64,000 bases of DNA from contig JABTUY010000001.1 in NCBI GenBank assembly GCA_015075165.1, positions 310,001-374,000 of the forward strand, written 5' to 3'. Source of the DNA: Ideonella sp. (lineage in GTDB: Bacteria; Pseudomonadota; Gammaproteobacteria; Burkholderiales; Burkholderiaceae_C). The notes beneath the pieces were generated by a model. That model did not search any database and was not told where the DNA came from. It was given only the letters and a program-made list of their open reading frames with translations. Position 1 is the first letter of the stretch. Every line of letters starts with the position of its first letter. This document shows, in pieces, positions 1 through 64,000 of the stretch. Made by a program: the position numbers and the translations under genes.

Positions 1-2
1 GC

Positions 3-1460
3 CAGAGCCCGGAGTTCTTCGAGACCACGCAGACCGGCGAGGTGCTGTCGCGGCTGACCACCGACACCACGCTGGTGCAGACGGTGGTCGGCTCCAGCCT
101 CAGCATGGGCCTGCGCAACACGGTGATGGGCGTTGGCGCGCTGATCATGCTGATCGTCACCAACCCCTACGTGATGACGCAGGTGCTCGGCATCCTGGTG
201 CTGGTGGTGCTGCCGTCGCTGCTGTTCGGCCGCCGCGTGCGCCGCCTCAGCCGCGCCAGCCAGGACCGCGTGGCCGATTCCAGCGCCATCGCCGCCGAGG
301 TGCTCAACGCGGTGCCGGTGGTGCAGGGCTTCGTGCAGGAGCCGCGCGAGACCGCGCGCTTCGCGCGTGCCACCGAAGACGCCTTCCAGACCGCGCGCAA
401 GCGCTCGCGCGTGCGCGCGGTGCTGGTGGCGTTCATCATCACCGCCACCTTCGGCGCGCTGCTGTGGGGCCTGTACCAGGGCACGCAGGCCGTGCTCGGC
501 GGCCACATCAGCGCCGGCCACCTCGGGCAGACGGTGGTCTACGTGATCATCCTGGTCAGCAGCGTCGCGGTGCTGTCGGAGGTGTACGGCGACCTGCTGC
601 GCGCCGCCGGCGCCACCGAACGGCTGATGGAGCTGCTGGCCGCGCGCTCGCCGGTGGCCGATGCGCCGTCGCCGCGCGCACTGCCGCCGGTGCAAGGCGG
701 CTCGTCGCTGGCGTTTGATCACGTCAGCTTCGCCTACCCCTCGCGGCCGCAGCATCCGGCGCTGCGCGGCGTCTCACTCGCGGTGCAGCCCGGCGAGACG
801 GTGGCCGTGGTCGGACCCAGCGGCGCCGGCAAGAGCACGCTGTTTCACCTGCTGCTGCGCTTTTACGACGCGCACGCGGGCAGCGTGCGGCTCGACGGCG
901 TGCCGGTGCGCGAGCTGGCGCTGGCCGAGCTGCGCCAGCGCATCGGCATCGTGCCGCAGGACAGCACGGTGTTCTCCACCAGCGCGATGGAGAACATCCG
1001 CTACGGCCGCCCCGGCGCCCGCGATGATGAGGTGATCGCCGCCGCGCGCGCCGCGTTCGCGCACGACTTCATCAGCGCGCTGCCCGAGGGCTACGCCACC
1101 TTCCTCGGCGAGCGCGGCGTGCGCCTGTCGGGCGGCCAGCGCCAGCGCATCGCGATCGCCCGCGCGATGCTGAAGAACCCGCCGCTGCTGCTGCTGGACG
1201 AGGCCACCAGCGCACTCGACGCCGAGAGCGAGCGCATGGTGCAGGCCGCGCTCGAGGCGGCGATGCGCAACCGCACCACGCTGGTGATCGCGCACCGGCT
1301 GGCCACCGTGCAGCGCGCCGACCGCATCGTGGTGATGGAGGCCGGCTCGATCGTCGATGTCGGCACGCATGCCGAGCTGGTGGCACGCGGCGGGCTCTAC
1401 GCGCGGCTGGCCGCGATGCAGTTCGAACTCGCGCCGGCTGAGGGCGTGGGCGCGGTGTGA
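3..1460 (+). CDS. ABC exporter, fused membrane and ATPase domains (MsbA-like), 5' end outside window
   Basis: C-terminal part of a half-size ABC exporter. The frame is open from base 3, so the gene begins upstream of the window; a GTG at 42 is internal. The first ~190 codons are the end of the transmembrane domain, with hydrophobic stretches around 130-220 and 430-580. The nucleotide-binding domain follows: Walker A GPSGAGKST near 811-838, signature LSGGQRQR from 1125, Walker B LLLLDEATSALD near 1186-1220 and the H-loop in VIAHRLATV. Such proteins work as homo- or heterodimers exporting lipids, peptides or drugs across the inner membrane. The substrate cannot be read from sequence. Confidence 0.93.
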   Translation, partial: QSPEFFETTQTGEVLSRLTTDTTLVQTVVGSSLSMGLRNTVMGVGALIMLIVTNPYVMTQVLGILVLVVLPSLLFGRRVRRLSRASQDRVADSSAIAAEVLNAVPVVQGFVQEPRETARFARATEDAFQTARKRSRVRAVLVAFIITATFGALLWGLYQGTQAVLGGHISAGHLGQTVVYVIILVSSVAVLSEVYGDLLRAAGATERLMELLAARSPVADAPSPRALPPVQGGSSLAFDHVSFAYPSRPQHPALRGVSLAVQPGETVAVVGPSGAGKSTLFHLLLRFYDAHAGSVRLDGVPVRELALAELRQRIGIVPQDSTVFSTSAMENIRYGRPGARDDEVIAAARAAFAHDFISALPEGYATFLGERGVRLSGGQRQRIAIARAMLKNPPLLLLDEATSALDAESERMVQAALEAAMRNRTTLVIAHRLATVQRADRIVVMEAGSIVDVGTHAELVARGGLYARLAAMQFELAPAEGVGAV

Positions 1461-1568
1461 GCCTGCCGGCGCCGAACCCGGCGCGGCGCGCGTGGCGATT
1501 CACGCCGCACTCCTAGAATCACCGCCTGCGCCGCCACACCGGCACCCCACCCCGACGAGGCCCGCCCC

Positions 1569-2384
1569 TTGACCGCATCGCGCCCGATTCGCTCGCAGTA
1601 CGAAGACTTCATGCGCCACGTGTTCGAGCACGGTGTGGCCAAGGCCGACCGCACCGGCACCGGCACGAAGAGCGTGTTCGGCCACCAGCTGCGCTTCGAC
1701 CTGCGCGAGGGTTTTCCGCTGGTGACGACCAAGAAGGTGCATTTCAAGAGCATCGCGCTCGAGCTGCTGTGGTTCCTGCGCGGCGACTCCAACGTGCGCT
1801 GGCTGCAGGAGCGCGGCGTCAGCATCTGGGACGAGTGGGCCGGCCCCGACGGCGACCTGGGCCCGGTGTACGGCGTGCAGTGGCGCAGCTGGCCGACGCC
1901 CGGCGGTGGCCACGTCGACCAGATCGCGCAGGTGGTGCAGCAGCTGAAGACGCAGCCCGACTCGCGCCGCATCATCGTCAGCGCGTGGAACGTGGCCGAG
2001 TTGCCGAAGATGGCGCTGGCGCCGTGCCATGCGCTGTTCCAGTTCTACGTGGCCGAGGGGCGGCTGAGCTGCCAGCTCTACCAGCGCAGCGCCGACATCT
2101 TCCTCGGCGTGCCGTTCAACATCGCCAGCTACGCGCTGCTGACGCACATGCTGGCGCAGCAGTGCGACCTCGACGTCGGCGATTTCGTCTGGAGCGGCGG
2201 CGATTGCCACATTTACAGCAACCACTTCGAGCAGGTGCGCACGCAGCTCGCGCGCGCGCCGTTCGCCTACCCGCGGCTGCAGCTCGAACGCCGGCCGGCC
2301 TCGATTTTCGACTACGCGTACGAGGATTTCGCGCTGCTCGACTACCAGTGCCACGCGCCGATCAAGGCCCCGGTGGCGGTATGA
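1569..2384 (+). CDS. thyA: Thymidylate synthase
   Basis: Methylates dUMP to dTMP using 5,10-methylene-tetrahydrofolate and releases dihydrofolate. The 271 residues match the usual ThyA length. The active-site cysteine lies in APCHALFQF (Cys153), the phosphate-binding arginines in [11 protein letters not shown] (about 132-142), and the protein ends in the typical APIKAPVAV. The TTG at 1569 is chosen because the conserved QYEDFMRHV helix starts before the first internal ATG at 1611. Dihydrofolate reductase, which recycles its product, is encoded 0.6 kb downstream with one small divergent gene between. Confidence 0.97.
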
Positions 2385-2433
2385 AGCGGACGGGCACCGG
2401 CAGCGCGCCCGGTGCTCTCGCATCAGCGTCGCG

Positions 2434-2841
2434 TCACCCCGGCGCGTCCTCGTGCGCTCCCTGCCAGAGCAGCTCGTACCCCAGCTCGCGCGTCTCGGTG
2501 CAGTGCTGGGCCAATGCCGCGAACTTGGCGCGGAACACGGCGTCGGCGTGCGAGCGCTCGTGCTGCTCGAAGCTCTTCCAGTAGGTGACGATCACCAGAT
2601 CGTGGTCGGTCGCAGGCCCGCTGCCGGCGCCGGCGAGCGAGCCTTCGCGCGATACGAAGCCGGCGCAGCGGAAGACCTGGCCGGCAACGAAGCCGCCGCG
2701 CACGCCGCCGTAGGTTTGCTTGACGACGTTGCACATCTCACCCAGGGCTTCCTCGACGTCGTCGATCGTCACGCCGCGCTTCAGCTTGACGGTGTTGAAC
2801 AGCATCTTCGCACCGAACGGGATGGTGATGGGTCCGAACAT
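2434..2841 (-). CDS. Small ABM/dimeric alpha-beta barrel-like protein, function unknown
   Basis: A 135-residue soluble protein starting MFGPITIPFG. The ATG at 2841 has a clear GGAGG ribosome site a few bases upstream, and the open frame beyond it looks non-coding. The central segment DHDLVIVTYWKSFEQHERSHAD followed by FRAKFAALAQH resembles the strand-helix pattern of antibiotic-biosynthesis-monooxygenase or stress-response dimeric alpha-beta barrel proteins, where a W..EQHERSH segment is typical. No catalytic residues can be assigned. It sits on the opposite strand between thyA and folA, so it is not part of their transcription unit. The family call is tentative; that it is a gene is well supported. 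Confidence 0.7.
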   Translation of the reverse strand: MFGPITIPFGAKMLFNTVKLKRGVTIDDVEEALGEMCNVVKQTYGGVRGGFVAGQVFRCAGFVSREGSLAGAGSGPATDHDLVIVTYWKSFEQHERSHADAVFRAKFAALAQHCTETRELGYELLWQGAHEDAPG

Positions 2842-3010
2842 TGCTGCCTCCTGGTGCCCTGCGGCCAGTTCACACTGCACAGCCGACTGTAGGACCTTCG
2901 CGTATCCCCTGCGACGAAGCGGTGAACGCTGTGGTGCCACCCACATCATCCGGTTCACCTCGGCGTCGTGCAATCGGCGGCGGCGCACGTTGCAGCGACA
3001 ATGCGCACCG

Positions 3011-3544
3011 ATGTCCGATCATCCGTACGAACTGGTGCTGATCGCCGCGGTCGCCCGCAACGGGGTGATCGGCCGCGATGGCGCCCTGCCGTGGCACCTG
3101 GCCGCCGACCTGCAGCGCTTTCGCGAACTGACGCGCCAATGCCCGGTGGTGATGGGCCGCCGCACCTGGGATTCGCTCCCCACCCGTTATCGGCCGCTGC
3201 CCGGGCGCAGCAACATCGTCGTGACGCGCCGGGCTGGCTGGAGCGCCGAGGGCGCGCAGGCGGCAGCGTCGCTCGCCGCCGCACTCGCGCTGGCGCAGTT
3301 GCATCTGGGGTCGACGCGGCAGGTGTTCGTGATCGGCGGCGCGCAGCTCTACGAGCAGGCGCTGCCGCTGGCCGATGTGCTCGAGCTCACCGAGCTGCAC
3401 GCCGACGTGCAAGGCGATGCACGCTTCCCGCCATGGAGCCGCAGCGCATTCGTCGAGACTGCCCGCATCGCGCACGCCGCCGATGCGGCAGGGTCGCCGG
3501 CGTTCGACTTCGTCACCTATCGCCGAAGAGACTCGAACACCTGA
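3011..3544 (+). CDS. folA: Dihydrofolate reductase
   Basis: NADPH-dependent reduction of dihydrofolate to tetrahydrofolate. The 177 residues show the family landmarks: IAAVARNGVIGRDGALPWHL at about 11-30 (substrate loop with Trp28), VVMGRRTWDSLP at about 47-58 (NADPH site), and FVIGGAQLYEQALPLAD in the C-terminal half. The ATG at 3011 begins MSDHPYELVLIAAV, matching the usual short N-terminus. It functions with thyA just upstream. The following DUF4337 gene begins 13 bases after its stop and may be co-transcribed. Confidence 0.96.
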   Translation: MSDHPYELVLIAAVARNGVIGRDGALPWHLAADLQRFRELTRQCPVVMGRRTWDSLPTRYRPLPGRSNIVVTRRAGWSAEGAQAAASLAAALALAQLHLGSTRQVFVIGGAQLYEQALPLADVLELTELHADVQGDARFPPWSRSAFVETARIAHAADAAGSPAFDFVTYRRRDSNT

Positions 3545-3557
3545 GGGAGATTCACCG

Positions 3558-4136
3558 ATGTCCGGAGCCGGTTTCCATGTCCACGGGCCGCACGATCACG
3601 AACTCGAGCACGCCGCCCACCACGCCGACAAGGACCGCTTCGCCGGCACCATCGCGGTGATGACGGCGATCCTCGCCACGGTGGGCGCGTTGTTCGCCTA
3701 CATGGGCGGCGCCACGCAGGCCAACGCCGGCCTGTACAAGAACAACGCCGCCATCAAGAAGACCGAGGCGTCGAACCAATGGAACTACTACCAGGCCAAG
3801 AGCAGCAAGCAGAACCTGTCGGAGCTCGCCGTGGCACTGGTGCCGGCCGAGCGCAGGCCGCAGTACCTGGCCGAAGTCGAGCGCTACAAGAACGAGAAGG
3901 CCGAGATCAAGCTGGCGGCCGACAAGCTCGAAGCCGAAGCGCAGGACTGGAGTGCGCGCTCCGACGCCCAGATGCACCTGCACCACCGCTGGGCGCAAGC
4001 CACCACCGCGCTGCAGATCTCGATCGCGCTGGCGGCGATGGCGCTGCTGACGCGCCGCAAGTGGCTCGAATGGGGCATGTTCGGCGTGGCCGCGATCGGC
4101 GTCGCGCTCGGCGCCGCCGCGCTGCTGCACGTGTGA
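3558..4136 (+). CDS. DUF4337 inner-membrane protein
   Basis: A 192-residue protein with a His/Asp-rich N-terminus (residues 7-25), one transmembrane helix at about 30-52, a charged helical middle section (about 60-145, likely coiled coil) and two C-terminal helices (about 152-192). The GGATQANAGLYKNNAAIKKTEASNQWNYYQAKS segment just after the first helix is characteristic of DUF4337 proteins. Function is unknown in the family. The start has AGGGAGA upstream and lies 13 bases after folA, suggesting read-through from that gene. Confidence 0.85.
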   Translation: MSGAGFHVHGPHDHELEHAAHHADKDRFAGTIAVMTAILATVGALFAYMGGATQANAGLYKNNAAIKKTEASNQWNYYQAKSSKQNLSELAVALVPAERRPQYLAEVERYKNEKAEIKLAADKLEAEAQDWSARSDAQMHLHHRWAQATTALQISIALAAMALLTRRKWLEWGMFGVAAIGVALGAAALLHV

Positions 4137-4277
4137 GCCTTGGTCCATGGCGGCCCTCATGATCCACAGTCCGTCGCGGGTTGCCCCGCTTGGCGGCGCC
4201 GCGGCGCCACACCACACTGCCGAAGTGGCCGCCGACCCGACCGTTGTAGCTGTTGACGCAGCCTGCGCGCCGCCGCC

Positions 4278-5696
4278 ATGAACGCGCGTTGGCCGGTCGC
4301 AGTCGTGCTGCTTGCGCTCGCGGCGCTGGCGGCCTACCGCTGGCTGCCGCAGCGCGGCAGCGCCGATGCTCCGGCCGGCGGCCCACCGGTCGCATCGGCC
4401 ACGAAGGGCAGTTCAGGTGGCAACGGCCAGGCCGTGTCGGTGAGCGTGTTCGCCGCGCTGCAGCGCGACGTGCCGGTGACCATCGAAGCAGCCGGCACGG
4501 TGGTGTCGCTCGACACGGTGGACGTGCGGCCGCAGGTGTCGGGTACCGTAGCCGAGGCGGTGGTGCGCGAAGGCCAGTTCGTGCGCCGCGGCGACGTGCT
4601 GTTCCGGCTCGACGACCGTGCCGACCGCGCCAACCTCGAGAAGGCGCGCGCGCAACTGCTGCGCGACCGCGCGCTGCTGGCCGACCTGCGGCGCCAGCAC
4701 GCACGCGCGCAAGACCTGCGCGCGCAGAACTTCATCGCGCAGAGCGCGCTCGACACCGTGCGCGCGCAGTTCGAATCGCAGCAGGCCGCGGTGGCGGCCA
4801 GCGTCGCGGCGGTCCGCTCGGCCGAGGTGGCGCTGAGCTACGGCACCATCACCGCGCCGCTGTCGGGCCGCGCTGGCGCGGTGGGGATCTACCGCGGCAG
4901 CCTGGTGCAAAGCGCCGGCAACGCGTTGGTCACGATCAGCAGGATCGATCCGATCGGCGTCGCCTTCACGGTGCCCGAGGCGCAGCTCGACGCGGTGCTG
5001 CAGGCCAGCGGGCTGCGCCGCGGCGTGGCGCCGGCGGCGGCGCACGACGCGCGCCGGCCCGCCGCGCCGGCCGCCGCGGCACGCACCGCCGCAGCGGCCG
5101 CGTCGTCGGCCGGCGGCGGCACCACGCTCGGGACGATCCTGGTCTCGCTGCCCGATGCCGAACGCCGCGGCACGGCGGCCGAGATCGTCGGCCGCATCAC
5201 GTTCGTCGACAACGCGGTCGACACCAGCACCGGCACCATTCGCGTCAAGGGTGAGCTGCCGAACGCCGATCATCGGCTGTGGCCCGGGCAGTACGTGAGC
5301 GTGCGCATGACGCTGCGCACGCTCGTCGGCGCGATCGTGATCCCGCAGAGTGCGCTGATCGTGCGCGGCAATGAGCGCTCGGTGTATGTCGTCAAGGCCG
5401 ACGGCACGGTCGAGCCGCGCGCGGTGCAGCCGCGCTACAACGCCGGCGAGTTGCTCGCGATCGACGGGCTTCACGCCGGCGACAAGGTGGTGGTCGAGGG
5501 CAAGCAGGATCTGCGGCCGGGCAGCACGGTGCATGCCACGCCGTACCTGCCGGCAGCACGCGACCCGGCCTCGCCACGCGAGCAGCCGGCCGCGCGCGTG
5601 CCGCCGTCGCACACCGGCGCGTCGGGCGCCGCCAGTGGAGCGTCGGGCGCCGCCACTGGCGCGGGCGTCCGCAGCGGCGCCGGAGCCTCGCTGTGA
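4278..5696 (+). CDS. RND efflux periplasmic adaptor (MdtA/AcrA type)
   Basis: Membrane-fusion protein linking an RND pump to an outer-membrane channel. It has an N-terminal signal/anchor (about residues 5-20), a biotinyl-lipoyl-like half motif VRPQVSGTVAEAVVREGQ with VRRGDVLFRLDD, a helical hairpin (about 115-175), the second lipoyl half with YGTITAPLSGRAG, a beta-barrel and a membrane-proximal domain. At 472 residues it is longer than usual because of an Ala/Arg-rich insertion (about 253-278) and a low-complexity C-tail made partly of a 21-bp duplication. Its stop overlaps the GTG of the pump gene, so the pair is translationally coupled. No outer-membrane factor gene is nearby. Confidence 0.92.
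   Translation: MNARWPVAVVLLALAALAAYRWLPQRGSADAPAGGPPVASATKGSSGGNGQAVSVSVFAALQRDVPVTIEAAGTVVSLDTVDVRPQVSGTVAEAVVREGQFVRRGDVLFRLDDRADRANLEKARAQLLRDRALLADLRRQHARAQDLRAQNFIAQSALDTVRAQFESQQAAVAASVAAVRSAEVALSYGTITAPLSGRAGAVGIYRGSLVQSAGNALVTISRIDPIGVAFTVPEAQLDAVLQASGLRRGVAPAAAHDARRPAAPAAAARTAAAAASSAGGGTTLGTILVSLPDAERRGTAAEIVGRITFVDNAVDTSTGTIRVKGELPNADHRLWPGQYVSVRMTLRTLVGAIVIPQSALIVRGNERSVYVVKADGTVEPRAVQPRYNAGELLAIDGLHAGDKVVVEGKQDLRPGSTVHATPYLPAARDPASPREQPAARVPPSHTGASGAASGASGAATGAGVRSGAGASL
5619..5660 (+). repeat. Two tandem copies of a 21-bp unit in the adaptor C-tail
   Basis: Units at 5619-5639 and 5640-5660 differ at two positions and encode ASGAASG/ASGAATG-type residues. The repeat keeps frame and lengthens the disordered tail of the RND adaptor just before its stop. 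Confidence 0.8.
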
Positions 5697-8600
5697 CCTT
5701 CACCGAGGTGTTCATCCGCCGTCCGGTGATGACGGTGCTGCTGAACATCGCGATCGTGATGGCTGGCATCGTCGCGCTGCGCGACATCCCGGTGGCCGCG
5801 CTGCCGCGCTACAACACGCCGGTGATCCAGGTGGCGGCGTTCCTGCCCGGGGCGTCACCGGAGACGATGGCCAGCTCGGTGGCGCTGCCGCTGGAGAAGC
5901 AGTTCTCCGCCATCGCCGGGCTGACGACGATCAGCTCCACCAACACGCTGGGCGCGAGCAGCGTGGTGCTCGAATTCGACACCGCGCGCGACATCGACGC
6001 CGCGGCGGTCGACGTACAGGCGGCGCTGTTTCGCGCGCAGCGCACGCTGCCGGCCGAGATGACCACGCCGCCGTCGTACCGCAAGGTCAACCCGGCCGAT
6101 GCGTCGGTTCTGATCATCTCGCTGCGCTCGCCGTCGATGGGGCTGGCCGAGCTGAACGACTTCGCCGAGAACCTGATCTCGCCGACGCTGTCGACCATCG
6201 ACGGCGTCGCGCAGGTGATGGTGTGGGGCCAGAAGCGCTACGCGGTGCGCATCCGCGCGCGACCCGAGGCGCTGACCGAGCGCAACATCACGCTCGACGA
6301 GCTGCGCGCCGCCGTCAGCGCCGCCAACCCCAACACGCCGGTGGGTGTGCTCGAGGGGCCGCGCCAGACGCTCACGGTGCAGGCCAACCGCCAGCTCACC
6401 AACGCGCGCGAGTTCGGCAACATCATCGTCGCCAACCGCGGCGACGCGCCGGTGCGCCTGCGCGACGTGGCCGACGTGCAGGACAGCTACGAGACGGTGA
6501 AGACCGCCTCCACCTTCAACGGCGAGCGCTCGATCACGCTGGGCGTGCAGCGCCAGCCCGACGCCAACACCGTGCAGGTGGTCGACCGCGTCAAGGCCAC
6601 GCTGCCGCGGCTGCAGGCGCAGATGCCGGCGTCGGTGAGCCTGGTGGCGTTCAGCGACCGCTCGCAGTCGATCCGCGACGCGCTGCACGACGTCGAGCTG
6701 ACGCTGATGCTCACCATCGTGCTGGTGGTGCTGGTGATCTTCCTGTTCCTGCGCCGCGTGGCGGCCACCGTGATCCCGGCGCTGTCGCTGCCGGTGTCGC
6801 TGATCGGCGCGCTGTCGCTGCTGGTCCCGCTGGGCTACAGCCTCGACAACATCTCGCTGCTCGGCCTCACGCTGGCGGTGGGGCTGGTGGTCGACGACGC
6901 GATCGTGATGCTCGAGAACATCGTGCGCCACATCGAGGGCGGCATGGCGCCGTTCGACGCCGCGATCAAGGGCGCGCGCGAGATGGCCTTCACGATCATG
7001 TCGATCTCGATCTCGCTGGTCGCGGTGCTGATCCCGATCTTCTTCATGCCCGGCGTGATCGGCCTGCTGTTCCACGAGTTCGCGGTGGTGGTGGGCCTGG
7101 CGATCCTGGTGTCGGCGCTGGTGTCGCTGACGCTGGTGCCGATGCTGGCCAGCCGCTTCCTGCGCCACCACACGCCGCAGCAAGAGAGCGCGCTCGGCCG
7201 CGTGTTCGAGCGCGGCTTCGCGGCGCTGCAACGCGGCTACGCGAAGACGCTCGACTGGGCGCTGGCGCACCGCGGCTTCGTCGGCGCGGTGGCGCTGGGC
7301 AGCGTGGTGCTGACCGGCGTGCTGTTCGTGACGATCCCGAAGGGCTTCTTCCCCGAGGAAGACATCGGCCAGATCTACGTCACCACCGAGGCCGCCGAAG
7401 ACATCTCGTTCGCCGCGATGGAGGCGCTGCACTACCGCGTGGCCGAGGTGATCCGCGCCGACCCGGCGATCGACGACGTCGGCACCGGCCTGGGCAGCAC
7501 CTCGTTCGGCGCCAACACGGTCAACTCCGGCCGCATCTTCGTCACGCTGAAGCCGCGCAGCCAGCGTCCGCCGGTGGCGCAGGTGATCGACCGCCTGCGC
7601 CGCGCGGTGCGCGCGGTGCCGGGCATCGCGGTGTACATGCAGCCGGTGCAGAACCTGCGCCTGGGCGGCCGCTCGAGCAAGAGCCGCTACCAGTACACGC
7701 TGCAGAGCGTGCGCGCCGACGCGCTCAACGAGTGGGCCAACCGGCTGCAGGAGCGCATGCGCGCCGACCCGCTGTTCCGCGACGTCACCAGCGATTCGCA
7801 GCTGCGCGGCCTGCAGGCCTCGCTCGCGATCGACCGCGACCGCGCCAACCTGCTCGGCGTGTCGATGGCCGAACTGCGCAGCGCGCTCTATACCGCGTTC
7901 GGCGAACGGCAGGTGTCATCGATCTACGGCCCGAGCAACACCTTCGTCGTGATCATGGAGGCCGACGAGCGCGATCGCCAGTTCGAGGACGCATTCGCGC
8001 GCATCCACCTGCGCGGCAAGGGCGGCGCGCTGGTGCCGCTGTCGGCGTTCGCATCGGTGCAGCGCACGGTCGGGCCCACCGCGGTCAACCACCAGGGCCA
8101 GCTGCAGGCGATCACAATCTCGTTCAACCTCGCGCCCGACGTCGCGCTCGGCCACGCCACGCGCAAGCTCGAAGGCTATGTGCACGAGCTGAAGATGCCG
8201 GCGTCGATCGTCGGCAGCTACGGCGGCGACGCCGCGGTGTTCAAGGATTCGCAGACCGGCCAGGCCGTGCTGCTGGTAGTGGCGGTACTCGTCATCTACC
8301 TGCTGCTGGGCGTGCTGTACGAGAGCTACATCCACCCGCTGACGATCCTGGCCGGCCTGCCGTCGGCGGTGGTCGGCGCGCTGCTGACGCTGACGATCTT
8401 CCGCACCGACCTGACGCTGATCGCCACCATCGGCATCCTGATGCTGATCGGCATCGTGAAGAAGAACGCGATCATGATGATCGACTTCGCGCTCGACGCG
8501 CAGCGCAACCAGGGGCTGCCGCCGCACGAGGCGATCCGCCAGGCGTGCCTGCTGCGCTTGCGGCCGATCATGATGACGACGCTGGCGGCGATGATGGGCG

Positions 8601-8815
8601 CGCTGCCGATCGCGATCGGCCTCGGCGCCGGCGCCGAGCTGCGCCAGCCGCTCGGCCTGGCGGTGGTCGGCGGCCTGATCGTGTCGCAGGCGGTCACGCT
8701 GTACATCACGCCGGTGATCTACCTCGCGCTCGACCGCTGGAGCGGTTCGGGGCCGATCACGCAAGCCACCGGAGAACCCCATGCCCACCGTGTTCGAACG
8801 CCTGCTGTCGGGTGA
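5693..8815 (+). CDS. RND multidrug efflux pump, inner-membrane subunit (AcrB/MdtB-C family)
   Basis: Proton-driven efflux transporter of 1040 residues, the normal size for hydrophobe/amphiphile RND pumps. It starts FTEVFIRRPVMTVLLNIAIV (first helix) and contains the transmembrane-4 proton-relay motif GLVVDDAIVMLENIVRHIEGG near residue 400, two large periplasmic loops, and the second-half motif GIVKKNAIMMIDFALDA near residue 925. The GTG start overlaps the adaptor stop (GTGA), showing an operon. The RND pump and adaptor are certain; the drugs exported are not predictable. The last 35 bases overlap the HIT gene start. Confidence 0.95.
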   Translation: MTFTEVFIRRPVMTVLLNIAIVMAGIVALRDIPVAALPRYNTPVIQVAAFLPGASPETMASSVALPLEKQFSAIAGLTTISSTNTLGASSVVLEFDTARDIDAAAVDVQAALFRAQRTLPAEMTTPPSYRKVNPADASVLIISLRSPSMGLAELNDFAENLISPTLSTIDGVAQVMVWGQKRYAVRIRARPEALTERNITLDELRAAVSAANPNTPVGVLEGPRQTLTVQANRQLTNAREFGNIIVANRGDAPVRLRDVADVQDSYETVKTASTFNGERSITLGVQRQPDANTVQVVDRVKATLPRLQAQMPASVSLVAFSDRSQSIRDALHDVELTLMLTIVLVVLVIFLFLRRVAATVIPALSLPVSLIGALSLLVPLGYSLDNISLLGLTLAVGLVVDDAIVMLENIVRHIEGGMAPFDAAIKGAREMAFTIMSISISLVAVLIPIFFMPGVIGLLFHEFAVVVGLAILVSALVSLTLVPMLASRFLRHHTPQQESALGRVFERGFAALQRGYAKTLDWALAHRGFVGAVALGSVVLTGVLFVTIPKGFFPEEDIGQIYVTTEAAEDISFAAMEALHYRVAEVIRADPAIDDVGTGLGSTSFGANTVNSGRIFVTLKPRSQRPPVAQVIDRLRRAVRAVPGIAVYMQPVQNLRLGGRSSKSRYQYTLQSVRADALNEWANRLQERMRADPLFRDVTSDSQLRGLQASLAIDRDRANLLGVSMAELRSALYTAFGERQVSSIYGPSNTFVVIMEADERDRQFEDAFARIHLRGKGGALVPLSAFASVQRTVGPTAVNHQGQLQAITISFNLAPDVALGHATRKLEGYVHELKMPASIVGSYGGDAAVFKDSQTGQAVLLVVAVLVIYLLLGVLYESYIHPLTILAGLPSAVVGALLTLTIFRTDLTLIATIGILMLIGIVKKNAIMMIDFALDAQRNQGLPPHEAIRQACLLRLRPIMMTTLAAMMGALPIAIGLGAGAELRQPLGLAVVGGLIVSQAVTLYITPVIYLALDRWSGSGPITQATGEPHAHRVRTPAVG

Positions 8816-9194
8816 ATGGCCGTGCGCCAAGGTCTACGAGGACGACCTCGTGTTCGCCTTCATGGATGCCGGCCAGGTCAACGACGGCCACGTGATCGTC
8901 GCCACCAAGTCGCCGCGGCCGACGCTGTTGGACTGCACCGAGGCCGAGGCCGCAGCGCTGATGCGCGCCGCGCAGCGCATCGCGCGCGCCGTCGAGCGCG
9001 CGTTCGCGCCCGAGGGCATCACGCTGCTGCAGGCCAACCGGCCGGCCGGCTTCCAGACCGTGCCGCACGCGCACCTGCACGTGCTGCCGCGCCACACCGG
9101 TGACGGTGTCGAGCTGACGTGGCCGCGCAAGGAGCCGGGCATCGAGCGGCTGCGCGAGCTGGCGCAGCGCATCCGGCTCGACGACGGAGGCTGA
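8781..9194 (+). CDS. HIT (histidine triad) family nucleotide-binding protein
   Basis: A 137-residue HIT-superfamily hydrolase/transferase acting on nucleoside phosphoramidates or dinucleotides. The triad is PHAHLHVLPRH with His96, His98 and His100; the N-terminus PTVFERLLSGEWPCAKVYEDD and VNDGHVIVATKSP are standard HIT strands. The ATG at 8781 lies inside the end of the RND pump gene, so expression is probably coupled. At the 3' end it converges with the acyl-CoA synthetase gene. Substrate unknown. Confidence 0.9.
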   Translation: MPTVFERLLSGEWPCAKVYEDDLVFAFMDAGQVNDGHVIVATKSPRPTLLDCTEAEAAALMRAAQRIARAVERAFAPEGITLLQANRPAGFQTVPHAHLHVLPRHTGDGVELTWPRKEPGIERLRELAQRIRLDDGG

Positions 9195-9206
9195 CGCGAG
9201 CGACCG

Positions 9207-9232
9207 GCGCCCGCTGCTCGGCCTGCGGGCGC
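9207..9232. terminator. Possible bidirectional terminator hairpin
   Basis: A perfect 8-bp stem GCGCCCGC/GCGGGCGC with a 10-base loop lies between the convergent HIT and acyl-CoA synthetase genes. No T-tract follows on either strand, so intrinsic termination is only suggested. Confidence 0.35.
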
Positions 9233-9275
9233 AACGCCGCGCACTGCGGCGCACCGGCGCCACTCGCGCGCGCGG

Positions 9276-10949
<1,674 letters not shown>

Positions 10950-11035
10950 CGGTGTCTCCTGGTGCGCGGGTGCCGCGGTGTACGCTGCGCCAGCTTACGC
11001 CGATGTGTGAAACCCGCTGCACAACCACGAGTCCG

Positions 11036-12400
11036 ATGCCTGCGATGTCGATCACCCGCCCCACCCTACCCACCCTCGCGGCCGGCATGCTGCTGGCCGC
11101 ATGCAGCGGCCTGCCCCCGTCGCCGGCGTCGCGCGCAGCGCCGGCGGCACCACCGGCCGCGGCGGCCGCCTGCCCCGCCGGCGTCGTGCCCGGCAGCCGC
11201 TGCCTGTTCGGCCGCGACGCCGCCGGCGCCTACTACGGCTTCGCGATCCCGCCGCACTGGGACGGCCGCCTCGTGGTGCACGCACACGGCGGCCCTGCGC
11301 TCGGCGCGCCGAAGGCCGAACGCGTCCACGAAGACATGGCGCGCTGGTCGGTCTTCACGCGCATGGGTTGGGCCTGGGCGGCCTCGGGCTTCCACCAGGG
11401 CGGCGTGGCGGTGCGCAGCGCCGCCGAAGACACCGAGCGCGTGCGGCAGCTGTTCATCGCGCAGGTCGGCGCGCCGCGCTTCACGCTGCTGCACGGGCAG
11501 TCGTGGGGCGCCAGCGTGGCGGCGCGCGCGTCGGATCTGTACGGCGCACCAGCCCACGGCAAGCCGCCGTACGACGCGGTGCTGCTGACCAGCGGCGTGC
11601 TCGGCGGCGGCAGCCTCTCGTACGACTTTCGCCTCGACCTGCGCGTGGTCTACCAGGTGGTGTGCGGCAACCATCCGAAGGCCGACGAGCCGGCCTATCC
11701 GCTGTGGCAGGGCCTGCCGCCGGGCAGCCCGCTGACGCGCGCCGAGCTCGCCGCGCGCATCGACGACTGCACCGGCGTGCGCAAGCCACCCGCGCAACGC
11801 AGCGCACAGCAGCAGCGCAAGCTCGACACCATCCTCGCGGTGGTGCGCATTCCTGAACGCTCGCTGATCGCCCATCTCAACTGGGCCACCTGGCACTTCC
11901 AGGACATCGCGTTCAACCGCGTGGGTGGTCGCAATGTCTTCGACAACGCCAGGGTCTTGTACCGCGGCTCGGCCGACGACACCGCACTGAACGCCCAGGT
12001 GCTGCGCTACCACGCCGACGCGCAGGCCGCTGCCGCGTTCGCCGCCGACACCGACCCGCAGGGTCGCTTCGTCGTGCCGGTGATGACGGTGCACGCAATC
12101 GATGACCCGACGGCCTTCGTCGAGCTCGAGTCGACCTTCCGCGACACGGTGGCGCGCGCCGGTCACCTCGACAAACTGGTGCAGACCTTCACCGCCGACC
12201 ACGAGCACAGCTACCTGAGCGATGTGCAGTACGTGGCCGCGACCGAGGCGCTCGTGGCGTGGGCGCAGCGCGGCGAGAAGCCGACCGCGCAGGCGGTGGC
12301 CACGCGCTGCCATGCGCTCGACGCGCGCTGGGGCACCGGCTGCCGCTACCGGCCCGACTACACGCCGCCGCCACTCGCGCAGCGCGTGCCGCCGCGCTGA
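11036..12400 (+). CDS. Alpha/beta-hydrolase-like lipoprotein
   Basis: A 454-residue exported protein. The N-terminus ends in a lipobox LLAACSG (Cys23), so it is probably a lipoprotein. LLHGQSWGASVAAR (Ser near residue 155) is a G-X-S-X-G nucleophile elbow, and DHEHSYL near the C-terminus provides a histidine candidate. The segment HWDGRLVVHAHGGPALG supplies the oxyanion-type HGG. Start choice: ATG at 11036, or 11045, directly before the signal peptide; the longer upstream frame has no signal. It resembles secreted hydrolases of unknown substrate. Confidence 0.78.
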   Translation: MPAMSITRPTLPTLAAGMLLAACSGLPPSPASRAAPAAPPAAAAACPAGVVPGSRCLFGRDAAGAYYGFAIPPHWDGRLVVHAHGGPALGAPKAERVHEDMARWSVFTRMGWAWAASGFHQGGVAVRSAAEDTERVRQLFIAQVGAPRFTLLHGQSWGASVAARASDLYGAPAHGKPPYDAVLLTSGVLGGGSLSYDFRLDLRVVYQVVCGNHPKADEPAYPLWQGLPPGSPLTRAELAARIDDCTGVRKPPAQRSAQQQRKLDTILAVVRIPERSLIAHLNWATWHFQDIAFNRVGGRNVFDNARVLYRGSADDTALNAQVLRYHADAQAAAAFAADTDPQGRFVVPVMTVHAIDDPTAFVELESTFRDTVARAGHLDKLVQTFTADHEHSYLSDVQYVAATEALVAWAQRGEKPTAQAVATRCHALDARWGTGCRYRPDYTPPPLAQRVPPR

Positions 12401-12422
12401 CGTGCTGCGGCATGGCACGTGG

Positions 12423-12476
12423 ATGCACGACCCCGAAGTGCGGCGCGCCTACCTCGGCGACAGCGAAGACGCGTAG
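12423..12476 (+). pseudogene. Possible C-terminal relic of a Liv/LptB-type ABC ATPase
   Basis: The short frame reads MHDPEVRRAYLGDSEDA and then stops. DPEVRRAYLGD is very like the final residues of LivG/LivF/UrtD/LptB ATPases (for comparison, KVIEAYLGQEDEELGL ends the LivG homologue in this window). No ATPase sequence precedes it: the upstream 20 bases belong to the lipoprotein hydrolase. If real, it is a deletion scar left between the hydrolase and exonuclease III genes. The match is short, so chance similarity remains possible. Confidence 0.35.
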
Positions 12477-12515
12477 CGCGGCGGCCGCGCGCCGCGCCGA
12501 CGCTACGATGCGCGC

Positions 12516-13316
12516 ATGAAGATCGCCACCTTCAACGTCAACGGCATCACCGCGCGCCTGCCGCGCCTGCTCGAGTGGCTGGCCGAATCGCAACCCGACG
12601 TCGTCTGCCTGCAGGAGCTGAAGACCTCCGACGAGACGTTTCCCGCGCAGGCATTGGCCGACGCCGGCTACGGCGCCATCTGGCACGGGCAGAAGGGCTT
12701 CAACGGCGTTGCGGTGCTGGCGCGCGGCACGCCGCCGGTCGAGCTGTGCCGCGGCCTGCCGGGCGACGCGGCCGACGTGCAGAGCCGCTACCTCGAGGCG
12801 CGCATCGGCGACGGTGGCGCGGCCATCTTCGTCGCATCGCTGTACCTGCCCAACGGCAACCCGCAGCCGGGACCGAAGTTCGACTACAAGCTGGCGTGGT
12901 TCGAGCGGCTGATCCGCCATGCCGAGGAACTGTGCGCGCGCGAGCAGCCGGTGGTCCTGGCCGGCGACTACAACGTCGTGCCGACCGATGACACCGCCGA
13001 CATCTACTCGGCCAAGTCGTGGCTCGACGATGCGCTGCTGCAGCCCGAATCGCGCGCCGGCTACCAGCGCCTGCTCGCGCAGGGCTGGGTCGACGCGATC
13101 CGCCACCTGCATCCGGGCCAGCCGGTGTACACGTACTGGGACTACTTCCGCAACCGCTGGGAGCGCAACTCGGGCCTGCGCATCGACCACCTGCTGCTCA
13201 ACCCCGCGGCGGCGGCGCGGCTGACGCAGGCCGAGGTCGACCGCGCGGTGCGCGGCCGCGAGAAGCCCAGCGACCACGCGCCGGCCTGGGTGCGACTCGG
13301 CGTGCCGGGTGCCTGA
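12516..13316 (+). CDS. xth: Exodeoxyribonuclease III / AP endonuclease
   Basis: Base-excision-repair nuclease of the EEP fold, 266 residues. MKIATFNVNGITARLPRLLEWL provides the N-terminal strand with Asn7, LQELKT contains metal-binding Glu34, LAGDYNVVPTD is the catalytic Asp/Asn strand, WERNSGLRIDHLL the DNA-gripping segment, and KPSDHAPAWV carries the terminal Asp-His. All catalytic positions are present. Monocistronic by spacing. It acts at abasic sites and 3' blocked ends in the cytoplasm. Confidence 0.95.
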   Translation: MKIATFNVNGITARLPRLLEWLAESQPDVVCLQELKTSDETFPAQALADAGYGAIWHGQKGFNGVAVLARGTPPVELCRGLPGDAADVQSRYLEARIGDGGAAIFVASLYLPNGNPQPGPKFDYKLAWFERLIRHAEELCAREQPVVLAGDYNVVPTDDTADIYSAKSWLDDALLQPESRAGYQRLLAQGWVDAIRHLHPGQPVYTYWDYFRNRWERNSGLRIDHLLLNPAAAARLTQAEVDRAVRGREKPSDHAPAWVRLGVPGA

Positions 13317-13513
13317 GCCGCGCCACGAGCCAGGCTGGCGGCCACCCCGCGAGCGCGGTGCGACAAGCGTCACACCGGCGCCCGCTGCGGCCGACGGTTA
13401 ACACATTCACCACGGCTGCGCCGCTACCCTTGCGGGCGAGCAATGCGCCCAACGCGCGGCCCGTACTACCTCGCCGTTCCACCGCCCACACTCGCCACAC
13501 CACAACGATCAGC

Positions 13514-14140
13514 ATGGCCACGCACGCTGCCTCACACCGTCTCTCCGCCAAGGCCGCCCCGACTGCTCAGCAAGCCGGCGCCGGCGTGCACAAAGGGTTC
13601 CATCCGATCCGCTGGATGCGGCGCCTGTTCACCAAGCCGATGAAAATCCGGCGCAAGGGGCTCGACCTGCTGCTGGAGTTCGAGCCCACGCGCATGGCCG
13701 CGCCCAACTGCGCCAACCTCAGCCGTGGCGAGGCGCTGCGCCTGGCGCACCAGGCGCTGCAGACGCTGCTGGCGCAACACCCGGATGCACGCCACGTGGT
13801 GCCGCACCTGAGCGCGCTGGAGCATTCGCTGGCGCGCCATGGCTCGCGCGCACTGCTGTCGCTGCAGCCCAGGGTGCTGGAGCGAGCGATGGCCCAGCTC
13901 GACGCGATCGAGGGCGACACGCGCAGCGAGATCCTGGTGGCATTGCGCCTGCGCGTCGAAGACGTGATCCGTCGGCGCCGTGCCGCCGCCAGCGCGAAGG
14001 ACGACGTGTCGAACATCGAGGTGCGCGACGCCTCGCACTCGCAGTTCGACAGCGCCGCGAGCGAGTGGACCGGGCGTGTGCCGCTCGACGAGGCGCCGTC
14101 GCCGGAGGAACCGGTCGCGACGGTGGTGATGGCGCGCTGA
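13514..14140 (+). CDS. Hypothetical protein, basic N-terminus
   Basis: A 208-residue protein without a recognised domain. The N-terminus is basic (WMRRLFTKPMKIRRKGLDLLLEFEP at about 34-58). The middle is predicted helical (ALRLAHQALQTLLAQH, LSALEHSLARHG, VLERAMAQLDAIEG), and the tail is acidic and disordered. No signal peptide or membrane segment is seen. The ATG at 13514 is the first in-frame start with coding-like composition; the frame stays open upstream but looks non-coding. It converges on the pyrimidine transporter operon. Function unknown. Confidence 0.6.
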   Translation: MATHAASHRLSAKAAPTAQQAGAGVHKGFHPIRWMRRLFTKPMKIRRKGLDLLLEFEPTRMAAPNCANLSRGEALRLAHQALQTLLAQHPDARHVVPHLSALEHSLARHGSRALLSLQPRVLERAMAQLDAIEGDTRSEILVALRLRVEDVIRRRRAAASAKDDVSNIEVRDASHSQFDSAASEWTGRVPLDEAPSPEEPVATVVMAR

Positions 14141-14157
14141 CGCCGAGTGCAAACAGC

Positions 14158-14179
14158 GGCGCGGCCCGCAAGCCGCGCC
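14158..14179. terminator. Possible bidirectional terminator between convergent genes
   Basis: Perfect 8-bp stem GGCGCGGC/GCCGCGCC with a 6-base loop lies in the 60-bp gap between a hypothetical gene and the end of the pyrimidine operon. No T-tract is present. Confidence 0.35.
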
Positions 14180-14200
14180 CCTCGATGACCGGCGTGCCGG

Positions 14201-15202
14201 CTACTTCTGCGCCGCGGCGAAGATCTTGTCGGTCACCGCGCCCGCCGGCTTCTTCGTGATCACCGGATCGCTCTTGCCCTTCATCAGCGTCTCGACCGTG
14301 CGCTCGTAGGCCTTCATGTCGAGGTGACCGGTCTTGCCGGTGCCGACCAGCTTGGCCACCTCGCCCATCATGCGCTTCTGGTGCGCCTCGTTCTGCGCGC
14401 CCGAGGCGTCGTTCTTCAGCACGATCTTCACCGCCTCGTCCTGGTGGGCCACGGCGTAGTCCCAGCCCTTCATCGTCGCCTTGACGAAGCGTGCCAGCTT
14501 GGCCGCCGTCTTCGGGTCGGCGATGCCCTTCTCGGTGGCATACAGGCCGTCTTCGAGCGTGGCAACACCCTGGTCCTCGTACTTGAAGACGGTGAGCTGC
14601 TCGGGCTTCATGCCGGCCTCGATCAGCTGCCAGTACTCGTTGTAGGTCATCGTGCTGATGCACGCGGCCTGCTTCTGCAGCAGCGGGTCGACGTTGAAGC
14701 CCTGCTTCAGCACGTTGACGCCATCGGGGCCGCCGGTGGTCTTCAGGCCGAGCTTGTCCATCCAGCTCAGGAACGGATATTCGTTGCCGGAGAACCAGAC
14801 GCCGAGCGTCTTGCCCTTGAAATCAGCCGGCGACTTGATGCCGCTGTCCTTGCGGCAGGTGAGCATCATCCCGGAGCGCTGGAACACCTGTGCGATGTTG
14901 ACCAGCGGCACGCCCTTCTCGCGCGTGGCCAGCGCCGAGGGCATCCAGTCGACGATCACATCGGCGCCGCCACCGGCGATCACCTGGCTCGGGTTGATGT
15001 CGGGGCCGCCGGCCTTGATGGTCACGTCGAGCCCGGCCTCCTTGTAGAAGCCCTTGTCCTTGGCCACGTAGTAGCCCGCGAACTGGGCCTGCGTGACCCA
15101 CTTCAGCTGCAGCGTCACCTTGTCCTGCGCCGCGGCGCCGATCGCGGCAACGGCCAGCGCCGTGGCGACCAGGAAGCGGGTCAAACGGAAGCGCGGTTTC
15201 AT
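14201..15202 (-). CDS. ABC transporter substrate-binding protein, NMT1/THI5 (ThiY-like) family
   Basis: Periplasmic binding protein of 333 residues with a Sec signal (about 1-25, AIGAAAQ cleavage region). The mature start VTLQLKWVTQAQFAGYYVAKDKGFYKEAGLDV is the hallmark of NMT1/THI5-like proteins, whose thiamin-pathway members bind a pyrimidine. It is the last gene of the minus-strand operon that encodes reductive pyrimidine degradation, so a uracil, thymine or dihydropyrimidine ligand is inferred. The ATG at 15202 is preceded by AAGGAGA; the longer upstream frame lacks a signal peptide. Taurine/sulfonate or nitrate ligands are less likely given the context. Confidence 0.88.
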   Translation of the reverse strand: MKPRFRLTRFLVATALAVAAIGAAAQDKVTLQLKWVTQAQFAGYYVAKDKGFYKEAGLDVTIKAGGPDINPSQVIAGGGADVIVDWMPSALATREKGVPLVNIAQVFQRSGMMLTCRKDSGIKSPADFKGKTLGVWFSGNEYPFLSWMDKLGLKTTGGPDGVNVLKQGFNVDPLLQKQAACISTMTYNEYWQLIEAGMKPEQLTVFKYEDQGVATLEDGLYATEKGIADPKTAAKLARFVKATMKGWDYAVAHQDEAVKIVLKNDASGAQNEAHQKRMMGEVAKLVGTGKTGHLDMKAYERTVETLMKGKSDPVITKKPAGAVTDKIFAAAQK

Positions 15203-15242
15203 CGGGGGTCTCCTTCTGGGTTGAATCCTGGGCGCTCGCGGC

Positions 15243-16184
15243 TCAGGTGCGAAACGAAGCATGCCACGACGTCAGGGCCCGCTCGGCCAGTGCCACGGCA
15301 CCGTAGAAGATCGAGCCGGCCAGCGCCGACAGCGCGATCGCGGCCCACACCACGTCGACGTTCATGCGCGCCACCTCGGCGCTGATGCGAAAGCCAAGCC
15401 CGACGATCGGAGAGCCGAAGAACTCGGCCACGATGGCCGAGATCAGCGCCAGCGTCGAATTGATCTTCAGCGCGTTGAAGATGAACGGCAGCGCACCGGG
15501 CAGGCGCAGCTTCAGCAGCGTGTCGGCGTGGCCGGCGGCATAGGTGTGCATCAGGTCGCGGTGCATCGCGTCGACCGCCACCAGCCCGGTCACCGCGTTG
15601 ACCAGCATCGGAAAGAACGTGACCAGCGCCACCACCGCGGCCTTGCTCTCCCAGCCGAAGCCGAACCACATCACCATGATCGGCGCGATGCCGACCACCG
15701 GCACCGCGCCGGCCAGCCCGGCCAGCGGCAGCAGGCCGCGGCGCAGCAGCGCGTAGCGGTCGGCCAGCACCGCCACCGCGAGGCCGCCGCCGCAGCCCAG
15801 CAGGTAGCCCGCGGCCACCGACAGCGCGGTTTGACGAAAATCGGCCTGCAGCACCTCCCAGCGCGCCGCCAATGCAGCGCCCACCGCATGCGGCGCCGGC
15901 AGCAGCACGCGCGGCACCTCGAAGCCGACCACCAGAATCTCCCACAGGTACAGCAGCCCGAGGCCGAGCAGCGCCGGCGCCAGCCAGCGACCGACGCGGC
16001 CGGTGAGGTAGCGCGCGCACTGGTCGAGCAACCACCACAGCGCCGCCGTCCACAGCACGAGCGCGGCCCACACCCACGGCGCGCCGCCACCCTTGGGCGC
16101 ATCGCCCCACACGGCGCGCAGCAGCCCCGCGGCCGCAGCCAGCAGCACCACCAGCGCGGCGGCGATGCGCGCTTCGGGCTTCAT
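15243..16184 (-). CDS. ABC transporter permease (pyrimidine-locus importer, subunit 1)
   Basis: A 313-residue inner-membrane permease of the BPD family (SsuC/TauC/ThiX type). It has several hydrophobic helices and the cytoplasmic EAA-loop segment DTLLKLRLPGALPFIFNALKI with the downstream AEFFGSPIVGLGFRI. Its ATG overlaps the stop of the other permease gene by 4 bases (ATGA), so the two are translationally coupled and probably form a heterodimer. The binding-protein gene follows after 40 bases. Substrate inferred from context as a pyrimidine. Confidence 0.9.
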   Translation of the reverse strand: MKPEARIAAALVVLLAAAAGLLRAVWGDAPKGGGAPWVWAALVLWTAALWWLLDQCARYLTGRVGRWLAPALLGLGLLYLWEILVVGFEVPRVLLPAPHAVGAALAARWEVLQADFRQTALSVAAGYLLGCGGGLAVAVLADRYALLRRGLLPLAGLAGAVPVVGIAPIMVMWFGFGWESKAAVVALVTFFPMLVNAVTGLVAVDAMHRDLMHTYAAGHADTLLKLRLPGALPFIFNALKINSTLALISAIVAEFFGSPIVGLGFRISAEVARMNVDVVWAAIALSALAGSIFYGAVALAERALTSWHASFRT

Positions 16185-17101
16185 GCCGGCCGCGCGCCCA
16201 TCAGCCGGTTGACACCACGCTCGACGCCGCTCACCGCGGCCACCAGCAGCACGCCCAGCAGCGAGGCCATCAGCAGCGCCGACCAGATCTGGATCGTCTG
16301 CCCGAAGTACGAGCCCTGCAGCAGCCGCGCGCCGAGCCCGGCCTGCGCGCCGGTGGGCAGCTCGCCGACGATGGCGCCGATCAGGCTGGTGGCGATCGCC
16401 ACCTTGGCGCTGGCGAACAGGAACGGCAGCGCCGCCGGAAAGCGCAGCTTGGCCAGCAGCTGCCGCCTGCTGGCGCTGTAGGTGCGCATCAGGTCGAGCT
16501 GCAGCGGATCGGGACTGCGCAGCCCCTTGACCATGCCGATGGCCACCGGGAAGAAGCACAGGTACATGCTGATCACCGCCTTGCTCATCAGCGGCGGGTA
16601 ACCCATCGAGCCGAGCACCACCACGACCATCGGCGCGATCGCGAGGATCGGAATCGTCTGCGACGCGATGATCCACGGCAGCAGCCCGCGGTCGAGCACG
16701 CGGTTGTGCACCACGCCGATCGCGATCGCCACGCCGAGTACCACGCCCAGCAGGAAGCCCAGCACCGTGGCGTTGAGCGTGACGCCGGCATGGAACAGCA
16801 GGTTGCGCGGGCTGTCGAGCTCGTGCCCGACCATGCTGCCCACGAATTCGACGAGGATCTGGTGCGGCGCCGGCAGCACCGGCCGCTGCATGCTCCACGC
16901 GGCAGCCACGAGCTCTTTCGTGCCCCACGGCGTGCCCGCGTTCTGCAGCTGCTCGATCACGCGCGGCGCGTTCAACCACACCGCGGCGGCGTACCACACC
17001 ACCAGCCCCACGCCGACCACCAGCGCCACCGGCCAGTGCCCGAACCAACGCGCCGCTGCGCTCGCGCGAGCGGGCGGAGGCAGCGCGACCGCGTCAGTCA
17101 C
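16181..17101 (-). CDS. ABC transporter permease (pyrimidine-locus importer, subunit 2)
   Basis: About 306 residues counted from the GTG at 17101 (VTDAVALPPPARASAAARWFGHW). The frame stays open to an ATG at 17239, but that extension reads through an intergenic repeat and is unlikely to be translated. It has BPD-type permease helices, and its EAA loop is RQLLAKLRFPAALPFLFASAKV followed by GELPTGAQAGLGARL. It lies directly downstream of the ATPase gene and overlaps the second permease gene. Two different permease subunits suggest an asymmetric importer. Confidence 0.88.
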   Translation of the reverse strand: MTDAVALPPPARASAAARWFGHWPVALVVGVGLVVWYAAAVWLNAPRVIEQLQNAGTPWGTKELVAAAWSMQRPVLPAPHQILVEFVGSMVGHELDSPRNLLFHAGVTLNATVLGFLLGVVLGVAIAIGVVHNRVLDRGLLPWIIASQTIPILAIAPMVVVVLGSMGYPPLMSKAVISMYLCFFPVAIGMVKGLRSPDPLQLDLMRTYSASRRQLLAKLRFPAALPFLFASAKVAIATSLIGAIVGELPTGAQAGLGARLLQGSYFGQTIQIWSALLMASLLGVLLVAAVSGVERGVNRLMGARPA

Positions 17102-17149
17102 GCCACCGCGCTCCGGCCACGCCGATCCGAATGAACCGCCACAACCGAG

Positions 17150-17235
17150 AGCCGCCGCGGAACCGGCTTTGCCGGGCCGCTGGCGGCGCCCCCTCCGAGG
17201 GGGAAGCGCCGCAGGCGCTCCGGGGGTAGTCCATT
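17150..17235. repeat. Hairpin-rich intergenic element
   Basis: GC-rich spacer between the ATPase and permease genes with two adjacent small hairpins (CCCCT/AGGGG and GCGCC/GGCGC). It resembles dispersed intergenic repeats common in Burkholderiales genomes. A similar kind of sequence occurs at about 37505-37625. Role unknown; family membership is from memory. Confidence 0.35.
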
Positions 17236-18084
17236 TCACTCATAGCTGTGCCCGGCGCGCAGCGCGTCGCGCACGCGGTGGGCCACGGCGGCGAACTCGG
17301 GGCTCTCGCGCAGGTTCAGCGTGCGGCCACGCGCGGGCAGCGCATGGTTCTCGATGATCTCGATGATGCGGCCGGGCCGCGGGCTCATCACGACGATGCG
17401 GTTGGACAGGAACACCGCCTCGCTGATCGAATGGGTGACGAAGATCACCGTCTTGTCGGTGCGCTCCCACAGCCGCAGCAGCTGCTCGTTCAAATGATCG
17501 CGCGTGATCTCGTCGAGCGCGCCGAACGGCTCGTCCATCAGCAGCAGCTTCGGCTCGATCGCCAGCGCGCGCGCGATCGACACGCGCTGCTGCATGCCGC
17601 CCGACAGCTGCCACGGAAACTTGCGCTCGAAGCCGGCCAGGCCCACCGCGGCGAGTTGCGCCGTCGCGCGCTGCGCCTGCTCGGCGCGCGGCACGCCCAT
17701 GATCTCGAGCGGCAGCATCACGTTGCGCAGCACGCTGCGCCACGGGTACAGCGCGGCGGCCTGGAACACATAGCCGTAGGCGCGTGCCTGCCGCGCCGCC
17801 TGCGGGCTCATGCCGTTGACGCGGATGCTGCCAGAGGTCGCGTGCTCGAGGTCGGCGATCACGCGCATCAGCGTGGTCTTGCCGCAGCCCGACGGGCCGA
17901 TGAACGAGACGAACTCGCCGCGCGCGATGCGCAGATCGACATCGGACAGCGCGTGCACCGGCGCATCGGCGGTCTGGAACACCAGCGACAGGCGCTCGAT
18001 CTCGACCGCCGCCGGTGCAGCGGCGGCCGCCGGCCCGGCGCCGGCGGCCCGGGCGGCGTCGAGCACCGCCGGTTCGCTCATCAT
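17236..18084 (-). CDS. ABC transporter ATP-binding protein (pyrimidine-locus importer)
   Basis: A 282-residue ATPase of the SsuB/TauB/ThiZ group. Walker A is GPSGCGKTT, the signature WQLSGGMQQRVSIARAL, Walker B LLLMDEPFGALD and the H-loop VTHSISEAVFLSNR. Q-loop context YGYVFQAAALYPWRSVLRNV is typical of nitrate/sulfonate/thiamin-type importers. The first ATG (18084) overlaps the last base of the amidohydrolase stop codon; a second ATG follows immediately (MMSEP). It energises the two permeases encoded just downstream. Confidence 0.92.
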   Translation of the reverse strand: MMSEPAVLDAARAAGAGPAAAAAPAAVEIERLSLVFQTADAPVHALSDVDLRIARGEFVSFIGPSGCGKTTLMRVIADLEHATSGSIRVNGMSPQAARQARAYGYVFQAAALYPWRSVLRNVMLPLEIMGVPRAEQAQRATAQLAAVGLAGFERKFPWQLSGGMQQRVSIARALAIEPKLLLMDEPFGALDEITRDHLNEQLLRLWERTDKTVIFVTHSISEAVFLSNRIVVMSPRPGRIIEIIENHALPARGRTLNLRESPEFAAVAHRVRDALRAGHSYE

Positions 18085-19346
18085 CAGCCGGCGACTCCCG
18101 CGCGCTCGAGCATCGCGTGCAGCAGCACGTTGCAGCCCGCGGTGATGTGCTCGGGCTTGGCGTCCTCGATTTCGTTGTGGCTGATGCCGTCCTTGCAGGG
18201 GATGAAGATCATGCCGGCCGGCGCGAGGCGTGCCATGTACACGGCATCGTGGCCGGCGCCGCTCACGCACGGCATATGGCTGTAGCCGAGCTTCTCGGTG
18301 GCACGCGCCACTGCCGCGATGCAATCGGGGTGGAACGGCTGCGCCGGGTAGTGCGACACCAGGTCGATCTGGATCGGCAGCCCGGTTTCCGCCGTGAGCT
18401 TCGCGGCCACGCCGCGGATGTCGGCATCCATCGCATCGCACAGCGCATCGGTGGCGTTGCGCAGGTCGATGCTGAACTTGACGCGGCCCGGAATCACGTT
18501 GCGGCTGTTCGGGTGCACCTGCACCATGCCCACCGTGCCGCGGCCGTGCGGCGGGTGGCGGTGCGCGCAGGCCACCACCTCCTGCATCAGCCGCGTGGCC
18601 ACCTGCAGGGCATCCTTGCGCAGTGCCATCGGCGTCGGGCCGGCGTGCGCCTCCATGCCGGTGACGGTGCAGTCGTACCAGCGGATGCCGAGCACGCCAC
18701 CGACCACGCCGATCACCTTGTCGTTGTCCTCCAGCACCGGGCCCTGCTCGATGTGGGTCTCGAAGTAGCAGCCGATCGGGTGCTCGCCCGGCTCCTGCGG
18801 GCCGATGTAGCCGATGCGCTCGAGCTCGCCGCGCACCGTCTTGCCGTCGACGTCCTTGGCCGCATAGGCGTGCTCGAGGGTGAACGCCTTGGCGAACACG
18901 CCCGAGCCCATCATCACCGGCACGAAGCGCGAGCCTTCCTCGTTGGTCCAGAACGCGACCTCGATCGGCGCCTCGGTCTGCACGCCGTGGTCGTTCAGCG
19001 TACGCACCACCTCGAGCCCGGCCAGCACGCCGTAGTTGCCGTCGAACTTGCCGCCGGTGGGCTGGGTGTCGATGTGGCTGCCGGTCACCACCGGCGGCAG
19101 GCTGTTGTTGCGCCCGGGGCGGCGCATGAAGCCGTTGCCGATCTTGTCGATCACCACCTCCATGCCCGCCGCACGCGCCCAGCCGAGTACGAGGTCGCGG
19201 CCCTGCTTGTCGAGGTCGGTGAGCGTCAGGCGGCACACGCCACCCTTGGGCGTGGCGCCGATGCGCGCCAGCTCCATCAGGCTGGCCCACAGGCGGGCGC
19301 CATCGATGCGCAGCCGGTCGATCGCCGGTCGGGTCTTCATGTCCAT
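18084..19346 (-). CDS. M20-family Zn amidohydrolase: N-carbamoyl-beta-alanine amidohydrolase (beta-ureidopropionase type)
   Basis: Third step of reductive pyrimidine degradation: hydrolyses N-carbamoyl-beta-alanine to beta-alanine, CO2 and ammonia. The 420 residues show the M20 metal ligands VTGSHIDTQPTGGKFDGNYG (His91, Asp102), FWTNEEGSRF and YFETHIEQGPVLE, plus the dimer/substrate segment NSRNVIPGRVKFSIDLRN. The family also includes allantoate amidohydrolase and L-carbamoylases (HyuC/AmaB). Context next to dihydropyrimidinase favours beta-ureidopropionase. The ATG at 19346 has GGAGG upstream, so it was preferred over the longer frame. Confidence 0.88.
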   Translation of the reverse strand: MDMKTRPAIDRLRIDGARLWASLMELARIGATPKGGVCRLTLTDLDKQGRDLVLGWARAAGMEVVIDKIGNGFMRRPGRNNSLPPVVTGSHIDTQPTGGKFDGNYGVLAGLEVVRTLNDHGVQTEAPIEVAFWTNEEGSRFVPVMMGSGVFAKAFTLEHAYAAKDVDGKTVRGELERIGYIGPQEPGEHPIGCYFETHIEQGPVLEDNDKVIGVVGGVLGIRWYDCTVTGMEAHAGPTPMALRKDALQVATRLMQEVVACAHRHPPHGRGTVGMVQVHPNSRNVIPGRVKFSIDLRNATDALCDAMDADIRGVAAKLTAETGLPIQIDLVSHYPAQPFHPDCIAAVARATEKLGYSHMPCVSGAGHDAVYMARLAPAGMIFIPCKDGISHNEIEDAKPEHITAGCNVLLHAMLERAGVAG

Positions 19347-19386
19347 CGCTTGCCTCCTGCTCGGGGTTGCGCTCGCCGCGGGCGCG

Positions 19387-22189
<2,803 letters not shown>

Positions 22190-22213
22190 GTTCGCTTCCG
22201 GTTCGGGTCTTGG

Positions 22214-23587
22214 TCAGCGGCGGCCGAGCGCCTCGTGGATCGACGCGGCGGCGAGCTTGCCGTCCTGCACCGCCTCGACGGTGAGGTCGCGGCCGCCGAA
22301 GCGGCAGTCGCCGCCGGCCCACACGCCGGCCACGCTGGTGCGGCCCTGGTCGTCGGTGCGGATGCGGCCGCCTTCGAGCGCGATCTCGGACCCGGCCGGC
22401 GCGGCCACGTAGGTCTGCCCGATCGCGCGCAGCACCATGTCGGCCGGCAACGTGAAGCCGCTGGCCAGCTCGACCAGGCGGCCGTCGGCCACGGTGGTGT
22501 CGGCAAAGCGCACGCCGCTGACGCGGCCGTCGCGGCTCAGCACCTCGGCCGGCGCGGCCCAGTGGCGGATCGTGACGCCGTTGCGCTGCGCCCAGGCCTG
22601 CTCGTGCGCCGACGCCGCCATCGACTCGGGCCCGCGGCGGTAGACGATGGTCGCGGTGGTGGCGCCGAGCAGCTTGCACTGCACGGCGGCATCCACCGCC
22701 GTCATGCCGCCGCCGATCACGACCACGTCGCGGCCGACCGGCAGCCGCGACACATCAGCGGCCTGGCGCAGCTCGGCGATGAAATCGACCGCCGCGCGCA
22801 GCGCCGGGCTGTCGGGCTCGGCGATGCCCAGTGCGTTGACGCCGGCCAGCCCGAGGCCGAGAAACACGGCGTCGAAGTCGCGCCGCAAGGCGTCGAGCGT
22901 GATGTCGCGGCCGAGCTGCTGGCCGCAGCGCAGTTCGATGCCGCCGAGCGACAGCAGCCACTGCAGCTCGCGCTGCGCGAAGTTGTCGGTCGTCTTGTAG
23001 GCGGCGATGCCGTACTCGTTCAGCCCGCCGCCCTTGGCGCGCGCCTCGAACACCACCACATCGTGCCCGCGGCGCGACAGGCCGTGCGCGCAGGCCAGCC
23101 CCGCCGGGCCGGCGCCAACCACCGCCACGCGGCGCCCGGTGGCGGGCGCGCGCGTGAACAGCGGCGCGCCGCCGGCCGCGAACAACGCATCGGTGGCGTG
23201 GCGCTGCAGCGCGCCGATCTCCACCGGCTTGTCTTCGTGCGTGTTGCGCACGCAGGCCTGCTCGCACAGCTCTTCGGTCGGACACACGCGCGCGCACATG
23301 CCGCCCAGCGGGTTGGCCTGCTGGATCAGCTTGGCTGCGCCGCGCAGGTTGCCCTGCGCGATGCGTGCGATGAAGCCCGGCACGTCGATGCCGGTGGGGC
23401 ATGCGATGGTGCACGGCGCGTCGTGGCAGTACAGGCAGCGCTCGGACTCGACCGCCGCCTGCCCCGCCGTCAGCGGCGGGTGGGCATCGGCGAAGTTGCG
23501 GGCGAACTCGGCGGCGCCGAGCCGGCCGGCGACCAGGCCCTCGCTGCGGCGGGCCGGCGTGGGCGGGGCGGGAGGCGAAACGGGCAT
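22214..23587 (-). CDS. preT: NAD(P)-dependent dihydropyrimidine dehydrogenase, subunit PreT
   Basis: Electron-input subunit, related to the small subunit of glutamate synthase. N-terminal cysteines CLYCHDAPCTIACPTGIDVP (Cys51, 54, 59, 63) and GGMCARVCPTEELCEQACVR bind Fe-S clusters. VAVVGAGPAGLACAHGL is the FAD Rossmann motif and VVVIGGGMTAVDAAVQ the NADH one. It has 457 residues and is the first gene of the eight-gene minus-strand operon. Its start is 117 bases from the divergent TetR gene, with two RutR-like operators between. Confidence 0.94.
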   Translation of the reverse strand: MPVSPPAPPTPARRSEGLVAGRLGAAEFARNFADAHPPLTAGQAAVESERCLYCHDAPCTIACPTGIDVPGFIARIAQGNLRGAAKLIQQANPLGGMCARVCPTEELCEQACVRNTHEDKPVEIGALQRHATDALFAAGGAPLFTRAPATGRRVAVVGAGPAGLACAHGLSRRGHDVVVFEARAKGGGLNEYGIAAYKTTDNFAQRELQWLLSLGGIELRCGQQLGRDITLDALRRDFDAVFLGLGLAGVNALGIAEPDSPALRAAVDFIAELRQAADVSRLPVGRDVVVIGGGMTAVDAAVQCKLLGATTATIVYRRGPESMAASAHEQAWAQRNGVTIRHWAAPAEVLSRDGRVSGVRFADTTVADGRLVELASGFTLPADMVLRAIGQTYVAAPAGSEIALEGGRIRTDDQGRTSVAGVWAGGDCRFGGRDLTVEAVQDGKLAAASIHEALGRR

Positions 23588-23626
23588 TCGATCGCTCGCG
23601 CAGAAGGGATGACGAGGGCGGCAGTT

Positions 23627-23660
23627 TTCACCACATGGTAAGTTTTGACCACTTGGTGAT
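23627..23660. promoter_or_regulatory. Two tandem RutR-like operators
   Basis: Site A, 23627-23642: TTCACCA-CA-TGGTAAG. Site B, 23645-23660: TTGACCA-CT-TGGTGAT. The E. coli RutR consensus is TTGACCA-N2-TGGTCAA; site B matches 12 and site A 11 of 14 defined positions (my count). They lie 18 bp centre to centre in the gap between preT and the TetR-family gene, so both the catabolic operon and the regulator could be repressed until uracil or thymine is present. Confidence 0.72.
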
Positions 23661-23703
23661 TTCCCTCGCTGGCCGCCGCCGCATCGCGGGCACCATCGGC
23701 CCC

Positions 23704-24417
23704 GTGCAGAAGCCGCCGCCCCGTGCGCCCCAACGCCCGCGCGAGCAACGCCGGCACGACAAGGAACAGGCGATCCTGAAGGAGGCCGAGGCGCAGTTCG
23801 CGCGCGGCGGCTTCCACGGCACTTCGCTCGAGGGCATCGCCGCCGCGCTGGGGCTGTCGCGCCACAACCTGCTGTACTACTTTCCGAGCAAGGACGCGCT
23901 GTATCGTCGCGTGATCGACGACGTGGTCGCGCAGTGGCTCGAAGGCATGGGCGCCATCGCCGCCAGCGACGAGCCGGCGGCGGCGCTGCGCCGCTACATC
24001 GGCGCCAAGCTGCGCTACTCGGCCGAGCGGCCCGAGGGCACCAGCGTCTTCACGCAAGAGGTGATGGCCGGCGCGCCGCGCTACGCGCGCGAGATCGTCG
24101 AGCGCGTGCAGCCGGTGCTGCAGGCCGACGTGCGCGTGTTCGAGCGCTGGGCGCGCGGCCGCCGCGTGCACAGGCTGCCGTTCACGCACCTGATGTTCGT
24201 GCTGTGGGCGGCGACCCAGGCCTACGCCGACCTGGCGCCGCAGTTCGCGCTGCTGCTGGGCAAGCCCCGGCTCGACGCGGCGGATTTCGCAGCCGCGCAG
24301 GCGGTGATCGAGGCGCTGGCGTTCGGCGCGCTCGGCCTCGCGGCGCCGGCGGCCGACGAGCCGCCACGCGCCGCAGCCGGCAAGCGCCCCCTGGCCGGCC
24401 CGAAGCGCCGGCGCTGA
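23704..24417 (+). CDS. TetR-family regulator, RutR-like
   Basis: About 237 residues. The DNA-binding domain contains ILKEAEAQFARGGFHGTSLEGIAAALGLSRHNLLYYFPSKDALYRRVIDD, very like RutR (FGFHGTRLEQIA..NLLYYFPSKEALY), and the C-terminal half includes FTHLMFVLWAATQAYADLAPQ, which parallels RutR's HLIFMIWASTQHYADFA. RutR senses uracil/thymine. The GTG at 23704 is preferred because the upstream ATG at 23635 lies inside a putative operator. It is divergent from preT, which fits a local regulator of pyrimidine degradation. Ligand not proven. Confidence 0.88.
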   Translation: MQKPPPRAPQRPREQRRHDKEQAILKEAEAQFARGGFHGTSLEGIAAALGLSRHNLLYYFPSKDALYRRVIDDVVAQWLEGMGAIAASDEPAAALRRYIGAKLRYSAERPEGTSVFTQEVMAGAPRYAREIVERVQPVLQADVRVFERWARGRRVHRLPFTHLMFVLWAATQAYADLAPQFALLLGKPRLDAADFAAAQAVIEALAFGALGLAAPAADEPPRAAAGKRPLAGPKRRR

Positions 24418-24501
24418 AACGCCCTCGCGCGCCCGCGATGCCGTCGCTGGTGCGCCCCCTCCCGTCCGCAACGCAGGCGCTGGTGCGCTGATCTCTCCCC
24501 T

Positions 24502-25437
24502 CTACCGCGCCGGCTCCGCCCGGTGCGCGTCCACCAGGCATTGGCGAAACGCCTCGGCGGCGCGCGTCGGCGGCGGCTCGTAGCGGTGGATGCACAGGAA
24601 GCGGCAGCGATAGTGGAGCACCCCGGGCGACACCGCCTTCAGCCGCCCTTCGCGCACGAACGGTGCCGCATAGTGGTCGGGCAGGAAGCCGACGAAGGCG
24701 CCCGACATCACCAGCATCGCCACGCCCTCCTGGTCCGACGCGGTGGCCGCGCGACGCAACTGGTTGGCGTGCGTGAGCTCGAGGTTGGGTGAGTGGTAGT
24801 CCAGGCCCGCCAGGTCCAGCGCCGCCAGCGCGCGCCAGCCGCGCGCGCTGCGCGATTCGAACCACGGGTGGCCCGGGCCGGCGTACAGCAGCATCGTCTC
24901 GTCGAACAGCTCGTCGTAGCGCAGGCTCTCGCTGCGCCGGTGCTCGGGGATCACGCCGAGGTGGTAGCGGCCGTCCATCACGCCGCGCTCGATCATCGTG
25001 ATGGTGCCCACGTGCAGGTGCAGCCGCACCTCGGGCGCCAGCGCGCGATAGCGTTGCAGCGCCAGCGCCACCTGCGCGCGCGGGTTGCTGGCGCACTTCT
25101 CGAACAGCGCCAGGTGCAGATCGCCGCCCATGCGCTGCGTCAGCTCGTGCAGGCTGGTGCGAAACGCGTCGGTAGCCGCCAGCAGGCCCTTGGCCGCCAC
25201 GTAGACCTGCTCGCCCTCGGGCGTCAGCGCGAAGCCCGCGCGGCCGCGCCGGCACAGCACCAGGCCGAGCCGCTGCTCCAGATCCTTGACGTGGCGGCTG
25301 ATGGTCGAGATCGCGATGTTCAGCTCGAGCTCGGCCGCAGCCATGCTGCCGCAATCGGCCACCGCCTTAAACACCCGCAGCAGCCGCAGGTCGACATCGG
25401 CCACCTGGCCGAGCAGCGCACGATCCCTTGGTTTCAC
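24502..25437 (-). CDS. LysR-family transcriptional regulator
   Basis: A 311-residue regulator with an N-terminal winged helix-turn-helix (DLRLLRVFKAVADCGSMAAAELELNIAISTISRHVKDLEQRLG, about 17-58) and a C-terminal periplasmic-binding-like effector domain. It starts at a GTG (25437). It is divergent from the beta-alanine:pyruvate transaminase gene, so it probably controls beta-alanine disposal with beta-alanine or a pathway intermediate as ligand (inference). A 15-bp dyad lies just upstream of its start. Confidence 0.88.
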   Translation of the reverse strand: MKPRDRALLGQVADVDLRLLRVFKAVADCGSMAAAELELNIAISTISRHVKDLEQRLGLVLCRRGRAGFALTPEGEQVYVAAKGLLAATDAFRTSLHELTQRMGGDLHLALFEKCASNPRAQVALALQRYRALAPEVRLHLHVGTITMIERGVMDGRYHLGVIPEHRRSESLRYDELFDETMLLYAGPGHPWFESRSARGWRALAALDLAGLDYHSPNLELTHANQLRRAATASDQEGVAMLVMSGAFVGFLPDHYAAPFVREGRLKAVSPGVLHYRCRFLCIHRYEPPPTRAAEAFRQCLVDAHRAEPAR

Positions 25438-25443
25438 GATCCG

Positions 25444-25458
25444 TCAAGTAAAGCTTGA
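25444..25458. promoter_or_regulatory. LysR-type dyad in divergent promoter
   Basis: TCAAG-N5-CTTGA is a perfect inverted repeat 7 bases upstream of the LysR gene start and 68 bases before the transaminase ATG. A second weaker dyad, TTGA-N15-TCAA, overlaps it at 25455-25477. The position fits an autoregulatory LysR binding site. Confidence 0.4.
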
Positions 25459-25525
25459 GATTCGATCACCCATTCAACCATGATCCGGGCCACCATTGGC
25501 GACCTCGACCGAAGGAGCCGACACG

Positions 25526-26884
25526 ATGAACGCCCCCGAACGCACCCAGTCACTGCAGCCCGGCGCGGTCCGCAGCGATGCGCAGTGGCTCGCAGCCCAC
25601 TGGATGCCGTACACCGGCAACCGCCAGTTCAAGGCCGACCCGCGGCTGATCGTCGGCGCCGACGGCGCCTACTACACCACGCACGACGGGCGTCGCGTGT
25701 TCGACGGCCTGTCGGGCCTGTGGTGCACCGGCCTCGGCCACGGCCGGCGCGAGATCGTGCAGGCGGTGAGCCAGCAGGTGGCGCGGCTCGACTACTCGCC
25801 GGGCTTCCAGTTCGGCCACCCGGCGTCGTTCGAGCTGGCCAACCAGATCGTCGCGCGCATGCCCGCGGGCCTGAACCGCGTGTTCTTCACCGGCTCGGGC
25901 TCCGAGGCGGCCGACACGTCGCTGAAGATGGCCCGCGCCTATTGGCGCACCAAGGGCCAGGCGGCCAAGACGCGGCTGATCGGCCGCGTCAAGGGCTACC
26001 ACGGCGTCAACTTCGGCGGCATCTCGGTGGGCGGCATCGTCGCCAACCGCAAGCTCTACGGCCAGGCGATCGAGGCCGACCACCTGCCGCACACGCAGCC
26101 GGCGGCCGGCAGCTTCTTCCGCGGCATGCCCGAGACCGGCGCGGCGCTGGCCGACGAGCTGCTGAACCTGATCCAGCTGCACGACGCATCGAACATCGCC
26201 GCGGTGATCGTCGAGCCGTTGGCCGGCTCGGCCGGCGTGCTGGTGCCGCCCAAGGGCTACCTGCAGAAGCTGCGCGAGATCTGCACCGCGCACAACATCC
26301 TGCTGATCTTCGACGAGGTGATCACCGGGTTCGGCCGCATGGGCGCGTGGACCGGCGCCGAGGCGTTCGGCGTCACGCCCGACATTCTCAACTTCGCCAA
26401 GCAGGTCACCAACGGCGTGCAGCCGCTCGGCGGCGTGGTGGTCAAGCAGGAGATCCACGACACCTTCATGGCTGCCGGCGGCCCCGAATACATGCTCGAG
26501 TTCCCGCACGGCTACACCTACTCGGCACACCCGGTGGCGTGCGCGGCGGGCGTCGCCGGCATGGAGCTGCTGGACCGCGACAACGCCGTCCAGCGCGTGC
26601 GCGAGCTGGCGCCGGCGTTCGAGACCGCGGTACACGGCCTGAAGGGCGCCAAGCACGTCACCGACATCCGCAACTACGGGCTCGCCGCCGGCATCTCGGT
26701 GGCGCACGCGCCGGGCGAGCCGGGCAAGCGGCCGTTCGAGATCGCGATGGCGATGTACCGCAAGGGCTTCTACGTGCGCTACGGCGGCGACACGATCCAG
26801 CTCGCGCCGCCGTTCATCGCCACGCCGGCCGAGATCGACCGTCTCGTGAGCGCCCTCGGCGAGACCTTCAATGCCACCGCCTGA
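25526..26884 (+). CDS. Beta-alanine:pyruvate transaminase (omega-amino acid aminotransferase)
   Basis: Class III PLP aminotransferase, 452 residues, converting beta-alanine and pyruvate to malonate semialdehyde and alanine. The N-terminus LAAHWMPYTGNRQFKADPRLIVGADG with LSGLWCTGLGHGRREI closely follows known beta-alanine:pyruvate transaminases. FTGSGSEAADTSLKMARAYWR binds phosphate, IFDEVITGFGR contains the PLP-pairing Asp, and Lys near 292 in NFAKQVTNGVQPLGG forms the Schiff base. The ATG at 25526 is preceded by AAGGAGCC. The dehydrogenase gene follows after 20 bases. Confidence 0.92.
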   Translation: MNAPERTQSLQPGAVRSDAQWLAAHWMPYTGNRQFKADPRLIVGADGAYYTTHDGRRVFDGLSGLWCTGLGHGRREIVQAVSQQVARLDYSPGFQFGHPASFELANQIVARMPAGLNRVFFTGSGSEAADTSLKMARAYWRTKGQAAKTRLIGRVKGYHGVNFGGISVGGIVANRKLYGQAIEADHLPHTQPAAGSFFRGMPETGAALADELLNLIQLHDASNIAAVIVEPLAGSAGVLVPPKGYLQKLREICTAHNILLIFDEVITGFGRMGAWTGAEAFGVTPDILNFAKQVTNGVQPLGGVVVKQEIHDTFMAAGGPEYMLEFPHGYTYSAHPVACAAGVAGMELLDRDNAVQRVRELAPAFETAVHGLKGAKHVTDIRNYGLAAGISVAHAPGEPGKRPFEIAMAMYRKGFYVRYGGDTIQLAPPFIATPAEIDRLVSALGETFNATA

Positions 26885-26904
26885 TCACGCCACCGCCTGA
26901 CGTC

Positions 26905-28404
26905 ATGCCAAACCTCATCCCCCACCTGATCGACGGCCAGCGCCGCGATGGCGGCGAGCGCGCCGCCGATGTGTTCAACCCCGCCACCGGCGAGGTCAGC
27001 GGCCGCGTGCGGCTCGCCGATGCGGCCACTGTGCAGGCCGCGATCGCGTCGGCGCATGCCGCGTTCCCGGCCTGGCGCAACACGCCGCCGCTGAAGCGTG
27101 CGCGCGTGATGAGCCAGTTCAAGACGCTGCTCGAGGCACGCGCCGCCGACATCGCCAAGCTGATCACCGCCGAGCACGGCAAGGTGTTGTCCGACAGCAT
27201 GGGCGAGGTGCAGCGCGGCATCGAGAACGTCGAATACGCGAGCTACGCACCCGAGCTGCTCAAGGGCGAGCACAGCCGCAACGCCGGCCCGGGCATCGAC
27301 TCGTGGAGCGAGTTCCAGCCGCTGGGCGTGGTGGCCGGCATCACGCCGTTCAACTTCCCGGCGATGGTGCCGCTGTGGATGTGGCCGATGGCGGTGGCCT
27401 GCGGCAACAGCTTCGTGCTCAAGCCGTCCGAGCGCGACCCCAGCAGCGCGCTGCTGGTGGCCGAGCTGGCGCTCGAGGCCGGCCTGCCGGCGGGCGTGCT
27501 CAACGTCGTCAACGGCGACAAGGAAGCCGTCGACACGCTGCTGACCGATGCGCGCGTGCAGGCGGTGAGCTTCGTCGGTTCGACGCCGGTGGCGCAATCG
27601 ATCTACGCCACCGGCTGCGCGCACGGCAAGCGCGTGCAGGCGCTCGGCGGCGCGAAGAACCACGCGGTGGTGATGCCCGATGCCGACATCGTCAACGCGG
27701 TGAGCGCGCTGCTCGGCGCGGCGTTCGGCTCGTGCGGCGAGCGCTGCATGGCGATCCCGCTGGTGGTGGCGGTGGGCGACGCCACCGCCGACGCGGTGGT
27801 GGCGGCGCTGAAGGCCGAGATCGCGAAGATGACGGTCGGCCCCGGCACCGCCAGCGGTGCCGACATGGGGCCGCTGGTCACGCGGGCGCACTTCGACAAG
27901 GTGCGCGGCTATGTCGACCAGGGTGTGGCCGAAGGCGCCAAGCTGGTGGTCGACGGCCGCGGCCTGCGCGTGGCCGGCCACGAGAAGGGCTACTTCCTCG
28001 GGCCGTGCCTGTTCGACCACGTGAAGCCGGGCATGCGCATCTACCAGGAAGAGATCTTCGGCCCGGTGCTCGGCGTGGTGCGCGTGGCCAGCCTCGACGA
28101 GGCGATGCGCCTGATCGACGCACACGAGTACGGCAACGGCACCTGCATCTTCACGCGCGACGGCGAGGCGGCACGCTACTTCACCGACCACATCCAGATC
28201 GGCATGGTCGGCGTCAACGTGCCGCTGCCGGTGCCGGTGGCGTACCACAGCTTCGGCGGCTGGAAGCGCTCGCTGTTCGGCGACCTCGGTGCCTACGGGC
28301 CCGACGCGGTGCGCTTCTACACGCGCCGCAAGACGATCACGCAGCGCTGGCCTTCGGCCGGTGTGCGCGAAGGCGCGGTGTTCGCCTTCCCGTCGAGCCG
28401 ATGA
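26905..28404 (+). CDS. mmsA: CoA-acylating (methyl)malonate-semialdehyde dehydrogenase
   Basis: Oxidative decarboxylation of malonate or methylmalonate semialdehyde to acetyl- or propionyl-CoA with NAD. An aldehyde-dehydrogenase fold of 499 residues: GITPFNFPAMVPLWMWPMA (MmsA/IolA hallmark), FVGSTPVAQSIYATG, and the catalytic cysteine in SCGERCMAIP (Cys281). It follows the transaminase in the same direction with a 20-bp gap, so the pair completes uracil (acetyl-CoA) and thymine (propionyl-CoA) breakdown. It could also serve valine or inositol catabolism. Confidence 0.94.
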   Translation: MPNLIPHLIDGQRRDGGERAADVFNPATGEVSGRVRLADAATVQAAIASAHAAFPAWRNTPPLKRARVMSQFKTLLEARAADIAKLITAEHGKVLSDSMGEVQRGIENVEYASYAPELLKGEHSRNAGPGIDSWSEFQPLGVVAGITPFNFPAMVPLWMWPMAVACGNSFVLKPSERDPSSALLVAELALEAGLPAGVLNVVNGDKEAVDTLLTDARVQAVSFVGSTPVAQSIYATGCAHGKRVQALGGAKNHAVVMPDADIVNAVSALLGAAFGSCGERCMAIPLVVAVGDATADAVVAALKAEIAKMTVGPGTASGADMGPLVTRAHFDKVRGYVDQGVAEGAKLVVDGRGLRVAGHEKGYFLGPCLFDHVKPGMRIYQEEIFGPVLGVVRVASLDEAMRLIDAHEYGNGTCIFTRDGEAARYFTDHIQIGMVGVNVPLPVPVAYHSFGGWKRSLFGDLGAYGPDAVRFYTRRKTITQRWPSAGVREGAVFAFPSSR

Positions 28405-28484
28405 CGTCCGATACCCGGGACGCCATCGACGAGGTCGAAATCGGCTGACCGCCACCCGGCGCCTCGCACACGGGGCGCCGGCTG

Positions 28485-28706
28485 TCACGCACGCAGCGCA
28501 GCGATGAACTCTTCTGCCGACACGTCCGCCTGGCGCAGAAGGCCCGCAAGGGTGCCGACCTTGACTTCACGGTGCATTGGCACAACGCACCCTCTCGCCT
28601 CGCGCCGCATCACCACATGGCTGCCGCTCTGTCGAACCCTGGCGAAGCCCAGATGCTCGAGGGCGCGCGCAACCTCGCCTCCCGACACATGAGGCAGCTT
28701 AGGCAC
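28485..28706 (-). CDS. hicA: HicA-type toxin (mRNA interferase)
   Basis: A 73-residue double-stranded-RNA-binding-fold toxin. The N-terminal SGGEVARALEHLGFARVRQSGSHVVMRR is the HicA/YcfA hallmark, with the catalytic His in GSHVVM and HREVKVGTLAGLLRQADVS following. It cleaves mRNA when freed from its antitoxin. Its ATG overlaps the end of the upstream hicB gene by 8 bases, the reverse of the common toxin-first order but frequent in this subgroup. It converges with mmsA. Confidence 0.9.
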   Translation of the reverse strand: MPKLPHVSGGEVARALEHLGFARVRQSGSHVVMRREARGCVVPMHREVKVGTLAGLLRQADVSAEEFIAALRA

Positions 28707-28911
28707 CTGCCGGCTCAGGAATGGTGAAGACCGTGACGACGGGATGCCCGGTGACAGGAAGCGCGAACTCGGACAGGTACAAGGCCGTCGCCTCGCGAAG
28801 ATTGGCCACAGCCTCTTCGACGGTTTCGCCCTGCGTCGTGGTTCCGGTCTCCGGATTCAGCGCAACAAAGCCGCCTTCTTCGGCAGGCGTAAGGACCGCG
28901 GTGAGTTCCAT
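28699..28911 (-). CDS. hicB: HicB-type antitoxin
   Basis: A 70-residue antitoxin with the partial RNase-H-like HicB fold: LTAVLTPAEEGGFVALNPETGTTTQGETVEEAVANLREATALYLSEF. This short form lacks a C-terminal DNA-binding domain, so autoregulation would rely on other sites. The ATG at 28911 matches the fold's first strand; the open frame continues upstream without coding character. It is translated just before and overlapping hicA. Confidence 0.88.
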   Translation of the reverse strand: MELTAVLTPAEEGGFVALNPETGTTTQGETVEEAVANLREATALYLSEFALPVTGHPVVTVFTIPEPAGA

Positions 28912-29031
28912 GGGTCGCCCTCGGGATGGGTGCGGCGATTGTCGCAGAGCGGACCTCGTGAGGTCTGGCAGTTGAGGGGAGTCGACGGCAGAACGTGCGG
29001 GGTCCATCGCGGCACGGGCTCACGCGGACTG

Positions 29032-30522
29032 CTATTCGTCGAGCCCCAGCTCCTGGATCTTGCGCGTGATGGTGTTGCGGCCGATGCCCAGCCGCTGAGC
29101 GGCCTCGATGCGGCGGCCGCGCGTGTGCTGCAGCGCGATCTGGATCAGCCGCGCCTCGAACTGCTGCGTCAGGTGGTCCCACACGTCGGACACGCCGGCT
29201 TCGAGCAGGCGCCGTGCCTCTTGCGCGAACGGCAGCAGCCACGCATCGTTGGCCGACACCGGTGCGACGGCAGCGGCGGCGGAGGCAACCGCGTCGCCGC
29301 TGGCACCTGCCGGCGCCCGCGGTGCCGGCGATTCGATGATCACCGGCTCGACCACGGCATCTGCCAGCACCTCGGGCGGCAGATCTTTCGGCTCAACCAA
29401 CTGCGCCGGCGCCATCACGGTCAGCCAGTGGCACAGGTTCTCCAGCTGGCGCACGTTGCCGGGGAAGCGAAACTGCATCAGCCGTTCCATCGCCGCGTCG
29501 CTCAGCCGTTTGGCCTCCACGCCGAGATCGTGTGCGCTGCGCGCGAGAAACGCGCGCGCGAGGCCTGGAATGTCTTCGCGCCGCTCGCGCAGCGGCGGCA
29601 GCCGCAGCCGGATCACGTTCAGGCGATGGAACAGGTCTTCGCGGAAGGCGCCGTCCCGCACGCGCTGCTCCAGGTCCTGGTGCGTGGCGGCGATCACGCG
29701 CACGTTGGCCTTCAGCGGCTGGTGGCCGCCAACGCGATAGAACTGGCCGTCGGACAACACACGCAGCAGCCGCGTCTGCAGGTCGAACGGCATGTCGCCG
29801 ATCTCGTCGAGGAACAACGTGCCCCCGTCGGCCTGCTCGAAGCGGCCGCGGCGCATCGTCTGCGCACCGGTGAAGGCGCCGCGCTCGTGGCCGAACAGCT
29901 CCGATTCCAAGAGATCCTTCGGGATCGCGGCGGTGTTGATCGCTATAAAAGGGCCCTGGCTGCCGTGCTCGCCGCGCGGGCTGTGGCGGTGCAGCGCGCG
30001 CGCGACCAGTTCCTTGCCGGTGCCCGATTCGCCGGTGATCAGCACCGTCACGTGACTCTGGCTGAGCCGGCCGATGGCACGGAACACGTCCTGCATCGCC
30101 GGCGCCTGGCCGAGCATCTCGGGCACAGCGGCGCGGGTGCCTTCGCCCACCTGCTCGCGCAGGCTCTCGTCGACCGCGCGGCGGATCAACTCCACCGCCT
30201 TCGGCAGGTCGAAAGGCTTGGGCAGGTACTCGAATGCGCCGCCCTGGAACGACGCCACCGCGCTGTCGAGATCGGAGTACGCGGTCATCACGATCACCGG
30301 CAGGCCCGGGTGCAACTGCTTCACCCTGGCCAGCAGCTCGAGCCCCGAGCCGCCGGGCATGCGGATGTCGCTGACCAGCACCTGTGGCGCGTCGGTTTCG
30401 AGCGCCGCCAGCACGTCGCGCGGGTTGGAGAAGCAGCGCACCGCGAACTGCTCGCGCGTCAGCGCACGCTCGAGCACGAAGCGGATGGACTGATCGTCGT
30501 CGGCGACCCAGATCGGGTTCAT
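29032..30522 (-). CDS. ntrC: Nitrogen regulator NtrC (sigma-54 activator)
   Basis: Response regulator of 496 residues. The receiver domain has phospho-acceptor Asp52 in VLVSDIRMPGGSG; the AAA+ domain has Walker A GESGTGKELVARALH (about 165-180), the sigma-54 contact motif GAFTGAQ and Walker B GTLFLDEIGDM. The Fis-type helix-turn-helix at the end reads GRRIEAAQRLGIGRNTITRKIQELG. Phosphorylated by NtrB under nitrogen limitation, it activates sigma-54 promoters such as glnA's. ntrB lies 52 bases upstream in the same direction. Confidence 0.97.
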   Translation of the reverse strand: MNPIWVADDDQSIRFVLERALTREQFAVRCFSNPRDVLAALETDAPQVLVSDIRMPGGSGLELLARVKQLHPGLPVIVMTAYSDLDSAVASFQGGAFEYLPKPFDLPKAVELIRRAVDESLREQVGEGTRAAVPEMLGQAPAMQDVFRAIGRLSQSHVTVLITGESGTGKELVARALHRHSPRGEHGSQGPFIAINTAAIPKDLLESELFGHERGAFTGAQTMRRGRFEQADGGTLFLDEIGDMPFDLQTRLLRVLSDGQFYRVGGHQPLKANVRVIAATHQDLEQRVRDGAFREDLFHRLNVIRLRLPPLRERREDIPGLARAFLARSAHDLGVEAKRLSDAAMERLMQFRFPGNVRQLENLCHWLTVMAPAQLVEPKDLPPEVLADAVVEPVIIESPAPRAPAGASGDAVASAAAAVAPVSANDAWLLPFAQEARRLLEAGVSDVWDHLTQQFEARLIQIALQHTRGRRIEAAQRLGIGRNTITRKIQELGLDE

Positions 30523-30574
30523 CGCACGGGCCCCGTACCGGCGTCGGTGTCGTACATCTTCATGGCACTTTCGT

Positions 30575-31693
30575 TCACGGCAGCGGAATCACGATCCTGA
30601 ACACCGTGCGGCCGGGCACCGAGTCGCAGTCGACCGACCCGTGGTGCTGCTGCACGAACGTCTGCGCCAAGGTGAGCCCGAGGCCCGAGCCGCCTTCGCG
30701 CCCCGACACCAGCGGGTAGAAGATGCGCTCGCGGATGGCCGCGGGCACGCCCGGCCCGTTGTCCTCGACATGCAATTCCAGTGCCAGCCTGAAGCGCTGC
30801 TTGCCGATCGTGACCTGCCGCGCGACGCGGGTGCGAAGCACGATCGCGGCGTCGCCGGCGGCGATGCGCCCGGCCAGCGCATGCGCCGCGTTCTGCGCGA
30901 TGTTCAGCAGCGCCTGGATCAGCTGCTCGCGGTCGCCGCGGAACTCCGGCAGCGAGACGTCGTAGTCGCGCCGCAGCTCGAGGCCGCGCGGGTACTCGGC
31001 CAGCAGCACCGAGCGCACGCGCTCGCACACCTCGTGGATGTTGACGTCGCCCACCACGTGCGGCTTGCGGTGCGGCGCGAGCAGCCGGTCGACCAGCACC
31101 TGCAAGCGGTCGACCTCGTGCACGATCACGTCGGTGCAGGCGGTGAGCTCCGCCGCGCCCGACGCGCGCGCGTAGGTGCGCGGCGGCGCAGCGAACTCCA
31201 TTGCCAGCAGCTGCGCCGCGCCGCGGATGCCGCCCAGCGGGTTCTTGATCTCGTGCGCCAGGTTGCGGATCAGCTCGCGGTTGGCCTCGATCTGGTCGAG
31301 CGCGCGCTCCTCGCGGTCCTGCCGCGCCTGCTGCTCGATCTCGATCATCTCCACCAGCACCAACGGCGCGCCGTCGCGCGCGTCGAGCTGGCTGACGATC
31401 ACCTGCACCGGCAGCTCGCCGCTCGCGCCGGCGGCCGCGCCGCAGCGCAGCGTGGCCTGCAAGCGACCGCTGGCGACCTCGTTGCGCGCCACGGCCAGCA
31501 GCGTCTCCTGCAGCGCGGCGGGCTCGGCAAAGCGCTCGAACAGGCTGCTGCGCAACAGCAGCCGGCGCGACAGGCCCACCTGCGCCTCGAAGCCGGCGTT
31601 GACGAACAGCACGATGCCGTCGGGACGCACCAGCGCCACCAGGGTGGCCAGCAGGTCGAAGGCCTCGTAGCGCTCGGCGTTCACGCGGTGCAT
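30575..31693 (-). CDS. ntrB: Nitrogen sensor histidine kinase NtrB
   Basis: Cytoplasmic histidine kinase of 372 residues without membrane helices. The N-terminal PAS domain (about 10-115) is followed by the phosphoacceptor box NLAHEIKNPLGGIRGAAQLL (His147) and the ATPase domain with QALLNIAQNAAHAL (N box), VEDNGPGVP (G1) and GGSGLGLTLAQTFV (G2). It controls NtrC phosphorylation, itself set by PII. It is downstream of glnA and a DUF4124 gene on the same strand. Confidence 0.96.
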   Translation of the reverse strand: MHRVNAERYEAFDLLATLVALVRPDGIVLFVNAGFEAQVGLSRRLLLRSSLFERFAEPAALQETLLAVARNEVASGRLQATLRCGAAAGASGELPVQVIVSQLDARDGAPLVLVEMIEIEQQARQDREERALDQIEANRELIRNLAHEIKNPLGGIRGAAQLLAMEFAAPPRTYARASGAAELTACTDVIVHEVDRLQVLVDRLLAPHRKPHVVGDVNIHEVCERVRSVLLAEYPRGLELRRDYDVSLPEFRGDREQLIQALLNIAQNAAHALAGRIAAGDAAIVLRTRVARQVTIGKQRFRLALELHVEDNGPGVPAAIRERIFYPLVSGREGGSGLGLTLAQTFVQQHHGSVDCDSVPGRTVFRIVIPLP

Positions 31694-31724
31694 TCTGGCA
31701 GCCGCCGGCGGGCTGCCGCGCCGC

Positions 31725-32240
31725 TCACTGCAGCTTGGCCAGCTCGCGCCGGATGGCGGCGATGTCCTGCTGCTTGCGGGCGATGGCCGACTTCATGTCG
31801 GCCACGCGATCGAGATACTTCTGCGCGTTGCGCTCGTCGCCGTGCCGCTCGGGCTTGCCGTTGTTGTACTCGCGCTCGAGCTCGGCCAGCCGGGTCTCTT
31901 CGCGTTGCAGTTCGGCCTCGAGCAGGCGGCGCGCATCGGCATCGCGCTGTCGCTGTGTCGCCGGGTCGACCTTGGCGTCGCTGGCGCGGCCTTCACGCGC
32001 GCCCGCGGCTGGCGAGTTGCCGGCACGCGGCGCCGGCTTGGCGGTCTGCACGATCGTGATCGGCGCACCTTCGATCGTGCGGCAGTTGCGCTCCTTGGCC
32101 TCGGCAGGCGAGATCGAATCGGTGTACAGCACCGGCGGGCCCGGACAGCGGTAGACCGTGCTGGCGGTCGACGCGCTGCCCTGCGCCCAGGCGGCCGGCA
32201 TCGCCATCGCCATCCACAGAGCCCACAACACGCGATTCAT
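31725..32240 (-). CDS. DUF4124 family exported protein
   Basis: A 171-residue protein with a signal peptide (MNRVLWALWMAMAMPAAWAQG). A short DUF4124-like domain (VYRCPGPPVLYTDSISPAEAKERNCRTIEG, two cysteines) is followed by a long charged helix with coiled-coil character (EAELQREETRLAELEREYNNG and KSAIARKQQDIAAIRREL). The ATG at 32240 starts the signal peptide; the frame extends upstream but crosses the glnA terminator region. Its place between glnA and ntrB is conserved in Burkholderiales from memory. Function unknown. Confidence 0.82.
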   Translation of the reverse strand: MNRVLWALWMAMAMPAAWAQGSASTASTVYRCPGPPVLYTDSISPAEAKERNCRTIEGAPITIVQTAKPAPRAGNSPAAGAREGRASDAKVDPATQRQRDADARRLLEAELQREETRLAELEREYNNGKPERHGDERNAQKYLDRVADMKSAIARKQQDIAAIRRELAKLQ

Positions 32241-32318
32241 CGACACCACTGTAGCGGCCCGACGGGCCGATGCTCCGAACTGCAACGCGACATTGTCGCA
32301 AACCGTCGACCGGACACG

Positions 32319-32348
32319 AAAAAGGGACGGCCCGGCAGGCCGTCCCTT
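32319..32348 (-). terminator. Rho-independent terminator of glnA
   Basis: Perfect 11-bp stem AAGGGACGGCC/GGCCGTCCCTT with a 5-base loop, 70 bases after the glnA stop, followed on the minus strand by TTTTT. This is the clearest intrinsic terminator of the window and separates glnA from the DUF4124-ntrB-ntrC unit. Confidence 0.9.
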
Positions 32349-32417
32349 CGCGACGTTCGCCACGTTCAGCGCGGCCGCGCCGGGCCAGGCGCCCGGCTCG
32401 ACCCCGCGGACGCGGGG

Positions 32418-33833
32418 TCAGAGGCTGTAGTACATGTCGAACTCGACCGGGTGCGTGGTCATCCGGAAGCGCGTGACCTCCTGCATCTTCAGCTCGATGT
32501 AGGCGTCGATGTAGCCGTCGGTGAAGACACCGCCCTTGGTCAGGAACGCGCGGTCCTTGTCGAGGTAGCCCAGCGCCTGGTCGAGACTGTCGCAGACGGT
32601 GGGGATCTTCGCGTCTTCCTCGGGCGGCAGGTGGTACAGGTCCTTGGTGGCGGCCTCGCCCGGGTGGATCTTGTTCTCCACGCCGTCCAGGCCCGCCATC
32701 AGCATCGCGCTGAACGCGAGGTACGGGTTGCAGGTGGGGTCGGGGAAACGCACCTCGATGCGCCGGCCCTTCGGGTTGGCCACGTACGGGATGCGGATCG
32801 AAGCCGAGCGGTTGCGCGAGCTGTAGGCCAGCTTCACCGGCGCCTCGAAGCCAGGCACCAGACGCTTGTAGCTGTTGGTGCCGGGGTTGGTGATCGCGTT
32901 CAGCGCGCGCGCGTGCTTGATGATGCCGCCGATGTAGTACAGCGCGAACTCGCTCAGACCGGCGTAGCCGTCGCCGGCGAACAGGTTCTTGCCGCCCTTC
33001 CACACGCTCTGGTGCACGTGCATGCCCGAGCCGTTGTCGCCGACGATCGGCTTGGGCATGAAGGTGGCGGTCTTGCCGTAAGCGTGCGCCACGTTGTGGA
33101 TGATGTATTTCTGCACCATCAGCCAGTCGGCGCGCTGCACCAGCGTCGAAAACTTGGTGCCGATCTCGCACTGGCCCGGCGCCGCCACCTCGTGGTGGTG
33201 CACCTCCACCGGCACGCCCATCTGCTCGAGCAACAGGCACATCTCGGAGCGCATGTCCTGGAAGCTGTCCACCGGCGGCACCGGGAAGTAGCCACCCTTC
33301 ACCGCCGGGCGGTGGCCGAGGTTGCCGCCCTCGAGCGTGGCGCCGGTGCTCCATGGCGCCTCTTCGGAGCCGATCTTGTAGAACGCGCCGGACATGTCGA
33401 CGCTCCACTGCACCTGGTCGAAGATGAAGAACTCGGGCTCGGGGCCGAAGAACGCCGAGTCGCCGATGCCGCTGGCCTTCAGGTAGGCCTCGGCGCGCTT
33501 GGCCAGCGAGCGCGGGTCGCGCTCGTAGGGCTTGCCGTCGCCGGGCTCGAGCACGTCGCAGCTGAGGAACAGCGTGGGCTCCTCGTAGAACGGATCGACG
33601 TTGGCGGTGGCCGGGTCGGGCATCAGCAGCATGTCGGACGCCTCGATGCCCTTCCAGCCGGCGATCGACGAGCCGTCGAAGGCGTGGCCGGAGACGAACT
33701 TGTCTTCGTCGAAATGCGACACCGGCACGGTCACGTGCTGTTCCTTGCCACGGGTGTCGGTGAAGCGGAAGTCAACGAACTTGATCTCGTTGTCCTTCAC
33801 CATCTTCATCACATCGGCGACGGTCTTTGCCAT
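32418..33833 (-). CDS. glnA: Glutamine synthetase, type I
   Basis: ATP-dependent synthesis of glutamine from glutamate and ammonia; central ammonium-assimilation enzyme. The 471 residues match GSI-beta. Key segments: [67 protein letters not shown], and the adenylylation loop [10 protein letters not shown] with Tyr near 399. The ATG at 33833 ([26 protein letters not shown]) has TAGGAG upstream. It is preceded by a sigma-54 promoter-like element and two NtrC-type dyads and ended by a strong terminator. Confidence 0.97.
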
Positions 33834-33939
33834 CAAGAATCTCCTAACGGAACGCGTGTTCGTGGTTTGTTGGGGGAGCGGGAAGGTCTGCGGCGTGGCG
33901 TCCGGATGGGGCCCGGCGCCGCCGAGCACCGGGCAATCT

Positions 33940-33955
33940 AGCAGAAACCATGCCA
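33940..33955 (-). promoter_or_regulatory. Sigma-54 promoter of glnA
   Basis: The minus strand reads TGGCATGGTTTCTGCT, giving the required GG-N10-GC spacing of the -24/-12 elements (consensus TGGCAC-N5-TTGC, two mismatches). It lies about 107 bases upstream of the glnA ATG. The NtrC-type sites described separately lie further upstream. Confidence 0.68.
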
Positions 33956-34008
33956 TCGACCGGGGGCCGGCGCTGCCACGCGAGGCTGCACAGCAAGGGT
34001 GGCGCGCA

Positions 34009-34045
34009 GCACCGAGACGGTGCCATCGAGGCACCCGCTCGGTGC
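34009..34045 (-). promoter_or_regulatory. Two NtrC-type binding sites upstream of glnA
   Basis: GCACC-GAGAC-GGTGC at 34009-34023 and GCACC-CGCTC-GGTGC at 34031-34045 are both perfect matches to the NtrC half-site arrangement GCACY-N5-RGTGC. Centres are 22 bp apart, about two helical turns, and roughly 87 and 109 bases upstream of the start predicted from the sigma-54 element. A further half-site TGCACCA sits at 34064-34070. Confidence 0.72.
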
Positions 34046-34094
34046 ATCACCTGGGAAACGCGATGCACCAAAGCGGGCCGGCACCCGCTGCGCG

Positions 34095-35447
34095 CTACCG
34101 TAGGTTGCCGGTGTGCCCGAGCGAATACCGCCCCGGCTGCGGCCACACCGTGAGCCCGTGCGGCTCGATGCCGACCTTGACCTTGGCCACCGTACCGTCG
34201 CGGGTGTCGAAGCGGTAGACCACGTGGTCGTAGCGGCCGCCGAGCCAGAGGTAGCGGCCGTCGGCGCTGAGATTGCCCATGTCGGGGCTGCCGCCACCCG
34301 GGATGCCCCAGCGCGCGACGATTCTCTCGCTCGCGAAGTCGACCACCGCGACGCCGCCGCTGCCGTTCTTCGCGCCGTGAATCTCGTGCGAGCCACGGTT
34401 GATCACGTACAGGTGCCGGCCATCACGGCTCGGATACAGGCCGTGCGTGCCGATGCCGGTGGCGATGAAGCCGACCTGCCGGAGCGCCTCGGGGTCGATC
34501 ACGTGCACGCCGTCGGCGGCCATATCGGCCACGTAGAAGCGCTTGCCGTCGGGCGAGATGCGGATGTCCTGCGGCATGCCCTTCTTCACCGTGCACAGTT
34601 CGGTCTCGCCGGGCTCCCACACCTTGCCCGGCGCGACCGCGCCGGCGCTCTTGAAGCGCCGTGCGGGCATCTGCAGCTTCAGGTAGCCCAGCACCTTGCG
34701 CTGGCCGAGGTCGATCTTGGCCAGCGTGCCGGCAAACTCGCAGGTGAAGATCGCATAGCGGCCGTCGGCGGAGAACTCGGCATGGTTGACGCCGGGGCAG
34801 CCGGGCACATCGATCGAGTACTGCATCGCCATCGTCTTCGGATCGCGGAAGTCGAGCCGCTTGCGCGCCTCGGCCACCACGATGGCCGACTGGCCGTCTG
34901 GCGTGTAGTACATGTTGTACGGGTCGTCGACGGCGATCGCCGCACCCGGCTTGCCGCTGCGCGGATCGATCGGCGTCAGGCTGCCGTCGGTGCGGCGCTC
35001 GGCGTTGTTGGTGACCCACAGCGTGCGCAAGTCCCACGACGGCACGATGTGCTGCGGCCCGATGCCGACCTTGAACTTGTCGACCACTTTCAGCGTGGCC
35101 GGGTCGATCACGTAAACATCGTTGGACTGCAGGTTGGGCACGTACACGCGATCGAGGTCGCCGCGCACCGCGGCGGCGAGCTTGTCGGCGGCGATCCCGC
35201 TGTAGAGGTTGCGCGCATCGAGCACCGGCGGCATGCCGGGCACGGTGTGGATCGCAGGGGCCGCGGCGCTGGCCGGCGCAGCGGCGGTGCTGCTCGCCTG
35301 CGCGTGTGCACGACCGAGCCAGAGCGCCGCGAGCGCAATCAGGCCCAGCACCACGGCGCCGACGAATGCTGCGCGGCGCGGGTCGTGGCGGTGGTTGTGG
35401 CGCTCGCCCGTGGTCGCCTTCACCTTCTCGGTCGGGTTCGAATGCAT
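34095..35447 (-). CDS. YncE-like YVTN-type beta-propeller protein
   Basis: A 450-residue protein with an N-terminal membrane anchor or signal (about 26-48, AAFVGAVVLGLIALAALWLG). It is followed by repeated beta-propeller blades such as VYVPNLQSNDVYVIDPATLKVVDKFKVG, HLYVINRGSHEIHG and RYLWLGGRYDHVVYRFDTRDGTV. Such periplasmic proteins resemble YncE or nitrous-oxide-reductase-like propellers; no copper ligands or catalytic residues are evident. It is the last gene of a likely three-gene minus-strand unit (AIM24-like, creatininase-like, propeller). Confidence 0.8.
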   Translation of the reverse strand: MHSNPTEKVKATTGERHNHRHDPRRAAFVGAVVLGLIALAALWLGRAHAQASSTAAAPASAAAPAIHTVPGMPPVLDARNLYSGIAADKLAAAVRGDLDRVYVPNLQSNDVYVIDPATLKVVDKFKVGIGPQHIVPSWDLRTLWVTNNAERRTDGSLTPIDPRSGKPGAAIAVDDPYNMYYTPDGQSAIVVAEARKRLDFRDPKTMAMQYSIDVPGCPGVNHAEFSADGRYAIFTCEFAGTLAKIDLGQRKVLGYLKLQMPARRFKSAGAVAPGKVWEPGETELCTVKKGMPQDIRISPDGKRFYVADMAADGVHVIDPEALRQVGFIATGIGTHGLYPSRDGRHLYVINRGSHEIHGAKNGSGGVAVVDFASERIVARWGIPGGGSPDMGNLSADGRYLWLGGRYDHVVYRFDTRDGTVAKVKVGIEPHGLTVWPQPGRYSLGHTGNLR

Positions 35448-35479
35448 GTTCGTTCGGTTCGCTCGATTCGTTCAGTTCG
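35448..35479. repeat. Imperfect 9-bp tandem repeat
   Basis: Minus strand reads CGAACTGAA, CGAATCGAG, CGAACCGAA, CGAAC just before the propeller-gene ATG. It spans the creatininase-gene stop and the ribosome-binding zone, so copy-number change would alter start spacing. Confidence 0.5.
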
Positions 35480-36269
35480 TCCTGCCGGCGTGGGCGCGGA
35501 TCGCCGCCACCGACACGGTGACGATGTGCTCCAGTGCGGCCACGCCCAGCGCAGCATCGACGCGCCGCGGGTCACCGTCGACGCCGGCCACCGGTTGCAG
35601 GCGGTCGGGGCGCACCAGCGAGGCGTCGGCCGCCCAAGCCAGCGCGGTGTCGGCCAATCCGGCATGCCGCCCGATCTCGCGCGCGGTGTAGCCGCGAGCC
35701 GCCAGCGCGACATCGAAGTCCTGCGCCGCGCGGTAGTACTCGCGCAGCGCGATCACGCTGCCCGGCGGCGCGCCGCGGTTGGCGCGCGCCGCGGCGCGCT
35801 GCAGGCTCGCCTGGTAGCCGCCGTGATCGCCGAGCAGGATCACGCTGCGAAAGCCCGCGTGGCGCAGGCTGCGCGCCGCGCCTTCGAGCAGCGCTTCGAA
35901 CGCCGGCACCGGGATCGACAGCGTGCCGGCGTAGCGCATGTGCTGCGTCGGCGGCTCGATGCTGCCTTCGGGCACGTAGGCCAGCACCGGCGCGACGATG
36001 GCATGCCCGAGCCGCTCGGCGATACGCCCGGCCAGCACGCGCACGCGCACGTTGTGCTTGCCCAGCGCGAGGTGCGCGCCGTTCTGCTCGGTGCCGCCGA
36101 TCGGCAGCAGCACCGTGGTGTCGCCTTGTGCAATGCGCTGGCGCAGTTCGGTCGAGGTCAGCTCTTCCAGCCAGACGACCGCGGCATTGGCGTGCGCGGC
36201 GGCGGCGAGCAACAGGCCGCAGGCCGCGCCCCAGCGCAGCCACGCGCGCCAGCGGCCGCGCTCACTCAT
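35472..36269 (-). CDS. Secreted creatininase-family amidohydrolase
   Basis: A 265-residue protein with a signal peptide ([20 protein letters not shown], about 12-31) and the creatininase fold. [21 protein letters not shown] carries the Glu and His metal ligands, and [14 protein letters not shown] the Asp-His-Gly metal-binding strand. Creatininases and relatives cleave amide bonds in small cyclic or peptide-like substrates; this exported form has no known substrate. Its start overlaps the end of the AIM24-like gene by 8 bases, and the propeller gene starts 24 bases after its stop. Confidence 0.85.
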
Positions 36270-37077
36270 CGTCGCCGCCGAGCAGGCCTCCAAGCAGACC
36301 GCCGCCGGCGAAGCCCGGCAGCACGGAGCCCTCTTCGCGGCTGCCGCCACGCTGCGGTGCGGCGGCGAACACGCGACTGGCCAGACGCGAGAACGGCAGG
36401 CTCTGCAGCCAGACAGTGCCCGGCCCGGTCATCTTCGCGAAGAACAGGCCTTCGCCGCCGAACAGCGCGGTCTTGATCTTGCCGATGTACTCGATCTCGA
36501 AGTTCACGCTCGGGGTGTAGGCCACGACACAGCCGGTGTCGACCATCAGCGTCTGGCCGGGCGCGAGCTCGCGCTTCAGGATGGTGCCGCCGGCGTGCAC
36601 GAACGCCAGGCCGTCGCCCTCGAGCTTCTGCATGATGAAGCCCTCGCCGCCGAAGAAGCCGACGCCGAGCTTGCGCTGGAACGCGATGCCCAGCGACACG
36701 CCGCGCGCGGCGCACAGGAACGCGTCCTTCTGGCACAGCAGCATGCCGCCGAGCTTGTCGAGTTCCATCGGCAGGATCTTGCCGGGGTACGGCGCGGCGA
36801 ACGCCACCCGCTTCTTGCCCGACGCCTGGTTGGTGTAGACGGTGGTGAACAGCGACTCGCCGGTCAGCAGCCGCTTGCCGGCGCCCAGCAGCTTGCCGAA
36901 CAGGCCGCCGCCCCCGCCGCCCGAGCCATCGCCGAACACCGCATCCATGCCGATGCCGGCATCCATGAAGAACAGACTGCCGGCCTCGCCGATCGCCGCC
37001 TCGCCGGGGTCGAGTTCGACCTCGACGAACTGCATCTCCGAGCCCTTGATCTCATAGTCCACTACGTCCATCGCCAT
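36262..37077 (-). CDS. AIM24 / TIGR00266 family protein
   Basis: A 271-residue soluble beta-rich protein. [36 protein letters not shown] is the conserved N-terminus of the TIGR00266/AIM24 family, and [22 protein letters not shown] the repeated central motif. A glycine-rich loop ([20 protein letters not shown]) and a Gly-rich C-terminus are usual. Bacterial function is unknown. Start: ATG at 37077 with AAGGAG upstream. It leads the unit that continues into the creatininase-like gene. Confidence 0.88.
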
Positions 37078-37248
37078 GCGCTGCACTCCTTGCGAAGGCC
37101 GCGATGGTACCCGTTGGCCGCGCCGGCACGGCGCGCAGGCGCAGCGGGCGACGGCCGCTGCCTGCGGCGCGCCGAGAACGGCGTCGCAAAGGCCGGCGAC
37201 GCAGCGGCTCGCGGCGCACGGCGCGCTGACGAACGCGCGCGCCGACGC

Positions 37249-37503
37249 GCTCAGTACGTCAACATCGCCAGCCGCGCGGCGGGCTTCCTCGCCAGGCGCT
37301 TCGCCGGCGAGCTGTCGGCCGACGTCGGCGTCGAGGGCCGCGCACTGCTCGACTCCTTGCGCGCGCACAGCGGCACCGTGCAGCAGCTGTACGACGAACG
37401 CGAATTCGGCAAGGCGGTGCGCGAGATCATGCTGCTGGCCGACCGCGTGAACGAGTACGTCGACGCACACAAGCCGTGGGAGCTCGCCAAGCACGAGGGG
37501 CAG
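37249..37503 (+). pseudogene. metG: Relic of methionyl-tRNA synthetase (anticodon-binding domain fragment)
   Basis: About 85 codons read [17 protein letters not shown] ... [38 protein letters not shown], clearly the start of the MetG anticodon-binding domain. The catalytic domain is missing upstream and the rest of the domain downstream. No start codon or ribosome site belongs to it, and flanking sequence is non-coding. The 552-bp gap 37078-37629 thus holds this fragment plus a hairpin-rich spacer; nothing else was seen there. Confidence 0.82.
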
Positions 37504-37504
37504 C

Positions 37505-37625
37505 GCATCGGCGCCGGGCCGCCCCAAGCCGATGGAGCCCCCTCGGGCGCGCTGCTCCCTGGTCAGCAGGGAGTGCCGCCTCGTTGCTGCGGGGCTTGTC
37601 AGATCTCCCCGAAGGGAAAGTCCGA
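37505..37625. repeat. Hairpin-rich spacer, possible dispersed repeat
   Basis: Begins exactly where the metG relic loses similarity. It contains the stem CTCCCTG/CAGGGAG (5-base loop) and a GCCCCCTCGGGCGCGCTGC segment like the intergenic element at 17150-17235. It may mark a rearrangement point. Confidence 0.35.
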
Positions 37626-37629
37626 CGCC

Positions 37630-39213
37630 TCAACGGCGCGGCAGATCGGCCTGCACCACGTACCACGCGTCCTCGACCCAGTCGCACAGCACCTGCCGGG
37701 TCTCGCGCGGGTCGATGATGTCGAGCACGCCGAACTTCTCGGCGGTGCGGAAGGGCGAGGTCAGGTCGAGGTAATGCGCCTCGAGCTCCGCGCGCTTGGC
37801 GGCCGGGTCGAGTGCGGCCTCGATCTCGGCCTTGTGCGCGGCCATCACGCCGCCTTCGATCGGGATCGAACCCCAGCGCGCCGACGGCCACGCGAAGCGG
37901 TGGTTGAGCCGGTCGCCGCCCTTCGGGCCGTGCAATGCGCCGGCCATGCCGAAGCAGCGCCGCACCAGGATCGACACCCACGGCGAGCGGCACTCGGCCA
38001 GCGCTTCGGCCACGCGGGTGGCGCCGAGCAGCGTGCCGGCGAGCTCGGCCTCCAGCCCGGTGGCATTGCCCGGCTGGTCGACGAAGTTCACCACCGGCAA
38101 TCCGAACAGGCTGCACAGCTTGACGTGGCGCTCCATCTTGTAGGCGGCCTGCAGCGTCATCGCGCCGCCGGCCGCCTTCGGGTCGTTGGCGATCACGCCC
38201 ACCGGAACGCCGGCGAGCCGGCCCAGCATCGTGATCACCGAGCCGCCCTGCCAGCGGCCGATCTCGAACAGGCTGCCCTGGTCGAACACCGCGGCGAGGA
38301 TCTTGCGCGGGTCGTAGATCTTGCGCCGATCGTGCGGGATCGCGTCCTTCAGCCAGTCGTCGGCGCGGCCGGGTTCGTCGTCGCAGGGCAGCACCGGCGC
38401 CGGCTCATGCACGCTGCGCGGCAGGTACGACAGGAAGCGCCGCACCTGCGCCAGCGCGTCGGCCTCGTCCGCCGCCTCGTTGTGCACCAGCGCGCTCTTG
38501 CGGTGCGCCTTCCAGCCGCCGAGCTCGTTCTTGTCGACCTCGACACCGTAGGCCTGGCGCACCACGTGCGGCCCGGCGGCCATGACCTGCGCCTGCTCGC
38601 GCACCAGCACCGAGAAGTGCGACGACAGCACCTTGATCGCGCCCTGGCCGGCGCAGGCGCCGAGCGCCACGCCGACCACCGGCACCGTCTGCAGCAGGTC
38701 CTGCGCCGGCCAGGTGGTGTACTCGGGGATCTTGGTGCCGCCGATCTGCATCAGCAGCTTGACGCTGCCGCCGGCCGAATCGACCAGCCGCACCAGCGGC
38801 ATGCGCAGCTGGTATGCGAGGCGCTCGATGTAGATCCACTTGTCGGCGATCGTGCCTTCGGAGCTGCCGGCCTTGATCGTGAAGTCGTCGACGTGCAGCG
38901 CCACCTTGCGCCCGTCGATGCGGCCGGTGCCGACGATGGCGTTGGTCGGGTCGGTGTGCTTGTAGCGCCCCTGCGCGTCGTAGTGGCCCTTGCCGGCGAG
39001 CGTGCCCATCTCGTGGAAGCTGCCGGCGTCGATCAACGCAGCGATGCGCTCGCGCGCGTTCATGCGGCCGCTGGCCTTGAACCTGGCCAGCGCCTCCGGC
39101 CCGCCCATGGCCAGCGCGCTTTGGCGCCGCGCCTGCAGCTCGGCCAGCTCGGCGGCCCATTCGCCGCCGGGCTCGTGCGCTCGGTCCCAGGGCAGCTGCG
39201 CGGCCGCGCTCAC
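37630..39213 (-). CDS. Acyl-CoA carboxylase carboxyltransferase subunit (PccB/MccB-like)
   Basis: A 527-residue carboxyltransferase moving CO2 from carboxy-biotin to an acyl-CoA. It has the fused N/C crotonase-like halves: [42 protein letters not shown] and [11 protein letters not shown] in the first half; [50 protein letters not shown] and [14 protein letters not shown] in the second. The GTG start overlaps the stop of the binding-protein gene (GTGA). It works with the biotin carboxylase and small biotin carrier of this cluster. Acyl-CoA specificity unknown. Confidence 0.9.
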
Positions 39214-40199
39214 TTGTTCGCCCCCAGGTTCAGCTGCTTGATCAGCTCGGTCGTGCCCTGCCACTCCGACTGCAGGTAGCGGTGCGACTCGACATAGCCG
39301 CGGAAGATCGGCTTGTTGCCCGATTTCTGCACCAGCGCGACCCAGGCCTTGTCTTGTGCCACCTGGCGCAGCGCGTCCTCCCAGAAGCGGATCTGCTCGG
39401 CGTTGACGCTCGGCGGCAGCGTCACGCCGTTGTAGCTGACGTAATCGGCCGGCACGCCCTGTTCGCGCCAGGTCTTCACGCCGGCGAGCGGCCCGGTGCC
39501 GGGCTCGGGCGCGGCGCTCGCCAGGATGCGCAGCTTGCCCGCCTGGACCTGCGGCACGATCACCGGCGCGGTGGCCGAAACCACGTCGACGTGGCCGCCG
39601 AGCAGCGCGGTGACCGACTCGCCCGACGAGCGGAAGGGCGCGATCGTCAGCTTGTCGATCGCCACGCCGGCGGTGCTCAGCGGCTTGGCGATCGCCAAGT
39701 GCGTGTTCTGGCCCATCGCCGGCGCAACCGCGATGCGCAGCTTGGTCGGGTCGGCCTTCAGCGCGGCGACTAGGTCGCGGCCGTCCTTCAACGGCGAGTC
39801 GGCGCGCACCGCGACCAGCGAGGTTTCCTCGACCAGCATCGCCACCGGCACGAAGTCGCGCGGGTCGGCCTTGATCAGCCCGGTCACCGCGCCGGCGATC
39901 GCGCCGGTGTGGAAGGTGCCCAGGTAGTGGGCATTGCCGGCGTGGCTCTTCAAGGCCTGCATCGCTAGCGCGCCGCCGGCGCCGACCTTGTTCTCGACCA
40001 GGATGGTCTGGCCGTTGACCAGCTTGAGCAGGTCGAGCGTGTCCTTGATGCCGCGCGCGTACAGGTCCACCGTGCCGCCCGGGGCGACGCCGACGACGTA
40101 GTTGATACGCTCGGTGGGCTTCCAGGCGGTCTGCGCCTGCGTCATGCCGGCCAGCAGGCAGCCGCCGGCGAGCACGGCGGCAGCGATGCGTCGGTTCAT
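39210..40199 (-). CDS. TctC/Bug-family periplasmic binding protein
   Basis: A 329-residue tripartite-tricarboxylate-transporter-type binding protein with a signal peptide ([18 protein letters not shown]). [20 protein letters not shown] and [19 protein letters not shown] are the family's ligand-binding loops. Betaproteobacterial genomes hold many Bug proteins, most without adjacent TctAB, as here. Its genes overlap on both sides with carboxylase genes (ATGA and GTGA), so it likely captures the acid that the pathway activates and carboxylates. Ligand unknown. Confidence 0.9.
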
Positions 40200-41638
40200 C
40201 TCGTCTCCTTGGGGGCGGTGGATCGGGCGGCCGCCTGGCGCTGCGGGAGGAACACCTCCTCGACCCAGCGCGTGGTGACGCGACCGGCGGCAAAGTCCTC
40301 GTGCGCCAGCACCGCGCGATGGAAGGGCGCGGTGGTGGCCGGGCCTTCGACCTGCAGGCGCTGCAACGCATCGCGCATGCGCTCGATGGCCAACGCGCGC
40401 GTCGGCGCATGCACGATCAGCTTGCCGAGCAGCGAGTCGTAGTACGGCGTGACGGTGTAGCCGTCGTGGCAGTGGCTGTCGCAGCGGATGCCTTCGCCTT
40501 GCGGCGGCGCCCAGCGCGCCACCACGCCGGGGCGGGGCAGGAAGTTGCGCTGCGGGTCTTCGGCGTTGATGCGGCATTCGATCGCGTGGCCGCGCGGCAC
40601 GACCTGCGCCTGCGCGAAGGACAGCGGCAGCCCGGCGGCCACGCGCAGCTGCTCGACCACCAGGTCGATGCCGGTGATCATCTCGGTGACTGGGTGCTCG
40701 ACCTGGATGCGCGTGTTCATCTCCAGGAAGTAGTAGCGCCCGTCGCGGTCGTCGAGCACGAACTCCACCGTACCCGCGCCGTGGTAACCAACGCGCCGCG
40801 CCAGCGCCACCGCGGCGTCGCCCATCGCCGCGCGCTGCGCGGCGCTCGAGCCCGGCGACGGCGCTTCCTCGATCAGCTTCTGGTGGCGGCGTTGGGTCGA
40901 GCATTCGCGCTCGCCCAGGTGGACCACGTTGCCGTGGCGGTCGGCCATGACCTGGATCTCGACATGGCGCGCACGCTCGATCAGCTTCTCGACGTACAGC
41001 GTGCCGTCGCCGAAGGCGGCCTGCGCTTCGGCAGTCGCGCCGGCGAAGGCAGCGGCCATCTGCGCGGCGTCGCGCACCACGCGCATGCCGCGGCCGCCGC
41101 CGCCGGCGCTGGCCTTGACCAGCACCGGCCAGCCGATCCGCTCGGCCACCGCCAGCGCGGCGGCGGCGTCGGCCACCGCGTCCGAGCCGGGTACGCGCGG
41201 CACGCCGGCCTCGGCCGCCAGCTTCGAGGCGGTGATCTTGTCGCCCATCGCCTCGATCGCCGCCGGCGTGGGGCCGACGAACACCAGCCCGGCGTCGATG
41301 CAGGCTTGCGCAAAGGCCGCGCGCTCGGACAGGAAGCCATAGCCCGGGTGTACCGCGTCGCAGCCGCTGCGCCGTGCCGCATCGACCAGGCGGTCGATCG
41401 CCAGGTAACTCTGCGCCGGCGGTGGCGGGCCGATCGGCACCTGCCGGCCGGCCAGGCGCGCCGCCAGGCTGCCGGCGTCGGCTTCGGACACCGCGGCCAC
41501 CGCCTCGATGCCCAGCGCCTGGCAGGCGCGTACCACGCGCACCGCGATCTCGCCGCGGTTGGCGACCAGCACGCGTTTCAGCCCCGGGAGGCCGGGCAGC
41601 GCGGACGCGGGGAAAGGGGGCAGCGCTGGGTCGGGCAT
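40196..41638 (-). CDS. Biotin carboxylase subunit of an acyl-CoA carboxylase
   Basis: ATP-grasp enzyme carboxylating biotin with bicarbonate; 480 residues. RVLVANRGEIAVRVVRACQALG (about 22-43) and HPGYGFLSE (97-105) form the N-domain, KASAGGGGRGMRVV (175-188) is the glycine-rich ATP loop, YFLEMNTRIQVEHPVTEMITGIDLV carries catalytic residues, and GHAIECRINAEDP is conserved. It lacks a fused biotinyl domain; the carrier is the separate 72-residue protein encoded divergently. First gene of the minus-strand unit, with promoter and operator at 41681-41721. Confidence 0.93.
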   Translation of the reverse strand: MPDPALPPFPASALPGLPGLKRVLVANRGEIAVRVVRACQALGIEAVAAVSEADAGSLAARLAGRQVPIGPPPPAQSYLAIDRLVDAARRSGCDAVHPGYGFLSERAAFAQACIDAGLVFVGPTPAAIEAMGDKITASKLAAEAGVPRVPGSDAVADAAAALAVAERIGWPVLVKASAGGGGRGMRVVRDAAQMAAAFAGATAEAQAAFGDGTLYVEKLIERARHVEIQVMADRHGNVVHLGERECSTQRRHQKLIEEAPSPGSSAAQRAAMGDAAVALARRVGYHGAGTVEFVLDDRDGRYYFLEMNTRIQVEHPVTEMITGIDLVVEQLRVAAGLPLSFAQAQVVPRGHAIECRINAEDPQRNFLPRPGVVARWAPPQGEGIRCDSHCHDGYTVTPYYDSLLGKLIVHAPTRALAIERMRDALQRLQVEGPATTAPFHRAVLAHEDFAAGRVTTRWVEEVFLPQRQAAARSTAPKETR

Positions 41639-41680
41639 ACGGTTCGGAAGGCGGAAGGGGCGCAGCGGGTGGTCATCCGG

Positions 41681-41709
41681 ATTAGATCATTTGACATTAC
41701 GATTGTCAA
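41681..41709 (-). promoter_or_regulatory. Promoter of the biotin carboxylase operon
   Basis: Minus strand -35 TTGACA (perfect) and -10 TCTAAT (5 of 6) with 17-bp spacing. The -35 lies within the GntR-type palindrome, so repressor binding would exclude RNA polymerase. Confidence 0.65.
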
Positions 41710-41721
41710 CAATCGTAATGT
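41694..41721. promoter_or_regulatory. GntR-type operator, 28-bp perfect palindrome
   Basis: Arms ACATTACGATTGT and ACAATCGTAATGT around a CA centre are exact reverse complements. The core CGATTGT-CA-ACAATCG recurs at 44291-44306 in front of the GntR/FCD gene. It overlaps the -35 boxes of two divergent promoters. Confidence 0.82.
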
Positions 41722-41731
41722 TGCCTATGAT
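41703..41731 (+). promoter_or_regulatory. Promoter of the biotin carrier / acyl-CoA synthetase operon
   Basis: -35 TTGTCA and -10 TATGAT (each 5 of 6) with 17-bp spacing, 30 bases before the carrier ATG. The -35 is inside the palindromic operator. Confidence 0.62.
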
Positions 41732-41761
41732 CGCGACATCCCAAACCACCGGAGACGACCG

Positions 41762-41980
41762 ATGCCCCAGACCCGCCTGCAAGCCGACGTCACCGGCACC
41801 GTATGGAAGATCGAGGTGCGCGTCGGCGACGCCGTCGCCGAGGAGCAGACGCTGCTGATCCTCGAGAGCATGAAGATGGAGATCCCGGTCGACGCGCCGC
41901 ACGCCGGCACCGTGCTCGAGCTGCTGGTGGCCGAAGGCGAGGCCGTGGCCGAAGGTCAGGACGTGGTGGTGATCGGATGA
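41762..41980 (+). CDS. Stand-alone biotin carboxyl carrier protein
   Basis: A 72-residue biotinyl domain with the biotinylation motif ILESMKMEIP (Lys38) between two lipoyl-type beta halves (GTVWKIEVRVGDAV and GTVLELLVAEGEAV). It shuttles carboxybiotin between the biotin carboxylase and carboxyltransferase encoded divergently. Single-domain carriers of this size occur in Bacillus-type yngHB clusters, which also pair with an acyl-CoA synthetase. Its stop overlaps the start of the synthetase gene (ATGA). Confidence 0.92.
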   Translation: MPQTRLQADVTGTVWKIEVRVGDAVAEEQTLLILESMKMEIPVDAPHAGTVLELLVAEGEAVAEGQDVVVIG

Positions 41981-43536
41981 TCGCCGGGCGCCTGATCGGC
42001 TGGGCCGCGGCGCAGCACGGCGCGCTGCCCTCGCTGGTGTTCGGCGAGCGCAGCTTCAGCCACCTCGAGGTCGATGCGCGCAGCAACCGCTTCGCCCAAG
42101 CGCTGATCGCGCTCGGGCTGGCGCCGGGCGAGCGCTTCGCGGTGCTGCTCGAGAACTCGCCCGAGAGCCTGGACAGCCAGTTCGGCGCCGAGAAGGCGGC
42201 GCTGACCTACGTGGCGCTGAACGCGCGCCACGCGCTGGCCGAGCACCTGGACATTCTGGCCGACGCGCAGGCCAGCGCGGTGCTGGTCGGCCCGCAGTTC
42301 GACGAGCTGGCGCGGGCCTTCGCGGCAGCCGCCGGCCGCCGGCTGCCCGCGCTGCGCCACGTGCTCGGGATCGGCCTGCACGAGAGCGGCGTGCTGGAGT
42401 TCGCCGCCGCCTGCGCCACCGCGCCCGAGCAGACGCCGGCTATTCACATCGGCCCCGATCACCTGGTGCGCATCGCCTACACCAGCGGCACCACCGGCAA
42501 GCCCAAGGGCGTGGCCTACACGCTGGAGCGCCTGACCGCGCGGCTGAACAACCACTTCCTCGCGATGGAGTACGGCCTGTCGGTGGACGACGCGATGCTG
42601 CACGTCGGCCCGCTGACGCATGCCGCCGGCGTGTACCTGTTCCCCTGCTTCCTGCGCGGCGCGCGCAACGTCATCCAGGACCGCTTCGACCCGGCGTCGC
42701 TGCTGGCGGCGATCGAGCGGCACCGCATCACCCACCTGATGCTGGTGCCGACGATGATGAGCCGGCTGGTCGAGGCGATCGAAGGCGGCGCGCGAGGCGA
42801 CTGGTCGTCGCTGAAGCGCGTCCACTACGGCACCGCACCCACGCCGGTGGCGCTGATCCGCCGCGCGATGAAGATCTTCGGCCCGATCCTGCGCCAGCAG
42901 TACGGCATGACCGAGGCGGTGCAGCCATTGACGGTGCTGTACCCGCACGAGCATGTCGGCGACAGCGAAGACGCGGCCGACGATCCGATCGGCTCCTGCG
43001 GCAGGCCGACGGCCAACGTGCGCATCGTGTTGCGCGACGCCCAGGGCCGCGAGGTGCCGCAAGGCGAGGTGGGCGAGGTCACGCTGGCGCGCGAGGGCGC
43101 GGCCGAGGTCATGCTGTGGCGCCGCCCGGAGACGATGGCTGAGGCGGTGCGCGACGGCTGGTACTACAGCGGCGACCTCGGCCGCTTCGACCGCCATGGC
43201 TACCTGCACATCGTCGGCCGCAACAAGGACATGATCATCAGCGGCGGCTTCAACGTCTACGCGCGCGAGGTCGAGGACGCGCTGACCGCGCACCCGGCGG
43301 TGCAGGAGTCGGCGGTGCTCGGCCTGCCCGATGCGCAATGGGGCGAGGTCGTCGCCGCGGTGGTGGTGCTGCGCCAAGGCTGCCAAGCCAGCGCCGAGGC
43401 GCTGCAGGCGCATTGCGCGGCGCGCATCGCCGGCTACAAGAAGCCGCGCCGCATCGTCTTCGTCGGCGAGTTACCGCGCAACCTGGCAGGCAAGGTGCTC
43501 AAGGGCGAGTTGCGCGCCTGCTTCGGCGCGGCCTGA
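41977..43536 (+). CDS. AMP-forming acyl-CoA synthetase of the carboxylase cluster
   Basis: A 519-residue ANL-superfamily ligase that activates an acid to its CoA ester. IAYTSGTTGKPKGVAYTLE (about 167-184) is the ATP motif, RQQYGMTEAVQPL the A5-type motif, YYSGDLGRFDRHGYLHIVGRNKDMIISGGFNVYAREVE the hinge region, and ELPRNLAGKVLKGEL holds the catalytic lysine. It is co-translated with the biotin carrier, so its product is probably the substrate of the carboxylase. The acid is unknown. It converges with the GntR gene with one base between stops. Confidence 0.92.
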   Translation: MIAGRLIGWAAAQHGALPSLVFGERSFSHLEVDARSNRFAQALIALGLAPGERFAVLLENSPESLDSQFGAEKAALTYVALNARHALAEHLDILADAQASAVLVGPQFDELARAFAAAAGRRLPALRHVLGIGLHESGVLEFAAACATAPEQTPAIHIGPDHLVRIAYTSGTTGKPKGVAYTLERLTARLNNHFLAMEYGLSVDDAMLHVGPLTHAAGVYLFPCFLRGARNVIQDRFDPASLLAAIERHRITHLMLVPTMMSRLVEAIEGGARGDWSSLKRVHYGTAPTPVALIRRAMKIFGPILRQQYGMTEAVQPLTVLYPHEHVGDSEDAADDPIGSCGRPTANVRIVLRDAQGREVPQGEVGEVTLAREGAAEVMLWRRPETMAEAVRDGWYYSGDLGRFDRHGYLHIVGRNKDMIISGGFNVYAREVEDALTAHPAVQESAVLGLPDAQWGEVVAAVVVLRQGCQASAEALQAHCAARIAGYKKPRRIVFVGELPRNLAGKVLKGELRACFGAA

Positions 43537-43537
43537 A

Positions 43538-44278
43538 TCACGCGGCCGACGCGGCCAGCAGCCGCGCCGCCTCGTCGGCCGACGCCTCGGTGCGCTGGCG
43601 CGCCAGCAGCACCATCTGCTCGGCGTCGCCGCGCTCCAGCGCCCGCGCGGCCTGCTTCCACAGCTTGACCGAGCGCCGCCGCCGCTCGACGGAGGCCAGC
43701 CCGAGCTTGCTGTAGCGCAGGCTCTGCAGCGACAGCGCGGCGATCATGCGGCGCAGCCGCTCGTTGCCGGCGAAGCGCGCGCTGATCTGGATCAGCCGGT
43801 GCGTGGTCTCTGCGTAGGCGTCGCCGCCGGCCGGATCCTCGGCGAGCGCCTCGAGGCGGGCCACGCCAGCGCGCATCACCGCCAGCAGCTCCGGCGGACG
43901 CGCCGCGGCCACCTTGCGGATCGCGATCTCGAACAGGCCGGCGCGGATCTCGAACAGCTCATGCAGCTCCGCGGCCGACAGGCTGGTCACCACCGCGCCG
44001 CGTCGCGGCAGCACCGCGACCAGGCCTTCGCGCTCGAGGATGCGGATCGCCTCGCGCACCGGGCCGCGGCTGATCGCGAACTCGTCGGCCAACTCCTGCT
44101 CGCCGATGCGTGCACCGGGTTCGAGCTGCCCGCCGATGATGCGGTCGCCGACCTTCGCCGCCACCTGCTCCGGCACCGTGAGCGTAGGTCCGGAGGCGTC
44201 AGCGAACAGGCGGAATTCGACTGTCTTCTCCCAGCGCGCGAAGACTTGCTGATGGCTATCGGCCGAGCGCGTGGTCAA
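43538..44278 (-). CDS. GntR-family regulator, FCD (FadR/VanR-like) subgroup
   Basis: A 246-residue repressor: winged helix-turn-helix at about 33-95 (GDRIIGGQLEPGARIGEQELADEFAISRGPVREAIRILEREGLV) and an all-helical FCD effector domain with the conserved ELHELFEIRAGLFEIAIRK start. It is encoded at the end of the carboxylase/ligase cluster. A palindrome with the same core as the one between the divergent carboxylase promoters sits 12 bases upstream of its start, indicating autoregulation and local control. The effector is likely the acid or CoA ester handled by the cluster. Confidence 0.92.
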   Translation of the reverse strand: MTTRSADSHQQVFARWEKTVEFRLFADASGPTLTVPEQVAAKVGDRIIGGQLEPGARIGEQELADEFAISRGPVREAIRILEREGLVAVLPRRGAVVTSLSAAELHELFEIRAGLFEIAIRKVAAARPPELLAVMRAGVARLEALAEDPAGGDAYAETTHRLIQISARFAGNERLRRMIAALSLQSLRYSKLGLASVERRRRSVKLWKQAARALERGDAEQMVLLARQRTEASADEAARLLAASAA

Positions 44279-44290
44279 AGGTCAACCTCA

Positions 44291-44306
44291 CGATTGTTGA
44301 CAATCG
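44291..44306. promoter_or_regulatory. GntR-type operator in front of its own gene
   Basis: CGATTGT-TG-ACAATCG is a perfect palindrome matching the core at 41700-41715. It lies 12 bases upstream of the GntR start, just downstream of a -10-like TATACT (minus strand, 44312-44317). Confidence 0.8.
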
Positions 44307-44466
44307 CGCGAAGTATAAGCTACGTCTCCCCGCGACGACCTGCTCAACCAGCAGCGCGCATGGCACCAGTAGCCGCTCCACCTCATCCGCGTGGAGTTCA
44401 AGAAGGGCTTTCCGAGGCCCCTGTAAGCGCCGGCGGAGCGTCCTTCCATCCCCCCAATGGGCAATC

Positions 44467-45300
44467 ATGAAGCTCTACATGCATCCGCTGTCGACGGCGA
44501 CTCGCCGGGTTCGAGGGCACGACCTCGACGTCGTGGTGTTCTCGGGCCACAAGATCTATGCGCCGGGCTCGCCGGGCGTCGTGGTGGCCCGGCGCGAGCT
44601 GTTCGAGGGCGGTATGCCGGTCGAGGTCGGCGGCGGCATGGTCGATGACGTCTGGCTCGACCGCTTCGCCGCCACGGCCGCGCTGCCCGAGCGCGAAGAG
44701 GCCGGCACGCCCAACATCGCCGGCGCGATCGGCCCCGGGGCGGCGCTGTGCGCGTTGCACCGCATCGGCATGGACGTCGTACTGGACGACGAGACCGCGC
44801 TGATGCAGCTCGCGCTCGACAGCCTCGCGGCGAACCCGGGCATCGCGATCTACGGCGACACCGATACGCGCCGCTACCCGCGCGCCGGCGCGCTCTCGTT
44901 CAACGTGCGCGGCATGCACCACGCGATGACGGCGGCGATCCTCAACGACTACTTCAACATCGCGGTGTGCAACCACTGCTTCTGCGCCCACCCCTACGTG
45001 CGCGAGATGGTGACCGAGGCGCTGGCCGCCGCCGACAAGGGCTTGAGCGCCGCCGAGCTCGAGGCGCTGGCCGAGATGGAGCGCGGCATGGTGCGCGCGA
45101 GCTTCGGCATCTACACCACGCGCACCGACGTGCACAAGCTGGCCGCCGCGCTCACCGACATCGTCGCCCGGCGCGAGCACTACGAAGCGCAGTACGAGCC
45201 GACGCCGGACGGCGAGTTCCGGCACAGGAGTTTCCGCCAGCAGCCTGACGACGCGTTCACGATTCGCGCTGCCGTCGTCGACTGGTTCGAGCGTGCCTGA
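44467..45300 (+). pseudogene. Truncated class V aminotransferase with a GST-like N-terminal tip
   Basis: A 277-codon frame. Residues 1-15 (MKLYMHPLSTATRRV) match the typical N-terminus of glutathione S-transferases. From residue 18 the protein is the C-terminal portion of a class V PLP aminotransferase: DLDVVVFSGHKIYAPGSPGVVVARRE carries the Schiff-base lysine (Lys29), then GGGMVDDVWLDRF, EEAGTPNIAGAIG, and a C-terminal domain with RASFGIYTTRTDVHKL. The N-terminal ~200 residues of the enzyme, including part of the PLP site, are absent. No good ribosome site precedes the start. It looks like a deletion fusion and is probably inactive. Confidence 0.75.
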
Positions 45301-45390
45301 CGTGTCTGCGCCGGCGCGTGAAGACCGCGCGCGCGGCACGCACGCGCCATACCTGGCGCGTGCGAAGGGCATCTCCTTCGACGGCCCCGA

Positions 45391-46131
45391 TCAATCCTTG
45401 TTCGGCGCGAACGGCGCGAGCCATCCGCGGTAGGCCTTGGGCAGCGGCCTCGCGTAGTCGCCGCGCTTGCTGGTGAACAGCCGGGCGCGCAGCAACGCCT
45501 CGGCGGTGGCGGTCGCCGTGGCCACGCCGTCGACGACCGGCACGCCGAGTTCGCCGCTCAGGCGCTCGCACAGGTCGGCCATGCCGGCGCAGCCGAGCAC
45601 GATCGCGCCGCTGGCGTCCTCGTCGATCGCGCGCCGGCATTCGGCGAGGATCGTTCGATACGCGTCGCTCGCCGGGTCTTCGAGTTCGAGCACCGCCACG
45701 TCGCTGGCGCGCACGCGCCGGCAATGCCGGCGCAGCCCGTACTTGTCCACCAGGTGCTCGGCGATCACGACGGTGCGCGCGAGCGTCGTCACGACCGAGA
45801 AGCCCGTCGCCAGATAGCAGGCGCTGCGCATCGCAGCCTCGGCCACGCCGATCACCGGCCCGCGCGCCAGTTCACGCGCGGCGTCGAGCCCGGGGTCGCC
45901 GAAGCATGCGATCACGTAGGCGTCCACGCCCTGGGCCTCGCCCTTGCGCACTTCTTCCAGCAGGCCGAGGCAAGACATCGCCTCGTCGTAGTGGCCCTCG
46001 ATCGACACCGGACCGTGCTCGGGGCTGACCGCCTCGATCGTCACGCCCGGGCCTGCCACCGCGCGCGCCGCGGCACCGATGAGCGCGGTCATCGACGGCG
46101 TCGTGTTCGGGTTGATGACACGGATGCGCAA
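45391..46131 (-). CDS. Asp/Glu/hydantoin racemase family protein
   Basis: A 246-residue racemase of the HyuA (hydantoin racemase) type: RVINPNTTPSMTALIG at the N-terminus and two catalytic cysteines in VIACFGDPGLDAAREL (Cys76) and IVLGCAGMADLCERL (Cys181). It interconverts chiral centres of 5-substituted hydantoins or amino acids without cofactor. The start is a TTG at 46131 preceded by AAAGGAGG. It is divergent from the Liv-type importer, suggesting both serve uptake and use of an amino-acid-like compound; no hydantoinase is adjacent. Confidence 0.88.
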   Translation of the reverse strand: MRIRVINPNTTPSMTALIGAAARAVAGPGVTIEAVSPEHGPVSIEGHYDEAMSCLGLLEEVRKGEAQGVDAYVIACFGDPGLDAARELARGPVIGVAEAAMRSACYLATGFSVVTTLARTVVIAEHLVDKYGLRRHCRRVRASDVAVLELEDPASDAYRTILAECRRAIDEDASGAIVLGCAGMADLCERLSGELGVPVVDGVATATATAEALLRARLFTSKRGDYARPLPKAYRGWLAPFAPNKD

Positions 46132-46303
46132 CGGCGCCTCCTTTGTTGTGTGCGGGTTTGCACTAAGTATGAAGGCAATAGTCTAGGCTAAAGTGTCTAC
46201 AAAATCAACATCTACTTGAACACATAAGCTGCCCACACAATCAACGGCACCCTAGGAAGCGCCCCTGCCGCGCTCCGTCCCTCACCTACGGAAAGGAAAC
46301 TCG
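46132..46303. promoter_or_regulatory. Divergent promoter region, racemase and Liv importer
   Basis: A 172-base gap clearly richer in A+T than its surroundings, especially 46165-46245. TCTAC occurs twice (46196 and 46211), each followed by an AAC-containing stretch, giving a 15-bp-phased imperfect direct repeat that could be a regulator site. No convincing -35/-10 pair was singled out. Confidence 0.4.
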
Positions 46304-47494
46304 ATGAGCAAGCGAACCACCCTCCGGCTGACATTGCTCGCGGCGATCGCGCCGTGGGTGCTGCTCGGTGCGGCCCAGGCCCAGGACGTGCTGAAGATCG
46401 GCGTCAACGGCGTGATGTCGGGGGAGGCGGCGTCGTGGGGCCTGGTCAACAAGTACTGTGCCGAGACCACCGCCGACATCTACAACGCCAAGGGCGGCGT
46501 CGACATCGGCGGCAAGAAGTACAAGCTCGAGATCGTTTCGCTCGACGACAAGAACGATCCGAAGGTCTCGATCACCAACGCCGAGAAGCTCACCAGCCAG
46601 GGCATCAAGTACATCATCGGCCCGAACATCGACACCACCGCGCTGGCGGTGAAGCCGGTGATGGAGCGCGCCAAGGCGCTGCACTTCCCGTACGCGTTCG
46701 CCAAGGAGCTGTACAAGGCGCCGGCCAATGCGTCGGTGCTCGGCATGGTCGCGAGCTACCAGGTCGGGCCGATCATGTACGACTACCTGAAATCGAAGAA
46801 GGGCGTCAAGTCGATCGCCTTCCTGGCGCGCAACGAGTCCGACGCGAAGAACCAGCAGGTCGAGGGCGTCGAGGCCGCCAAGAAGCTCGGGCTAAACGTC
46901 GTTGCCGGCGGCGAGAGCTACGAGCCCGGCACCAAGGACTTCATGCCGGTGATGACCAAGGTCATCAAGACCAAGCCCGACCACATCGTGCTGTCGGGGG
47001 TGGCGCCGGCCGATGCGCCGCTGCTCAACAAGGCGGCGCGCGACCTCGGCTTCAAGGGCACGATCTCGACCGAGACCGCGCAGGACGCGAAGATCCTCTC
47101 GCAGGTGGCCGGCGACAAGGCCAAGGGCTTCATGAGCGTGGGCGGCGCCTCGACGCCGGAGATCCAGTCCGACGCGATGAAGGAGTACATCGCGGCGTAC
47201 AAGAAGCGAGTCGGCGAATGGAATGACGAGGCCGGCACCAAGGTCTACGCGCTGGAGTTGATCCTCGCGGTGCTGCAGAAGAATCCGAAGGCACTGAACG
47301 ACGTCGAGGAGTTCCGCAAGGAGATGGCGACCTTCTCGATGACCAACCCGTACGTCAAGGGCGGCGCGACCAAGCTCGAGTTCGCCGGCGCGGCCGACTT
47401 CGGCCGCCGCAGCCAGGTCGGCGTGCCGCTGGTCGTCAACGAGTTCGACGGCAAGGAGTTCAAGACGCTGTTCGTGGGCGCGATCAAGAACTGA
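46304..47494 (+). CDS. Liv-type ABC transporter substrate-binding protein
   Basis: A 396-residue periplasmic binding protein of the branched-chain amino acid/amide/urea class, with signal peptide MSKRTTLRLTLLAAIAPWVLLGAAQAQ. The mature part shows KIGVNGVMSGEAASWG and KLEIVSLDDKNDPKVSITNAEKL, the usual type I fold start. Substrate is not predictable; members bind amino acids, amides, urea or aromatic acids. RBS GAAAGGAAA precedes the ATG. It is the first gene of a five-gene importer operon. Confidence 0.93.
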   Translation: MSKRTTLRLTLLAAIAPWVLLGAAQAQDVLKIGVNGVMSGEAASWGLVNKYCAETTADIYNAKGGVDIGGKKYKLEIVSLDDKNDPKVSITNAEKLTSQGIKYIIGPNIDTTALAVKPVMERAKALHFPYAFAKELYKAPANASVLGMVASYQVGPIMYDYLKSKKGVKSIAFLARNESDAKNQQVEGVEAAKKLGLNVVAGGESYEPGTKDFMPVMTKVIKTKPDHIVLSGVAPADAPLLNKAARDLGFKGTISTETAQDAKILSQVAGDKAKGFMSVGGASTPEIQSDAMKEYIAAYKKRVGEWNDEAGTKVYALELILAVLQKNPKALNDVEEFRKEMATFSMTNPYVKGGATKLEFAGAADFGRRSQVGVPLVVNEFDGKEFKTLFVGAIKN

Positions 47495-47618
47495 TCGCTT
47501 GCAAGGGTGAGCGTGCGTCGCGCGCGCTCACCTGCCACCCACCCTGCCAAGGCGCGCACCTCGGCGCGCACGGCAGCGGGCGCGCTTGCCGCGCGCCCAC
47601 CCGCCTCGGAGGACATCC

Positions 47619-48494
47619 GTGTTCCAGGTCCTGCTGAACGGCATCGTGCTCGGCAGCGTGTACGCGCTCATCGCGCTCGGCCTGACGATGGTGTTCTCGA
47701 TCATGCGCGTGGTGAACTTCGCGCATGGCCAGATGTACATGCTGGGCGCCTTCGTCGTCTACTACCTGTACGGCGAATACGGGCTGCCGTTCTTCGTCGC
47801 GCTGCCGGCGGCGGCGCTCGCGCTGGCGATCGTCGGCGTGCTGTTCAACCGCTTCTTCTTCCAGCCGGTGCTCGCCACCGCCACCCGCGAAGAGAACTCG
47901 ATGCTGATGGCGGTGGGCACCGCGCTGCTGCTCGAGAACCTCGCGCTCACCGTCTTCGGCGAGAAACAGCGCGGCGTGCCGCCGGTGGTCGACGGCTCGC
48001 TCATCTTCGGCGACGTGGCCGAGGGCGGAGCGATCCTCACCTACCCGAACGCGATGGTCGCGCTGCTGGCGGCGGTATCGATCGCCGCGCTGCTGGCCTT
48101 CGTGCAATTCACGCGGCCCGGCCGCGCGCTGCGCGCGGTGGCGCAGGACAAGGAAGCCGCACGCCTGCAGGGCGTGGACGTGAAGACCACCACCACGCTC
48201 GGCTTCGCGATCGGCGCCGCGCTGGCCGGGCTCGCCGGCGGGCTGCTGGTCACGGTGTATGGCGTCAACTCCGGCGTCGGCGTCAACATCTCGACCAAGG
48301 CCTTCATCATGATCATGATCGGCGGCGCCGGCGTCACCTCCGGCGCCATCGTCGGCGGCATCGTGCTCGGCTTCGCCGAGGCGATCGGCTACGACCTGTT
48401 GCCCGGCAGCGTGACCTACCTGCTGATCTTCGTCGCGATGATCGTGTTCCTCGTGTTCAAGCCGAACGGCCTGTTCGGCAAGCCGTGGGGGTGA
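47619..48494 (+). CDS. livH: Liv-type ABC permease LivH
   Basis: A 291-residue inner-membrane permease: LLNGIVLGSVYALIALGLTMVFSIMRVVNFAHGQMYMLGAF is the LivH signature start, and GRALRAVAQDKEAARLQGVDV the cytoplasmic coupling loop. About eight hydrophobic helices. GTG start with CGGAGGACATCC upstream. It pairs with LivM encoded 98 bases downstream. 'livH' denotes family, not proven leucine transport. Confidence 0.92.
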   Translation: MFQVLLNGIVLGSVYALIALGLTMVFSIMRVVNFAHGQMYMLGAFVVYYLYGEYGLPFFVALPAAALALAIVGVLFNRFFFQPVLATATREENSMLMAVGTALLLENLALTVFGEKQRGVPPVVDGSLIFGDVAEGGAILTYPNAMVALLAAVSIAALLAFVQFTRPGRALRAVAQDKEAARLQGVDVKTTTTLGFAIGAALAGLAGGLLVTVYGVNSGVGVNISTKAFIMIMIGGAGVTSGAIVGGIVLGFAEAIGYDLLPGSVTYLLIFVAMIVFLVFKPNGLFGKPWG

Positions 48495-48591
48495 GCCCGG
48501 ACATGAAGGCGTCCCTGCGGACGCCTGAATGCCTGGCGAACCGGCCGGGCATGCAGGCCCGGCCGTGGAGAGCTGCAACGAAGGACAACGG

Positions 48592-49527
48592 ATGAACCCG
48601 CTCAAGAAGAGAGACCTGACGATCGCGCTCGGCTTCCTCGCGGTCCTCCTCGTGCTGCCGCTGGCGATCGGCCATTCGCGTTACCTGCTGGCGGTGCTGA
48701 TGAACTGCGCCGGCCTGTCGCTGATCGGGTTCGGCGTGTGGATCACCTTCACGATCGGGCGCATCAACATCTGCCAGGCCGGCTTCGCGCTGATCGGCGG
48801 CTACACCACCGCGATCGCGCTGTCGCGCTTCGGGTTGAGCTTCTGGGTCGCGCTGCCGCTGTCGGCGCTGGCTGCCGCCGCGATCGGCGCGCTGATCGGC
48901 AGCTTCATCCTCAAGCTGCGGGGCATCTATTTCTCGATGCTGACGATCTGCCTGACCGAAGCGATCCGCCTCGCCTTCCTCAACGGCGGCGCGTTCACGC
49001 AGGGCAGCAAGGGCATCACCGGGCTGCCGCAGCCGTTCGCCGGCGAATCGGCGCTGCCGATGTACTACCTGGCCGTGGTGCTGCTCGCACTCGGGTTGCT
49101 GGTGACCTGGCGCGTGCACTACTCGCGGCTGGGCCGCATCTTCCGCGCGATGCGCCTGAACGAAGACCTGGCCGAGAGCTTCGGCACCAACGTCTGGCGC
49201 TACCGCGTCGTCGCCTTCGCGATCGCCTGCGCGCTCGGCGGGCTCGGGGGCAGCTACTTCGCGGTGTTCACGCAAAGCGTCTATCCGCAGAGCTTCACCG
49301 TCGAGCACAGCATCTACTTCATGCTGTACTGCTTCCTCGGCGGGCTCGAGTTCGTCAGCGGCGCAATGGTGGGTGCGTTCGTGCTGACGATCCTGTTCGA
49401 GCTGCTCAGCCAGTTCCAGCAGTACCAGACGCTGGTCTACGGCGTGCTGATGATCGCGGTGATCCTGCTGCTGCCCAACGGGCTGGTGGCGATTCGCGCC
49501 GCGGCCGGCAAGGAGCGGGGGGCATGA
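48592..49527 (+). CDS. livM: Liv-type ABC permease LivM
   Basis: A 311-residue permease with LivM features: GRINICQAGFALIGGYTTAIAL after the first helices, LRGIYFSMLTICLTEAIRLAF, and the coupling loop GRIFRAMRLNEDLAESFGTNVWRYR. It forms a heterodimer with LivH. Its stop overlaps the LivG start by four bases (ATGA). It differs slightly from amino-acid LivM at GFALIG (usually GQAAFFGIGAY), which may reflect another substrate class. Confidence 0.92.
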   Translation: MNPLKKRDLTIALGFLAVLLVLPLAIGHSRYLLAVLMNCAGLSLIGFGVWITFTIGRINICQAGFALIGGYTTAIALSRFGLSFWVALPLSALAAAAIGALIGSFILKLRGIYFSMLTICLTEAIRLAFLNGGAFTQGSKGITGLPQPFAGESALPMYYLAVVLLALGLLVTWRVHYSRLGRIFRAMRLNEDLAESFGTNVWRYRVVAFAIACALGGLGGSYFAVFTQSVYPQSFTVEHSIYFMLYCFLGGLEFVSGAMVGAFVLTILFELLSQFQQYQTLVYGVLMIAVILLLPNGLVAIRAAAGKERGA

Positions 49528-50312
49528 CCGCCCCGATCCTCGAAGCCCGCAGCGTCAGCAAACGCTTCGGCGGCCTGACCGCCAACGAGGACGTGAGCCT
49601 CGTGCTCGCGCCGCCGGTCGGGCAGGTGGTGTCGGTGATCGGCCCGAACGGCGCGGGCAAGAGCACCTTCTTCAAGATGCTGTCGGGGTTTCTGAAGCCC
49701 ACCACCGGCAGCGTGCTGCTGCACGGGCAGGACATCACCGGCATGCCGCCGCACCGCATCGCGCGGCTCGGCCTGGTGCGCACGTTCCAGGAGACGACGA
49801 TCTTCCCCGACCTGACCGCGATGGAGCATGTCTCGCTGGCGCATCAGCTGCACCGCGAGGCCAACGACGTCGAAGTGGTGCTCGGCGCGCCGCGCGCGCG
49901 CGGCGACGAAGTGCGGCTCGGCGAGAGCGCACGCGAGATCCTCGAGCTGATGGAGCTGTCGGCGAGTGCCGATGTCGCCGCGCGCCACCTGCCGCAGGGG
50001 CTGCTGCGGCTGCTGGGCATCGCGATGGGTCTGGCGGCGCGCCCGCAGGTGCTGCTGCTCGACGAGCCGTATGCGGGGTTGAACCCCGAGGAGACCGACC
50101 GTGCGGTCGCCATCACGCGCAAGGTCGCCGCGTCGGGCGTCTCGGTGCTGCTGGTCGAGCACGACATGAGGGCGGTGATGGCGATCAGCGACCGCATCCA
50201 CGTGCTGTACTTCGGCAAGAAGATCGCCGAGGGCACGCCCGAGCAGATCCGCACCGATCCCAAGGTGATCGAAGCCTACCTCGGGCAGGAAGACGAGGAG
50301 CTCGGGTTGTGA
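49524..50312 (+). CDS. livG: Liv-type ABC ATPase LivG
   Basis: A 262-residue ATPase: Walker A GPNGAGKST (40-48), LVRTFQETTIFPDLTAMEHV (Q-loop), Walker B VLLLDEPYAGLNPEE, and H-loop VEHDM. The ABC signature is divergent (HLPQGLLRLLGIAMGLA instead of LSGGEQ/LPYGQQR), a variation seen in some Liv subgroups; the partner LivF keeps a canonical one. Ends KVIEAYLGQEDEELGL as LivG proteins do. Start overlaps livM; stop overlaps the livF GTG. Confidence 0.92.
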   Translation: MTAPILEARSVSKRFGGLTANEDVSLVLAPPVGQVVSVIGPNGAGKSTFFKMLSGFLKPTTGSVLLHGQDITGMPPHRIARLGLVRTFQETTIFPDLTAMEHVSLAHQLHREANDVEVVLGAPRARGDEVRLGESAREILELMELSASADVAARHLPQGLLRLLGIAMGLAARPQVLLLDEPYAGLNPEETDRAVAITRKVAASGVSVLLVEHDMRAVMAISDRIHVLYFGKKIAEGTPEQIRTDPKVIEAYLGQEDEELGL

Positions 50313-51046
50313 ACGCCGCGACACCGCACCTGGAACTCACTCAGGTCTCGCTGCGCTACGGCGAGGTGCGCGCGCTCGAGGGCGTGAGCCTGAAGGTGCC
50401 GAGCGGCCAGATCGTCGCGCTGATCGGTGCCAACGGCGCGGGCAAGTCCTCGACGCTGCGCGCCGTCACCGGGCTGCGCCGGGTCGCCGAAGGCGAAGTC
50501 CGGCTCAACGGCGAGGTCATCAACTCGCCGGCCAGCCAGGTGGCGACACATGTGCTCGTGCGCCAGGGGGTGGCGATGGTGCCCGAGGGGCGCCATGTCT
50601 TCCCGTACATGAGCATCAAGGACAACCTGCTGATGGGCGCCTACACGCGCAGCGACAAGGCAGGCATCGCCAGCGACCTCGAACGCGTGTGCGAACGTTT
50701 CCCGCGCCTGAAGGAGCGTTTCACGCAGCAGGGCTCGAGCCTGTCGGGCGGCGAGCAGCAGATGGTGGCGATCGGTCGCGCGCTGATGGCCAAGCCCAAA
50801 CTGCTGCTGCTGGACGAGCCGTCGCTCGGCATCGCGCCGCAGGTGATCCGGCTGATCGGCCGCAGCCTGCTCGAGATCAACCGCAAGGACGGCATCACCG
50901 TCGTGCTGGTCGAGCAGAACAGCCGCATGGCGCTGGCGCTGTCGAGTTATGCCTACGTGCTCGAGACGGGTCATGTCGCGCTCGAAGGCGCATCGAAGGA
51001 ACTGATGACCAACGAGCACGTCAAGCGCCTGTACCTCGGCGGGTAG
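50309..51046 (+). CDS. livF: Liv-type ABC ATPase LivF
   Basis: A 245-residue ATPase with Walker A GANGAGKSS (40-48), Q-loop segment MVPEGRHVFPYMSIKDNL, signature SSLSGGEQQMVAIGRALM and Walker B LLLLDEPSLGIAPQ; ends VKRLYLGG. GTG start overlapping the livG stop. Last gene of the importer; a GntR gene follows after 36 bases and may be co-transcribed. Confidence 0.94.
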   Translation: MNAATPHLELTQVSLRYGEVRALEGVSLKVPSGQIVALIGANGAGKSSTLRAVTGLRRVAEGEVRLNGEVINSPASQVATHVLVRQGVAMVPEGRHVFPYMSIKDNLLMGAYTRSDKAGIASDLERVCERFPRLKERFTQQGSSLSGGEQQMVAIGRALMAKPKLLLLDEPSLGIAPQVIRLIGRSLLEINRKDGITVVLVEQNSRMALALSSYAYVLETGHVALEGASKELMTNEHVKRLYLGG

Positions 51047-51082
51047 TCTTCGTCCGGCGCGGGTTGGGTTAGGCTCTGCAGC

Positions 51083-51811
51083 GTGACGACCAAGTTGAGC
51101 AACCAGGACATCTACGACCGGATCTACGCCGCCATCAGCGAGCGGCGGCTGCTGCCGGGCACCAAGCTCAGTGAAGAGCGGCTGGCGCAAGCCTTCCACG
51201 CCAGCCGCACGCGGGTGCGCGAGGTGCTGCTGCGCCTGGGTCAGGAGCTCATCGTCGAGGCGCATCCGAACCGCGGCGCCTTCGTCGCCAGCCCGACTCA
51301 GGAAGACCTGCGGCACGTGTTCGCAGTGCGGCGCGCGCTCGAACGCGCGATTGCGGCCGAACTGGCCGATCGCTTCGGCGGCCAGCCGATCGTGCCGCTG
51401 CGCGGCCACCTCGACGAGGAGGCCCGCGCGCGCGCGCGCGCCGATCGTGCCGCGCTGGCCCGTTTGACCGGCGAGTTCCACGTGCGCCTGGCCGAGACGA
51501 CCGGCAATCGCCTGTTCAGCGACAGCCTACGCCGCCTGGTCGCGCTGACCGGGCTTGTCATCGCGCAGTACGACGCCCAGGCGTCCAGCGCATGCCCCGA
51601 CCACGAGCACACCGACATCGTGCAGGCGATCGAAGCCGGTGACCCGAAGCGCGCCGAGCGGCTGATGCTCGCGCACCTGGAGCATGTCGAACAGGGCATC
51701 AAGCCGCCGGAACAGCCTTCGAACGAGATCAACTTCGAGCGCATCTTCGGTGTCGAGGGCGCCGCCGCGCCGGCCGCGAAGGCACGCGCGCGGCGCCGTT
51801 CGGCGCGCTGA
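51083..51811 (+). CDS. GntR-family regulator (FCD type)
   Basis: A 242-residue protein with the winged helix-turn-helix IYDRIYAAISERRLLPGTKLSEERLAQAFHASRTRVREVLLRLGQE (about 10-55) and a helical ligand domain (FAVRRALERAIAAELA; FHVRLAETTGNRLF). GTG start at 51083. By position it regulates the Liv importer and the following PLP enzyme, perhaps with their substrate as effector. It is a different subgroup from the GntR protein of the carboxylase cluster (sequence similarity only in the helix-turn-helix). Confidence 0.9.
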   Translation: MTTKLSNQDIYDRIYAAISERRLLPGTKLSEERLAQAFHASRTRVREVLLRLGQELIVEAHPNRGAFVASPTQEDLRHVFAVRRALERAIAAELADRFGGQPIVPLRGHLDEEARARARADRAALARLTGEFHVRLAETTGNRLFSDSLRRLVALTGLVIAQYDAQASSACPDHEHTDIVQAIEAGDPKRAERLMLAHLEHVEQGIKPPEQPSNEINFERIFGVEGAAAPAAKARARRRSAR

Positions 51812-51843
51812 CCGCCGCTGCCGGTCACACCGCGGCGGCGGTC
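51810..51843 (+). terminator. Weak terminator candidate after GntR gene
   Basis: Perfect 9-bp stem GACCGCCGC/GCGGCGGTC with a 16-base loop starting at the stop codon; no T-tract. Confidence 0.25.
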
Positions 51844-51999
51844 GGGTGCAGGTGTGACGGCCGCAGTGTGTGTACGACACCGATCGAAGACAGGTTCACC
51901 CTGCGTCGCGCCGACGAAGATCGGCTCGATGGAGCCTGACCAAGCTGCTGTTTGGCACACTGCGCGGGTACTGTGCAACACCACACGGAGGCCCCGCTC

Positions 52000-53883
52000 A
52001 TGTCACGAGCCTGGGTGATCGACGCGATCCACCGCATCGAGCGCGATTTCAAGCGCTCTTCCGACACGCACCTGATCGAGGTCGAGCTGCCGGCGCTGGC
52101 CGGCGTGCGCCTGTACCTCAAGGACGAGTCGACGCACCCGACCGGCAGCCTCAAGCACCGGCTGGCGCGCTCGCTGTTCCTCTACGGCCTGTGCAACGGC
52201 TGGATCGACGAGGGCCAGACGATCATCGAGGCCTCGTCGGGCAGCACCGCGGTGTCGGAGGCATACTTCGCGCGCATGCTCGGCTTGCCGTTCGTCGCCG
52301 TCATGCCCAAGGGCACGTCGCCGGCAAAGGTCGCGCTGATCGAGTTCTACGGCGGCCGCTGCCACTTCGTCGACAACCCGGCGCAGGTCTACGTCGAGGC
52401 CGAGCAGCTCGCGCGCGAGTGCCGCGGCCACTACATGGATCAGTTCACCTACGCCGAACGCGCCACCGACTGGCGCTCCAACAACAACATCGCCGAGTCG
52501 ATCTTCGCGCAGATGCGAGGCGAGCCGGATCCCGAGCCGGCGTGGATCGTGGTCGGCGCCGGAACCGGCGGCACCTCGGCGACGATCGGGCGCTACATCC
52601 GCTACCACGGCAACCGCACGCAGCTGTGCGTCGTCGACCCCGACTGGTCGGTGTTCCTCGACTACTACCAGCGCCGTGACGCCAGCGTCGTCGGCACGCG
52701 CGGCTCGGACATCGAGGGCATCGGCCGGCCGCGCGTCGAGCCGTCGTTCGTGCCCGACGTCATCGGCCGCATGATCCACGTGCCCAACGCCGCGTCGTAC
52801 GCCGCGATGCGCGTGCTCGAGCGGTTGGTCGGCCGCAAGTACGGCGCCTCCACCGGCACCGACTTCCACGGTGCGATGCGCATCGCCTGCGAGATGCACG
52901 CCCGCGGCGAGCGCGGCGCGATCGTGACTCTCGCCTGCGATCCGGGCGAGCGCTACCTCGACACCTACTACAACGACGCCTGGCTGCGCGCCAACGGCTA
53001 CGACATCGCCGCGCACACCGCGCAGCTCGAGCGCGCGCTGGGGCATAGGAGTTTCAAACGCCCCTGCAGCAGCAAGCCCGAAAGGCCTCGGGAGCGATCT
53101 GCCGCGGGCTGGAGCGCTTGGATTTGGCCGCTGTGCCGTCGCGTCGTGCTGATTCGGCGCGTCCTTGACCGTGCACAAGGGGTGCTCTCGACCACGGACC
53201 TCAGGGTCGCCCCTGACTTCGGCGCCGTGGCGCTGACACGGTGCGCAGCACACCCCGGCTGCGGTTTGGCGGCGCAGCCTGTGGCGATGTGTTTTCGACG
53301 GTCGGCGGCCGACCGGACTCAGGCGGCTTCAGTCTTGCCCCGCCTCGCGCGCCCGGCCCTTGGGCGGCGGCTGCGGATCCAGCCCCAGGTGGGTGAGGAT
53401 CTTCTCGATCACCGGCCGCTCGAGAATGGCCGCGATGATCTTCAGTTCGCCGCCGCCGCAGTTGGGGCAGTGCTGCATGTCGATGTCAAAGACCCGCTCG
53501 AGCAGCCGAGCCCAGCCGATGCGTCCCGGCCGAGCCTGGGCAGATTCGATCTCGCACTCAGCGGCGACGGCTGCTTCGGTGAGCGGTTCCTCGTGCGCGG
53601 CTGGCCCCTGCGGCACGACCAGCGCCCGCAGCTTGGCATTCGGGGCCAGCACCCCGTGGAACCTGATCAATGCAGCCGTGGCCGCGGCACCAGCGCGGCC
53701 AGCCGCTGCATGAACTCCAGCGGGCTCATCACCAGGTGTCGACGAGTCGCGCCACCAAGGGTTAGGCGAGCTTGCCCGCTGCCGGCCTGTCAGTGCGTCT
53801 TCGTGCCGGGTGCCTGCTGCGTGATGGTGAGTTCGGGCATCAGGTGGCGGATGCCGCCAAGGGCGTGGTGGGTCTGGCGCTGA
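52000..53883 (+). CDS. PLP-dependent cysteine desulfhydrase/synthase-like enzyme, 3' end replaced by IS sequence
   Basis: Residues 1-348 are a complete fold-type II PLP enzyme like mycobacterial Cds1: [23 protein letters not shown] carries the PLP lysine (Lys52), [27 protein letters not shown] the phosphate-side loop, and [20 protein letters not shown] the second phosphate loop. It would release sulfide, pyruvate and ammonia from cysteine or make a beta-substituted alanine. The natural stop is lost: at 53043 an IS91-like end begins, and the frame runs on to 53883 through IS and LysE-fragment sequence, adding about 280 unrelated residues. ATG at 52000 has CACGGAGG upstream. Activity is possible but uncertain. 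Confidence 0.82.
53043..53762 (-). mobile_element. IS91/ISCR-like element remnant 1 with oriIS-like end
   Basis: The left end on the minus strand reads GCGTTTGAAACTCCTATGCC, close to the ISCR oriIS sequence as I remember it. The transposase C-terminus ends 272 bases from it, the expected order (transposase, then oriIS). The interval 53058-53328 holds no gene I can see and fits the spacer between transposase stop and oriIS. The right part of the element, including terIS, is missing. Confidence 0.75.
53329..53762 (-). pseudogene. IS91-family transposase, C-terminal fragment with frameshifts
   Basis: Reading on the minus strand: [23 protein letters not shown], a one-base deletion near 53671, then [53 protein letters not shown] and the end [13 protein letters not shown]. 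These are the C-terminal hallmarks of IS91-family (transposase_32) enzymes. Another shift lies near 53735. The N-terminal zinc and catalytic Tyr domains are absent, so it is inactive. Confidence 0.85.
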
Positions 53884-54179
53884 CGTGGCGTGCGTCCCTG
53901 CTGAACATCCTGAACCCGAAGCTGACGATCTTCTTTCTGGCTTTCCTGCCCCAGTTCGTCGAGCCGGGTGCCGCGCGGCCGCTGCTGCAACTGCTCGCGC
54001 TCAGCGTGGTCTTCATGGCGATGACCTTCGTCGTGTTCGTCGTCTACGGCTTCGTGGCGCATGCGTTCCGTCGTCGCGTCGTCGAGTCGCCCTCGGTGCA
54101 GCGCTGGCTTCGCCGCAGCTTCGCCGCGGCCTTTGCCGGGCTGGGTGCAAGGCTTGCGGCCAGCGAGTCGTCGGCGTGA
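53772..54179 (+). pseudogene. LysE/RhtB-family exporter, C-terminal fragment
   Basis: About 125 codons of which [36 protein letters not shown] onward match the second half of LysE/RhtB amino-acid exporters (NPK motif), with two more hydrophobic helices to the end. The first half of the family (about 100 residues, including the N-terminal helices) is missing where the IS91 remnant abuts. It is non-functional as it stands. Confidence 0.8.
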
Positions 54180-54255
54180 TCGCCGTGGCCGTCGGGTTCT
54201 TCGAGACGGCGTCTCGGGTCTCGCCCTCTCCCGTTCGACTCCAAGAGGCATCGCA

Positions 54256-54576
54256 ATGGCTTGGTTGCTGCTGGTCGTCGCGGGCCTGCTCGAAGTCGGC
54301 TGGGCCGTCGGCCTGAAGTACACGGAGGGCTTCACGCGGCTGTGGCCGAGCGTGCTCACGCTCGGCTCGATGCTGGCGAGCGTCGTGCTACTCGGCATCG
54401 CGATGAAGTCGCTGCCGGTCGGCATGTCGTATTCGGTGTGGGTGGGCATCGGCGCCATCGGCACCGCGCTGCTGGGCATCGTGCTGTTCGCGGAGCCGGC
54501 CACCGCGGGGCGGCTCGCGAGCCTGGGCCTCATCCTCGCGGGCATCGTCGGGCTCAAGCTGGCAACGCCGGGCTGA
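54256..54576 (+). CDS. sugE: SugE/Gdx-type small multidrug resistance protein (guanidinium exporter)
   Basis: A 106-residue four-helix SMR protein. Glu13 in LLVVAGLLEVGWAVGLKYTEGF is the proton/substrate-coupling acid, and KSLPVGMSYSVWVGIGAIGTALLGI is the SugE/Gdx-type second-third helix block, distinguishing it from EmrE. Gdx members export guanidinium as antiparallel dimers. No guanidine riboswitch was recognised in the 76 bases upstream. It lies in the IS91-flanked island. Confidence 0.92.
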   Translation: MAWLLLVVAGLLEVGWAVGLKYTEGFTRLWPSVLTLGSMLASVVLLGIAMKSLPVGMSYSVWVGIGAIGTALLGIVLFAEPATAGRLASLGLILAGIVGLKLATPG

Positions 54577-54682
54577 GCGCCCCGGCGCTGCGGCCGACGA
54601 TCTCGGCCGATCGCACGCTTGCCCTGAGCGCCGGTTGCGTGCACGCTCCGACACGCACGCCGACCCTGCGGAAGCTCGAACC

Positions 54683-55060
54683 ATGTCCTCGAATCCCGAC
54701 CCTCGATCGCTCTTGTCGCTGCTCGGCGCCTTGGCCGAGGCCTTCAACCGCCACGACGCCGATGCGCTGATGTCGATGATGACGCCCGACTGCGTGTTCG
54801 AGGCCTCGGCCGGCCGCGACGCCGTGCGCGCGGCCTTCGTCGACGTGTGGACGAGTTTTCCCGATGCGCACTGGCGCGGCGCGCGCCACTTCGTGCACGG
54901 CGACCGCGGCGTCTCGGAGTGGACCTTCAGCGGCACGCGCGCCGCCGACGGCGCGCGCGTCGAGGTGCAAGGCTGCGATCTGTTCACCTTCCGCGACGGC
55001 AAGATCGCGCTGAAGAATTCCTACCGCAAGAACCGGCCGCCCGCGCCGCCCCTCCGATGA
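54683..55060 (+). CDS. NTF2/SnoaL-like protein
   Basis: A 125-residue cone-shaped alpha+beta barrel protein: LLGALAEAFNRHDADALMSMMTPDCVFEASAG is the usual SnoaL-like start and VQGCDLFTFRDGKIALKNSYRKNR the end strand. Members are small-molecule isomerases/hydratases or ligand binders; the catalytic residues are not fixed. Its stop overlaps the ATG of the MaoC gene (ATGA), so they are co-translated and may act on the same compound. Confidence 0.85.
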   Translation: MSSNPDPRSLLSLLGALAEAFNRHDADALMSMMTPDCVFEASAGRDAVRAAFVDVWTSFPDAHWRGARHFVHGDRGVSEWTFSGTRAADGARVEVQGCDLFTFRDGKIALKNSYRKNRPPAPPLR

Positions 55061-55542
55061 CACCGACCACGCTCCATTGGGAAGACTTCGCCCCCGGCTG
55101 GCAGCACGAGTCGCCGCCGCGCACGCTCACGGCGAGCGAGATCGTCGCGTTCGCGCGCGAGTTCGACCCGCAGACCTACCACACCGACGAAGAGGCGGCG
55201 AAGGCCTCGCCCTTCGGCGGCCTGATCGCCAGCGGCTGGCACACCTGCAGCATCGCGATGCGGCTGATGTGCGACGGCTACCTGCTGCGCACTTCGTGCA
55301 TCGGCTCGCCCGGGCTCGACGGCCTGCGCTGGCTCAAGCCGGTGCGCCCGGGCGACACGCTGCGGCTGCGCGCCACCGCGCTCGAGCAGACGCCCTCGCA
55401 GAAGGACCCGACGCGCGGCACGGCGAGCTTTCGCTGGGACGTGCTGAACCAGCGCGACGAGGTCGTGTGCTCGATGACGGGCCGGCAGCACTATCGCCGC
55501 CGCACGCCGGCGGCGGCAGATCGGGAGCGCTTGCCGACGTAG
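55057..55542 (+). CDS. MaoC-family (R)-hydratase/dehydratase
   Basis: A 161-residue hot-dog-fold protein. It opens with WEDFAPGWQHESPPRTLTASEIVAFAREFDPQTYHTDEEAA and has FGGLIASGWHTCSIAMRL, the hydratase-2 type motif with Asp and His catalytic positions. Such enzymes hydrate enoyl-CoA or similar thioesters. It is coupled to the NTF2-like gene. Its last 52 bases overlap the convergent DUF3455 gene. Confidence 0.9.
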   Translation: MTPTTLHWEDFAPGWQHESPPRTLTASEIVAFAREFDPQTYHTDEEAAKASPFGGLIASGWHTCSIAMRLMCDGYLLRTSCIGSPGLDGLRWLKPVRPGDTLRLRATALEQTPSQKDPTRGTASFRWDVLNQRDEVVCSMTGRQHYRRRTPAAADRERLPT

Positions 55543-56087
55543 AAGCGGTAGTCCGCCGTGTAGGCGACGCGCGCCACGCGGCCTGAGGCGGCCTGCGTGC
55601 AGCCCGCCTCGGGCGCGACGCCGCCGACGGTGTGGATGCGCTGGATGCTCGTCACACCGGCGAAGGCGCCGGCGCTTCCACTGGCGTCGGCGGGCCGCGC
55701 CGTGAGCAGCAGCCACGGGATGGCGCCGCGCGTCGTCGCGTCGGCACGCTCCTTCACGGCGGCCACGACCTTGCTGCCGTCGGCGGCCTCCCAGGTCGGC
55801 CCCGCATAGTGGCGGCCGATCCTGTGGCCGAGCGCGTCGTACAGGACGGCCTCGGGCGCGACGAAGGTCCACTCGTAGCGGCCGCCCTTCTTGCGGGCGC
55901 GGCACTCGTAGATCTGCACACCGCGCGCGGGCGCGACCATCGCCAGCGACTCGCTCGTGCCGGGCTCGAGGTGGGCGGGCACGCCCGCGACGGACGACTC
56001 CGGCTGCAGGCCCGAGCAAGCGGCGACGACGGCGACGACGAAGGTCGTCAGCATGAACGCGACGACCTTCGGGCTTTGCTGCGACAT
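55491..56087 (-). CDS. DUF3455 lipoprotein
   Basis: A 198-residue exported protein with a lipobox-like VVAACSG. The DUF3455 domain spans GVQIYECRARKKGGRYEWTFVAPEAVLYD, HYAGPTWEAADGSKVVAAV, PWLLLTARPADASG and VGGVAPEAGCTQAASGRVARVAYTADYRFY. The ATG at 56087 has a very good GAGGAG site 6 bases upstream. Function of the family is unknown. It converges with and overlaps the MaoC gene by 52 bases. Confidence 0.85.
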   Translation of the reverse strand: MSQQSPKVVAFMLTTFVVAVVAACSGLQPESSVAGVPAHLEPGTSESLAMVAPARGVQIYECRARKKGGRYEWTFVAPEAVLYDALGHRIGRHYAGPTWEAADGSKVVAAVKERADATTRGAIPWLLLTARPADASGSAGAFAGVTSIQRIHTVGGVAPEAGCTQAASGRVARVAYTADYRFYVGKRSRSAAAGVRRR

Positions 56088-56299
56088 GGTGATCTCCTCG
56101 GCACGTCGGCCACGTGTGGGCCGGTGCAGGGAATCTAGGCCGCGCATGTATCCGCCCGGCTTCGCGCCGGGCTCGGCGCGTTGCGACCGTGTTTCATGCG
56201 ATGCACGGCTGTCGTCGATCCTGACGACAGACGCACGCCCGGCGTTCGGCCACCATCGGGCCGCGGACACCGCTCCGTTGCTGCCATGGGAGATCGACG

Positions 56300-57853
56300 A
56301 TGACGACGAAGCCCCGACGCGCCGCCGTGCAGGCGCCGCTGCTGCTGGCCGGCGCCGTGCTCGTCGGCTGCGCCCTGCCGGGCTCGCGCCAGGCGCCCGA
56401 CGTCGACACGCTGACGGCGACGGAGATCGCACGAGCCGTGTGCGCGAAGCGCCTCACGAGCGAGGCCGTCACGCAGGCCTATCTCGCGCGGGCGCGGCAA
56501 CGCCCCGAGCTCAATGCCTTCGTCACGCTCGATGCCGACGGCGCGCTGCGCGCGGCGCGCGCCGCCGATGCGCGCTTCGCGGCCGCCGGCGGCAGCGCCT
56601 GCCCGCCGCTGGCCGGCGTGCCGATCGTCGTCAAGGACAACATCCACGTCGCCGGCGTGCCGTCGACCGCCGGCACGCCGGCGCTGAAGACCTTCGTGCC
56701 CACCGCCGACGCGTCCGTCGTGCAGCGGCTGCGCGAGGCCGGCGCCGTCGTGCTCGGCAAGACCAATCTGCACGAGCTGGCGTTCGGCATCTCGGGCATG
56801 AATGCCACCTACAACGCCACGACGACTGCGCCCGGCGTGCGCAACGCCCACGATCCCTCGCGCGCGGCCGGCGGCTCGTCGGCCGGCACCGGCGCGGCGC
56901 TCGGCGCGCGCATCGCGCCGGCCGGCCTGGGCACCGACACCGGCGGCTCGGTGCGCATCCCCTGCGCCTTCAACGGCTGCGCGTCGCTGCGCCCGAGCGC
57001 CGGCCGCTATCCGGCCGAGGGCATCGCGCCGATCTCGCACACGCGCGACACCGCCGGGCCGATGGCGGTGGCGATGGCCGACGTCGAGCTGATGGACCGC
57101 GTGATCAGCGGCACGCCGCCCGTCGCGCCGGCCGACCTCGAGGGCGTGCGGCTCGGCGTCGTGCCCTACTTCCTCGCCAACCTCAACGCCGACACGCGCG
57201 CCGCGTTCGACGCGGCGCTCGCCCGGCTGCGCGGCGCCGGCGCGACGGTGGTCGACAACGTGGCGATGCCGCAGCTCGGCGAGCTCAACGGCGCGGTGGG
57301 CTTCCCGCTCGCGCTCTACGAGGCCTACGACGACATGGTGGCCTACCTCGCGCGCTGGCGCACCGGCATCACGATCGAGCAGCTCGCCGCCGGCATCGCC
57401 AGCCCCGACGTCAAGGGCACCTACACCGGACTCGTGATCCCGCGCATGCTGCCCACGCCCGACGGCAAGGCCGTGCCCGCCAAGCCGATCTACGACGCCG
57501 CGATGGCGCAGCACCGGCCGGCGCTGAGGCGGCTGTATGCGCAGACCTTCGCGGCCAACCGGCTCGACGCGCTCGTCTTCCCGACGACGCCGGCCGCCGC
57601 GATGAAGGCCGACGCCGAAGCGAGCAGCCTGCCCAACTTTCTGCTGTACATCCAGAACACCGACCCCGGCAGCAATGCCGGCATCCCGGGCCTGCAGCTG
57701 CCGATGGGCCTGGGCCGCGCTGTGCGCGTGCCGCTCGGTCTCGAGCTCGACGGCCCAGAGGGCAGCGATCGCCGCCTGATCGCGATCGGCATGGCGGTCG
57801 AGTCGGTGCTCGGCCGCGTGCCGCCTGCGGCGGTGCCGGCCGGCGCGCGCTGA
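56300..57853 (+). CDS. Amidase-signature-family enzyme, lipoprotein or secreted
   Basis: A 517-residue amidase with the full Ser-cisSer-Lys triad: VVKDNIHVAGVPSTAG (Lys112), RAAGGSSAGTGAALGARIAP (cis-Ser near 193-194) and GTDTGGSVRIPCAFNG (nucleophile Ser217). A signal with lipobox LVGC (Cys24) suggests it works outside the cytoplasm, unusual for the GatA-like class but known in some secreted amidases. The start is followed by a Thr-Lys-rich n-region. Substrate unknown (aryl or indole amides are typical). Confidence 0.92.
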   Translation: MTTKPRRAAVQAPLLLAGAVLVGCALPGSRQAPDVDTLTATEIARAVCAKRLTSEAVTQAYLARARQRPELNAFVTLDADGALRAARAADARFAAAGGSACPPLAGVPIVVKDNIHVAGVPSTAGTPALKTFVPTADASVVQRLREAGAVVLGKTNLHELAFGISGMNATYNATTTAPGVRNAHDPSRAAGGSSAGTGAALGARIAPAGLGTDTGGSVRIPCAFNGCASLRPSAGRYPAEGIAPISHTRDTAGPMAVAMADVELMDRVISGTPPVAPADLEGVRLGVVPYFLANLNADTRAAFDAALARLRGAGATVVDNVAMPQLGELNGAVGFPLALYEAYDDMVAYLARWRTGITIEQLAAGIASPDVKGTYTGLVIPRMLPTPDGKAVPAKPIYDAAMAQHRPALRRLYAQTFAANRLDALVFPTTPAAAMKADAEASSLPNFLLYIQNTDPGSNAGIPGLQLPMGLGRAVRVPLGLELDGPEGSDRRLIAIGMAVESVLGRVPPAAVPAGAR

Positions 57854-57865
57854 GCACCGCGGGAT

Positions 57866-58633
57866 TCAGCGCGGCGCGCGATCGAGCCCGGCGTCGCGCA
57901 GCCGCTGCGCGATCGCCGCGCGGCGGTGCACGCCGAGCTTGTCGAACACGCGCTGCAGGTAGGTGCGCACGCTCGGCAGCGCGATCGCCAGCTCGCGCGC
58001 GATCTCCTTGTCGGTGAGGCCGCGGCCGATGCAGCGCGCCACCTCGAGCTCGCGCGGGCTGAGCAGGCCGCCTGGGTTCGCATCGGCGAGCGCGCCGCCG
58101 GCCGCGCGCCGCGCGCGCGCGCGCCGCAGTGCGGCGACGAAGGCCGGCTCGATCAGGTCGAGCAATGCCTTGTCGCGCGGCTCGAAATCGCGCCGGTGCT
58201 TCGCGCGCCAGACGCGCAGATCGCCGAGCGCCACGTCGCGCTCGTCGTAGGCGTGCAGGTTGATGCCCCAGTGCAGCCCGTCGCGCGCCAGGAAGTCGAC
58301 GAAAAACTCGGTGCGCGCCAGCGCGCGGTGCGGCAGCACCTCGCTGACTGCGGTGGCATGGCGGCGCGACTGCAGCTCGAACGTGATGGGGTCGCGGAAC
58401 ATGTACCAGGCCTCGTAGCGGTCGAGGTTGGACTCGCTCATGTGCAGCATCGCGCGGTGCTCGAAGCGGCCCGCGCCGGCGTCCCACACATAGGACGCGA
58501 ACTGGTCGGCGCGCAGCAGCTCGAGCAGCTCGCGACCCAGGCGCAGCCGCAGCTCGAGCTCGCCGGCGTCGTCCTCGGCCAGCAGGGTGAAGCAGCGGCG
58601 CAGCGAAGCGTGCTCTCGGGCGGACAGGAACAT
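57866..58633 (-). CDS. LuxR-family transcriptional regulator
   Basis: A 255-residue protein with a C-terminal LuxR helix-turn-helix (LLSPRELEVARCIGRGLTDKEIARELAIALPSVRTYLQRVFDKLGVHRRAAIAQRL, about 192-250) and an N-terminal region without an obvious receiver or autoinducer fold. Start at ATG 58633 with CCGGAGGTCGACC upstream; the longer frame lacks such a site. It is encoded convergently to the amidase gene, which it may regulate (inference). Confidence 0.85.
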   Translation of the reverse strand: MFLSAREHASLRRCFTLLAEDDAGELELRLRLGRELLELLRADQFASYVWDAGAGRFEHRAMLHMSESNLDRYEAWYMFRDPITFELQSRRHATAVSEVLPHRALARTEFFVDFLARDGLHWGINLHAYDERDVALGDLRVWRAKHRRDFEPRDKALLDLIEPAFVAALRRARARRAAGGALADANPGGLLSPRELEVARCIGRGLTDKEIARELAIALPSVRTYLQRVFDKLGVHRRAAIAQRLRDAGLDRAPR

Positions 58634-58765
58634 GGTCGACCTCCGGTGCGACGCACGTCGCCGGCCGAGCATAGTGGGCCGGTCCGGCGCCGCCAAGAGG
58701 CCCGCAGCCCGCGTCGCCTGAGCCCCTTCGCCTATGCTGTGGTGTTACCCGAGGAGCCCCACCCC

Positions 58766-58831
58766 ATGACCCCTGCGCACGAATCCGACGACGACAGCGT
58801 GGCCGCCGCTGCCATCGTCGACGGCGCATAG
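58766..58831 (+). pseudogene. 5' stub of an interrupted gene (21 codons)
   Basis: MTPAHESDDDSVAAAAIVDGA then TAG. It has a convincing start (GAGGAG site 9 bases upstream), but the stop falls at the first bases of the IS91-type end (core motif 58826-58840), so the remaining gene was cut off by the insertion. The original product cannot be identified. Confidence 0.6.
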
Positions 58832-59085
58832 GATTTTCAACCTTGTACTCAAGCTATGTCGGAGCTAAGACGCGCTCGAGCAGCCGTGCCCAGCTGATTC
58901 GGTGCGGCCGGGCCTGAACCGTCTGGGCCTCGCATCCGGCTGCGTCTGCCGCCTCGGTGGCGGTCTGTGCCGGCGCGGGTGGCCCCTGTGTGCGGCACCC
59001 TCTGAAATTCTGCCGCCCCCGCTCGCCGCGGCCCAGGCGGCCCAACGGCACCGCCACGACCTGCATTTCGGCGTAAACCTCCCCG
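58826..59085 (-). mobile_element. IS91/ISCR-like element remnant 2
   Basis: The minus strand carries [29 protein letters not shown], aligning with [29 protein letters not shown] of remnant 1. It is preceded by CRTQGPPAPAQTATE and broken by frame changes. The transposase is cut after LLERV and joins directly to a TTGAAAATCCTATGC end, so the final domain and spacer are deleted. Together with 59086-59299 this makes a stretch of nearly 470 bases without an intact gene. Confidence 0.7.
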
Positions 59086-59165
59086 ACTGAGGTGCAGCAT
59101 CCCCCACTTGGGGGTATGGTGCGAGGTTCCGCAGCAGCCACTCGTTGTGGCGGTGGCACTCTTCG

Positions 59166-59290
59166 GGCACTTCATCACGAGCTGCGGTCAGTGCCGCATC
59201 ACGCTGGAGATGGGCGCCGAGCAGGCGGGGTGGGACAAGCGGCCCGAGAGTCTGTTCGAGCTGGTGGCGGCGAACCTGGGCGATCGAACG
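59166..59290 (+). other. Unassigned coding-like fragment
   Basis: One frame reads CGQCRITLEMGAEQAGWDKR then PESLFELVAANLGDR with protein-like composition, but there is no start or ribosome site, and it ends in the vapC 3' region. It may be the surviving 3' part of a gene damaged by the adjacent IS remnant. Not identified. Confidence 0.3.
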
Positions 59291-59299
59291 GTTCGCCGC

Positions 59300-59689
59300 C
59301 TACGCGACCGGCTTCGGCTTCGGGGCGACGTACCGCACGCCGTCGATCCCGGCGAAATACGAGTCCTGCGTCCACAACACAGCGCCGTGGCGGCGCGCGG
59401 TCGCGAGCATCACCGAATCGGCGAGCGGCAGCTTGTGCGCGAGGCCGAGGTGTGCGGCGCTCAGCGCGATGTCGGCATCGAGCGCCACGACGCTGCCCTG
59501 CCGCATGTGCGCCACCGCCTGCAGCGCGGCGTTGTCGCCGCGCTGTTGCAGCACGCGCTTGAACACTTCGAGCAGGCTGATCGTCGGCACGATCAGCCGC
59601 TGGGTGTCGATGATCGCCTTGGCGAAGAAGCCGGCGCTGGCGCCGTCGGCGAAGTACTCGAGCCAGCCCGACGAGTCGACGACGTTCAA
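59300..59689 (-). CDS. vapC: PIN-domain toxin (VapC family)
   Basis: A 129-residue PIN ribonuclease. Acidic residues expected in the active site are present: Asp5 (MNVVDSSGWLEYF), Glu41 (ISLLEVFKR), Asp91 (LPLADSVMLATA) and Asp109 (LWTQDSYF). It cleaves specific RNAs (often initiator tRNA or rRNA) unless bound by its antitoxin. The ATG overlaps the stop of the AbrB-like antitoxin gene by 4 bases. Confidence 0.9.
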   Translation of the reverse strand: MNVVDSSGWLEYFADGASAGFFAKAIIDTQRLIVPTISLLEVFKRVLQQRGDNAALQAVAHMRQGSVVALDADIALSAAHLGLAHKLPLADSVMLATARRHGAVLWTQDSYFAGIDGVRYVAPKPKPVA

Positions 59690-59892
59690 GCCCGGTCCTT
59701 GTCGCGCGGCACACGGGTGTCGATGCCGCGCAGGAAGCCGCGCATCGCCTTCAGCTCGCGAACCGGGATGAACTCGGCGCGCCCTTCATGGGCGACGACT
59801 TCGATCTTCTGCCCGGGCTGCAGCCCCAGCGATTCGCGCACGTCCTTCGGGATGACGACCTGGAACTTCTCGGACACGGTCACGGTCGTCAT
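59686..59892 (-). CDS. AbrB/SpoVT-type antitoxin (VapB-like)
   Basis: A 68-residue swapped-hairpin DNA-binding protein: VTVSEKFQVVIPKDVRESLGLQPGQKIEVVAHEGRAEFIPV is the AbrB/MazE fold, with a C-terminal toxin-binding tail (MRGFLRGIDTRVPRDK). It neutralises the PIN toxin encoded just downstream and probably represses its own promoter. It lies between the IS91-type remnant and the cytochrome oxidase operon. Confidence 0.9.
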   Translation of the reverse strand: MTTVTVSEKFQVVIPKDVRESLGLQPGQKIEVVAHEGRAEFIPVRELKAMRGFLRGIDTRVPRDKDRA

Positions 59893-59947
59893 ACGTTTTC
59901 CTCATCGATCTGACTTCGGTAGATCGTAGAGGACCTGCACGGGCCGG

Positions 59948-61585
<1,638 letters not shown>

Positions 61586-61589
61586 GCCC

Positions 61590-62309
61590 TCAGCCTCCCG
61601 ATGCGGTCTTGCCGGCAGCCAGCTTGCGCGACTCGTCGCCGTACCAGGCGCTGAACTGCTCGGGCGGCAGCACGATCACCTTGCCGGTCATCTTCGAATG
61701 CATCATTCCGCAGAACTCCGCGCAGGTGGTCACGTATTCGCCCGGCGTGCGCGGGTAGAACCACAGGTAGGTCACGCGCCCGGGCATCGAGTCTTCCTTG
61801 ACCCGGAAGTCGGGCAGGTAGAACGAGTGCACGACATCGATGCTGGTCATGCGCAGCATGATCGGTTTGCCGGCGGGCACGCGCAGCTCGTTGGTCGCCT
61901 TCACGCCGTTGGGGTAGGTGAAGTCCCAGCGCCACATCGCCGAATCGAGCTTGATCTCCAGGCGGTCGGCCGGCACGTCGCGGTAGATGTTCCACACGTT
62001 CCAGGTCTTGGCGGCGAGGTAGAAGTCGTCGGCCATGAAGGCGAACATCGGGATCACGGCCCAGCCGACCGCGGCGGTTCGCGACAGGCGCGGCGCGGTG
62101 CCCTGCTCGTCGGGCGAGCGGCGGCGGTAGCGCCACATGAACCATGCGCCGATGCCGGCGAACACCACGAAGATGATGCCCACGTCGATCAGGTACTCGC
62201 GCCACAGCGCGTCCCACGCGCGCGCCGGGTTCTTGATTTCGGCGGCCGCTGCCAGCGGCAGCGCCACCAGCGCGAGCCCGCCCGCGAGCGCCCGGCGCAG
62301 TCTATGCAT
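61590..62309 (-). CDS. ctaC: Cytochrome c oxidase subunit II
   Basis: A 239-residue CuA-bearing subunit: signal/anchor at the N-terminus, a second helix (LIDVGIIFVVFAGIGAWFMWRYRRR), and the cupredoxin domain with the CuA motif CAEFCGMMHSKMTG (near 194-207) plus WRWDFTYPNGVKA. No fused heme c domain. It accepts electrons from cytochrome c and hands them to subunit I. Its start overlaps the end of the SCO gene by 8 bases. Confidence 0.95.
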   Translation of the reverse strand: MHRLRRALAGGLALVALPLAAAAEIKNPARAWDALWREYLIDVGIIFVVFAGIGAWFMWRYRRRSPDEQGTAPRLSRTAAVGWAVIPMFAFMADDFYLAAKTWNVWNIYRDVPADRLEIKLDSAMWRWDFTYPNGVKATNELRVPAGKPIMLRMTSIDVVHSFYLPDFRVKEDSMPGRVTYLWFYPRTPGEYVTTCAEFCGMMHSKMTGKVIVLPPEQFSAWYGDESRKLAAGKTASGG

Positions 62310-63150
62310 GCGAGATTCCTCCTGCCTTGCGGGCGCCCCTGCGGAACACCGCGAACCCGGCGATCACCGCCGCGAAGCCGAGCGTGAGCGAGCCCGCGGC
62401 CACGAACAGCGGCGCATTGAGCACGTAGCGCCCTTCCTTGTAGCTGTAGCTGAAGCAGATGCCCGCCGCGATGTCGATGATCCGGCTGCTGGCGCCGATG
62501 CGCATCCAGTCGCTCTCGATCAGCGCCAGGTCGATGTCGCGCGGGCCGATCGTCCAGCTCGACAGGTAGCGCGCCACCCGGCCCTCGGGGGTCAGCACGA
62601 TCAGCACGTTGGGGTGCACGAACAGCCGGTCGCGCACCGACCAGAAGTACTTGTAGCCCACCTTGTCGGCGATGCGCTGGATGTCGCCGTCGTCGGCGAA
62701 CAGCGCGAAGCGCCATCCCTGCGGCGCCACGCCGGGCCCGAGCTGCTGCACGAACTTGCGCACGTTGGCCGCGCTGTCCTTGCGGTCGAACGAGACCGTG
62801 AGCACGCGGTAGTCCTCGCCGGCGCGAAACCGCGTGGCGCCGGCGATCGCCTCGGCCAGCCGGCGGTTGACCATCGGGCAGGCGCCGTCGCAGCTGTAGT
62901 AGGAGAACAGCAGCAGCAGCGGCTTGCCGTAGAGCTCGTCGAGCCGGAAGGTGCGGCCGTCCTCGCCGATGAGCCGCAGGTCGCCATCGATCGGCGTGCC
63001 GAGGAAGCGCGCCTCGTCGATCTCGAGCTGCGCCGGGTCGAGGTGCGAGGGCGTGGGCGCGCGCACCGCCTGCGCGCGCGCCGGCGCCGCGGCCGCCACG
63101 GCCAGCGCCAGGGCTACCAGTAGTAGAGCTGCGTGACGACGAACAGCCAT
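62302..63150 (-). CDS. sco: SCO1/SenC-family copper chaperone
   Basis: A 282-residue thioredoxin-fold protein that loads copper into CuA. FSYYSCDGACPMVNRRL carries the Cys87-x3-Cys91 pair and LFVHPNVLIVL the third ligand His. It has a signal peptide at the N-terminus and an extra C-terminal helix (about 243-268), so it is probably membrane-bound at both ends. The start at 63150 overlaps the subunit III gene by 37 bases. Located between oxidase subunits, it clearly serves this enzyme. Confidence 0.92.
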   Translation of the reverse strand: MAVRRHAALLLVALALAVAAAAPARAQAVRAPTPSHLDPAQLEIDEARFLGTPIDGDLRLIGEDGRTFRLDELYGKPLLLLFSYYSCDGACPMVNRRLAEAIAGATRFRAGEDYRVLTVSFDRKDSAANVRKFVQQLGPGVAPQGWRFALFADDGDIQRIADKVGYKYFWSVRDRLFVHPNVLIVLTPEGRVARYLSSWTIGPRDIDLALIESDWMRIGASSRIIDIAAGICFSYSYKEGRYVLNAPLFVAAGSLTLGFAAVIAGFAVFRRGARKAGGISHA

Positions 63151-63911
63151 ACCACGTCCACGAAGTGCCAGTAGATTCCGGCGGCGGCCACGAAATACGG
63201 GTTGGTCCGCCCGGCCAGCGCCGGCAGCAGCACCGCCGCGAAGATGCCGAGCCCGACCAGCACGTGGGCGGCGTGGAAGCCGGTGATCGAGAAGAACGCC
63301 GTGCTGTACACGTTGGCGCCGAAGCCGAAGCCCTGGCCCATCAGGTACTTCCACTCGTAGCCCGACAGCGCGACGAACGCCGCGCCGAGCAGCATCGTCA
63401 CCAGCAGCCAGCGGCGGAAGCCATCGTAAGCGCGGGCCTCGTAGGCGGATTCGGCGGCGTGGTAGGTGAAGCTCGAGGCGATCAGCAGCACGGTCATCAC
63501 CGCCGGGATCACCTTGGGCATCGCCACCGAGCCGGCCGGCGGCCAGGCCGGTGCGGTCAGGCGCATCAGCCAGTAAGCGGCGAAGAAGCCCACGAAGATC
63601 AGCGCCTCGGCCAGGATGAACCAGCCCATCGCCGGCAGGATCAGCCCCTCGCCGTGGCCACCCAGCGCCTCGCGGGTCCAGCCGGCGATGCCCCACACGG
63701 TGACCGGCACACCGACCCCGAGGCACAACGCCGCGGCGAGCGACTGCTGATACACGAAGTGCAGCGTGAACGGTAGCGGAATCAGCAGCAGCACGCCGAG
63801 CGCGCACACCAGCGGCCACGGGCTCGTTTCCCAGTGCGCGCCGTGTGCGGCGGAATGCGCCGGCAGCGCCTCGTCGGGCGCCAGCTCGGCGGCGCTGACC
63901 ACATGACCCAT
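63114..63911 (-). CDS. ctaE: Cytochrome c oxidase subunit III
   Basis: A 265-residue heme-copper oxidase subunit III with about seven helices. GWFILAEALIFVGFFAAYW and ITGFHAAHVLVGLGIFAAVLLPAL are the conserved cores, ending HFVDVVWLFVVTQLYYW. The chosen ATG at 63911 (MGHVVSAAEL) follows CGAGGCAGAC; a longer frame to 63992 is possible but lacks such a site. It is the first gene seen of the operon; promoter or further upstream genes may lie past the window edge. Confidence 0.93.
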   Translation of the reverse strand: MGHVVSAAELAPDEALPAHSAAHGAHWETSPWPLVCALGVLLLIPLPFTLHFVYQQSLAAALCLGVGVPVTVWGIAGWTREALGGHGEGLILPAMGWFILAEALIFVGFFAAYWLMRLTAPAWPPAGSVAMPKVIPAVMTVLLIASSFTYHAAESAYEARAYDGFRRWLLVTMLLGAAFVALSGYEWKYLMGQGFGFGANVYSTAFFSITGFHAAHVLVGLGIFAAVLLPALAGRTNPYFVAAAGIYWHFVDVVWLFVVTQLYYW

Positions 63912-64000
63912 GTCTGCCTCGGTTCGCGACCAGCCGCGAATCGACGCAGGATGGTCAAGCCGGCCTTCGCGCTCAATGCGAAGGCGCGACAACGGTGACG

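Follow-up and report, generated by a model that had tools for sequence, protein, structure and literature searches.

Two adjacent palindromes in the gap between preT and a divergently oriented TetR-family gene are, in all likelihood, the operator of the RutR-like repressor encoded next to them; judged from sequence comparison, two dimers of this protein would occupy the pair, control both divergent promoters and be relieved by uracil. The window, the whole stretch of DNA that was analysed with a length of 64 kb, carries the element in the following form.

23627 to 23642, no strand assigned: left operator, TTCACCACATGGTAAG
23645 to 23660, no strand assigned: right operator, TTGACCACTTGGTGAT, its centre 18 bp from that of the left operator
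23661 to 23665, no strand assigned: TTCCC, immediately after the right operator

A previous sequence-only reading had pointed out two adjacent near-matches to TTGACCA-N2-TGGTCAA at 23627-23660, placed between preT and a TetR regulator, and both observations hold. The letters TTGACCA are those of the RutR consensus, from which the left site TTCACCACATGGTAAG departs by three mismatches and the right site TTGACCACTTGGTGAT by two, and both sites lie inside the 116-bp gap that extends from the start of preT (23587, minus strand) to the start of the divergent regulator gene (23704, plus strand). With the scoring consensus TTKACCANNTGGTMAA (TTKACCAnnTGGTMAA), which has 14 scored positions and permits a change seen in relatives, just two sites of at least 12/14 are found in the 64-kb window, and these are the two members of the pair; simulated windows hold a mean of 0.05 such sites per 64 kb, with no close pair in 40 windows. 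In the 5.07-Mb genome the pair pattern TNACCN4GGTNAN4TNACCN4GGTNA occurs at a single place with 0 mismatches, which is still the sole place when up to 2 mismatches are tolerated, a tolerance at which the backwards control also gives 1. The genome scan for the motif that had been proposed thus pins down the pair, but not the single motif: the 16-mer TTGACCA-N2-TGGTCAA with up to 3 mismatches is found at 301 places genome-wide versus 289 for the backwards control, and WTKACCANNTGGTMAW with up to 2 mismatches at 65 places versus 93, both of which correspond to chance. A regulon search by the single motif was consequently dropped, since with single sites at chance level genome-wide no wider regulon is readable.

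The genes around the pair are arranged as follows.

22214 to 23587, minus strand: preT, NAD(P)H-side subunit of dihydropyrimidine dehydrogenase (Fer4_20 and Pyr_redox_2 domains; place before preA)
20885 to 22189, minus strand: preA, dihydropyrimidine dehydrogenase subunit (NF006183, 711.9 bits versus a cut-off of 335)
19387 to 20892, minus strand: hydA, dihydropyrimidinase (TIGR02033, 565 bits versus a cut-off of 393; alternative ATG start at 20838)
18084 to 19451, minus strand: amidase of the hydantoinase/carbamoylase family (TIGR01879, 407 bits versus 204; start perhaps at 19346)
17236 to 18084, minus strand: ABC transporter ATPase
16181 to 17239, minus strand: ABC transporter permease (NF040733, 52 bits, under its cut-off)
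15243 to 16184, minus strand: second ABC permease, named by position
14201 to 15262, minus strand: NMT1/THI5-like substrate-binding protein (PF09084, 158.8 bits)
23704 to 24417, plus strand: RutR-like TetR-family regulator (PF00440 and PF08362; GTG start assumed)
24502 to 25437, minus strand: LysR gene, beyond the regulator
up to 26884: omega-aminotransferase, beyond the LysR gene
26905 to 28404: MMSDH (TIGR01722, 650.8 versus a cut-off of 448.5)

All genes from preT through the NMT1-like gene stand close-packed on the minus strand, and the scores of PreA and the dihydropyrimidinase confirm the earlier assignment of this operon to the reductive pathway of pyrimidine breakdown. Equally, the proposal that the reductive rather than the oxidative Rut route is governed here agrees with the genome of the window (G000), in which rutA (TIGR03612) finds no match. 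No NCBIfam model scores above its cut-off for preT among the matches listed. The amidase at 18084 to 19451 passes, in addition, NF006769, a model named allantoate amidohydrolase (646.9 versus a cut-off of 452), so that its substrate has to be derived from the neighbouring genes, a context in which it is a probable beta-ureidopropionase. Of the two permeases, the second has no NCBIfam match at 1e-20, and the ABC operons of relatives resembling that of the window have two permease matches each. The NMT1/THI5-like protein probably serves pyrimidine uptake, and the omega-aminotransferase and MMSDH would take beta-alanine onward. The reading frame of the regulator is open upstream of the assumed start, and other possible starts fall inside the operators.

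The regulator had been described as RutR-like in its DNA-binding helix and its ligand domain, a description that helix, pocket and fold all bear out. It passes the Pfam gathering scores of both PF00440 (TetR_N, 49.3 bits with a cut-off of 24) and PF08362 (YcdC-like C-terminal domain, 119.4 bits with a cut-off of 25), and belongs by these scores to the TetR family with a RutR-type ligand domain. A sequence comparison with solved structures places E. coli RutR nearest (PDB, E=2e-34), and the structure model of the protein (mean pLDDT 85.8) has its best fold match in E. coli RutR at 34% identity, with all of the top 8 PDB fold matches being E. coli RutR in entries whose titles state uracil, dihydrouracil or the absence of a ligand. 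Where RutR has Lys52-Thr53 in its recognition helix, this protein has Arg-His. On the other hand, the protein stays below the RutR equivalog cut-offs (TIGR03613/NF011584, 150.1 versus 368 and 127.1 versus 230), and in a quick tree of 74 rows it falls into a separate set of 34 rows (SH-aLRT 99), with E. coli RutR grouping with L027-L029, L031 and L201 (SH-aLRT 98). The possibility that the regulator is RutR itself was dismissed on account of the scores below cut-off, the separate branch and the absence of rutA; as far as sequence and model tell, the protein resembles RutR in its helix, its ligand pocket and its fold, but is not RutR.

The pocket bears directly on the nature of the effector. Uracil is held in E. 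coli RutR by W77, Y97, W167, Q171 and Q179 (PMC10891134), and 5/5 of these contact residues are kept in the regulator of the window, as they are all kept in 133 of 141 aligned sequences, an alignment that includes E. coli RutR and in which the window protein and a few genomes are each entered twice. At the position of the uracil-stacking Trp77, six RutR-like proteins from more distant bacteria (L192, L193, L194, L198, L199 and L200) carry Leu or Ile, so that their ligand may differ. For the regulator studied here, another compound of the pathway such as dihydrouracil, thymine or N-carbamoyl-beta-alanine in place of uracil is conceivable, since E. coli RutR has been crystallized with dihydrouracil (4xk4) and the operon produces dihydrouracil, but with the five contact residues unchanged and with uracil, not thymine, given as the relevant ligand of E. 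coli RutR (PMC6245113), such an effector is considered rather unlikely.

Comparison with relatives shows that the arrangement of the pair is kept. In a survey of the family, 115 of 120 genomes have some TetR match to the regulator, among which the 17 best places (L005-L021, window included, E <=2.1e-50) stand out, with preT adjoining in 16/17. The closest 12 loci (L005-L016, window included) have two sites 18 bp apart in 12/12, and the more distant L018-L021 have one site in the same divergent gene order. A set of named genomes, the best 80 of 344 relatives, extends this comparison to Acidovorax, Paracidovorax, Roseateles, Pelomonas, Hydrogenophaga, Rubrivivax and others; a preT match is found in 73 of these 80 loci and is adjacent and divergent in 72. 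Within these 72 gaps from the best 80 of 344, the spacing of the best two sites is 18 bp in 64 gaps and 17 bp in 2, the remaining 6 having other distances, as compared with an 18-bp spacing in 1.0% of 1440 shuffled gaps (dinucleotide shuffles, with mononucleotide shuffles as fallback). L099 and L107, among the six off-register gaps, have a weaker 18-bp pair by eye, which brings the gaps with a second site at 17 or 18 bp to 68/72 (66 by scan and 2 by eye). The remaining four (L042, L043, L049 and L088) have one site only, and, as L043 and L049 belong to the nearest relatives of the window in the tree, this is seen close to the window as well; a second site is thus not needed everywhere.

The 48 distinct 34-mers derived from 65 of the 72 gaps of this set (best 80 of 344) have nearly invariant half-site cores and scrambled outer flanks. 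The operators do recur in the same gap across relatives, but the consensus of the clade is TTTAC(C/T)...GTAAA, not TTGACCA. The CCC that follows the right operator (23663-23665 in the window) is equally nearly invariant, in 48, 47 and 45 of the 48 34-mers for its three positions; it stands on one side of the pair only, irrespective of whether a sigma-54-like element is present. The sites of the window themselves depart from near-invariant positions of the relatives with C at 3, G at 16 and T at 34. A few loci fall outside the common arrangement. In L039 and L090 the pair is present with no preT match nearby (within 20 kb for L039, on a short contig for L090), L017, L047, L054 and L096 have a regulator of the window's clade and no pair, and the contigs of L061, L069 and L074 stop at the regulator start, so that the gap is missing. 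One chromosome of Polaromonas sp. P2-4 contains the regulator twice, as L039 and L041 at a distance of about 23 kb; both copies have the same two sites, 17 bp apart, and preT stands beside L041 only.

Whether the two sites work jointly is the point on which the readings divide. A reading in which each divergent promoter has an independent operator of its own, the two being spaced by the overlap of the promoters with no cooperation of dimers, would accommodate the four of 72 gaps that manage with one site and equally the distant L018-L021 with a single site in the same divergent order. However, separate operators need no fixed register, and the second site at 17 or 18 bp is retained although the gaps vary in length from 99 to 545 bp including margins (72 gaps from the best 80 of 344) and the flanks are scrambled; the register therefore counts against independent operators, which appear unlikely, if not implausible. 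The fixed register of 17 to 18 bp amid scrambled flanks argues instead that the dimers touch or share DNA shape. With 10.5 bp per turn assumed, a step of 18 bp would turn one dimer by about 100 degrees relative to the other around the helix axis.

The pair is distinctive enough to find its locus blindly. The pattern TTACN6GTAAN6ACCN5GTNA, strict enough that the window and some paired relatives do not match it, occurs in 32 of 399 family genomes at one place each, versus 1 genome (G110) for the backwards control. Inspection covered 31 of these 32 places (G182 was left out): 30/30 fetched places sit between preT and the regulator, and so does the 31st, which is L014. At the level of the order, 300 genomes were drawn, 9 of them family members; the 291 others gave 4 matches, to sequences that do not resemble the pair, versus 3 for the backwards control, and these are taken as chance. 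This lineage limit of the pair is a new detail. Palindromes that arose by chance, or that serve another protein, would be in line with the chance-level count of the single 16-mer in the genome, but such an origin is hardly credible given the spacing in 64/72 gaps versus 1.0% of shuffles, the 31/31 inspected places of the blind search with one control genome, the uniqueness in the window, the kept 34-mer, and the outcome for 1.315 Mb outside the gap in the 72 loci (best 80 of 344), which contain no pair and no site of at least 13/14. The pair is very probably a real operator and was correctly read in the first place.

Taken together, a RutR-like regulator, operators kept among relatives and a genome with no rutA match suggest that the regulator very probably represses the operon and itself until uracil is available. 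When uracil is missing, the 34-bp element would be occupied by two repressor dimers next to each other, which would close the two divergent promoters, the one of preT-preA-hydA-bup-ABC and the regulator's own. A pocket of the same build as in E. coli RutR would accept uracil or a near derivative of it, dihydrouracil for instance, the ligand-bound dimers would leave, and reductive pyrimidine breakdown and uptake would be switched on. Binding, repression, ligand and cooperation of the dimers in this scheme are what we infer; directly readable from sequence are the two sites and the constant register that they have in relatives, the order of the genes, the family to which the protein belongs and the residues of its pocket. 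The promoters to be blocked are not placed, because no sigma-70-like promoter was found in the preT/regulator gap of the window.

In a part of the relatives, the same gap carries signals of a second layer of control. The sigma-54 -24/-12 consensus was taken as TGGCACGN4TTGCW and the NtrC consensus as TGCACCAN3TGGTGCA. A sigma-54-like element with 11 or 12 of 12 positions, directed towards preT, is found in 37 of the 72 gaps (best 80 of 344), a score of 11 never being reached in mononucleotide shuffles, with 8 to 11 bp between its end and the right operator, the pair being downstream of the element. These are Acidovorax, Paracidovorax, Extensimonas and Hydrogenophaga-type loci (for example L045, minus strand), most of which also have an NtrC-like palindrome nearer the regulator start; in the Pelomonas/Roseateles loci scanned a sigma-54-like element was not found. 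The NtrC scan covered the 72 gaps from the best 80 of 344 together with the window, all lengthened so as to reach into the regulator gene, and gave a palindrome of at least 11/14 in 37 of the 73 sequences versus about 1% of shuffles; in L040, L077, L103 and L111 the palindrome differs in sequence and there is no sigma-54-like element of at least 11. For the window, a sigma-54 promoter was rejected with a best score of 7 of 12, within the shuffle range, and the best NtrC-like palindrome reaches 9 of 14, under the threshold of 11. A link of the reductive pathway to NtrC is also found in the NtrC-regulon table of Burkholderia cenocepacia, where dihydropyrimidine dehydrogenase is given with -5.1, dihydropyrimidinase with -3.7 and the pyrimidine permease of the reductive pathway with -3.8 (PMC5491218), negative values being taken as lower expression in the ntrC mutant.

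The location of the pair relative to this promoter also bears on the direction of regulation. Activation of the operon by the regulator, with the pair as activator site, could be envisaged from E. coli RutR, which activates carAB P1 (PMC6245113), but the pair in relatives starts 8 to 11 bp downstream of the sigma-54-like promoter, which is a place for blocking, and P. putida PydR is termed a repressor in the title of Hidese 2012, which makes activation highly improbable.

The number of sites goes along with a residue of the recognition helix. With operator states assigned by the authors from scans and by-eye reading, a pair at 17 or 18 bp is present in 80 of 83 Arg52 loci and one site in 5 of 5 Lys52 loci, an association that provides a lead rather than a test since five genomes are counted twice and the loci largely represent one tree branch. 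The count was made without L017, L039, L047, L054, L061, L069, L074, L090 and L096, where preT is not adjacent, and without the more distant L022-L034 and all of L172-L201. In L088 (Inhella proteolytica), nested in the two-site clade, Lys52-Gln53 is combined with a single operator, and helix and operator seem to have reverted together. Lys52 with one site and Arg52 with two sites constitute a natural series for studying the gain of a second operator by a TetR-family switch. It is tentatively suggested, as an idea with somewhat less than an even chance of being right, that in this lineage of Burkholderiales a rigid two-dimer operator evolved along with a Lys-to-Arg exchange in the recognition helix of the uracil sensor and converted a one-site PydR-like switch to a steep and cooperative lock, which in Acidovorax-type members would stand directly downstream of a sigma-54 promoter with an NtrC-like site. 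If this is true, the Acidovorax-type operon would open only with nitrogen short and uracil present and would thereby have reached, on a different pathway, the same logic as the rut operon of E. coli.

In the ten family genomes that were checked, the RutR branch occurs with rutA and the separate branch without: rutA is above cut-off in 4/4 genomes with a RutR-branch regulator, at a distance of 2 to 10 kb, and in 0/6 genomes with a window-type regulator, the window's own included. Pfam scans of six open frames near the RutR-branch genes gave little information. A third RutR-like group has a PKAN-type helix and 35 to 39% identity to the window protein and is a second regulator solution within the family; in L149 the PKAN-type regulator closes an ABC operon convergent with preT-preA-hydA-bup, and in L150, L154 and L159 it stands at the end of a similar ABC operon. 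In the phylum, a profile of the clade finds relatives at E <=1e-30 in 125 of 398 genomes. Among 20 of those 125 viewed with their neighbours, RutR-like genes are seen in reductive clusters (L202, L206, L212 and L214 are examples), some of the 20 loci having single sites and some none of at least 12/14, and L212 having two sites 33 bp apart.

Control of the reductive route by a relative of RutR has a precedent. PydR of P. putida is described, in the title of Hidese et al. (2012, J. Biochem. 152:341; cited in PMC7332683), as a RutR-like protein that represses the gene of dihydropyrimidine dehydrogenase, and by this description it resembles the present case in the type of regulator and in the dehydrogenase gene of the reductive route. 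Here, too, a RutR-like gene adjoins the dihydropyrimidine dehydrogenase genes, in the window and in 72 loci of the best 80 of 344 named relatives, and with PydR as precedent the idea that a relative of RutR governs the reductive route is right, but not new. We know of no tandem 18-bp operator for PydR. Among the best-ranked matches in the open PMC literature no title deals with a tandem operator for RutR or PydR, which is weak evidence for novelty. Computed RutR regulons for 'pyrimidine catabolism' comprise 68 genomes of 13 proteobacterial groups with 273 sites and include taxon-specific changes in the RutR motif (Leyn et al., 2016; PMC5343134); the word 'dihydropyrimidine' is absent in the main text of that work (PMC5343134), its passages on these regulons name no tandem operator, and a part of the operator may stand already in RegPrecise records or in the supplements of Leyn et al.

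Two TetR-family dimers on one operator, as predicted here, are known from QacR and CprB, the dimers of CprB sharing 22 bp from opposite DNA sides (PMC4150764). Those dimers share one stretch, whereas here two complete palindromes stand side by side with centres 18 bp apart, which by their sequence do not look like the shared site of QacR/CprB. With E. coli RutR the regulator shares the fold, the uracil pocket, the core of the recognition helix and the 16-bp palindromic box and, in part of the relatives only, the sign of NtrC-dependent pathway genes, as expression of the rut operon is NtrC-dependent in E. coli (PMC10891134); it differs in having Arg-His in place of Lys52-Thr53, reductive instead of oxidative pathway genes and a TTTAC-type clade consensus instead of the TTGACCA box. 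What is new in comparison with these systems is the rigid tandem operator, its TTTAC-type consensus and, in Acidovorax-type relatives, the abutting sigma-54-like promoter. An unstudied group of regulators is hereby connected with reductive pyrimidine breakdown, through a DNA signature by which the locus can be found blindly.
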